A stretch of DNA of 36,939 nt, from positions 1 to 36,939 of the IMG/VR virus record IMGVR_UViG_3300028840_002895. The stretch is one strand, 5' to 3'. The stretch comes from a virus. This document shows, piece after piece, positions 1 through 36,939 of this stretch. The notes beneath the pieces are model-generated. The model did no database searches. It was not told where the DNA came from and saw only the letters and a list, made by a program, of their open reading frames with translations. The position numbers and the translations under genes were made by a program. The stretch's first letter is position 1. Each line of letters starts with the position of its first letter.

Positions 1-561
1 TGTAATGATAACATTGGTAGGCTTGTGTTTGGTCTTAACAACTTCTCGTATTTTGCGTATCTTTCTAGGATCAATGTATCGAAGTTCTTTGATTCCTTCA
101 TACGGCTTTTTTTCGTTGATCACTTGATGGTAATAAAGACGCCCGTCAATAAACCATCTACGAAAAATGTCGTATGCAGACTTTTTGAAATTCAACAGAT
201 CAAGAACAACATCGAATTCTTCTTTAATGGCCTTTTGTGTTTTGCTGCTCAAACCATTTACATCTTTGAGAATGAGAGAAACTATATTCGCTCCTTCTTC
301 TTCCACGATTGCTTCATTGATAACTTCATTTACAGCTTTTTCCACTTCTGGCTGCAAAAGCATTTGGCGATATTTTGTAACCAATTCGGCTTCTGTTCGA
401 ATGGAACCATCCAAATCGACAAAAGCACCCATGCTTCCGCCAGCTTCAATATTGACAGAACCATCATCGCGCAAAGGTTCGACGAAAGAGGGTTTATTCA
501 ACTCCTGTTTCGTTTCTTCGTCTGCTCTTTTTATTTCGTATCCAAATAATCTTATGGCCAA
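1..561 (-). CDS. 20: Portal vertex protein gp20, N-terminal part (runs off left edge)
   Basis: Portal proteins form the dodecameric ring at the special capsid vertex through which DNA passes and onto which terminase and neck dock. The 187 visible codons are open to the window edge. They include FGYEIKRADE near the start, GGSMGAFVDLDGSIRTEAEL (about residues 44-63) and FRRWFIDGRLYYHQVI, all typical of T4-like gp20. The start is a TTG at 559-561, because the frame has no ATG before about residue 46. An AAGGAG lies 8 nt upstream, and the TTG gives the expected MAIRLFGYE-type N-terminus. An ATG at 566-568 is in another frame that soon stops. The gene follows gp19, as in T4. T4 gp20 is 524 residues, so about a third is visible. 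Identity is supported by motif and synteny. Confidence 0.88.
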   Translation of the reverse strand, partial: MAIRLFGYEIKRADEETKQELNKPSFVEPLRDDGSVNIEAGGSMGAFVDLDGSIRTEAELVTKYRQMLLQPEVEKAVNEVINEAIVEEEGANIVSLILKDVNGLSSKTQKAIKEEFDVVLDLLNFKKSAYDIFRRWFIDGRLYYHQVINEKKPYEGIKELRYIDPRKIRKIREVVKTKHKPTNVIIT

Positions 562-600
562 AATGCATTCTCCTTGAACATCATATTATCCATGAATCGA

Positions 601-1203
601 TTAGACGAGTGCGTTGAAGAGATTGCGCGCATTTTCGAGATCAAATGCTGTTTCGTCAAGTCCGATATCATCACCCGGCAACCAGTAATCGAGAGCAAAG
701 TCTACATCAAATGTTTGAATTTGATTGGTAGCATCCCAATCGAGACCCATTTGGGAAATGTTAATCGGAAACATGCCACGAATTGTATACGTAGCAATCA
801 CGCTGCCATCTTTTGAATAGTGGCGAATAACGGCATCTCGTTTGTAGCTTCTTGGTTCTGGCGTAACACCACCAGTCGGAAGGTTTTGAATGTGTTGGTT
901 CATATTACTATGCCACGATTCTATCGGTTTACGAATGTTGTATGATTCGTCATTGATAATTGTGACATTCCAGTCTGCATAAACGCGATCACCAGCCAGC
1001 TTAATTTGGCGACCAAAGTAAGGAACATCAATAGCACCAATCTGTGAAGGCGGTATGCTCGACGTGCGACACATGAAGCGAAAAGCGGTTTGTGAATCTG
1101 TAGTCGATCCCGGCCAATCTGGAATGACCACGTAGAACAGTGATGGGCGAGCACCGCCTAAAACTGGACCAGAAGCCTTAAATTCCTCGATGTTGAAAGC
1201 CAT
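601..1203 (-). CDS. 19: Tail tube protein gp19
   Basis: Encodes the 200-residue protein that polymerises into the inner tail tube on which the sheath contracts. It begins MAFNIEEFKASGPVLGGARP and contains FRFMCRTSSIPPSQIGAIDVPYFGRQIKLAGDR (written in parts here: FRFMCRTSSIPPSQ, then VPYFGRQIKLAGDR), the usual T4-like tube core. The C-terminus has INISQMGLDWDATNQIQTF. T4 gp19 is 163 residues, so this is somewhat longer. I chose the ATG at 1203, with AGGGAG just upstream, over an upstream extension to 1290 that runs through the 3' end of the HNH gene. It sits between the HNH gene and gp20, and a late-promoter-like CATAAATAC lies 28 nt upstream of its start. Confidence 0.93.
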   Translation of the reverse strand: MAFNIEEFKASGPVLGGARPSLFYVVIPDWPGSTTDSQTAFRFMCRTSSIPPSQIGAIDVPYFGRQIKLAGDRVYADWNVTIINDESYNIRKPIESWHSNMNQHIQNLPTGGVTPEPRSYKRDAVIRHYSKDGSVIATYTIRGMFPINISQMGLDWDATNQIQTFDVDFALDYWLPGDDIGLDETAFDLENARNLFNALV

Positions 1204-1230
1204 TATTGGAACTCCCTTGTTATATTTTAG

Positions 1231-1239
1231 GTATTTATG
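1231..1239 (-). promoter_or_regulatory. Late-promoter-like motif CATAAATAC upstream of gp19
   Basis: The minus strand reads CATAAATAC 28 nt upstream of the gp19 start. T4 late promoters carry TATAAATA at -10, recognised by the phage sigma factor gp55. The stop codon of the HNH gene is embedded in the motif. Similar motifs precede gp18, the gene at 15908-16378 and the gene at 23653-24072, which supports a shared signal. No transcript start can be seen from sequence. Confidence 0.5.
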
Positions 1240-1837
1240 ATACGTGTTTAGTTCTGTTGTTTTCCCAAGTGAGCATTTGAAGATTGTCAACCGATGCTAT
1301 TTCTTCGGGAGTTATGTTTTTATCAAAGCCTTCCTTCACGGAAATCTTATGATCTAACTGATAGCCACCTTCAATGCCACATAGTGTTCTTGGGTAATTC
1401 TTTGGGTTTATCTTACTTCTGTTTTTTCTGTACGTTTTTTCTGTGAGCCATCGTACTCTGTTTGCATACTCTTGAAATTCTTTTTTATCAGGATTCCACC
1501 TGGGATGATTTTCACCACTCATGTGTGGTAGTGATTTGCCTTTATTTGCTTTGCCATAGTCATTACCAATAGCAATTAAAACTCGATGACAATCGGAACA
1601 AAAGTTGAAATCTTTGGTCCTAGCATACCTATTGGTGTATTCCACATGGCAATTATCACATTTACATCTAACGCGAACGTTAGACTTTGGCGGCAAATCA
1701 GAAACCTTTACCTTCAGTTTGTGGTGGCCGTTAACATTAGCACGGCCACCAACTTTTGGTATATCATAACCAAGACCCAGCCAATACTTTTGATTGGCTG
1801 GTACTATGGTTATTTCAACGTAATCATCTATAATCAT
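1235..1837 (-). CDS. Free-standing HNH homing endonuclease
   Basis: This 200-residue protein is probably a site-specific nuclease that promotes its own spread into related phages. Two Cys pairs resembling a zinc ribbon are visible (CKCDNC at about residues 58-63 and CSDCH at about 80-84), then a GENHPRWNPDKKEF segment. The C-terminal HNH core is YQLDHKISVKEGF ... SVDNLQMLTWENNRTK, with the paired His, Asn and closing Asn/Lys of the family. Its ATG follows AGGATACATT directly after the gp18 stop, and its own stop lies inside the gp19 late-promoter-like motif. It interrupts the normal gp18-gp19 adjacency without damaging either gene, as expected for intronless homing genes in T4-like phages. 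Its target site cannot be determined from sequence. Confidence 0.85.
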   Translation of the reverse strand: MIIDDYVEITIVPANQKYWLGLGYDIPKVGGRANVNGHHKLKVKVSDLPPKSNVRVRCKCDNCHVEYTNRYARTKDFNFCSDCHRVLIAIGNDYGKANKGKSLPHMSGENHPRWNPDKKEFQEYANRVRWLTEKTYRKNRSKINPKNYPRTLCGIEGGYQLDHKISVKEGFDKNITPEEIASVDNLQMLTWENNRTKHVS

Positions 1838-1848
1838 AATGTATCCTG

Positions 1849-4338
1849 TTAGAACTGGTTCACCACTTCGCTGAACGCAACACCAGTAGGCACTGCAATG
1901 AAGTTCAGTTGTATAAAATTTATCGAGCGAGCAGGTTTCACATAGATATCCCCAATGAATTCGTTTCGATCAACAACGGTTGGTGTGTTGTTGGTTTCGT
2001 CACAAACCACAAGGAAATCAGTAATGCCTCGTCGGCCTTGAATATCACGCAGATACGGAACAACCAAATTCTTGAATTGCAGACGAGTAAATTCGTCGTT
2101 AAATTCGAAGAGTGTATATTTCGATGCGCGTGAGATTGCTTTTTCGAGAACAATAAACAAGCGACGAACGTTAATGCGATCAAAAGCACTAGGTTTGCTG
2201 AGCAATGTCTTGTCACCAAACAGAACAGTTCCTTGACGCTTGAACGTCACAACAGGGTTGATTCCATTTTTGTAAAGTTCATCGCGATCTGCATTGCTTG
2301 GATTCCATGCCAGTCGAACAATGTTTTTGATTTGACCACGATTCAAACCGGCTGGTGAATACCATGGATCGGTTGTTCGATCAGTACGAACGCACAGACC
2401 AGCAGTATCACCATTGAGAGGAACCCAACGATATTGATCGTTGTATCGATCAAACATGTACTTATAACCACTATCCAAAACACCATATGATGTCGAGCGA
2501 AGTAGGTTTCGGAAAGTCTTGACTGCATCGAGTTCGTTATTCGGATTGTTAACAACATCACCGCGTTGTGGTGAAATGAGAACAATACAATCCTTGCGAT
2601 ACTCACAAAGGTTATCGATCAGATAGTTTGCCAGGGTTGAAGAACGAGCTTTGCCTTGAAGAACAAGCGAAATGTCCTCAACGTCTTCTTTTGATTGAAA
2701 CTTATCATAACCACCAGTCAATTCACCGATTTCGATATTGCTTTCGTCTTTGCCATCAGCACCATGTGCCAATCGTACAGAAAGGACATCAATAGTCGGT
2801 GATGTTACATTGACAGCGGTGTTTGAAGTAATACCACTCAGATCGTTCGGAATCCAAACGTATTCCGATTGATCGTTGACGACATTCCTGTAGTAGTTTC
2901 CAGAACCATCCGTGTTTTTCGCGTCGGTTGCAATCGACACAGAGCTATACGTTTCGAGAACGCTGCCAGGAACACCAGTGAATTTGCCGCCTTCGTCAAC
3001 AACAACAAGGTGAATTTCATCATTGGCAGAAGAGTTACCAAATGCGCGATTGTAATCAGATTGACCAGGAGCAACATCAATGAAATTGTAGAATTCCCAA
3101 TAACGATTGAAGGTTCGCGTGGTTGCATTCGCAGAGTTGAACGTATAGTTCGTTGCACGAGTGAAACGATCTTCAAAATCAACTTGCAGCGTCAGACGTG
3201 GCGAAATAGTCATTGCATCTGTCGAGACAGCGACGATAGGAGCAGAATCGACAACAAAGGCTGTTGCGTTGGTCACAGATGTGATAATCAGGCCGGTGAG
3301 GCTGTTATTACCAGAAGTCAATTCCATGCCAGCAGCAAGCGACGTTGTGTTGTTTGCAACAACTGTGGTGTTGCCAACCGTTGTCGTGATATCAACATCA
3401 ACTTCTGTTGTTCCATATGTAGTAAACGATGCAGCATTGGTGATGGCAGTAATTTTCATATACTGTTCACCAAGTGTTGTGTTGCCAAACTTAATCAAGT
3501 CCGTTGTATTCAGCAATGCAGCAAGTGCTGTAGCATTTGTCACGTTGTCTGCGTTTGCTGCACCAGCAATCGAGATCAGGGCCGTGTTGGAGTTTGTGTT
3601 GGCTTGAAAACGAGCAGGTGCGCCATATGAAGCAAGATTGATTGTTGAAGTGAAACCGGCTGAGTTGCCACAAACAGAGACGCGCAACGAGTTGCCATAT
3701 TCACCAGGATGTCGTGCAATGTACTTGACATCGGTGTCGATGTTGCCTTCTTTACTCAGCCAATCTGCTTCATTGACAATCGTTGAATATTCCAGGTTTG
3801 CAACTGGTCCAGTGTTACCAACAGCAGAGAAAAGAGTGTTCGAGCGAAATTGAATAGCATCTTCTGTTTTGGTGGCAATAGCACCGCTGTTAGCCGAAAG
3901 AGTAAAAGCGGTAGAGTTCAAAACGCTGCCAATTGTTGCACCAACACTAAGACCAGCGTTGGCAGATGAAATGACTACCATCCCCGCTTCGAGGTATTGC
4001 GTATTGCCGGTTGATAGAGTTACTGTTGCGTTGCCTGTTTGGACGTTGGCTGTGACAGAAGGTGAAAGACCAGCAGTATTACCAACACGAACTGTCCAGA
4101 GCTTATTACCATACGCAAGCGCAGAAGCACCAGTAAACCAAGTTTCGTAGTTGCTGCTATTTGGTTTGCCAAATCGACTTACGAGTTTGACTTCTGAATC
4201 AATCAAAACCCTTTCGTCAACTGGTCCCCAACGAAAAACACCCGCAATGGCACATTCTGTAGTAGACACACTAGGTACGATGGTTGTGAGATCAATTTCA
4301 CGAACCTCTACACCCGGTGAAATGAGTGAAGTAGCCAT
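1849..4338 (-). CDS. 18: Contractile tail sheath protein gp18
   Basis: The 829-residue sheath subunit assembles around the tube and contracts to drive it through the envelope. The N-terminus (MATSLISPGVEVREIDLT ... AIAGVFRWGPVDERVLI) and the C-terminal half (INPVVTFKRQGTVLFGDKTL, INVRRLFIVLEKAISRASKY, ITDFLVVCDETNNTP) are the conserved gp18 core. T4 gp18 is 659 residues. The extra length includes two Asn/Thr-rich beta modules, at about residues 92-155 and 315-378, both with the pattern GNxTV...L..GM...I.SV.N.TAF.....A. These probably form surface-exposed domains. The start has AGGGAGA just upstream, and a GATAAATAC motif lies 53 nt before the ATG. Confidence 0.95.
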   Translation of the reverse strand: MATSLISPGVEVREIDLTTIVPSVSTTECAIAGVFRWGPVDERVLIDSEVKLVSRFGKPNSSNYETWFTGASALAYGNKLWTVRVGNTAGLSPSVTANVQTGNATVTLSTGNTQYLEAGMVVISSANAGLSVGATIGSVLNSTAFTLSANSGAIATKTEDAIQFRSNTLFSAVGNTGPVANLEYSTIVNEADWLSKEGNIDTDVKYIARHPGEYGNSLRVSVCGNSAGFTSTINLASYGAPARFQANTNSNTALISIAGAANADNVTNATALAALLNTTDLIKFGNTTLGEQYMKITAITNAASFTTYGTTEVDVDITTTVGNTTVVANNTTSLAAGMELTSGNNSLTGLIITSVTNATAFVVDSAPIVAVSTDAMTISPRLTLQVDFEDRFTRATNYTFNSANATTRTFNRYWEFYNFIDVAPGQSDYNRAFGNSSANDEIHLVVVDEGGKFTGVPGSVLETYSSVSIATDAKNTDGSGNYYRNVVNDQSEYVWIPNDLSGITSNTAVNVTSPTIDVLSVRLAHGADGKDESNIEIGELTGGYDKFQSKEDVEDISLVLQGKARSSTLANYLIDNLCEYRKDCIVLISPQRGDVVNNPNNELDAVKTFRNLLRSTSYGVLDSGYKYMFDRYNDQYRWVPLNGDTAGLCVRTDRTTDPWYSPAGLNRGQIKNIVRLAWNPSNADRDELYKNGINPVVTFKRQGTVLFGDKTLLSKPSAFDRINVRRLFIVLEKAISRASKYTLFEFNDEFTRLQFKNLVVPYLRDIQGRRGITDFLVVCDETNNTPTVVDRNEFIGDIYVKPARSINFIQLNFIAVPTGVAFSEVVNQF

Positions 4339-4390
4339 TTTTCTTTTCTCCCTGTATTTTTAGAGGACATACATTAGTGTATTTGTTCTT

Positions 4391-4399
4391 GTATTTATC
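4391..4399 (-). promoter_or_regulatory. Late-promoter-like motif GATAAATAC upstream of gp18
   Basis: The minus strand reads GATAAATAC in the 73-nt gap between the gp17 stop and the gp18 ATG, leaving an untranslated leader of about 45 nt. It resembles the T4 late -10 element TATAAATA. Its intergenic position ahead of the most abundant tail gene makes it one of the better candidates. Confidence 0.55.
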
Positions 4400-4411
4400 A
4401 AAATGGCGTTT

Positions 4412-6160
4412 TCAGTCGGCTATTTGCCAGTTTTCATCTTTGTGCAAGTTCAACTCCAAATCCAAGCTTCTGTTTTCTGCTATACCTCTATCGACAAATC
4501 CTATTGGCAGCAATTCATCTTCCAATTCCTTTTGCTCACGTTCTCGAATGCCCATCAAAGTATTCAGATCAGTGAGCATTTTGAAATACTGCTGTTCTGT
4601 TAACCACGCAAAGAGAACCAAACACATTACCAAATCATCGTGCTTGCCTACTTCCGCTTCGTAGGATTTTCCCTTTTGCGAAAACGTTGCTAACTCATGA
4701 ATTGTATTTTCGTCGTACAGTAGAAGTTGATCTTGTTCTATCAGCAATTTGAGAATTGAACAGCCTATGTTCTTTACAGGAAGCGTTGTACGAACTCCCT
4801 TGTCTGTGGTTTTTCTCAAACTGGTGGTGACTGTTTTGCCACGAGAGCCTTGTGTTGCTGTAAACAACATATTCTCGTATTCATAATCAAAGAATAGCAA
4901 ATCTGCTACTTGTGCGCCGATATCGTTTACCTCGATCATAACGGCACAATCGCCATACATGCGTCCAAAACGATTGATGATTTCCGTGAATTCAATTGGT
5001 GTTATCATGTTATTTCGAAAAACAGCCGCTTGTCTGTATGGCATTTTTGATATATTGATTAGCTGAAAGGCAGAGTAGTCTATACCCTTGCCCCTCGAAA
5101 CATCGCAAACCATAACATACTCATCCCCTTTCTTGTACTGCTCGTACACTTTAAGGCCCAAAACATCATGAGAAGGAAGTTCGATTCCTTCTACAAGTTG
5201 TTTCAGCTTAGAGCCAGTTATGAGAGTTCCAGAGGAACCCAAGTATTCGTTTTCATATTCTTGTGCGAATTTTTCATAATCATAGTTCATGTCGGCTAGT
5301 GTGCGTTCGCGCCACTTTTCGTCACGACCAGGAACATCCTTCCAAGTGACAGAAATAAGCTTGAAGCGATTTTTCTTTTGTCTTGCAAGCTGCGTGACTT
5401 TGTGAAAGTGATTCAGTCCGTTTACTGTACTAACAAGAATAAGTTTGGTTGTTTCACCAGATGAAATCGTTGGATAAACAGAAGTGAAGAATTCATCCCA
5501 ATTTTCAATGAAAGCAGCTTCGTCGATGAAAAGCATGTTGACGGCAAAACCACGAATGTTGTTAGAGCTAGTGGCTGTTGCCATGATTCTAGAACCATTT
5601 TCTAGAATGATAGAGCCTTTATTCCACTCAACGACACCCTGTTGTAGCCATTGAGGTAAATGCTCGTATGCCAGCTTTATTCGAGCCAAAATTTCGCGCG
5701 ACACTTCCGCTTTGTTGGCGAGAATGGCAACGTTCTTGTGATGGTTGAATATGACGTAATGAAGAATTATGGCAGTTATGGCTGTTGTATTATGTGACAA
5801 AATATCATTGGTATAATAACGATGATTTGGCGAATTGACTGTTACGTCATACATATTCGATGATTCATCGGTCTTTATAACTGAAGTAACGGTTTCAATA
5901 CCATCTTTGGTGATGATTTTGGTTTGATTTGGAATGCAGTCCTTCACAAAAATCTGGTTGAAAGAATCATCGAATACAATATGATCATCAGCACACGTTA
6001 TTTCTTTCCCAGAATTCGTTTTTAGAATCCATTCGTCGTATTCAATTGTTTTGTGAATTGCCGCAATGTCTTCCCAACCAGTATCAGTTTCGATTTCCCA
6101 ATCCGAGACATCAAACGATTCTATGAATTTGCGATTTACTGTGTCACATATATCTTTCAC
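4412..6160 (-). CDS. 17: Large terminase gp17, C-terminal gene: split-intein C-part (124 aa) fused to C-extein (458 aa)
   Basis: Encodes the larger part of the DNA-packaging motor. Residues 1-124 are the intein C-part: CADDHIVF (block-B-like, with its His) at about 56-63, and a C-terminal NSPNHRYYTNDILSHN ending in His-Asn. The extein follows at once with TTAITAIILH, the second half of the Walker A loop. Walker B is MLFIDEAAF, the coupling motif is LILVSTVNG, and the nuclease acidic residues are in MVCDVSRGKGIDYSA, VMIEVNDIG and KHDDLVMCLVLF. The only workable start is the GTG at 6160 with AAGGA 8-9 nt upstream; stop codons lie just before it in frame. Spliced to the upstream N-extein the product would be 544 residues, normal for marine T4-like gp17. 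Without splicing it lacks the P-loop GK and could not hydrolyse ATP. Confidence 0.93.
   Translation of the reverse strand: MKDICDTVNRKFIESFDVSDWEIETDTGWEDIAAIHKTIEYDEWILKTNSGKEITCADDHIVFDDSFNQIFVKDCIPNQTKIITKDGIETVTSVIKTDESSNMYDVTVNSPNHRYYTNDILSHNTTAITAIILHYVIFNHHKNVAILANKAEVSREILARIKLAYEHLPQWLQQGVVEWNKGSIILENGSRIMATATSSNNIRGFAVNMLFIDEAAFIENWDEFFTSVYPTISSGETTKLILVSTVNGLNHFHKVTQLARQKKNRFKLISVTWKDVPGRDEKWRERTLADMNYDYEKFAQEYENEYLGSSGTLITGSKLKQLVEGIELPSHDVLGLKVYEQYKKGDEYVMVCDVSRGKGIDYSAFQLINISKMPYRQAAVFRNNMITPIEFTEIINRFGRMYGDCAVMIEVNDIGAQVADLLFFDYEYENMLFTATQGSRGKTVTTSLRKTTDKGVRTTLPVKNIGCSILKLLIEQDQLLLYDENTIHELATFSQKGKSYEAEVGKHDDLVMCLVLFAWLTEQQYFKMLTDLNTLMGIREREQKELEDELLPIGFVDRGIAENRSLDLELNLHKDENWQIAD
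5789..6160 (-). other. Split intein, C-part (IntC, 124 residues)
   Basis: This segment sits ahead of the C-extein TTAITA and ends SHN, so asparagine cyclisation would release it with Thr as +1 nucleophile. It carries a CADDHIVF block-B-like motif and an F-block-like MYDVTVNSPNHRYYTND. No LAGLIDADG or HNH endonuclease domain is present. The length resembles the roughly 100-residue C-parts of atypically split AceL-TerL-type inteins. Its pairing with the N-part at 6252-6365 is inferred from position. Confidence 0.9.
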
Positions 6161-6187
6161 GCAACAATTCCTTTAGGTTTTTGTAAT

Positions 6188-6286
6188 TCATATTTTCCAA
6201 TTCTTGTAGAGACTTGGATTGGGAAGAAAGGTTTTTCCTCTCAGCGTGTTACGGATTGCCGCTTTTTGTTTGTTTGATAAACTCAT
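6188..6286 (-). CDS. Small ORF (32 aa) in the split-intein gap, possibly an endonuclease remnant
   Basis: The ATG at 6286 has a strong Shine-Dalgarno (TAGGAGA, about 6 nt upstream). It encodes MSLSNKQKAAIRNTLRGKTF plus 12 more residues ending in YKNWKI. It overlaps the end of the N-intein gene in another frame and shares its frame with the downstream IntC gene, but TGA and TAA codons separate the two. The KQKAAIRNTLRGK stretch faintly resembles the NUMOD3-type DNA-binding motif of homing endonucleases, so it could be the stub of an endonuclease once carried between the intein halves. It could also be a leader peptide coupling translation to the GTG start. Function is unknown. Confidence 0.4.
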   Translation of the reverse strand: MSLSNKQKAAIRNTLRGKTFLPNPSLYKNWKI

Positions 6287-6623
6287 AAAAATCTCCTATA
6301 GATATACGCATAATTTCACCAGTTGTCTTATTGCATATATTTATAAGCGTGTCAAATTTAACGCACTTTCCACTTTGCCTAGCACACTCTGCCACAACAG
6401 CGTTTTCTTCATGTACTGATGTGATGATGTCTCGCTGGTATGGATAGAGAACAATTTGTTCCAGCCCACGATCAACGTGCACGACTTGCATGTAATTTTC
6501 TGCAAAGTAAATCGGATCATCAGCACATTTTTGCAATTCTGCAATTCGTTCTTCGGACCACGGTATGATCGTATTTGCTTTTTTTAGATTGCTCGAACCT
6601 CTGTAGCCGTTATTTTGTTCCAT
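6249..6623 (-). CDS. 17: Large terminase gp17, N-terminal gene: N-extein (86 aa) fused to split-intein N-part (38 aa)
   Basis: Encodes the first part of the packaging ATPase. Residues 1-86 are the gp17 N-terminus: DDPIYFAENYMQVVHVDRG and LYPYQRDIITSVHEENAVV, then CARQSGK, the first half of the Walker A loop (T4 has SRQLGKTT). Residue 87 is the Cys that opens the intein N-part (CVKFDTLINICNKTTGEIMR), which ends 38 residues later at a TAA. The ATG at 6623 overlaps the end of the preceding payload gene by 14 nt, with only a weak ribosome binding site, suggesting translational coupling. The remaining gp17 sequence is in the separate gene at 4412-6160, in another frame. This arrangement is best read as trans-splicing rather than a pseudogene, because both intein termini and all motor motifs are intact. 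Confidence 0.93.
   Translation of the reverse strand: MEQNNGYRGSSNLKKANTIIPWSEERIAELQKCADDPIYFAENYMQVVHVDRGLEQIVLYPYQRDIITSVHEENAVVAECARQSGKCVKFDTLINICNKTTGEIMRISIGDFYEFIKQTKSGNP
6252..6365 (-). other. Split intein, N-part (IntN, 38 residues)
   Basis: Starts with the catalytic Cys directly after the P-loop lysine and shows a block-A-like CVKFDTLINI followed by GEIMRISIGDFYEFI. It ends at a stop codon before any block B, so the break lies between blocks A and B. Most natural split inteins break much later, near the endonuclease insertion site. AceL-TerL, also in a phage terminase P-loop, has a comparably short N-part of about 25 residues. Confidence 0.9.
6338..6345 (-). promoter_or_regulatory. 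TATAAATA inside the IntN coding region
   Basis: The minus strand carries an exact match to the T4 late -10 consensus TATAAATA, about 180 nt upstream of the GTG of the IntC-terminase gene and about 50 nt upstream of the small ORF. If active it would transcribe the C-part gene separately from the N-part gene. It overlaps codons for LINI, so it may also be coincidental. Confidence 0.35.
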
Positions 6624-7173
6624 TTTTCAATTTTGCCCTGAATACTGTGTTTGAGTTGTCATCAAAATTTTTGTGCCAATCTTTGCCATCGTACATTTTA
6701 ACTTGTTTGCCAGTTGTTGCATCATGTCGAGTAACTTCAACGTCATTGTGTCTGTGTGTCAATCGATGCCAAATGCTTGCGCCTCCATGCGTCAAACCTT
6801 CATCCGATTCAATGCCATCGTGTTTACCAGCCTTCAAAATGCTCTTATAGAAATTATCACCACCCAAAGCACTATTCTCGTCTCGGGAAACGTAACCAAT
6901 GGCAAAATGATTATCTTTAGATGTTAATCCGCGTACTGTCATTCCGCCATGATTTGGGTGTGTTGCGAAATATGAATGTGGCTTTGCGCCATTATAAGAA
7001 GCACTGTGTGAATACAAAGTGTGACCATCGCCAATGCTACCATGATTTTCTTCCTTGGTTTTTGGTCCTGCTTCTGGCTTTCTTTCGTGATTTTGCTTTG
7101 CTTCTGTTTCATCCTCTGAATTGGGATCGTATAACTGAGGCATTTCACGAATAAATTGCTTGAAGGATTTCAT
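6610..7173 (-). CDS. Predicted capsid-targeted internal protein (payload A)
   Basis: A 187-residue protein with no recognised catalytic family. It opens MKSFKQFIRE-MPQL, nearly the T4 internal-protein capsid-targeting tag MKTYQEFIAE, with a gp21-type [IL]-x-E site after residue 10. The C-terminal half has GGDNFYKSILKAGKHDGIES, GGASIWHRLTHRHNDVEVTR and GKDWHKNFDD, all shared with the protein at 16908-17483, so the two are paralogues. The protein is His/Asp-rich. I chose the ATG at 7173 (RBS AGAGG) over an in-frame upstream ATG at 7248, because it lies just after the stop of the preceding gene and gives the tag. It lies between gp16 and gp17, which are adjacent in T4. It is presumably packaged in the head and may enter the host with DNA; that is inference. 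Confidence 0.8.
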   Translation of the reverse strand: MKSFKQFIREMPQLYDPNSEDETEAKQNHERKPEAGPKTKEENHGSIGDGHTLYSHSASYNGAKPHSYFATHPNHGGMTVRGLTSKDNHFAIGYVSRDENSALGGDNFYKSILKAGKHDGIESDEGLTHGGASIWHRLTHRHNDVEVTRHDATTGKQVKMYDGKDWHKNFDDNSNTVFRAKLKNGTK

Positions 7174-7183
7174 GAAATTTCCT

Positions 7184-8524
7184 CTAACATTTCCATCGTC
7201 TTCGTGCTGCCTTTCCACGCTCACCAGTCCATCCTCGTGAGCGCGCACAAAAACTTTTGCGTCGTTTGGCAGCTTTGCTGCCCGGTTTTACTTTGCCCGT
7301 TACTGGTGCCTGCAAATTGGCACCTTCTGTGCGTTTGAAGTATTCGCGCCCCTTTGCATTTAAACCACCAGCAGCGCTTTGGTATTCCTTTTTTACTTCT
7401 TCAATTGGTTGACACGAATCTTTGCTGTAAGGTTTTTTTCCAGGCGTTGGTTTATAGCCCTTCCAACAACGAGATTTTTTCTTGGCTTCCTTGATTTCGC
7501 GGATGTGTTTGCAAATGCATTTTTTGCAACGACACTTTTTGCATTTTCCACCTTGTCCTGGCGTTTCAGAAGCATATGTGTCAGTCAATGAATCTGTTCC
7601 AATCTCGCGATTGGAAGGAGTGTTTTGATAACTCTCTGACTTTATTTTATTGGCTCCGTATGTGCTCGGACTTGTGCTGCTACCAACAAGCCCCCTCAGT
7701 GCAGCAATAAGACGATTTGGTTGGCGATTTTGTTGGCGTTTTCTGATTTTTGTTTTTGGCTTCGCGACCATAACTTTTGCGGTTTCTGGTTTTTCCCTGC
7801 TAAGAACCACACCATTTTCTGGATGGTTGTGCACCCAAGCATCTGGTTCACCAGAACCAGTGTGTTTTCCGATCATTCCTCTTGCAGTCATGCGAACAGG
7901 AATTGCTTGGTTTGGTTTCAAATCTCTGCCAACCTTTGCAATAGAACCCTCACGATACGATTGCTTGATTGGTTTGCCGCTACCCCAAGATGGCAGAGTC
8001 GGCTTGTTCATTGCTCTCTTTTCTAAACGCCTAGCAGCGAAAGCGATTTTTGCATCTCTGGCTGCTCGCCCCCCGTGCCCATAAGCAGGCGTTTCTTCAG
8101 TTATGGTCAAGGCACGAAGAGACTCTTTTAAGCGTTTGATTTTTTGCAAAATGGCTTCGTTGCTATTTGAATGGTGTTGATATACATGGCTACCATTCGG
8201 GTCTTGATACCAATCATGCCCCAACCTACTTTTGTGATTCTTTTTTGTTACGCGCATAGTTTTCCCATCGCCACTTTGGCCACTATCTTTCATCTTTCGT
8301 GAAATTCTCCGATGCAATCTTCCCAGAGCCGCCTTTGCTTGGCGTTTGAGTTCGATGTCTATTGGTCCAAGCCGTTTTTCTTCTTTTGCTCGACCACGAA
8401 TCGGCGGGGTAATCGTCTTTCCTTTGGTGTGCGTATGTGGTGAATCGGCAGAAAACGATCCAGATGCAACGGATTGTCCATACAAATTACTTAATATTTC
8501 GATTGCTGTTTGTGTCAAACTCAT
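7184..8524 (-). CDS. Basic, Cys-rich phage protein with DUF6321-like C-terminus
   Basis: A 446-residue, strongly basic protein. The last 95 residues (about 352-446) read RCWKGYKPTPGKKPYSKDSC, then GGLNAKGREYFKRTEGANLQ, VTGKVKPGSKAAKRRKSFCA and a final KAARRRWKC. This is a module I recognise from many phage proteins (DUF6321-like), of unknown role. Ahead of it, at about 326-339, is a dense Cys cluster, KCKKCRCKKCICKH, that could bind a metal. The first 320 residues are low-complexity and Arg/Lys-rich, with no clear domain (one notable stretch is EPDAWVHNHPENGVV). It lacks the capsid-targeting tag of its neighbours. It lies just downstream of gp16, so a role in head or packaging is possible but unproven. 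Confidence 0.75.
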   Translation of the reverse strand: MSLTQTAIEILSNLYGQSVASGSFSADSPHTHTKGKTITPPIRGRAKEEKRLGPIDIELKRQAKAALGRLHRRISRKMKDSGQSGDGKTMRVTKKNHKSRLGHDWYQDPNGSHVYQHHSNSNEAILQKIKRLKESLRALTITEETPAYGHGGRAARDAKIAFAARRLEKRAMNKPTLPSWGSGKPIKQSYREGSIAKVGRDLKPNQAIPVRMTARGMIGKHTGSGEPDAWVHNHPENGVVLSREKPETAKVMVAKPKTKIRKRQQNRQPNRLIAALRGLVGSSTSPSTYGANKIKSESYQNTPSNREIGTDSLTDTYASETPGQGGKCKKCRCKKCICKHIREIKEAKKKSRCWKGYKPTPGKKPYSKDSCQPIEEVKKEYQSAAGGLNAKGREYFKRTEGANLQAPVTGKVKPGSKAAKRRKSFCARSRGWTGERGKAARRRWKC

Positions 8525-8940
8525 TTTTCGTCTTTCTTTTTATTGAGTTTTTCTAGAATGTCAGCCGTGCTTGTCACAATCAGATTGTTGTGTACTGTTT
8601 GTGGCTGTGTATTTCCGCCTTGCTTTTCATCAATTTCAAGCTTTAGTTTTTCGATCTCCAACAACTGTTTGTTTGCTGCTACCATATTGTGCAGCAACGA
8701 ACTGAGAACTTCAAATGCACGCGGCTCTTGTGAGCTTGATGCCACTTGAACCAGTTCGTTATATGACATTTCTCCAAGATCAATGAGACGTTTGATGTTT
8801 TCTCGAACCTCTTCAAACTTTTCGTCGTTGGTTTCTTTTGTCAAACCAGAAGCCCTTGGTTGTCGAACTGTTATTGTCGTCGTTGGCATCGGTTTGACGC
8901 CAAGAGCTTCTGAAAGTGTGTCATCGTCTTTGTAGCCCAT
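8521..8940 (-). CDS. 16: Small terminase subunit gp16
   Basis: A 139-residue protein expected to recognise phage DNA and stimulate the gp17 motor. It begins MGYKDDDTLSEALGVKPM, and has a helical central region (RENIKRLIDLGEMSYNELVQ, AFEVLSSLLHNMVAANKQLL) and a Lys/Glu-rich tail, as in T4-like gp16 (164 residues in T4). Position upstream of gp17 agrees. Unlike in T4, two accessory genes separate 16 from 17. Its stop overlaps the start of the next gene by 4 nt. Its first 12 residues are nearly duplicated in the short ORF at 9508-9582. Confidence 0.82.
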   Translation of the reverse strand: MGYKDDDTLSEALGVKPMPTTTITVRQPRASGLTKETNDEKFEEVRENIKRLIDLGEMSYNELVQVASSSQEPRAFEVLSSLLHNMVAANKQLLEIEKLKLEIDEKQGGNTQPQTVHNNLIVTSTADILEKLNKKKDEK

Positions 8941-8952
8941 TTTCTGTCTTTC

Positions 8953-9429
8953 TTATTCGTGATCATCCAAATCTACATGCATAACACGTACTTCATGATC
9001 AAGTCCGTGTCTTACAGCCATGGGGTATAATCTATGATGTCCGTTTTGCACAAAATGTCTTTTCACCCCATCTTCGCCAGTGAAAGATGCTATCGTTATA
9101 GGATACTTTCTATCGCTATATGGTCGCAGAACCTTTTTTCGCATCAAGCGCATTTTGTTGATGTGTAAATTTGGTTGTGATGGTGTCAACTCTCTCAATT
9201 TCATTCGTTTTGGCTTATAAGCTTCTTTCGGCGGACTTCGTTTCCCCAAAGCATCCCAAAACTCATCCGATAAATGTCCTCGATGTCCAGGTATTGGAAT
9301 GTGTTTTGGTGCTTTCCAATGATCAAATCTGTTTTGATGAGAAGTGGACAACGAATCGATTGCTGTAGTCGTTTGACTAACAGAAAGTCTTCGTCGAGCT
9401 TCTTCTAAAAACTGTTTGAAATTAAGCAC
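8953..9429 (-). CDS. Predicted capsid-targeted ParB-like protein (payload B)
   Basis: A 158-residue protein. With the GTG at 9429 as start (GAGGT 7 nt upstream) it opens MLNFKQFLEE-ARRR, a capsid-targeting tag with an L-E-E cleavage site; a longer frame from 9462 would bury the tag. From about residue 76 it shows the ParB/sulfiredoxin-like pattern: KLRELTPSQPNL, YPITIASF, then FVQNGHHRLYPMAVRHGLDH and EVRVMHVDL. This GHHR signature is typical of ParB N-terminal domains, which bind or hydrolyse nucleotides, and some are nucleases. The GTG overlaps the end of the small ORF at 9422-9511. It could act on host or phage DNA after injection, but no activity can be assigned. Confidence 0.78.
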   Translation of the reverse strand: MLNFKQFLEEARRRLSVSQTTTAIDSLSTSHQNRFDHWKAPKHIPIPGHRGHLSDEFWDALGKRSPPKEAYKPKRMKLRELTPSQPNLHINKMRLMRKKVLRPYSDRKYPITIASFTGEDGVKRHFVQNGHHRLYPMAVRHGLDHEVRVMHVDLDDHE

Positions 9430-9511
9430 TGCTTTTACCTCGTTTTCCTTTTGCGGCTGCAACCTTTTCAGGATCGGCTGCTGCCAATCGTGCTTTATTT
9501 TCTCGCGTCAT
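9422..9511 (-). CDS. Short basic ORF, out of frame with the gp16-like fragment across an A12 run
   Basis: Encodes a 29-residue peptide, MTRENKARLAAADPEKVAAA plus KGKRGKSSA. Its ATG uses the last base of a run of 12 A (minus strand). It is one base out of phase with the upstream ORF at 9508-9582; a 13th A or a slip in the run would join them into one protein of 53-54 residues. Its stop overlaps the GTG of the ParB-like gene. It may be the second half of a broken or slippage-expressed gene. Confidence 0.5.
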   Translation of the reverse strand: MTRENKARLAAADPEKVAAAKGKRGKSSA

Positions 9512-9582
9512 TTTTTTTTTTTCATATCAACAGGTTCTGGTCTGGGAGCTTCCGATAGCGTATCATCTTCTTTGTATCCCAT
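9508..9582 (-). CDS. Short ORF duplicating the gp16 N-terminus
   Basis: A 24-codon ORF, MGYKEDDTLSEAPRPEPVDM followed by four Lys codons. The first 12 residues differ from the gp16 N-terminus (MGYKDDDTLSEA) at one position. Its ATG overlaps the TAA of the preceding gene (TAATG), with GAGG close upstream. It stops directly after A12, where a one-base slip would carry the ribosome into the 29-residue frame at 9422-9511. Possible readings are an insertion scar that copied the gp16 start, or a small gene expressed by slippage. Confidence 0.5.
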   Translation of the reverse strand: MGYKEDDTLSEAPRPEPVDMKKKK

Positions 9583-11273
9583 TATCCTCGCCTAACATCA
9601 GGACCAGTAGATGATGCAGCAATATAATATCCTTCAGGATGTTTTTGTTTTAGCGTGCCTGGATTTTTTGTGTAGTCACGCGTAGTAAAATTGATTCCTC
9701 GTGCTGCTGCATATTTACGCACATAATTGTGGATATCATGAAGACGCATTACACTAGGAGGGTGGTCTGTATACATGTTTGGTCTCCAAGAGGCATCCAA
9801 CTTATCTGGTTCTGGCGCGTCTCGATCTTCATGTCCTTTGGCTGGTACAAAGGTGACGTTGCCATTACCATCATGAACCAAATGTCCGTGGTGTTCTCCT
9901 TGAATCTTTGATCCCGGTTTTACCGCACCAAACAAATCATTGCCTGTTATGCGAACTTTTCTTTTTTGGCCCTTTTTTAATTGCTTGGCAGCTTCCAATT
10001 CTTTATTGTGTTCATGCACAGCATCGACATGATTCAGCAATTCACAAACAAGTTTATGCGCATGATGTTCAGGATGTTTGGCTTGGAATTGGGATTTCGA
10101 CATCTTAGATATCAGATTCGATAGCATCGCATTTTTGCCGGTGGAAAAACCAAGACAGTTATCGCGACACTCGTGCGAACTTTCTGGACAATTGTTTGTT
10201 CCCGACATACCATGCGTGTGCGCTGGTGCACCAGAAACACCAACAGTTATATCTCCAAGACCAGCAGTTTTTTTAATTTTGGTATTATTACCAGTAAAAT
10301 TTCTTGGCGTTTGTCCGGCAAATCCGTGTTCTTTTTGGTGTGCTTTATCAGCAGCATTAGCAGCTTTAGTTGCCGCCCTATCCTTGCGCGGATCATAACC
10401 TTCTTGTTTAAGTTTTTCCGTCACCGCAGAGTAACCGGCTCTTATTCTTCCATGTGCAGTTTCGCCGTTTGCTGCAAATTCCTGGCTTAATTGATGCCCT
10501 GCTTCATGAATTCGATGATATTGATTCACTTCTTTTTCTGTACCACCATTCATTGCTGGATGGTGTGCCATACTCGGAGGTCTTGCAACTTGCGCATGCT
10601 GCGCTTGTCTCAATTGTTTCCTTTTTTCTCTATGCTTATCACCTTCTAATGGATCGGGCAATTCTCGCCCAAAGCGGTGTGTGGCCGCATTCAATTCTAA
10701 GACGCGTTTAATTCCCTTTCCGTCTGGATGATCTGGAACAGGATTGGCGGATGAATGGTGAACAAAGGCACCGCCAGTTTCTGCTTTTTTCTTTGCATCA
10801 CCACTACTAAGCTTCATTTTAAGGCCGCGAACGCCACCGCTTGAACCATCTTCATTTTGTTCAATGGCATCGTCATCATCACCATTATGAATCTTGTAGA
10901 AACGATTGTGTTTGTGATCATATACATGCGTTGCTGTATTTTCGCCTTCATCAGCATGCACAAGCGCAGCAATGTTACGCGGACTTGCATTCAAATGATC
11001 TGCAATGATACTATCATTCGATTCGTGATTTCGCGTACCAATATGAGATGTGCTATCGCTGGCTCCATGACGATTTGGAAGGTTCAATGTAATTTCGTTA
11101 ATATAACAATCGTTGCAAAAACTCTCGTTGATATTATAATTACTAGCGCCATTCATATGAGTTGGTGCACGTAAATGACCAAAAAATGCCTGCAATCGTG
11201 TTTTGGCATCGTGTGGTTCCACATCATTGATGCTTGTAGGAATTTCCATCAAAAATTGTTTGAACTTGAGCAT
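9582..11273 (-). CDS. Predicted capsid-targeted Cys/His-rich protein with gp88-like region (payload C)
   Basis: A 563-residue protein, the largest of the tagged set. It opens MLKFKQFLME-IPTS, a capsid-targeting tag with an L-M-E site. The body is very rich in His, Asn and Asp. The region from about 330 to 540 resembles mycobacteriophage gp88-type proteins: a Cys cluster NNCPESSHECRDNCLGFSTG (360-379), KVRITGNDLF (439-448), HDIHNYVRKYAAARGINFTT (512-531) and a DYTKNP close. That family has a CPG-x-C-x-C-type cluster and no settled function. An extra FCNDC pair lies at about 52-56. Start RBS is GGAGAG. The resemblance is by eye, from motif order only; metal binding is inferred. Confidence 0.72.
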   Translation of the reverse strand: MLKFKQFLMEIPTSINDVEPHDAKTRLQAFFGHLRAPTHMNGASNYNINESFCNDCYINEITLNLPNRHGASDSTSHIGTRNHESNDSIIADHLNASPRNIAALVHADEGENTATHVYDHKHNRFYKIHNGDDDDAIEQNEDGSSGGVRGLKMKLSSGDAKKKAETGGAFVHHSSANPVPDHPDGKGIKRVLELNAATHRFGRELPDPLEGDKHREKRKQLRQAQHAQVARPPSMAHHPAMNGGTEKEVNQYHRIHEAGHQLSQEFAANGETAHGRIRAGYSAVTEKLKQEGYDPRKDRAATKAANAADKAHQKEHGFAGQTPRNFTGNNTKIKKTAGLGDITVGVSGAPAHTHGMSGTNNCPESSHECRDNCLGFSTGKNAMLSNLISKMSKSQFQAKHPEHHAHKLVCELLNHVDAVHEHNKELEAAKQLKKGQKRKVRITGNDLFGAVKPGSKIQGEHHGHLVHDGNGNVTFVPAKGHEDRDAPEPDKLDASWRPNMYTDHPPSVMRLHDIHNYVRKYAAARGINFTTRDYTKNPGTLKQKHPEGYYIAASSTGPDVRRG

Positions 11274-11303
11274 TCTTCTCTCCGAATTATTGGTTATTAA
11301 GTG

Positions 11304-11312
11304 TTATTTAGT
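11304..11312 (-). promoter_or_regulatory. Weak late-promoter-like motif ACTAAATAA
   Basis: The minus strand reads ACTAAATAA about 31 nt upstream of the payload C start, overlapping the stop of the previous gene. A matching CTAAATAA occurs at the same distance before gp13. It departs from TATAAATA, so confidence is low. Confidence 0.25.
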
Positions 11313-11924
11313 CGAATCCGCTGTATCCTGTTTTCTGGAAACCACAAAGCGACCTCGTTTTTTGTACATCTCGCCAAAGTTTTCTTTGGTGACTTTGGTT
11401 TTTCTGCCATTTGCACTATGCTCTACGTTCAAGTGAGGATGGTTCTCAACCAAATCTCGATATGCATTTACAGAACCACGCGAATGAGCAGTATCAGAAT
11501 GCCATTCGTCTACATGGCCTTGTGTCACGATGTGTGAAATGATGTTTGAATACTTGCCAACCTGTTTGCGATCCTGGTGTGATCCGGTGTTTCGTACAAT
11601 GAATTTTCTCTTTCCACTCGCCCCTCTGGGTGGCAAGCCTTCGCCGTTTATTCGATAATGAACATGGCCCTTGGAATTGGTCACAACAAACCCATCATAC
11701 CCACCAGTTTTTTTATTGTGATCATCATATGAGTGCTTGTATACGTGAAATTTTCCATTCTCTCCGCTACTCATGTGTTCATATATATCACCATAACCAT
11801 CTCGCCTTGAACCGCTTTTGTGAGTAACCGGATCGAAGGTATCGTTGTCATAAAAATCCTTTCGCACGTCATCCACCATTTGTGGCATTTCGCGCAAAAT
11901 TTGTCCAATTCGTTTACCGTACAT
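11304..11924 (-). CDS. Predicted capsid-targeted internal protein (payload D)
   Basis: A 206-residue protein opening MYGKRIGQILRE-MPQM, a variant tag keeping the hydrophobic pair, the L-R-E site and the MPQ that also follows the cut in payload A. The C-terminal part has QGHVDEWHSDTAHSRGSVNA followed by YRDLVENHPHLNVEH, which matches the SD-x(n)-GG-x-W-x-x-L-x-V pattern of the proteins at 6610-7173 and 16908-17483, so a distant common fold is likely. It ends basic (TKVTKENFGEMYKKRGRFVV). No catalytic motif is recognised. It lies between gp15 and payload C. Confidence 0.72.
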   Translation of the reverse strand: MYGKRIGQILREMPQMVDDVRKDFYDNDTFDPVTHKSGSRRDGYGDIYEHMSSGENGKFHVYKHSYDDHNKKTGGYDGFVVTNSKGHVHYRINGEGLPPRGASGKRKFIVRNTGSHQDRKQVGKYSNIISHIVTQGHVDEWHSDTAHSRGSVNAYRDLVENHPHLNVEHSANGRKTKVTKENFGEMYKKRGRFVVSRKQDTADSTK

Positions 11925-11938
11925 TACATCAATCCTCT

Positions 11939-12796
11939 TTAGCTACTCGTGTTTGCATCGGTTCCGTCTTCCCAAACGACAACATAACCAAAATCATCAT
12001 CAACAGCCACGTTTGCGTATGCTATAGCGGCAGCGGAATTGCTGGTTGCTGTTCCGTTTGCAGTCAATCCAGGTGTTACTGTATACTTGAATACGGCTGT
12101 ATTTGTCGTGCTGGTGTTGCCGACAAAGAACTGCGTATTTGCTACTTTGACAATTGGTTTTGAAACAACAGGACCATAGAAGTAAGCTTTCATAACAAAA
12201 TCCAGTGTCCAGAAAACCGTACGTCGATCTTGTGTAAGTTCTCCCTGATATCGATCTTCAAAATTGACAGCATTCAAAATTATAGGAACGTCATGGTCGA
12301 TATTCATTGCGGGTATCAAATTCAATGTTGACGTAAACTCTGGCGTGAAAAACGGCAATATTTGCTCGACGATTTGATTTCCTTCGCTGATGTTTTTGGA
12401 CATCACATAAACCTTGAAGAACAGATCATATGGCACTGGCGTGTACGTGCGCCTCAGTTTATTAAGATCGTTATCATCTTTGCGAACGGTGCGTCCCATT
12501 ACTGGTAGCTTTCGATCAGGATCGTACTGCATGCCAGTCAATTCAAACCCCATGTGTGGAAAAACCAAAAACCCAGGAGGGCAATTTTTCGATTCTTCGG
12601 AACCGGGTTTAATGTCAACACGAAGTAGATTTCTGTCTCTACCTGAATAGCTCAATGGAACACGAACCAAAGACGTTTGATCTCCGGTTGTTGGATCGGT
12701 TCGTTCAACGCGAATATCAGAAAATACGCGACCAAAATAAATCACGTAGTTTCTGAGATGGTCAAATCCAAACGGTTGGTGTCCATATAGACTCAT
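11939..12796 (-). CDS. 15: Tail sheath stabiliser / tail completion protein gp15
   Basis: A 285-residue protein expected to cap the tail tube and sheath and form the head-tail joint. The N-terminal region FDHLRNYVIYFGRVFSDIRV and VRVPLSYSGRDRNLLR matches the conserved gp15 fold, followed by LPVMGRTVRKDDND and TYTPVPYDLFFKVYVMSKNI. T4 gp15 is 272 residues. The C-terminal 60 residues are Asn/Thr-rich (STTNTAVFKYTVTPGLTANG), resembling the extra modules in the other tail proteins. Start ATG has AAGGGA upstream. It sits next to gp14 and gp13, apart from two small inserted genes, as in T4. Confidence 0.9.
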   Translation of the reverse strand: MSLYGHQPFGFDHLRNYVIYFGRVFSDIRVERTDPTTGDQTSLVRVPLSYSGRDRNLLRVDIKPGSEESKNCPPGFLVFPHMGFELTGMQYDPDRKLPVMGRTVRKDDNDLNKLRRTYTPVPYDLFFKVYVMSKNISEGNQIVEQILPFFTPEFTSTLNLIPAMNIDHDVPIILNAVNFEDRYQGELTQDRRTVFWTLDFVMKAYFYGPVVSKPIVKVANTQFFVGNTSTTNTAVFKYTVTPGLTANGTATSNSAAAIAYANVAVDDDFGYVVVWEDGTDANTSS

Positions 12797-12824
12797 TTAC
12801 TATTCCCTTTTGATATCGATTCGC

Positions 12825-13361
12825 TCATATTCGATGTCTTTGTCTATTGTGCCAGTCTTCGTATTGTTTCTGTTTCATTTTATCATAGGCACCTTTGCCA
12901 TGTATTCTATCGTGATCTTCTCTTTCGCGCTGTATTTTATCCAGCATTTCTTTTTCAAACCGCTTTCGGACTTCTTCTTCTGTTGCCCCTTTGGTGTTTG
13001 AAACCCTATCTCTCAGGCGAGAAGAAAGATGGTGACCTCGGTTTCGATCATGCCAATCCCATCCTTCTGGATGCAACTGATTGAAAAAATATTGATGATC
13101 GCTCGTATAATAAAGATGTGTCTGATGGCCTCTTTTTCTAATAAACGCATTTTTTTCTGCCTGCGTTTCCATCTGACTAGTTGCCCGCAAAGTCTGGTGC
13201 AAATCTTTCGCGGGCGGTGCCACACCAAGAAATGCGCTTATTCCTGTTGCAGCAGCGGCAGCACTAATAGCGGTATGCCTGCCCAATTTTTTCCAATCAA
13301 GCGCTTCGTCAACTTGTTTTTCGCGCAGCCAATCTTTGTACTCTTCAAAAAGCTCACTCAT
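12825..13361 (-). CDS. Unknown protein with a hydrophobic segment and possible capsid-targeting start
   Basis: A 178-residue protein not recognised as a family. The start MSELFEEYKDWLRE-KQVDEA contains an L-R-E that could be a gp21-type cleavage site, but the rest does not match the MKxFKQF tag, so packaging is uncertain. An Ala-rich hydrophobic stretch, HTAISAAAAATGISAFLGVA (about 29-48), could span or touch a membrane. The C-terminal half is charged and His/Arg-rich (EEEVRKRFEKEMLDKIQRER). The start overlaps the end of the previous gene by 8 nt. Neighbours are gp14 and gp15. Confidence 0.65.
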   Translation of the reverse strand: MSELFEEYKDWLREKQVDEALDWKKLGRHTAISAAAAATGISAFLGVAPPAKDLHQTLRATSQMETQAEKNAFIRKRGHQTHLYYTSDHQYFFNQLHPEGWDWHDRNRGHHLSSRLRDRVSNTKGATEEEVRKRFEKEMLDKIQREREDHDRIHGKGAYDKMKQKQYEDWHNRQRHRI

Positions 13362-13647
13362 TGCTATTTGCTTTCACTTCGATAGTAATTTCTCGACCAG
13401 TTTTGTTGGATATACACTTCGGTGCTGTTTTGCTTTTATATGGAACGTAACCACCGGCTTCTTTGCATGCGGCGATATAAGCTTCCGTAGTGCCTGTTTC
13501 AGCAGCAACAGAAGGCTTTTCTTCTGTTGTTTCGATGGTTGTCTGTTCTTGAACAGGTTCCTTTTTGGTATTTGAAAAGCCAAAGAACAGACCAAGCGCT
13601 ATTGCAGTAGCACCAAGTACCTTAACCCATGTATTTGTCTTTACCAT
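13354..13647 (-). CDS. Small membrane-anchored protein
   Basis: A 97-residue protein starting at the ATG at 13647, with AGGAGA 6 nt upstream; the longer frame to 13752 overlaps gp14 and lacks such a site. One N-terminal hydrophobic segment (WVKVLGATAIALGLFFGF, about 7-24) is followed by a Thr/Glu-rich linker and a small domain with two Cys (YIAACKEAGGYVPYKSKTAP-KC). This suggests a single-pass anchor with a periplasmic or lumenal tail. It is not recognised as a known lysis component. It lies between gp14 and the unknown gene at 12825-13361. Confidence 0.7.
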   Translation of the reverse strand: MVKTNTWVKVLGATAIALGLFFGFSNTKKEPVQEQTTIETTEEKPSVAAETGTTEAYIAACKEAGGYVPYKSKTAPKCISNKTGREITIEVKANSNE

Positions 13648-13663
13648 CGTTATTCTCCTGATA

Positions 13664-14440
13664 TTACCATGGGTTTTCACCCCACTGATGATCTTGTGTC
13701 CAATCGATAATATTGTTTTCCGTGTTTGCTGCATCTGGATCACCAGCAGCATCTTGAAACTCGTCGTTTTGATCTATAATGCCAACAGCTTCTTGCTTAA
13801 CTCGGAAATCTTCGGTTGTGAGAATTTCCCCTGCTTCTGTCAACAAAGCATCGCCATCTTCGGTTAGAATGGCCCAATCATATGCATTGAGGCTGCTTGT
13901 TTTCTGTAGACAATCAACTTCTTCAATGCCAGTATTTAGAATTTCGCCAGCATAACGAAATAGCTCGACTGTCAGATCGTATTGGTTTTCATATCCGTGC
14001 TGATAGAAGTAAGGGTGTTCATCGACGAACTTGATTTCATATACGCGATAATCCAGGTTTGGAATATAGATCAAATCCCCTTCTCGTGGTCGAAACACGC
14101 CAGCATCTTTTTCGCTTGGATAGATGATTTCTTCCCAATGAATTCGTGCCATTGTGAGAATCAATTGCAATTGAACTTCAATGCCAAATTGCGTCATCAA
14201 AGCATCGCTGCCTTCGAACCCTTGCCAAGACTTGATGTACAATGGAATTTGGTATGCAGTGTCGAATTTGCTTTGCGCATCTTCATAAAAAATATCGTCG
14301 AAGTCTACGCGCCTGCGTGGCATGTAGTACATGTCCCAGCCAGCCACTTCTATGGTTTCAGCAACCAAATCGTCCATAAGACGCTGTGTTTCTTCATGCT
14401 CATAAAGCTGAAAATGCGGATTTGTGGTTGCTCTTGCCAT
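13664..14440 (-). CDS. 14: Neck protein gp14
   Basis: A 258-residue protein (T4 gp14 is 256) that with gp13 completes the filled head and forms the tail-docking collar. Diagnostic stretches are ATTNPHFQLYEHEETQRLMD, WDMYYMPRRRVDFDDIFYED and SWQGFEGSDALMTQFGIEVQ, then GDLIYIPNLDYRVYEIKFVD. The gene begins shortly after the gp13 stop (15-nt gap) with a GGAG upstream. The C-terminus is acidic (TEDGDALLTEAGEILTTEDF). Identity is supported by motif, length and order. Confidence 0.94.
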   Translation of the reverse strand: MARATTNPHFQLYEHEETQRLMDDLVAETIEVAGWDMYYMPRRRVDFDDIFYEDAQSKFDTAYQIPLYIKSWQGFEGSDALMTQFGIEVQLQLILTMARIHWEEIIYPSEKDAGVFRPREGDLIYIPNLDYRVYEIKFVDEHPYFYQHGYENQYDLTVELFRYAGEILNTGIEEVDCLQKTSSLNAYDWAILTEDGDALLTEAGEILTTEDFRVKQEAVGIIDQNDEFQDAAGDPDAANTENNIIDWTQDHQWGENPW

Positions 14441-14455
14441 TAATTATGTGCTCCG

Positions 14456-15439
14456 TCAGCCGATGAAAAATGTAGATGGAAGCGAATATTTTGAAATCAT
14501 CTCTTCTTGCATCTCTTTGATTTCAGCCGCTGCTTCGTCATAAATCTGTTGCCCATTCAATTGAACACCACCAGGAAGCATTGTGCCTTGGAATTTTTTC
14601 ATGTTGTTGCCCCATTGAAGCTTTATCAATGCGGTTGCATAATCCAAAAGCCATCTGTCTTTCCATACATCTGTCCATACAGCAGGATCGATAACCTCGT
14701 ATGCTTCGACGACTATATAATCGCCAACCGTGGTAATGTTCCAATCCATATCTGGATAAATTCGATTTTTGTGTCTGTTGTAGCGAACAGGAACGTGACC
14801 AACCAAAAGTTCTTCAAGAAGACCAATGTGTTGAAAGGCAGAAAAATATGGAACAACGCTTGACGATGTTAGATTGTACAGATCGTTCAAGGCGATTTGG
14901 TAACGAATGTTGAAGATACTCTGTGTTGATGACTGAGAAAACCCGATTGGAAAGATTCGAATCGCGCCTATGATGTTTTCTGGTATTGGAATCCAACCGC
15001 CCAATTCGCACGTTATAGAAGCTCCTGAGCCGGTGTTTGATGTTACAGACACCGTAGGTGCCAAGCCATAGCCTTCTCCGTTGTCGGTGAGCGTACAGCT
15101 TTGTATGACGCCACTACCATCAGTTATGATTGTTGCAGCAGCGTTGGAACCGCTTGAACCACCAACACTGGTGAAAACAACCGTGTCGGTGTTGGCATAA
15201 CCAGTACCACCAGCAACAACCGTACAATCATAGACTTTTTCTGCAAAGTTGTTTGCAGAAACGACATGCTTGTAGAACGTTCGATCAGAACCATTGAAGT
15301 GATAGTCAGCATAATACTTCAACGCCTGATCGATGCGATCATCGACTTGTTCGTCCGTGACGTTTATTTTTACGATTGGATGTCCCAATTGTCGTTTACA
15401 ATAGTCAGCAAATTCTGTTTTTGATGTTGGTAGTGCCAT
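14456..15439 (-). CDS. 13: Neck protein gp13 with inserted beta module
   Basis: A 327-residue neck protein acting with gp14 in head completion. The core is clear: LPTSKTEFADYCKRQLGHPI, DRIDQALKYYADYHFNGSDR, then GGWIPIPENIIGAIRIFPIG and IYPDMDWNITTVGDYIVVEA near the C-terminal half. About residues 70-146 (DCTVVAGGTGYANTDTVVF ... NGEGYGLAPTVSV) form a Gly/Ser/Thr-rich double repeat that I take as an insertion into the fold; similar GxGY units recur in the baseplate proteins of this window. T4 gp13 is 309 residues. A CTAAATAA motif lies at 15465-15473, about 26 nt upstream. Confidence 0.93.
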   Translation of the reverse strand: MALPTSKTEFADYCKRQLGHPIVKINVTDEQVDDRIDQALKYYADYHFNGSDRTFYKHVVSANNFAEKVYDCTVVAGGTGYANTDTVVFTSVGGSSGSNAAATIITDGSGVIQSCTLTDNGEGYGLAPTVSVTSNTGSGASITCELGGWIPIPENIIGAIRIFPIGFSQSSTQSIFNIRYQIALNDLYNLTSSSVVPYFSAFQHIGLLEELLVGHVPVRYNRHKNRIYPDMDWNITTVGDYIVVEAYEVIDPAVWTDVWKDRWLLDYATALIKLQWGNNMKKFQGTMLPGGVQLNGQQIYDEAAAEIKEMQEEMISKYSLPSTFFIG

Positions 15440-15464
15440 TGAATGTCTCCGAACTGGTTGTTAT

Positions 15465-15473
15465 TTATTTAGA
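15465..15473 (-). promoter_or_regulatory. Late-promoter-like motif TCTAAATAA upstream of gp13
   Basis: The minus strand reads TCTAAATAAATAAC, beginning 34 nt upstream of the gp13 start and overlapping the stop of the 42-residue gene. It departs from the T4 consensus at the first bases, but its position ahead of a structural gene fits. Confidence 0.3.
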
Positions 15474-15593
15474 GATGATCCAATGGTAGAATTTGGTCTT
15501 CATTGACGTTAACCATCCTGGTGGCATTGGTTGGATATACCACGCATAATACATTCCAACGAATGCTGCGATTGCAAGCCATACAAACCCCAT
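15465..15593 (-). CDS. Small membrane protein (42 aa)
   Basis: A 42-residue protein, MGFVWLAIAAFVGMYYAWYI followed by QPMPPGWLTSMKTKFYHW and a short tail. The first 20 residues form one transmembrane helix. Its ATG overlaps the stop of the upstream membrane-protein gene (TAATG), so the two are translationally coupled. It belongs to the membrane/lysis-like cluster but is not assignable to a family. Confidence 0.6.
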   Translation of the reverse strand: MGFVWLAIAAFVGMYYAWYIQPMPPGWLTSMKTKFYHWIISK

Positions 15594-15904
15594 TACTCTT
15601 CATCCTTCTTTTTGCGCATGTTGGAAATAGCACCAAACACCGAAGATGTAAAAGCAAATCCGGCTATTCGAAGTGCTCCAAAAGCTTTGTTGATGATATC
15701 GCGAACTCTGCCCAAGACTCCTGTTGATTTTTGAAACCAGCTTGAATTGATTAGAGTGTATGCAACAGTCAGTACACCAACTAGTTTAGTGTAGAATGAT
15801 CTCTCATCTCCACCAAACAATCCAGTGTAGTTTTTGAACCAATCGAACTTCCATGCGATAAATGTAATACCGCCAAGAAGAACTACTATGATGAGAATTT
15901 CCAT
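15593..15904 (-). CDS. Membrane protein (103 aa)
   Basis: A 103-residue protein with a strongly hydrophobic N-terminus (MEILIIVVLLGGITFIAW), a second hydrophobic stretch around LVGVLTVAYTLI and a third around AFGALRIAGFAFTSSVFGAI, ending in the charged MRKKKDEE. Start RBS is AAGGAC, overlapping the stop region of the holin-like gene. Its place between two other membrane proteins suggests a lysis or envelope role, but no family is recognised. Confidence 0.65.
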   Translation of the reverse strand: MEILIIVVLLGGITFIAWKFDWFKNYTGLFGGDERSFYTKLVGVLTVAYTLINSSWFQKSTGVLGRVRDIINKAFGALRIAGFAFTSSVFGAISNMRKKKDEE

Positions 15905-15907
15905 TGA

Positions 15908-16378
15908 TTATTTGTCCTTTGACATGTGAATGAACGCTCTATTCCCAAAGTAGAAACCAATACATGCTCCAAATACAGCGTTGGTGTATTCATCCCAAAG
16001 AGTCGAAAGAATTTCCTTGGCTGGCATGTTTTCAGCAAACATGATCAAACCAACGGCTACTTTGATGCCAACAAATGCAATGAAGAACGAATACGTTATA
16101 ACAGGGCGTACAGAAGCACGAAGGATGTCAATATACTTGTTGCTAGGAATATCAGTATCGTGGCGTCGTAGAGATTCTGTCTCTGCCGCAGAGGCTTTAA
16201 CACTCTCAATAAACACCCGACGATCCAATCCTTTAGCCGCCGCTTCCATCCGTAGTTTGGTGAGTTCAATTTCATGTCTAAATCGCTGTCCATTTTCGAG
16301 CCAATTTACCAATTGTGGTATGGCAGACGATAAGATACCGAGAATTGCAGGCAGAACGCCTGCCAATAGAGTAAGCAT
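15908..16378 (-). CDS. Holin-like membrane protein
   Basis: A 156-residue protein with a hydrophobic N-terminus (LLAGVLPAILGILSSAI), a charged helical middle (RHEIELTKLRMEAAAKGLDR) and two C-terminal membrane segments (SVRPVITYSFFIAFVGIKVA; NAVFGACIGFYFGNRAF). The SVRPVITY motif ahead of the membrane segments recurs in phage proteins often annotated as holins. It is the first gene after the terminator at 16418-16440 and has a CATAAATAC motif 32 nt upstream, so it probably heads a transcription unit leading into gp13-gp14. Confidence 0.6.
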   Translation of the reverse strand: MLTLLAGVLPAILGILSSAIPQLVNWLENGQRFRHEIELTKLRMEAAAKGLDRRVFIESVKASAAETESLRRHDTDIPSNKYIDILRASVRPVITYSFFIAFVGIKVAVGLIMFAENMPAKEILSTLWDEYTNAVFGACIGFYFGNRAFIHMSKDK

Positions 16379-16409
16379 AGTGTTGTTCCTATCTGGCGTG
16401 AAATCTGTT

Positions 16410-16418
16410 GTATTTATG
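16410..16418 (-). promoter_or_regulatory. Late-promoter-like motif CATAAATAC after the terminator
   Basis: The minus strand reads CATAAATAC directly after the T-tract of the terminator and 32 nt before the ATG of the holin-like gene. The terminator/promoter pairing makes this one of the most convincing promoter candidates here. Confidence 0.55.
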
Positions 16419-16440
16419 AAAAAAGGCCCCTTGGGGCCTC
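16418..16440 (-). terminator. Rho-independent terminator
   Basis: On the minus strand an 8-bp GC-rich stem (GAGGCCCC paired to GGGGCC plus the first T residues, with an AA loop) is followed by TTTTTT. It overlaps or immediately follows the stop of the tagged ParB-like gene at 16439-16906. Stem and T-tract are textbook for intrinsic termination on this strand. Confidence 0.88.
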
Positions 16441-16906
16441 AGTGTTCCTTATCCAAATTTAGATAATGAACATCTGCATGTTCGTGATCAGCCGCTCTCA
16501 ATGCAACGTAATGGTGATGTCCATTTAGTATCCAATGTTCTCCATTGTGTTTGGCGACTAGCATGTGTGGTTCATCGCCTATTTGAGTTTTCTGTGCAAG
16601 TTTTGAATCGGCTGTTGCGTTTGTCTTTTGCTGTGTTGCTCTCAGGCTTGCCAATCGCACATTCTTGACTGTTGTGTACTTTCGAACATTTCCTGGTCGC
16701 TTATTTTTCCATTTCTCATAAGCAATTAATGCATCGTTGGATTTTTCTGCGTCATAACCTCTTGTTGGTATCATCTGTGGTTCATAATAGGGATCATCGC
16801 CATATTTGGCCTTTTCATATGGGTCTGATCGTCTAATTCTTTGCAGATTTCTCAATGCATGTTCTGTGCTGCGAAGTTCTGCTATAAATTGTTTGAAGCC
16901 TTTCAT
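16439..16906 (-). CDS. Predicted capsid-targeted ParB-like protein (payload E)
   Basis: A 155-residue protein opening MKGFKQFIAE-LRST, a capsid-targeting tag with an I-A-E cleavage site, closest to T4 MKTYQEFIAE. From about residue 82 it shows a ParB-type pattern: VRLASLRATQQ, EPHMLVAKHN, then HWILNGHHHYVALRAADHEH and ADVHYLNL. It is a distant counterpart of the protein at 8953-9429. The GHHH replaces the usual GHHR/GHR, so nucleotide handling may be altered. Its start region is repeated almost exactly at the next tagged gene upstream (16908-17483). A terminator closes the unit immediately downstream. Confidence 0.8.
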   Translation of the reverse strand: MKGFKQFIAELRSTEHALRNLQRIRRSDPYEKAKYGDDPYYEPQMIPTRGYDAEKSNDALIAYEKWKNKRPGNVRKYTTVKNVRLASLRATQQKTNATADSKLAQKTQIGDEPHMLVAKHNGEHWILNGHHHYVALRAADHEHADVHYLNLDKEH

Positions 16907-16915
16907 ATCAGTCCT
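16877..16915 (-). repeat. RBS-plus-targeting-tag repeat, copy 1
   Basis: This 39-nt stretch covers the ribosome binding site (AGGACTGAT), the ATG and the codons for MKGFKQFIAE. It matches 17454-17492 with one mismatch (a Gly versus Ser codon). The sequences on either side diverge, so the start cassette itself was copied. Confidence 0.85.
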
Positions 16916-17483
16916 TCAATTTAACTCTAAAACGAGAATCAAGGGCATGCTCATCCTCGAAGTTTTTGTCCCAATCATCACCAGTGTGCAATTTGATTTT
17001 CTTACCATCTTTGTCGTGTCTGGTAACTTCCACATCACTATGATCATGTACTAGCCTGTGCCAAATACTAGCCCCACCGACACTGTGCTGAGAATCTGAT
17101 TCGATAGTATTGTGTTCGCCGTGATGTAGGATTGTTTTGTAAAAGTGATCAGCACCATAAGAACAATCGGGGTGCTTGGCAACAGAATTGATTCTAAAGT
17201 GTCCCTTTCTAGTAGTGCCGCCCCTAGCTATCATGTGAGTTGGTGTATCTTCATCATCATGGTCATGTGTCAACATGTAAGTGTGTGGTTTAGTTTCTTG
17301 TGGGCTTACCTCATCAGAGGCATAACGCCGACTATAAAAATCATATTCACCAGCGGGTCCATGATATTCATCATGGGCATAAGGACCACCAGATTTTGGA
17401 TGCGGATGATCGTCCAATGTTGATTTATCTATATTAGCATTCAGTTCTGGCATTTCTGCTATAAATTGTTTGAAGCTTTTCAT
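16908..17483 (-). CDS. Predicted capsid-targeted internal protein (payload F, paralogue of A)
   Basis: A 191-residue protein opening MKSFKQFIAE-MPEL, differing from T4 MKTYQEFIAE mainly by conservative changes, with an I-A-E site. The body is His/Asp-rich. Its C-terminal half, GADHFYKTILHHGEHNTIES, GGASIWHRLVHDHSDVEVTR and GDDWDKNFED, is clearly paralogous to the protein at 6610-7173 although the genes are 10 kb apart; the region between tag and shared domain has diverged. RBS is GGAGGAC. The stop overlaps the RBS of the next tagged gene. Probably packaged in the capsid; biochemical activity unknown. Confidence 0.82.
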   Translation of the reverse strand: MKSFKQFIAEMPELNANIDKSTLDDHPHPKSGGPYAHDEYHGPAGEYDFYSRRYASDEVSPQETKPHTYMLTHDHDDEDTPTHMIARGGTTRKGHFRINSVAKHPDCSYGADHFYKTILHHGEHNTIESDSQHSVGGASIWHRLVHDHSDVEVTRHDKDGKKIKLHTGDDWDKNFEDEHALDSRFRVKLKD

Positions 17484-17492
17484 ATCAGTCCT
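17454..17492 (-). repeat. RBS-plus-targeting-tag repeat, copy 2
   Basis: Second copy of the 39-nt start cassette, covering the AGGACTGAT RBS, ATG and the codons for MKSFKQFIAE; one mismatch to 16877-16915. Its upstream end overlaps the stop codon of the holin gene, as copy 1 overlaps the stop of the gene before it. Confidence 0.85.
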
Positions 17493-17793
17493 CCGTCAAC
17501 AATTCTGGCAGCTTCATGTCAGGAGCAGCATCTTTGAGTTTTTCCTTGGTTCTGCCATATGCAGTCACACCAACAATTGTAAGCATCGAGATGTGAAACA
17601 GACCAGCGCCTTTGAGAGTCAATGGTTCCCATTGTGTCAATTCTATTCCGCTATTGCCCATAATCATAAGACCAGCTTGAACAGCAATCATTCCGATTGG
17701 AGCAAGAACGAAGTCGAAGAACACGGTAACGGCATAAATCCAACCGATTGCTGGTCTCCATTTGTTGTGAAAAAATCTCTCATACTTCGTCAT
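17485..17793 (-). CDS. 3TM-type (GTA-like) holin
   Basis: A 102-residue membrane protein expected to form inner-membrane holes at lysis. It shows FHNKWRPAIGWIYAVTVFFD (first membrane segment after the typical WRP), a second around FVLAPIGMIAVQAGLMI, and a third around LFHISMLTIVGVTAYGRTKE ending in the YGRTKEK-type motif common to GTA-holin 3TM proteins. The start overlaps the previous gene by 14 nt with GGAG upstream. No endolysin is visible within the window, so the holin label rests on topology and motif. Confidence 0.75.
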   Translation of the reverse strand: MTKYERFFHNKWRPAIGWIYAVTVFFDFVLAPIGMIAVQAGLMIMGNSGIELTQWEPLTLKGAGLFHISMLTIVGVTAYGRTKEKLKDAAPDMKLPELLTED

Positions 17794-18073
17794 CTTTAGC
17801 TCCAGGTTTGTTTTCTTTCAACCAAATCCAAACGCTGTTTGAACCTTCATCTGGTTCCTGGTATTTGGTTGTGTGGTTTGGATCGAGCCAATCCAAAAAT
17901 GCTGCTATGGGTTTTGCCCATGTTCTTCCGGCATCGCGTTTTTTTCCAATATACGAAGACAAAGTTTCGTCTGGATCGATACCAAAGATTGCACCGACCA
18001 ATTGATCGAGTGCAACCAGAATGTTTGTGAGCCAGAGACAAATTGCCTTTGAGTAATATTGGATGGTTGTCAT
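17780..18073 (-). CDS. Small conserved phage protein of the lysis cluster
   Basis: A 97-residue protein. I chose the ATG at 18073, which overlaps the stop of the spike gene (TGATG), over an upstream ATG at 18097. It contains LVALDQLVGAIFGIDPDETL followed by SSYIGKKR and a C-terminal DWLDPNHTTKY. This IFG-x-DPDET-x-SS pattern occurs in many phages next to holin and endolysin genes, with no assigned function. The N-terminal part is moderately hydrophobic. It is immediately upstream of the holin here, matching that usual neighbourhood. Confidence 0.7.
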   Translation of the reverse strand: MTTIQYYSKAICLWLTNILVALDQLVGAIFGIDPDETLSSYIGKKRDAGRTWAKPIAAFLDWLDPNHTTKYQEPDEGSNSVWIWLKENKPGAKDDEV

Positions 18074-18987
18074 CACGGATTGTTCCAGAAAATACAAGGC
18101 AATTGACCAGCCATTCCTGAGTATTGAACGCCACCAGAGAACTTGCCTTCAAACAGGCATGTGTGCGAATTCGTGACGTTAATCGGCCCTTCGAAATCAC
18201 AACCATAGATGCGAACACCTGTCGATGGAACGCCTGTTGTACCACCGATCCAAAGTCCCATCATCGACTGAATACCTGTACCTGTATAGGTATTGACGTT
18301 GTACATTCGAAGATCGTTAATACCCCAAAGAACCATCGCAGGGCTTGTGCATTGCATCACTTCCAGGTTGTTCATGGTCGCACCACGCAATCCTGGTGGC
18401 GACGTTCTGCTTGTAAACAACCCGTAAATGGCATATGACCAAGTTCCTGCCACTTGCCCTGGTAGCAATGAACCTGTAGTGATGCGCAGATTCGACAGAT
18501 CAAATCGATCAGGCTGATACCAGCCATTCGAACCAAGATGAATTGCTATGCCACCTGTCGTCCCTGGTCCAGCAAAAACCCACATATCTCGAACAGAACC
18601 ACCCGGCCTTGGCACACCATCTTTTTCACCAGAAAATCGAATAGCGGTTTGCCCGTTATTAATTCTCATAACGCCACCTTGGAGTGGACCAGAACTATAA
18701 ATGTTCACACCAGAAGTATTGATTGCTTGCGAAATCTTATATGTGCCTGCACCGATTCGAACGTTTTTGTGATCTGTCAGATAGGCAGCATCGATGGCTG
18801 CTTGGATTTCTGCATAGTTGTCGTCATTGGCTGGACTTGCACCGAATTCAGCAACGTGAATTTCAGTTGGGTTTGAAGTAGTGCCTGTTGTTGCAGGATG
18901 CGAAACAGGCGGCGGTGTGTTTTCTAGCGTTTCCACTCGTTGAAGTAGAGCGTTGAAATCGTCTTGTGTTGGTACGTTAATTGGCAT
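18073..18987 (-). CDS. Beta-helix tail spike / fibre protein
   Basis: A 304-residue protein beginning with a short coiled-coil-like segment (DDFNALLQRVETLEN, about 9-23) and a Pro/Thr-rich linker (TPPPVSHPATTGTTSNPTE). It continues with a right-handed beta-helix-like pattern: AEFGASPANDDNYAEIQAAI, a typical pectate-lyase/spike entry, then repeated short strands (VRIGAGTYKISQAI, MNNLEVMQCTSPAMVLWGIN). Such proteins bind or cleave surface polysaccharides. No obvious catalytic residues are identifiable by eye. It stands between the fibre genes and the lysis cluster, with stop/start overlap to the next gene. Confidence 0.75.
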   Translation of the reverse strand: MPINVPTQDDFNALLQRVETLENTPPPVSHPATTGTTSNPTEIHVAEFGASPANDDNYAEIQAAIDAAYLTDHKNVRIGAGTYKISQAINTSGVNIYSSGPLQGGVMRINNGQTAIRFSGEKDGVPRPGGSVRDMWVFAGPGTTGGIAIHLGSNGWYQPDRFDLSNLRITTGSLLPGQVAGTWSYAIYGLFTSRTSPPGLRGATMNNLEVMQCTSPAMVLWGINDLRMYNVNTYTGTGIQSMMGLWIGGTTGVPSTGVRIYGCDFEGPINVTNSHTCLFEGKFSGGVQYSGMAGQLPCIFWNNP

Positions 18988-19002
18988 TAAACCATCCTTG
19001 CG

Positions 19003-20223
19003 TTAGCTCATTCTAGCATTTGCTAACCACGTTTCATTGAAAACTGCCGACCCATTAGTTGCCGTCGAAATCCGATAAGATCGAAAGCCCGTTACTCCGG
19101 CCCCATCATTGCTTGGAGTAGTGCTCATAATCGCAACTCCGGTGTTGGTTTGTGTAACAGACGGCGTTGTTCGTTTATTCACCTTGAATGGAACATATTC
19201 ACCATAAAAGTAACCACTGGTAACATATCCGAAGAACGTCAAAAGTTGGCCGCTTTCGAAGTATCGTTGACATCTTCGCAATTCATGATCATAAGGAAGC
19301 AGAAACTTGTGTGCGTCTTCTGCGCTGATGGTGTGTTCACCAGGAATGGCAATCCAACCAGTTGTGTGAAAAGTGTTTCCTGATCCTAAAGCACCGAAAT
19401 TGTCTTGTGTAGTAGAACCAAATGTGTTTGCTTCTGTCAGCCAAGTTTCTAAAGTTGAATTTGCCCAATCTGTTCCACAAGCAAGAGATAATCCAGTATG
19501 AAAACAAGTTGATGTGTTTGAATTCCAAGTGCCATTTGCATTAGCTGGAACGGTAAACGAACTCCATGTCCACGTGTTACCTGCAACTGTAATCTCTTTT
19601 AGATATGCTGCATCAGTGCCCAAAACATTACGAATGTAGTATGAAAATGTTAGTGGACTTGAACAACGAGACCAAAAACCAACCGTTAGTGGTGTAGCGT
19701 TGGCAGTGCCCCATCCCAACTTTCTTGCAAAGGTGCCTTCAATGATTTGCTCTGTCAAAAGGTAGTTAGCGGTGTTTGGAGATGCATTAGCAGTTGCAAC
19801 TGAGAGGTAAGTAGAACTATGGTAATTTTCTGAAGGAACTGATGTAGTATTTTGTGCACTGCTAACATTATGCCCACCAGAATAGACTGCTGAGAATTGA
19901 TCTACTGGATAATAGGAACTAGCATTAGAAGAAGCAGTACCATTTTCTTGTGAAATTTCCATTCCACCATTAACAATCAAATTATGAATGGCCATGCTTT
20001 CAATTGGACCAGCCGACATGTTGTTTCGAAATACTCCTTTTTGAGTATTCGAGTAAGTCACGTTGGTATCAGCAATCAAAAAATCTGAGCCAGTTGTATT
20101 TGAAACGCCAATATAGCCATTAGCATAGATTACTGCTACTGGTCCGTTAGTATTGCCAGTCTTGGCTGTAAGATCGGTTGTGCCATTTGCCGTAGTTACG
20201 GTTGTAACAGAAATCTCAGACAT
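19003..20223 (-). CDS. Tail fibre protein, paralogue 1
   Basis: A 406-residue fibre protein. After an Asn/Thr-rich N-terminus it has a conserved core: ESMAIHNLIVNGGMEISQEN, SSYYPVDQFSAVYSGGHN, GTANATPLTVGFWSRCSSPL and EHTISAEDAHKFLLPYDHEL followed by RRCQRYFESG. The CQRYY-type end is common in receptor-binding parts of phage fibres. The same core occurs in the genes at 21282-22457 and 22469-23653. A 44-nt DNA stretch (19271-19314) is identical to one in the second paralogue. The last residues (TWLANARMS) also recur as NARL/NARM in the other two. It probably determines adsorption. Confidence 0.82.
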   Translation of the reverse strand: MSEISVTTVTTANGTTDLTAKTGNTNGPVAVIYANGYIGVSNTTGSDFLIADTNVTYSNTQKGVFRNNMSAGPIESMAIHNLIVNGGMEISQENGTASSNASSYYPVDQFSAVYSGGHNVSSAQNTTSVPSENYHSSTYLSVATANASPNTANYLLTEQIIEGTFARKLGWGTANATPLTVGFWSRCSSPLTFSYYIRNVLGTDAAYLKEITVAGNTWTWSSFTVPANANGTWNSNTSTCFHTGLSLACGTDWANSTLETWLTEANTFGSTTQDNFGALGSGNTFHTTGWIAIPGEHTISAEDAHKFLLPYDHELRRCQRYFESGQLLTFFGYVTSGYFYGEYVPFKVNKRTTPSVTQTNTGVAIMSTTPSNDGAGVTGFRSYRISTATNGSAVFNETWLANARMS

Positions 20224-20226
20224 GAA

Positions 20227-20898
20227 TTATTTTCCTGGGTTTTGTGCCATGATGTTTTGGAATTGTGTCAAAGCAGCAGCCTTAGCAGCATTGATGATTC
20301 CTTCTGCATCAGCATTTGTCCAATTAGGGTTAGTGATATTCATAGTGTCGAGTGCACCGAGTGTGTTTCGACGAACACCGGCAATTGCACCAGCAGCAGC
20401 CGCATACCACATAGCTTGCTGAATAACTCTGGTAGAAAGAGTGTGCATGCCTTCATTGGTCAAGGATTCTTCAGTTTGCAGAACAGTCCAACCAGCGGGT
20501 TCAGCAGTATTTGCAGCAGCAGATGCCGAAGCATGCGAATTGGATGATGCATATTCTGCTGTGTATGCGCGTGCTGCATCATACTTTCGATCCCACGAAA
20601 GTTTCTCTGATTCTGGCACGGGACCAGTGATCTGATCTGCCAACCCATCAGCAAACTGAGTAACAGTCGATTTCCAGCTTAGTAAATTTAGTGCGCGTTC
20701 TTCTGCTGTCCATGTTTGAATTGTAAATCCAAGATTTGCATTCAGGTGATCTTGCACTTTCCTTGCAATTTCACCATCCGTTTCCAGAATGATGTTATTG
20801 GCTTGTGGGTCTCGACGACCAGGAACACTCCAAGTGTTTCCTCGTTCGTCAATAAACTTCAGAGTGTTTGTTTCGGTTACTATTAGTTCTGTCATCAT
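20227..20898 (-). CDS. Unknown protein between fibre genes, possibly a fibre chaperone
   Basis: About 223 residues. I chose the ATG at 20898, giving an ATGA overlap with the preceding stop; an ATG at 20895 and one at 20910 are alternatives. The central part has WDRKYDAARAYTAEYASSNS and the C-terminal half GMHTLSTRVIQQAMWYAAAA, IAGVRRNTLGALDTM, then NAAKAAALTQFQNIMAQNPG. This Ala-rich helical pattern with a WDRKYDAAR-type motif resembles phage proteins (DUF4376-like) that sit beside tail-fibre genes and may assist their assembly. Identification is tentative. Confidence 0.55.
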   Translation of the reverse strand: MMTELIVTETNTLKFIDERGNTWSVPGRRDPQANNIILETDGEIARKVQDHLNANLGFTIQTWTAEERALNLLSWKSTVTQFADGLADQITGPVPESEKLSWDRKYDAARAYTAEYASSNSHASASAAANTAEPAGWTVLQTEESLTNEGMHTLSTRVIQQAMWYAAAAGAIAGVRRNTLGALDTMNITNPNWTNADAEGIINAAKAAALTQFQNIMAQNPGK

Positions 20899-21269
20899 CC
20901 TCGTTCCCATTTGGTGTTTAAGTGTTTTGTGCCATCATGGTTATCTATTGCACTAAGATAATGTTGATGTGCTGGTGGGTTTCCCCGCTTGAGAAAATTA
21001 CTCACTCTTTTATGTACTCTGTTCATCGAATTGCGTTCCAATCCAGCCATTGTTTCTGCCATATCTTTATGATAACCAGACACTTTTTTTCTTGTTTCGG
21101 GGTCGTTATGATCATCTGCCGACCATTGCGCAAGCATATTTACCGTATCAAAGGCACGTTCTTCTGTTTTTCTTTGATCTATTTCAGCATTTGCTTTTCG
21201 CCCGCCTCTACCAAATCTATTGACGGCATCTATAACTTGTTCCTTAAGGAACTCCTTGAACGGTTTCAT
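20895..21269 (-). CDS. Predicted capsid-targeted helical protein (payload G)
   Basis: A 124-residue, strongly charged protein opening MKPFKEFLKE-QVID, a capsid-targeting tag with an L-K-E site. The rest is helical and basic (GRGGRKANAEIDQRKTEERA; MAGLERNSMNRVHKRVSNFL), with a His-rich C-terminal region (NPPAHQHYLSAIDNHDG). No family is recognised. Unlike the other tagged genes it lies between two tail-fibre paralogues and overlaps the following gene by 4 nt. Small basic internal proteins of T4 (IPI-IPIII) are a functional precedent, but no sequence relation beyond the tag is seen. Confidence 0.72.
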   Translation of the reverse strand: MKPFKEFLKEQVIDAVNRFGRGGRKANAEIDQRKTEERAFDTVNMLAQWSADDHNDPETRKKVSGYHKDMAETMAGLERNSMNRVHKRVSNFLKRGNPPAHQHYLSAIDNHDGTKHLNTKWERG

Positions 21270-21281
21270 CTTTTCTTTCCC

Positions 21282-22457
21282 TTAAAGCCTTGCGTTTGCT
21301 CTATAATTAGAAATTGTTCCGCCGCCAGATGCTGCCAGGTTGTAGATGTAATAATAGTGGTGAGTAGTAGTTGGTGCTGATCCTTCTAAAGTTGATCCGG
21401 CATAAGCACCACCGCTGGCAGTAAATGTGTACGACATGCTTGGAACTGCTCTTTTTTTCTCTTTGAAAAAGTCGGTCTGAAATAAAACAACAGAGGAAAC
21501 ACCACTGAAAGAACAACCAGCAAATACGTCATCTATTGTTTCATAATATCGCTGGCATCTTCGCAATTCATGATCATAAGGAAGCAGAAACTTGTGTGCA
21601 TCAGCCGCCGCAATGGTATGTTCACCCGGAAGCATTACCATTCCAGTCATATTGAACGTATTACCAACACCCAATCCCATGAAATTGTCTTGTGTGGTTG
21701 TTCCAATATAATTGCCAGAAATCCATGAGTCAGTAGTAGCATTTGCAAAGGTTGAACCAGTAGTCAGTGTAACTTCCTGATATATTCCAACAGATGTGTT
21801 CGAATACCAAGTTCCGAGAGCAGTTCCTGGTATGGTAAATGTATTCCAAGTCCAGGTATTTCCTGTCAGTGTGAGTTCTTTTATAAAGCTAAGATCGGTT
21901 CCCGATGATCTCAACGCATAGCTGTAAGTCAAGTCTGTTGAACAGCGAGACCAAAACCCGACTGTAATCGGCATTGCATTAGCGGTGCCTAGACCAAGTT
22001 TTCTAGTAAACGTTCCTTCGAGACGTTGTTGAAAATTGAGACTATCGGTTGAACCAACCGAAGCATCTTGAATCTGCACATTTGCTTGAATTGAATGGCT
22101 GTAGTTATTTGATGGCGTTTCTGTCGATTGCCAAGAATCACAATCAAATCCAGTTACGCGCATGGCAAATTCATCAACAGGATAATAACCAGTTGTGTTG
22201 CCAGCAGCAGTGCCATTTTCTTGTGAAACTGACATTCCGCCATTAATCATGAGATTATGAATGGCCATCGACTCGATACTTGGTACACCGAGATCGGCCT
22301 TGACTTGTGCAGTGTTGGCAAAAAACAGACCAGTAGTATTTGCGCGCCATTGTTCAACACCAGCAGCATATGCGATTAGCGTGTTGGAACCTGTATAAAC
22401 AATGCGGTTGTTGCCAGTTGATTCGAAATGTAAGTTGCTTACTTGAATTTCAGACAT
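21282..22457 (-). CDS. Tail fibre protein, paralogue 2
   Basis: A 391-residue fibre protein starting MSEIQVSNLHFESTGNNRIV. It shares with the gene at 19003-20223 the stretches ESMAIHNLMINGGMSVSQEN, GYYPVDEFAMRVTGFDCDSW, GTANAMPITVGFWSRCSTDL and EHTIAAADAHKFLLPYDHEL-RRCQRYYE, but the last 80 residues are different (FKEKKRAVPSMSYTFTASGG). Conserved shaft with variable tip is the usual pattern for receptor-binding proteins. The segment 21556-21599 is identical at DNA level to 19271-19314. Confidence 0.82.
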   Translation of the reverse strand: MSEIQVSNLHFESTGNNRIVYTGSNTLIAYAAGVEQWRANTTGLFFANTAQVKADLGVPSIESMAIHNLMINGGMSVSQENGTAAGNTTGYYPVDEFAMRVTGFDCDSWQSTETPSNNYSHSIQANVQIQDASVGSTDSLNFQQRLEGTFTRKLGLGTANAMPITVGFWSRCSTDLTYSYALRSSGTDLSFIKELTLTGNTWTWNTFTIPGTALGTWYSNTSVGIYQEVTLTTGSTFANATTDSWISGNYIGTTTQDNFMGLGVGNTFNMTGMVMLPGEHTIAAADAHKFLLPYDHELRRCQRYYETIDDVFAGCSFSGVSSVVLFQTDFFKEKKRAVPSMSYTFTASGGAYAGSTLEGSAPTTTHHYYYIYNLAASGGGTISNYRANARL

Positions 22458-22468
22458 TTTATTGTTCC

Positions 22469-23653
22469 TTACATTCTAGCGTTTGCTGCACCAACACCAG
22501 AACCAGCCATTCCTGTAGCATTGGTTAACCCAGTTCCCTGAATTGATATTCTTCTTCCAGCAACTCCAAAAGATGGAGTAAAATTGATTCTAGTACCACC
22601 ACTCCAATATTGAAATTGAGACACGACGCTTACACTTGGCGTCACCCGCATATCAGTTGGCAATTGCGTGCTTTCATACACCGAAAACGAACGTGATCCT
22701 GGGTAATATGTTATTACATTATTAAATTGAACATAGTACCTCTGACATTCTAATAGGTCAGCATCATAATGAGGTAATTCAAATCTTGGTGCTACACCAG
22801 TTGAATCTGGGTCTGCATACATTCCTACATCAAATATTTCAAAAACATCAGAAGTATTTCCAATGCCATTTGATGTTGATGATGTTCCAAGATGGAAGCC
22901 AGATTGCCAAGCATCTGCAGTTGTTTGAAAGGTGGAACCAGTAGCAAAGGTGAAGAATAGTCGTAATGATAAAGTGTTATCTTTGTTCCAAGTTCCAGAA
23001 GTATCACCAGGAAATGTTAGTGTCTGAAGGGTATCAGTATTTGCATCGCCTCCTGAGATAGTGAATTCACGAACAAATGTCCGATTGGTATCTTGGTTTA
23101 CCATAGCAACTGCATAAGTTCCTGCAGGACCTTTGAAACCAAATCGCAACACCACATCAACTGCATTTGCAGTGCCCCACTGCAAATCAGCAGTTCTTAG
23201 ACCTTCAATGTATTGAATAAGAAGAGCATATTGCCCAGCAGCAAGAGAAGTATCTGCCGATGTTACTGTCATTCTGATTCTATTTTCTGAACCGCCAGGA
23301 GTTGCCGAAGATACCTGCTGTGTTGTTAATGTACCATCTTGGCTGTGAAAAAAAACCCACTGGTCCACTGGATAATAAGCATTAGTAGTTCCACTGCTTG
23401 TACCATTTTCTTGACTAATTCGCATTCCAGGATTGACGATGTAATTTTTTGGTTGACGAAAATTCAGGCCGCCTTGTACAATTGATGTTGGTGTAATGGC
23501 TGTGTTTACACTGGTGTTACCAACACTAAGACTAGTCAATCCATTGATTGTTTCAACGTTTATTGATGTTGGTGTAATGGCTGTGTTTACACTGGTGTTA
23601 CCAACACTAAGACTAGTCAATCCATTGATTGTTTCAACGTTTAATGTAGACAT
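22469..23653 (-). CDS. Tail fibre protein, paralogue 3, with tandem N-terminal duplication
   Basis: A 394-residue fibre protein. Two identical 27-residue units (each INVETINGLTSLSVGNTSVN plus TAITPTS) open the protein, encoded by a perfect 81-bp tandem repeat. The core is related to the other two paralogues (NYIVNPGMRISQENGTSSGT, NAYYPVDQWVFFHS, RFELPHYDADLLECQRYYVQ) but more distant; it lacks the EHTI-AHKFLLPYDHEL block. The tip ends GMAGSGVGAANARM. Its start overlaps the stop of the preceding gene (TAATG). Confidence 0.8.
   Translation of the reverse strand: MSTLNVETINGLTSLSVGNTSVNTAITPTSINVETINGLTSLSVGNTSVNTAITPTSIVQGGLNFRQPKNYIVNPGMRISQENGTSSGTTNAYYPVDQWVFFHSQDGTLTTQQVSSATPGGSENRIRMTVTSADTSLAAGQYALLIQYIEGLRTADLQWGTANAVDVVLRFGFKGPAGTYAVAMVNQDTNRTFVREFTISGGDANTDTLQTLTFPGDTSGTWNKDNTLSLRLFFTFATGSTFQTTADAWQSGFHLGTSSTSNGIGNTSDVFEIFDVGMYADPDSTGVAPRFELPHYDADLLECQRYYVQFNNVITYYPGSRSFSVYESTQLPTDMRVTPSVSVVSQFQYWSGGTRINFTPSFGVAGRRISIQGTGLTNATGMAGSGVGAANARM
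23481..23642 (-). repeat. Perfect 81-bp tandem duplication in a fibre gene
   Basis: Copies at 23481-23561 and 23562-23642 are identical base for base and in frame (27 codons each). Absence of any silent difference points to a recent event. It lengthens the N-terminal part of the fibre, probably the region near virion attachment. Confidence 0.92.
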
Positions 23654-24072
23654 TATACGACCACCAGTCTTGCGCCAGCTTCAATGGTAAGTGTATTACC
23701 AGTGGCAATAGTAAGTGGACCAGCAACAACACTATTTTCACCAGCAACAAGTGTTACGTTTGCCGACTGTGTGTTTCCGTTGATTTTGTAGAGGTTGTTG
23801 GCATTTGGAGCATCGCCTATAGCTCCAAGGTTGCCTTTATAGTATCCACCACCAGCACCAACTTTATCCCAAACGTTATTTGCATAACCTTCGAATTTGT
23901 TGATCTCTGAATTGTAGCGGAACATTCCGTTTGCACCAGAAGGACGATCTGCCGTATTACCAACAGGAACAAGAATTGCGTCGTTTGATGCTATGTGTAC
24001 TGTTACGGATGGACTGGCTGTATTAACAGCCAAACCTTTGCGAATGCGAAAAAACTTTTCAGCCAAGTTCAT
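23653..24072 (-). CDS. Fibre-associated virion protein (139 aa)
   Basis: A 139-residue protein. MNLAEKFFRIRKGLAVNTAS is followed by NTADRPSGANGMFRYNSEIN-KFEGYANNVW, the DRP-x-x-x-x-G-x-x-RYN-x-x-x-x-x-FEGY motif found in many phage fibre and head-decoration proteins. The C-terminal half is a short beta-solenoid-like stretch (GPLTIATGNTLTIEAGARLV). It begins 27 nt after an exact TATAAATA and has GGGGAGA as RBS. It is likely a short adaptor or fibre subunit, inferred from motif and neighbours. Confidence 0.72.
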   Translation of the reverse strand: MNLAEKFFRIRKGLAVNTASPSVTVHIASNDAILVPVGNTADRPSGANGMFRYNSEINKFEGYANNVWDKVGAGGGYYKGNLGAIGDAPNANNLYKINGNTQSANVTLVAGENSVVAGPLTIATGNTLTIEAGARLVVV

Positions 24073-24098
24073 TCTCCCCTGGTCTTGTTGTTATTGAT

Positions 24099-24106
24099 TA
24101 TTTATA
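24099..24106 (-). promoter_or_regulatory. T4 late-promoter-like TATAAATA
   Basis: An exact TATAAATA on the minus strand in the gap between two genes, 27 nt before the ATG of the gene at 23653-24072. It would drive the fibre paralogue block. Exact consensus plus intergenic position makes it the strongest late-promoter candidate. Confidence 0.62.
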
Positions 24107-24114
24107 GTCATTCG

Positions 24115-24855
24115 TTATTTACGAGTTCCATTACTGAGCAATCGTATTGTTGTGTTTGCTGATGTTGGCGTAAACCAAACTCTTACGTGTGTTGAATTCG
24201 CATTCGCAGTCAAAGGCCCCATCGAAGTGTTACTATCAGTCACTGCATATTCAGTAAAATAGGCATTTCCTTCATCTTGAACCACCACCAATTTTGAAAT
24301 GGTTCTGTTGTTGGCAGCATTGTCATTGATTGTTGACGTGTATTCCATGCTAAAGTAGGCAGATAGCAACCAAGAATCTACTTCCTGTGCAGAAGTTCCG
24401 GTTGTAGTATGTTCTATTGGTTGTCTGCCTGTTGCCAACAACCACGATCCGTTTGCATTGAGAAAATATGCGTCATCCGCTTTTTGTGCGGCGGTTGGTT
24501 TGGTAAAGGTAAAGGAAACAGTGGAATTTGAAAATGTCAGTGACGTACTATTTACCACACTATTGACGGTTGAGTTGCCTATGCCAACTCTAACGCCAGT
24601 AACAGCAACGTTGGAAGTTATTGGTAGTTCTGCGCTCGATTGAACATTACCACCACGCAAACCATTGACTGCTGTCAATGTTGTATAAGAGAAGATTCCA
24701 TTACCATACGCATTACCAGTGGTAATGGAACCATTCGCGTCCGAGTTGGCAGTAACAATGGTGTTTGATGTCAAGTTTGCCAACTCATTGACTTTATTGA
24801 TCAGCGTTTGAAATGTATCTGTAGTGATGTTGATGAGCGTTACTGATTGTGTCAT
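24115..24855 (-). CDS. Tail fibre / virion structural protein (246 aa)
   Basis: A 246-residue Asn/Thr/Ser-rich beta protein. It begins MTQSVTLINITTDTFQTLIN-KVNELANLTSNT, a short helical or coiled start common to phage fibre proteins, followed by repeated strands (AVTGVRVGIGNSTVNSVVNS). The C-terminal half (KLVVVQDEGNAYFTEYAVTD) resembles a beta-sandwich tip. Its start overlaps the stop of the previous gene. Exact role in the tail is unknown. Confidence 0.65.
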   Translation of the reverse strand: MTQSVTLINITTDTFQTLINKVNELANLTSNTIVTANSDANGSITTGNAYGNGIFSYTTLTAVNGLRGGNVQSSAELPITSNVAVTGVRVGIGNSTVNSVVNSTSLTFSNSTVSFTFTKPTAAQKADDAYFLNANGSWLLATGRQPIEHTTTGTSAQEVDSWLLSAYFSMEYTSTINDNAANNRTISKLVVVQDEGNAYFTEYAVTDSNTSMGPLTANANSTHVRVWFTPTSANTTIRLLSNGTRK

Positions 24856-25052
24856 CTAGCGTTTGCCTTGATTAGTGTTTTCAATTCATCGAGTTCGCGC
24901 TTCAAATCATTCACTTCGGATGTAACCTTGTCCAATTCCTTTTTGTGTCGCCGCCTTTCGAGTATCATTTTGTATTCCGACTCGTTGGTATTTATGATAA
25001 CGTTGGTTTTTTCGTCTCGATATAGGCCGGGTGCGTTCTTGATTGGTTTCAT
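24852..25052 (-). CDS. Small coiled-coil virion protein (66 aa)
   Basis: A 66-residue, charged protein. The N-terminus MKPIKNAPGLYRDEKTNVII-NTNESEYK is a pattern I recognise from small proteins in tail regions of T4-like marine phages. The second half (KELDKVTSEVNDLKRELDEL) is a coiled coil with heptad-spaced Leu/Val. It overlaps the next gene by 4 nt. Function is unknown; an oligomerising connector is plausible. Confidence 0.65.
   Translation of the reverse strand: MKPIKNAPGLYRDEKTNVIINTNESEYKMILERRRHKKELDKVTSEVNDLKRELDELKTLIKANAR
24988..24996 (-). promoter_or_regulatory. CATAAATAC motif within the coiled-coil gene
   Basis: The minus strand reads CATAAATAC about 133 nt upstream of the gene at 24115-24855, inside coding sequence. 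It matches the form seen before gp19 and before the holin-like gene; intragenic late promoters occur in T4, but chance is possible. Confidence 0.28.
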
Positions 25053-25054
25053 GG

Positions 25055-27697
25055 TTATGCACTCAATCCGACACCACGCATATCGTCAATTCGAGGAATG
25101 ATGTGTGGATTTGACGACAACATAACAATTTTGATTGCAATAGACTCGTATCCATCGAATTTTGAATATGCGCTGTTGTAATAGCGAACGATGTTATCGT
25201 TTTGCTTGTTATTGAATGCTTGTCGAGGATATGTGATTTTCTCTATGTTCATTCCCTCAGTGATCAACGAAACGTTGGCTGTTGTCGTGTCCATAACAAA
25301 TTCTGTGTTGTTGGTGATGGAAGCAACCGAAACGACCAAATGATTGTTAACAAAAAGAGGCTGATACATGTAAACAAGATCACCAACTGCCAGATCAGTA
25401 GAAAATGTAGTGCCTGATCCAACAACAGTAGCATTGCCTGATTGAATTTGTACTGATCCATCAAGAGCAGTTCGTGTTTGTGGCACTTGGAAGAAACCAA
25501 ATTCCATTTCAATGAAGTCATCCAAATCACTGGTTGACGAGAAGAGATTGTTGCCAGCCTTTACTTCCAACTCTGTCCAGTTTTTATCGTCAAAAGCATC
25601 TGGGTCTTCGTTTTTGAAGATGCGTGCATATGCGCGAACATCAGTATTAGCAGGACGATATGCCGTAAGGAATAGACGCAAGTCTTCGGCGGTTCGAGCA
25701 AAATTGAACGTTTTTGTTATGCCCTTTGCATATGCATTGCCACTATCCGTGTGTTCATCTGTGTAATCATTGTTAATGATATGCTTTGTGAACAGAATCT
25801 TTGGTTCCCAGAAACGAATGGTTGAGAAATCAGAGTTTGAATAATCAACATCAACAGTCAGCTTGAATGATTCACTCGTGAGAGTAGAAGTGTTGCTAAC
25901 CTTGTCGTTTGGATTGCCATTTGCATACAGAGTATTGAATTCGTTGGACTTTGACATGATGGCAGGAATTTTGTCGAGGTAATCAACATAATTTACGTCA
26001 TACATGACAATATCAAGTTGGTTGGTTGTTCCACCATCATTTACATAAAACGCTTCGTTGGCAATGACATTTGAATCTGGTGTTTTGTAGTAATTGGTTT
26101 CCAGTTTCAGGTTATAGTCGTTGTCTTCGGTGTCGTCGATTGTAAAGAATGGAACAAATTCACCCAATTCAAGATTTCGAACTGTACAATCGCGGAAAAT
26201 GTTGCTGCCATATTCTGTTCGAAGATCAGCACCAACAGTATATGTAAAGGTTGCGCTTGAGCCAGCGCTTGTGTTGGATGTGGTATTGCCTACTTGTGAA
26301 GAATTTGCAACCACTGCCTCAATGCTTGCACTGTTGACAAAACCACAACCAAGATTCGAGAAGTGAAGGGCAGTAATTCCGCCAGTGGAATTCGTTACCA
26401 GATTCGCAACTGCAACATAACCACCAGTTACGACGCCGGGAACGTTTTCGAAACCTTTCACATAGAAAACATCGCTGTTGTTATATCCAGAACCACCGTT
26501 GGTGACAGTAACAGCAGTAATTGTGTTGTTCACAAAACGAACTGTACTGTTGGCTGAAGAATCAACCAGCATCAAGAATGAACTAGAAATTCCAAATGGA
26601 GATGTTCTGTCAAATTGCGAACAGCGACCAGTTGGCGTAATCATCACCTTGGCGTTGCTGGATGAGAACGAAACTTCTTCAGTGAGAACCAAGCGAGTGT
26701 TTGATTCAATTGCAGCAATACCACGAATGTTTGTCGTTGTTTCGTCGGTTACGACGATTTTGCTGTTTTCGTCAATCGTCGAGAATATGTTAGACCACTG
26801 AAATGTAGCACCATTTGGAAGAAGTGTGTTTGCTACAATAACATTGTTTCCAGAAGTTGTCGTGATGGTTAGATATGAATTTGAGTTTGACCATCCACCA
26901 GGATAGAAAACGGTGTTTTGATATGCTTGTTGTGCACCAATAAACTGCCCTTCTGTCGATCTATCGAAGTCATAAAGAATGTATTCATACGAGTTGAAGT
27001 TGATATTAAACCCAGCGTTGGAGCTTGTGTTGTTTGCAGTGACAGAAGAATTTTCGCGTGGTCTAATAATCGTAGAACTATCGATTGAACTATTACCAGA
27101 AACAGGAATGCCGCCATGCGAGTATCGAGCAATCTTGATGTCGAATTTGATTGTCGTATCACTAACAGGCCGCCAGTTTTTCAAGTATTCATCCAGGTTG
27201 GAATCATCAGTTGCCTGAAATACTGTGTTGAACGTATAATATTTGCCAACGATTTTGTTTGATGGGCCAGGAGAGATCAGTGTTGAGCCAGTCAAAACTT
27301 CGCCAACTTTACTTTTCCAAATTACGTATTGGCTGGACAAATCATATGACCAGAGAATTGCATACTCTTTACCAGTTTCAACTGTAATAGGACGAGGAAA
27401 ACGAAACGTGCTTGGAACCGTGGCATCCGATGATGTCGTGATATCAGAATACGACAATTCGGCTTGTTCGAGTGTAAAAACGCCGCTATCTCGCGTAATT
27501 AGAGGAACACCATATCGAGTCGGTACGATATAGACAACAACACCAGGACGTGAGTTTGTCAGGTTCAAGTTGAAATCTGGCTTGAACTTGAAGTATAGAT
27601 TTACTGCCGAAATGTCGCAAGTTGGCGCATCGTTTACTACTGCCGGATCGACATAGAAAACCTGTGCACCATCAAAACTTTTGGTAAGGAGTGGCAT
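25055..27697 (-). CDS. Large baseplate / tail protein (880 aa)
   Basis: An 880-residue virion protein. The N-terminus MPLLTKSFDGAQVFYVDPAV and PRPITVETGKEYAILWSYDL resembles baseplate-periphery proteins of T4-like marine phages. The middle has two GxGY-type repeats (VTNGGSGYNNSDVFYVKGFE; FSNLGCGFVNSASIEAVV). Near the C-terminus is a beta module IQSGNATVVGSGTTFSTDLA-VGDLVYMYQP, also present in related form in the 1639- and 676-residue proteins. It ends with a conserved KIVMLSSNPHIIPRIDDMRG motif. I cannot name a T4 counterpart; by position it replaces part of the gp9-gp12 set. Confidence 0.72.
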   Translation of the reverse strand: MPLLTKSFDGAQVFYVDPAVVNDAPTCDISAVNLYFKFKPDFNLNLTNSRPGVVVYIVPTRYGVPLITRDSGVFTLEQAELSYSDITTSSDATVPSTFRFPRPITVETGKEYAILWSYDLSSQYVIWKSKVGEVLTGSTLISPGPSNKIVGKYYTFNTVFQATDDSNLDEYLKNWRPVSDTTIKFDIKIARYSHGGIPVSGNSSIDSSTIIRPRENSSVTANNTSSNAGFNINFNSYEYILYDFDRSTEGQFIGAQQAYQNTVFYPGGWSNSNSYLTITTTSGNNVIVANTLLPNGATFQWSNIFSTIDENSKIVVTDETTTNIRGIAAIESNTRLVLTEEVSFSSSNAKVMITPTGRCSQFDRTSPFGISSSFLMLVDSSANSTVRFVNNTITAVTVTNGGSGYNNSDVFYVKGFENVPGVVTGGYVAVANLVTNSTGGITALHFSNLGCGFVNSASIEAVVANSSQVGNTTSNTSAGSSATFTYTVGADLRTEYGSNIFRDCTVRNLELGEFVPFFTIDDTEDNDYNLKLETNYYKTPDSNVIANEAFYVNDGGTTNQLDIVMYDVNYVDYLDKIPAIMSKSNEFNTLYANGNPNDKVSNTSTLTSESFKLTVDVDYSNSDFSTIRFWEPKILFTKHIINNDYTDEHTDSGNAYAKGITKTFNFARTAEDLRLFLTAYRPANTDVRAYARIFKNEDPDAFDDKNWTELEVKAGNNLFSSTSDLDDFIEMEFGFFQVPQTRTALDGSVQIQSGNATVVGSGTTFSTDLAVGDLVYMYQPLFVNNHLVVSVASITNNTEFVMDTTTANVSLITEGMNIEKITYPRQAFNNKQNDNIVRYYNSAYSKFDGYESIAIKIVMLSSNPHIIPRIDDMRGVGLSA

Positions 27698-27699
27698 TA

Positions 27700-28161
27700 T
27701 TATGTATCCTCGTAATTGGTCAAATCTAAATCAGGCGAGAATGGAAGAAGAATATTCGAATTGTAGATTCGCTGTGCTTTTGAAAGTCCTGTTGCGTCAC
27801 TCAGTTCAAAGATGGTTTTTGATAGATAAACATTTTCTTTCTTCTTCTGCTTCGGGTCTTTGAAACGTTCTCCTTCGGATGTAAGCGCGCGAGTTTGCTT
27901 CTTTTCAAAAACTCGGTTATCCTTTGAGAAGTTTAGAGTGTTTGGAACCTCAACCAAACACTCCAATAAAAGTTCGCCATCAGAAGACGATAATAGAGTT
28001 CCGCCATAATCACCGCCATTCTTTCGCGTTGCGAATGAGTGATCGACACCGTTGAGCGTCATCGTATAGATCGTGTTTGGCTTCAATCCACGAAAAATCA
28101 TTCGCAACGCTACAGTACGTCTCTTAGTTGTGAATAGAGCTTCATCTGTCAAATTTGTCAT
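27700..28161 (-). CDS. Baseplate-region protein (153 aa)
   Basis: A 153-residue protein. The segment RMIFRGLKPNTIYTMTLNGV followed by DGELLLECLVEV looks like an Ig/fibronectin-like fold seen in phage baseplate-associated proteins. A Lys-rich middle (KDPKQKKKENVYLSKTIFEL) and SKAQRIYNSNILLPF close the protein. RBS is AGAGGA. It is compactly placed between the two largest proteins of the window, so a structural partner role is likely, but no family name can be given. Confidence 0.6.
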   Translation of the reverse strand: MTNLTDEALFTTKRRTVALRMIFRGLKPNTIYTMTLNGVDHSFATRKNGGDYGGTLLSSSDGELLLECLVEVPNTLNFSKDNRVFEKKQTRALTSEGERFKDPKQKKKENVYLSKTIFELSDATGLSKAQRIYNSNILLPFSPDLDLTNYEDT

Positions 28162-28171
28162 TTCTTATCCT

Positions 28172-31100
28172 CTATTTATCTGACTTTGGTCGAATCATCA
28201 GACCAACAACGAAACACAATGGCTCAAATACTGCGCGTAATGCTGCACCCGGCCAGAAACGTTTGCCGCGCTTTTGTTGTCGAATATCAGCAGTTCGGCT
28301 TCTTACAATATATTCCACCGAATGCTTGACTGCTCTTCGTGGCAACGAGTTTCCACCCTTGTAATATTTAATTAGTGGTCTGAAAATCGCATGATAACCA
28401 CGCTGATAAGCAGGATGGAGTGTTTTTGATTGCTCAAGCCAGATTGCTTGGCGATATGAACCAAAGCCATATTCATTGTTCATGGCAGTACAAACGATTT
28501 TGGCACCACCACTGCCGCCACCGCCGCCGCCGCCGCCGCCATCGCAATCGCCGCCAGGGTCGCCGCAACCTGCGTCGCCGCCGTCATACCAATTGCCGCC
28601 GCCACCAGTGGCAGGCCGACCAGGAGCACCAGGGTAGCCAGGAACACCAGGAGCACCAGGAACACCAGGAGCACCAGGAGCACCAGGAGGCGGTGTCGGA
28701 CAACCAACAGTGGAACGATCAATGGGATAGCGGAATAAAAGCTTCCAACGGCTCGAACCATCACCTTTGAAGGTACGAATTGTGTAATTTCTTCCAAGGT
28801 TTGGATTGTGCGTAAACGTAATTTTTCCCATGTAATTTGCATAACCACTCGATATGGTTCTATCTATACCATAGATCGAGAAGTTTTCATCAAACCACTT
28901 GGATGCTTCATCGCTGCGAACCAAGGTTTTTTCTGCTGCTGTTAGCGCTGTCGAATCGGATGTGGACGCCAGGAGAGTTGTTCCTTGATAAATTTCAACA
29001 CGAATGTTCTTGTCATATGCATAGAAGAAAACTGTTGCTGTGCTATTCACGTATTCAATTACACCAGGAGAAATTTCAGACGCACCACCAGCGAGTTTCA
29101 CTTCCCAATTGTCTACATAGGAAGAAACGGCATTGCCGGTTTCTGTTACGCTGAATTTGGTGCGATAACCAAAAGTGTTTGCAATCTGTGTATCCGGCAA
29201 ACAGATCGGTTCAATTGCATCAGCAGGATCGGATGAGTTTTCTTGATTGACAAGATCGAAATCTACGTATTCACCCCAAGACGTGTTGGCAATGCTAAAC
29301 CCTGCAACCCATGTCATACGAGGCGGAACAAGTTTGTTTTGATGAATACGCGCAGCGAAAATCGGGTTTGAGTAATCGAGACGTTTGTAGTCATCAAATG
29401 CATCTGCAAAGAAGCCAAACTTAAATCGATTGAGATTTGGATCGAGCGAACTAGGAATGATGCGATCCTTCACATCTGTTTCCAAAAGTGACAGTGAAGT
29501 ATAATATTCCAAATCAGAAACGCGACGTTCGAGTTGGTTCAATTCAGCCATTGTGAGATTGGTTGGCTGTGTGTGTTTGGAAGATGTCGAACCAGATTCC
29601 AGAACACGAATTGTACGACGAATGAAACGCAAACGTTGACCAGTTACGTTGATCGTTCGCATATTACCAATCTCTTTCCAGCGTTCCGAAGGATTGATTG
29701 GAATGTTTGGATATGGAGGAACGTAAATGTCACCAAGCTTGATTGTGCCAACAGGTGTGCTTGGTGGCGTTGATTGTTGTCGGTTTGGCGATCCCTTACC
29801 AGAAACAACCTTGAAGTTGCCAAATTTGTCAAGGAAAACACTGTCGATGCGTGCCAGATATTGGCTAATCGTTGCCGACATGATGGAGTCAGGCAATGGG
29901 AATTTTTTGTTGTTCGAAGGATCAGCAGTATTGCCAAAACTAAGCGTTTCTGGCGGATTGATCGGAGCACCTGCTACAGTAGCGTGTGGAGTGGCTGTAT
30001 TAGCCGCATAGGGGCGGAAATCAAACTGGTTGATAAGATCGTACTCTTTGCCAGAATCGGCATGTACTACGCCTATTTCAAGCGAGTGAACGTTGGAGAC
30101 GATGTTCGACAACGGTTGGCTGTCAATTTCAAAACGCTCTGCTGTGTTCGACGATACGTAGGAAATAGGCGTAAAGAAACCACCACTACCAGATTCGGTG
30201 AAATAGTCAAATTCAACCAACAGATAATCACCAGAAGAAATCGTAGTTCCGCTTCGTGGCTTCATATACAGATAAGATAAGCCATAGTAGTTTTCGTTTT
30301 GGTTGTGATCGATGTAGAATTCACTGATTTTGCTGTTCGATGATGTTGTAATCGTGGAGTTGCCAGAATGATAAACATTGCGAAGACGAAATGCGTCAGG
30401 AACACCAAGACACCAGGGACCATTTACGCCGCCAGCATTGTTCGACGTGTCAATTTTCACATAGCGAGTACGATTTGGTGTTTTGGTTTTTTGTGTAACA
30501 TCAGTACGCTGGATATTGACTCCAAGAGCAACAGTTTGTGCAGTTGCCAATGCAAAAGGAATGGCATTGAGCGTCATGATATCTTTGCTGCCATTTATCG
30601 ATCCAGTAAATCCTGATCGAGAACCAAACGGAATTGGTACGTTTTTAGGAAGCGTGCGCCTGAATGTTGCGCTTGTGTTGGCAAAGTCACCAACACGATC
30701 AAGCTGCACGGATGTGGAGTTGATGACTTTTGTGACTTGGTGAAGTTGTGAACCACCAGTCGAATTGGCAAAAACAGATACATAATCACCAGCAACAAGT
30801 TCTGCTTGGAAATCTGTCCCTGCACCAACCACAGTATTTGAAGTTGTGTTGATGGACAAAGTTCCTGTCAGATTTGTTGGTGATATGAGATCGGCGTCAA
30901 CAGGTGCCATGTATATTTTACGCAATTCGGCGTTTGACATGGCTCCGGTTGTCAAGAAAAATTCATCCGATACCGCTGATATGTCGTAAATCACGCTACC
31001 CGTGGTGTTTGCCATGGTTTGCGTTTGAGTCAAATTGCGATAGATGTACGAAATGTTGTTGGCGTTTTGTATCGAGTCAACACCAGAATAGAAAAGCAGA

Positions 31101-33091
31101 GCATTCTTTTGGCGTTCTGCTATTTCAGCAATTGATGTTCCACCAGTGCCTTGTGTTACAGTGACGACATCCGCAATACCATCATATGAAGCGCCGTTAT
31201 AGTAAATTCCACGAGTATCAGTGAAGTTCTTTCCGGCATTCATTTGAATGTCAAATAGATACAATCTGTACTGAGCATCAGGAGCACCGATTTGTGAATA
31301 TTCTGGTGAAATGTTATTCACCGGAACCATAGAACGAATTCGAGCAGTACCGATGCTTGAACCAGATGGTGTTATTGTGCCTGCTTCGACAATTTGTGTG
31401 TTGGAGAGATATGATGTTGCTGTGTCATAAAGAGAAACAGTATCGCCCGTACTAAACTGAAACACACCAACGGCATTATCAACGACAACATAGTTGCCAT
31501 AGTTTAGTGAAATGTTGTGTGCCGTGCTTCGTGTTTCTGGGCTTGTTTGTTGCGTTTTGCTAAACACGTCATATGTCGCCACTCGATAACCATCAACGTA
31601 TGCAGTGCCAGGATCGACTTTAATGACATAAGAATTTGCATTGTTCGAAGTAGGAGAAGCCGTGCTCAGAAGAAACTTATCAACAACATAGTTGCCACTT
31701 TCATCACGCGTTCGGCGTGCCATTTCGTCGTTGATTTTGTTATATTGAGTTGTTCTGTTCTGTCGAAAAGCACGCCCTTCGGAAAATTCCACCAGAGTGA
31801 AAAATTCTGTGTTGGCAGCAGCAATATCTGTGTTGGCAACAACAAGAGTTGGTGTCAGTTTCAATCGATCTGCACCAGGAGCAAGGTTGTTTGGCGATCC
31901 AGTCGAATTGTCACGAAGCGACGTGTCAACGCTCGATGTCACGAGTTCTTCAAGTGTCTCAAAACCAACAGCGACGCCATTTGGCGATTGATTGTATTTC
32001 TCGACAATGACTTTTTGTGGTTCGACGAGTTGGAAATAACCCTTTTGGTAAATAACGCCTTCGGTTACACCAAATCCATATCCATTACCAACAGCACCCG
32101 AAAGAGTAGAAATTACGACATTTGCCTTGTAATTCTTTGCAGTGATATCCAATGCAGAAACACCCGTTGGATTATCAGCCGATTTGATTGTGATCTGAGG
32201 CACGGTAGTATAACCAGAGCCATTTGATGTGGGCGTCACACTGGTAACAACACCAGTTGCGTTGGTTCGAATTGCTGCTTCGAGACCAGAACCCAAAATA
32301 CGCTGAACTGTTGCTGTGGCTGTCGCACCGCTATCAGCAATGCTTGAATTGTTTGCAATTGTCCATGCGGTTGAAGTGATAGATGAATTTGTCAGATCAT
32401 CATTACGTGGTTTGATCGACCAGATTTGATGACCAGAATCAAGAAGTGTTGTTGTGTCGATTCCAACAATTTGAACGTTTGCTGTGCCACCATCATTGAT
32501 GTACATTCCATTTGTGAAACTTCCACTTGTGACGTTGACCACAAGTGCAGATGTCACCACAACAGCATCAGAGTTCGAGAAGCCAATGCCACCATTGGTA
32601 ATCGTGAAATCACCAACAGAACGTTGGTAGCTGTAGACTTCACACGTCTCACCGGCAGTGAATTCTGTTACAGAACCATTGGCACCACCATTCACGTATT
32701 TCAGATACAGAGTCTTAAGGTTTGGATCGGATGATTCGAATCCATCCTTGTAGTCTGTTACATAAGCAACCAGATTTGTTGTGTAGGAACGAATGTTCAA
32801 ATCGACATAATTGGCAGGAACCGCCGCTGTTGTTCCATCGGAAAGAATGTCATTGATTTTGATGTAAGGAAGTGGGTTGTAGAACTGAAAATTACAACCA
32901 TCGACAATGGTGCCTTGAATGAAAATGTTGTCGCCAAAACGTTCGATCTGTTTTTGCAATTGAAGTTGAAGGTTGTTCAATTCGCGCGCTTGAACAGCAA
33001 CACCCGGCTGAAACCCAACCATGTAATAGCGCTTGGTTTCGTCATAATCAGCCCAATAAGGAGATGTATTCAGGTTTGTTTTGATTGCCAT
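28172..33091 (-). CDS. Giant DUF4815-type baseplate/fibre protein with collagen-like segment (1639 aa)
   Basis: Residues 1-60 ([57 protein letters not shown]) are the DUF4815 start found in large tail proteins of T4-like marine phages. GxGY-type repeats follow ([27 protein letters not shown]), then a beta module [20 protein letters not shown]. At about 1464-1491 is a collagen-like run ([19 protein letters not shown]), then a Gly-rich stretch with 9 Gly in a row. The last 109 residues ([52 protein letters not shown]) are a conserved C-terminal domain seen in other phage tail proteins. It presumably forms long trimeric baseplate appendages; a trimer is inferred from the collagen-like part. Confidence 0.82.
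28505..28692 (-). repeat. GC-rich collagen-like and poly-Gly coding repeat
   Basis: A run of near-identical GGTGCTCCTGG-type 9-mers encodes Gly-x-y triplets. It is followed by GGC-rich codons for poly-Gly. Base composition contrasts sharply with the AT-richer surroundings. The repeats are prone to length change by slippage. Confidence 0.85.
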
Positions 33092-33100
33092 TTGTTATTC

Positions 33101-35131
33101 CTACAATGCAAATAAAAGCTTGAGAGTTTCTGTTTGGTTGCTGGCTCGATCAACTGCCGTGATATTTTCAATAAAGAGCACTTCACCAGAGCCAAAATCT
33201 ATTTCAGGACTGTACCTGTTGGTTATGGTAGCAGTTGCTCCCGATGTATTTCCTTCGATGGTTGCAGCGTTAGCAAAGATGCCAATGTTGTTTGTCGTGT
33301 ACATTGTGATGGTAACACCATCGACATTTGCTGATTGCATTCGCGCATTCGCAGTCGAAGTTGCCAAATCAACACCTGTAAAAACAAATTCGTTGTTGCT
33401 GAAAGTTCCAGACGTTGAGGTAGCGATATATTTATGCATTCCAATAAACGTGTTGAAATCTTTTGTTACGTCATTCCTGCTGATACTGTTCACAACCGCC
33501 TTGGCACCTGTTGTCATGCCAATGAAAGTATCGTCTGTTTCGAAAATACCAGTAACATCATCAAAGATCATGTAAGTGGAATTAACGATTGCATTCAATG
33601 TTCCTGTTGCAGAAACGTTGGCAATATAGATGACTGTGTTTGTACAAGCAAACGTTCCGTTGGCTGAAATAGTCATGTAAGTCGCATTGGTGATGCTATT
33701 CACCTGTGCCAGCATGTGTGCTGTTGTGTTTCCTGCTTTCAAGTAGACATAATCACCAGGAGAGAACTGTGTCAGATATTGTCCGGTGTTCGAAGTGACG
33801 CCAGCCGATCCTGTATTGATTGTTGCAGCGGTATCAACTTGAATTGGCGTGATCTTATGAACAGTTTCACCAACCAGAAAAGTTCCATTGGAAGAATTGT
33901 ATTCCATGTACACGTTGCTGAATTTTGGATCACGAATAATACCAACCTTTTGGTAAGAACCACTTGTTGGAATGGTGTTGGATTCGCTGTTGCTGAAATT
34001 TATGCCAACACAAAAATGCGATGCGCCGAGTTCTGCACCAGCATCATAACCATGGCCAAGATGTGGACTGATAATGGACAACAGATTTGCACTCGAAGTG
34101 ACGCCAACAACAGCATTTGCAGAAACGTTGGCCACATAATGATATTCGTATCCAGCACCACGATTCAACACTTCTGTTCGATAAACAGAATTTGTCGATG
34201 TTGAATTAATCAGAGCACGAACAGTAGCATTAGTTGTTTGTGTTCCATTTCCAATGATATTGACTTTGGGATTGATCTGGTATTCATCGCCGTTAGTTGG
34301 AACCGTCGAAAATGCAGCGTTGATCGTTATGTATGAACCAGTGGCGTTTGTGTAGTAATCAGTAATGTCTCGGTATGAACCAACGGCTGCACCAGAAGAA
34401 ATGTAAATTAGGCATCCAGTGTAGTAGCCATTGGTTGTTTTCAGTGAACTGTTTGAAATTCGATAAATTGTGTCATTGCTGTCAACCTGAATGTCACCAC
34501 TTACGAATGTTCCAGAGGTATAGTTGTTGTAGTTTTTACCACCATCAATAACCTTCACCACATCAATTGTTCCAACGGTTGCTTGTGCAGCAACATTTGT
34601 GTTGGCAACAACAGGAATATATTGTGCAGTCGAGAATTGTTCATCCTGAGAATTGCTAAAGGAATACATGTATTTCCAGCGATACCCGTCTGACAATTCA
34701 TAGAGTGTTGTGTTTGCACCAGAGATGTGTGAAAAGTCAGGTTGTTCAGTTGACGGAGTGTTGCCATTGTTATCAAGACATTTGTAAACGTGAAGCCATG
34801 CTGTCTCATCAACCATCACATAGAATTCTCGATCAAACATATCCTCATCTGTATGATCATACATGGTATATCGAGTACCGCTTTCCCATTCGTATTTTTT
34901 GATCAGCGGCTTAATGTCATTTGACGTAATTCGTTTTCCAAATTCCATTTTGCGATAGAGATCAGTTTCGACAACCTGATTCATGTCATACAAATCAGGT
35001 AGCGTAGAGACTTCACGAGGAACGTGCTCCGCTGCAAATGCATAATAAGCGGTATTGGGCGTTTCATCGATTGATTCGATAATTTGCTCTATAACGTGCT
35101 TCTTGAATTTTTTCGTTACGAGTTTCGTCAT
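33101..35131 (-). CDS. 8: Baseplate wedge protein gp8
   Basis: A 676-residue protein. The N-terminal third carries the gp8 core: KFKKHVIEQIIESIDETPNT, YYAFAAEHVPRE, ESGTRYTMYDHTDEDMFD, FYVMVDETAWLHVYKCLDNN and LSDGYRWKYMYSFSNSQDEQ. T4 gp8 is 334 residues; the extra length comes from Asn/Thr-rich beta modules (VKVIDGGKNYNNYTSGTF; FSPGDYVYLKAGNTTAHMLA; LNRGAGYEYHYVANVS). gp8 lies in the wedge arms and triggers sheath contraction with gp7 and gp10. It follows the gp7-like gene, as in T4. Confidence 0.86.
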   Translation of the reverse strand: MTKLVTKKFKKHVIEQIIESIDETPNTAYYAFAAEHVPREVSTLPDLYDMNQVVETDLYRKMEFGKRITSNDIKPLIKKYEWESGTRYTMYDHTDEDMFDREFYVMVDETAWLHVYKCLDNNGNTPSTEQPDFSHISGANTTLYELSDGYRWKYMYSFSNSQDEQFSTAQYIPVVANTNVAAQATVGTIDVVKVIDGGKNYNNYTSGTFVSGDIQVDSNDTIYRISNSSLKTTNGYYTGCLIYISSGAAVGSYRDITDYYTNATGSYITINAAFSTVPTNGDEYQINPKVNIIGNGTQTTNATVRALINSTSTNSVYRTEVLNRGAGYEYHYVANVSANAVVGVTSSANLLSIISPHLGHGYDAGAELGASHFCVGINFSNSESNTIPTSGSYQKVGIIRDPKFSNVYMEYNSSNGTFLVGETVHKITPIQVDTAATINTGSAGVTSNTGQYLTQFSPGDYVYLKAGNTTAHMLAQVNSITNATYMTISANGTFACTNTVIYIANVSATGTLNAIVNSTYMIFDDVTGIFETDDTFIGMTTGAKAVVNSISRNDVTKDFNTFIGMHKYIATSTSGTFSNNEFVFTGVDLATSTANARMQSANVDGVTITMYTTNNIGIFANAATIEGNTSGATATITNRYSPEIDFGSGEVLFIENITAVDRASNQTETLKLLFAL

Positions 35132-35150
35132 TTGTCTGTTTTTGCCTGTC

Positions 35151-36939
35151 TTATGATATTGTTATGGTGTTGCTACCAGAAACCAGATTAGAAACTGCTG
35201 TCATGCTGATATTTGACGTGCTTGTCATAATCAAATTGCCAAAGAAACGCGTACCAGCAACGTGCACAACCTTTTTGAGCATATCCTTGTATTTATCGAT
35301 CATGATAGAGCTTCGCACTTCATATGAGTGTGTTTGCCAATATTCACCATCCTGCAATCTGGACCTATCTGACGTGAAGCTTTCTTTTGAACGCCAGAAA
35401 CCCGTTCCTGTTCCATACGTCGCAACATTGGCAAGCGCAGTAACGAACGCGTTACCAATTTCGAGTGTTTGCCCATCGATATAACCAAAACCAGAATCGA
35501 TGACCTCGACTTCTGTGATAATCCCGTTTCCTACGGTGCCAACAACAGAAATTTCTGCATCAATGCCGACAATATCAACATCGGTGTTGCTGCTTGTTGT
35601 AATGCTATCTACATTTGCAGTGGCACCAGAATTTGCACCAAATAGCATTGTTGTGGAATTGCTCGTTATGATGATGTCATTGTTGTCATAATAACGCATT
35701 CTCTGAATTGTCATTTGTGTAGAGTTTGCAGCCTCTACCAATCCACGAAAATCATTTGCTGCTTGAGTGACAACTTCTCCTACAGCAAAAGAACTTGAAA
35801 GATTGCTTATGGCAATAGTTTTAGTGTCGTATATCTTTGCGGGGTGTGTGAATTGTTCAACAACACGAACAATTGGAATTCTGTCGTATCCAGTTCCTTG
35901 GTTGATGTTTTGAAGAAGGCGTATTTTGCCAATTTCAACATTGGACCATGTTAGTGCATTCTCAATTGTATTTGACGTGAGGTTACAAGTAGGATCACCA
36001 GGAAGATCAAACTGAGCAGCATTCAAAGCAATCGGCCCATAATGCGTTGTGTTGGTTGTCAAAAAGGTGTTGCCAACGTTGATGTTTTCTGTGTAAAGCA
36101 AGTTGTTTGATATCGAAAAATTGGCACCGCTGCCAGAAGACACAAACGTAATTTCACCATTTACGTTTCTGGTATTGGCATATGCATGGTTGTTAGCCAA
36201 AATTGTAATAGTGTTGTTCACGTTGATAAGACCAAATTCCATATCGATGCTCTTTACATATGCAGTAGCACCGGAATTTGCGCCTGTTATAGTATCGCCA
36301 GGAAGAAATGGCCACGACACACCATTGACAATCATTGTTGCATCAACACCAACAGTATTTCCAAACAATTGGTTGATGCCATTTCCTTGAAGTGTTCCGG
36401 TTATTGTTTCTCCTCTGTCAAATGTTCCCACAATAGTATTGATTTGCAGCGTGAGGTTGGCATATTCACCCAGAACTTCTGCTGTAACAGATGTGTTTGT
36501 ATACGTATCAACTGTTGCGTTTACTGTATTTCCTGTTCCATAGATCGACGTGTTTTCCATGTTGCCGGAAGTTATTTTTATCGTCATCTCGCCATATGTT
36601 GAGTTGATAGCGGCGATTGAAAGAATCGCACCCGTACCATCAACAGAGCCATTAGCATAATACGTGAAAACGTCATCGCCTGTCGTAAACGTACCCGTTG
36701 CAGAACTGTACACAATGTTCGCTTTTTGCTGAAAGAATTGTTCACGGAAATCAAAAAATTTCGACTTTCCAACTTCTGGGGTGACGTTTGTCATGCGAAC
36801 AATGACGTTTGAAACAAACACATTCGCATTGGCAGTATATCCATATCCGCCTTCAATAAGAGCGAGATTTGTAGTACCGCTGCTGTTTGTTACTGCTGCA
36901 ACGCGCACAAGCGCTCCGAGGCCGGTGTTTGTAACTGCG
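35151..36939 (-). CDS. Baseplate wedge protein, gp7-like, C-terminal part (runs off right edge)
   Basis: About 596 codons, open at the window edge with no start in sight; the GTG at 36908 is internal. The protein is a series of Asn/Thr-rich beta repeats (LIEGGYGYTANANVFVSNVI; GANSGATAYVKSIDMEFGL; VEVIDSGFGYIDGQTLEIGN). It ends with FWRSKESFTSDRSRLQDGEY-WQTHSYEVRS and KKVVHVAGTRFFGNLIM, a C-terminal motif of wedge proteins in T4-like marine phages. Immediate position before gp8 fits gp7, but gp6-type proteins end similarly, so the number is uncertain. Confidence 0.7.
   Translation of the reverse strand, partial: AVTNTGLGALVRVAAVTNSSGTTNLALIEGGYGYTANANVFVSNVIVRMTNVTPEVGKSKFFDFREQFFQQKANIVYSSATGTFTTGDDVFTYYANGSVDGTGAILSIAAINSTYGEMTIKITSGNMENTSIYGTGNTVNATVDTYTNTSVTAEVLGEYANLTLQINTIVGTFDRGETITGTLQGNGINQLFGNTVGVDATMIVNGVSWPFLPGDTITGANSGATAYVKSIDMEFGLINVNNTITILANNHAYANTRNVNGEITFVSSGSGANFSISNNLLYTENINVGNTFLTTNTTHYGPIALNAAQFDLPGDPTCNLTSNTIENALTWSNVEIGKIRLLQNINQGTGYDRIPIVRVVEQFTHPAKIYDTKTIAISNLSSSFAVGEVVTQAANDFRGLVEAANSTQMTIQRMRYYDNNDIIITSNSTTMLFGANSGATANVDSITTSSNTDVDIVGIDAEISVVGTVGNGIITEVEVIDSGFGYIDGQTLEIGNAFVTALANVATYGTGTGFWRSKESFTSDRSRLQDGEYWQTHSYEVRSSIMIDKYKDMLKKVVHVAGTRFFGNLIMTSTSNISMTAVSNLVSGSNTITIS
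35289..35297 (-). promoter_or_regulatory. GATAAATAC motif upstream of gp8
   Basis: The minus strand reads GATAAATAC, identical to the motif before gp18, about 158 nt upstream of the gp8 ATG and inside the end of the gp7-like gene. It could be an intragenic late promoter; chance cannot be excluded. Confidence 0.3.

Follow-up and report, generated by a model that had tools for sequence, protein, structure and literature searches.

Two adjacent genes of a T4-like phage, F1 and ParB1, encode unrelated proteins and yet begin with almost the same DNA, comprising the stop codon of the gene upstream, a ribosome binding site (RBS), an ATG and the codons of a ten-residue tag. We consider it probable, at roughly 60%, that both are cargo proteins bearing a capsid targeting sequence (CTS), that the start module came to be shared through recent recombination, and that it is a fixed joint at which bodies are exchanged or added. 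The ten N-terminal residues of F1 and ParB1 would place the proteins in the prohead core; a gp21-type protease would cut the tag after E10, and the bodies would stay in the head for injection. We infer this packaging, cleavage and injection by analogy. The two genes would have come to share the module, from upstream stop to tag, by recombination and not because a whole gene was duplicated. A breakpoint at the 3' end of the tag would let the body behind it be exchanged, or a tagged gene be added between two copies of the module. Core genes plus the start module would provide the homology on the left, and a second exchange on the right, homologous or illegitimate, would complete the replacement. 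Where two copies are present, exchange between them could remove or add the enclosed gene and leave its neighbors undamaged.

The stretch of DNA that was analyzed (hereafter the window) measures 36.9 kb and is part of the genome of a T4-like myovirus without a close cultured relative. Among the best-ranked phage records its neck protein is at most ~36% identical to neck proteins of the cyanophage, Cr30 and T4 types. Almost all of its genes lie on the minus strand, as do all features located below by window position. The local order is holin (17485–17793), F1 (16908–17483), ParB1 (16439–16906), a hairpin plus T run resembling an intrinsic terminator directly after ParB1 (16419–16438), a T4-late-promoter-like CATAAATA between ParB1 and the next gene (16411–16418), and the conserved gene hol3 (PHROG 6637; 15908–16378). 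The holin, which has a PHROG holin match and counterparts in the relatives L007 and L008, thus forms the left flank of the pair and hol3 the right. Six sites like CATAAATA occur on the coding strand and none on the other. The hairpin and CATAAATA behind ParB1 (16411–16441) may have arrived with an F1/ParB1 insert.

In BLASTN of 16877–16976 against the window, 16877–16915 and 17454–17492 are identical at 38 of 39 bases, as the initial annotation had reported. The copies belong to the two minus-strand genes F1 and ParB1, and in gene orientation the shared unit reads AGGACTGAT-ATGAAA(A/G)GCTTCAAACAATTTATAGCAGAA. It had been described as spanning the end of the preceding gene, the RBS, the ATG and the tag codons, and this is what we find: the final sense codon of the upstream gene together with its TGA stop, an AGGA ribosome site, the ATG and codons 2–10. 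Copy 1 (17454–17492) holds the holin stop codon, the AGGA and the start and tag of F1; copy 2 (16877–16915) holds the F1 stop codon, the RBS and the start and tag of ParB1. The upstream proteins end within the repeat as ...TED* (holin) and ...LKD* (F1). Both starts have the form TGA-T-ATG in frame, so the preceding stop codon lies inside the repeated unit. The single base difference gives Ser3 in F1 (191 aa, MKSFKQFIAE followed by MPEL) and Gly3 in ParB1 (155 aa, MKGFKQFIAE followed by LRS); the other nine tag residues are encoded without synonymous change, and the last codon of the repeat is the GAA of Glu10. DNA identity between the two genes is 10/12 directly before the ATG and 29/30 in the tag, then 7/30, 8/30 and 22/60 downstream. 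A 23-nt exact core of the repeat is the sole exact repeat of at least 20 nt between 5 and 18.5 kb. The cassette stands on either side of F1, forming a direct repeat with a period of 577. Because F1 lies exactly between the two copies, recombination between them is predicted to remove it, while the stop codon of the holin and the tag of ParB1 would remain whole. The near-identical relative L003 carries the same F1/ParB1 junction, and we judge that the shared start predates the split from L003.

The window has eight tagged genes. Besides F1 and ParB1 these are F2, a tagged paralogue of F1 that fills the payload slot preceding the terminase large subunit, whose flanks match those in L177 (6610–7173); ParB2 (MLNFKQFLEE, GTG start; 8953–9429); P563 (MLKFKQFLME; 9582–11273); P206, a distant relative in the F family whose tag is degenerate and in whose place L003 has a homologue with a standard tag (11304–11924); P178, with a second class of tag (MSELFEEYKDWLRE; 12825–13361); and P124 (MKPFKEFLKE; 20895–21269). 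Only the F1/ParB1 pair has its start in common as DNA, and most tagged genes in relatives have just the amino acids in common, so that the earlier statement that the cassette equips any new reading frame for packaging overreaches. P178 is missing from L003, where both flanks are present (about 3577–3636), an instance of payload presence or absence among close relatives. The terminase large subunit next to F2 (4412–6623) is split at Walker A by an intein-like insert (ARQSGK/C... and ...SHN/TTAITA), the halves of which lie in two reading frames, 6249–6623 and 4412–6160, ~90 bp apart. The latter has a GTG start and a possible RBS. The insert may be an intein that is naturally split, or one that is broken; in L004 the terminase gene is uninterrupted.

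Comparison of the same locus between relatives provides the strongest evidence in the analysis. In 15 contig pairs the two neighbors of a tagged gene are homologous and its body is not. In L242 and L259, 1.46 kb of DNA that is 88% identical extends through the twelfth codon of the gene (+36); the sequences are unlike after this, until identity returns, at 86%, with the final bases of the gene and continues beyond it. Their bodies give one 19-residue match, with E = 0.07. In L177 and L279 the homologous DNA spans about −200 to exactly +30, and the two are homologous again behind the gene. L245 has an extra tagged gene between an upstream gene and a tagged gene that it has in common with L281, each tagged gene having its own tag, so that the extra one lies between two tags. 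This pair is the architecture of the window plus its empty counterpart.

Similar joints are found with a second class of tag, MT..EEY..WL.E, carried by P178 and by genes of L004 and L008. Two neighboring genes of L004 have 24 identical bases from the ATG and differ after it. In L008 (4437–5177) a stretch of 162 alignment columns is present twice, consisting of the end of a gp15-like gene, an intergenic part and the tag as far as its Glu. One copy stands behind a gp15 remnant reading frame (4929–5066), and different bodies follow the two. Each copy contains a vestige of the other tag class (MKTFKHFNAKS... and MKTFKYFNAKS...), at the site that in L007 is occupied by an FKQ-tagged gene. A possible swap of tag class between L238 (type I) and L008 (type II), with bodies starting EQEELEENK, was set aside as too weak (E ~2e-4). 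Contig G009 (L315, 47000–55000) has three tandem genes with a common junction, CCATTATTGATATGAAAAATTTTAAACAATTT, with a few differences. The upstream reading frames end PSQY, PSHY and QSHY (S(H/Q)Y*); different proteins share C-terminal residues here, since their last codons fall within the start module of the gene that follows. The same-locus pairs L242/L259 and L245/L281, together with the duplication in L008, show that bodies are indeed exchanged at the tag among these phages.

What this means for F1 and ParB1 themselves is less direct. The two could have been tagged already, with local gene conversion over a tract of ~40 nt making one start like the other, and no payload gained. Both payload families have tagged homologues elsewhere. 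The F-family members F2, P206, P191 of L003 and a gene of L231 are all tagged and have EMP after the tag, as does F1, which would thus have kept its own tag context; a ParB1 homologue at another location, in L011, has its own diverged tag. Moreover pairs such as that with L231 share 30/30 bases in the tag and not the upstream sequence. Yet conversion need not cover the upstream stop and RBS, which are covered here and in G009, and in the relatives whole bodies have been gained and exchanged at tags. In L007 and L008, moreover, both genes are absent: the holin–hol3 site is empty, and hol3 overlaps the holin stop by ATGA. Because that site is empty there, F1/ParB1 with the terminator and late-promoter-like site may be an addition, or may have been lost in L007/L008. 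Scans of site occupancy using holin and hol3 returned just L003, L007 and L008 plus weak holin matches, and among these relatives none had the holin, cassette and ParB1 without F1. Taken together, we regard conversion as unlikely, though a serious competitor. The proposal of the initial annotation, that payloads are gained by recombination at a portable start cassette, stands for exchange and addition of bodies at the tag in relatives; F1 and ParB1 may owe their shared start either to gain or to conversion, and the direction of the event is one that we infer. No transposase-like gene was seen next to F1, and a transposon was dropped from consideration.

Could selection alone keep independently acquired tags and RBSs alike, through the needs of packaging and translation? 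We surveyed tagged starts in IMG/VR, where a degenerate DNA pattern for MKxFKQFIxE matched at least 120 stretches; a broader tag gave 162 tagged genes on 117 contigs in 88 body clusters. With one gene per cluster averaged, per-codon identity is 0.34–0.98 over codons 1–10 (mean ~0.7), a conservation that is partly by construction since genes were selected by the tag and only the regions outside it are independent. From codon 11 on it is 0.27–0.31, against a background of ~0.3, and upstream it is near background at 0.29–0.35. The alignment of tagged starts suggested by the initial annotation thus shows identity falling from ~0.7 to 0.3 at codon 11, the predicted cleavage site. Most tagged genes have the tag in common as a peptide and not as DNA, because identity is near background upstream and after codon 10; most tagged pairs within one contig share no DNA beyond that required by the amino acids. 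The tag is indeed conserved as protein across the 88 body clusters, and tags on unrelated bodies average 22–24 identical bases of 30, as selection would have it. F1 and ParB1 go further, with the highest start identity (39/42) of ~11,900 unrelated-body pairs, the others reaching 38. The chance that nine shared tag residues have identical codons is p = 0.005 at the codon usage of the window, and the nine identical upstream bases contribute a further factor of ~1e-3, with the AGGA taken as given. The match is still far below chance given the 28 tagged pairs in the window. The shared start is in our judgment unexplained by amino-acid constraint, and selection alone is very improbable.

The bodies behind the tags are unrelated, as the initial annotation had stated. 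BLASTP of F1 against ParB1 matches the N-terminus alone, and a profile of five F-family members aligned with one of four ParB-family members over columns 1–14 and nothing else. F1 and F2 are true paralogues, 48% identical along the whole protein; their DNA shares 23/30 bases in the tag and nothing upstream. Because the paralogues share so little there, the start common to F1 and ParB1 looks younger than the F1/F2 split. The tandem arrangement with a common start and the full-length F1/F2 relationship might speak for a tandem whole-gene duplication after which the bodies diverged. This is scarcely credible and is excluded for F1/ParB1 by the profile comparison, since homology beyond the tag, its expected sign, is absent past residue 14 even between family profiles, and divergence cannot erase a body yet spare the silent sites of its tag.

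The name ParB1 is tentative. The protein does match Pfam ParBc_2 (E = 0.008), and to that extent the earlier label of ParB-like holds, but more weakly than had been stated, at 16.8 bits against a curated cut-off of 23.6. F1 had no Pfam or PHROG match; its structural model has a pLDDT of 60 with non-significant Foldseek matches to GNAT folds, and that of ParB1 was too poor in quality for use. Sequence search of the PDB gave no matches, tblastn of F1 and ParB1 matched none of 50,697 phage records, and IMG/VR searches for F1 relatives with F1 alone and with an F1/F2 alignment found none.

Recombination at the start module remains our preferred reading, and if it extends to the group as a whole, tagged starts may be stable, heritable joints in marine T4-like phages. 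The module would stay at its locus, the injected effectors behind it being swapped or stacked between copies, with at least two tag classes (FKQFIxE and EEYxxWLxE) following one cleavage logic, a modular loading dock for which a search by tag would list the effectors. We put this forward tentatively, at somewhat less than even odds. Among the domains of the tagged proteins are ADP-ribosyltransferase, SAM lyase, Zeta-toxin-type kinase, Ppx/GppA phosphatase, NUDIX, GNAT and nucleotidyltransferase, such as one would expect in early counter-defence and takeover. Provided that tags mark injected proteins, they offer a means of searching uncultured T4-like phages for injected effectors; candidates lie at L195 6505–9422, L234 12946–13677, L274 10007–10621 and elsewhere. 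Breakpoints placed to the base at the tag would explain quick change of cargo without breaking packaging in T4-like phages.

Short repeats that shuffle genes are known in T4-type phages. PeSL cassettes consist of an early promoter and a stem-loop between genes (Arbiol 2010; Comeau 2014), and as summarized in PMC4503421 they resemble the present unit as a short repeat at gene borders that serves accessory-gene shuffling. The unit in the window differs in being an RBS plus a coding tag, and is translated; with 39 nt of stop, RBS and coding tag only, and no early promoter or stem-loop, it was rejected as a PeSL cassette. T4 itself amplifies and deletes genes by recombination between far shorter repeats, with ipIII among the genes lost (PMC9391042). 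There too short-repeat recombination adds or removes accessory genes, but the repeats are typically 6–10 bp in chance places, as against ~40 bp at a functional start here (PMC9391042).

The closest comparison is with the internal proteins (IPs) of T4. These have a 10-residue CTS in which residues 4 and 7 steer targeting and 8 and 10 processing (PMC9026906), and fusion to it leads to packaging and delivery of foreign proteins (PMC9026906, PMC3012670). Ip1–3 are injected and active in the host, for example in anti-restriction (PMC12373910). MKSFKQFIAE and MKGFKQFIAE have hydrophobic or aromatic residues at 4, 7 and 8 and Glu at 10, and like the CTSs of IPI, IPII and IPIII they are ten-residue N-terminal tags with F/Y at 4, F at 7, I/L at 8 and E at 10. 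F1 and ParB1 place one such tag on unrelated bodies within one phage. Of 12 records searched for a gp21-type protease (PF03420), the two tag-bearing contigs of near-genome size encode one; the window fragment does not. The tandem neighbors ipII and ipIII of T4 are identical over 47 nt of RBS, ATG and CTS and then have unrelated bodies, as here, and the bodies differ between phages. The ipII cassette is present in 178 phage records, and the bodies behind it in the records retrieved differ, with lengths of 100, 109 and 157 aa; in T-even phages it stands before ipII, ipIV and other bodies. Given ipII/ipIII and the different bodies behind the ipII cassette, a cassette of the kind first proposed for the window already exists in the model phage T4 and is not new in kind. 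The window differs in that its payload families are unrelated to the IPs, its tagged genes are interspersed with those for holin, neck, terminase and tail, and packaging is putative. Above all its cassette includes the stop codon of the upstream gene, making it a gene-to-gene joint.
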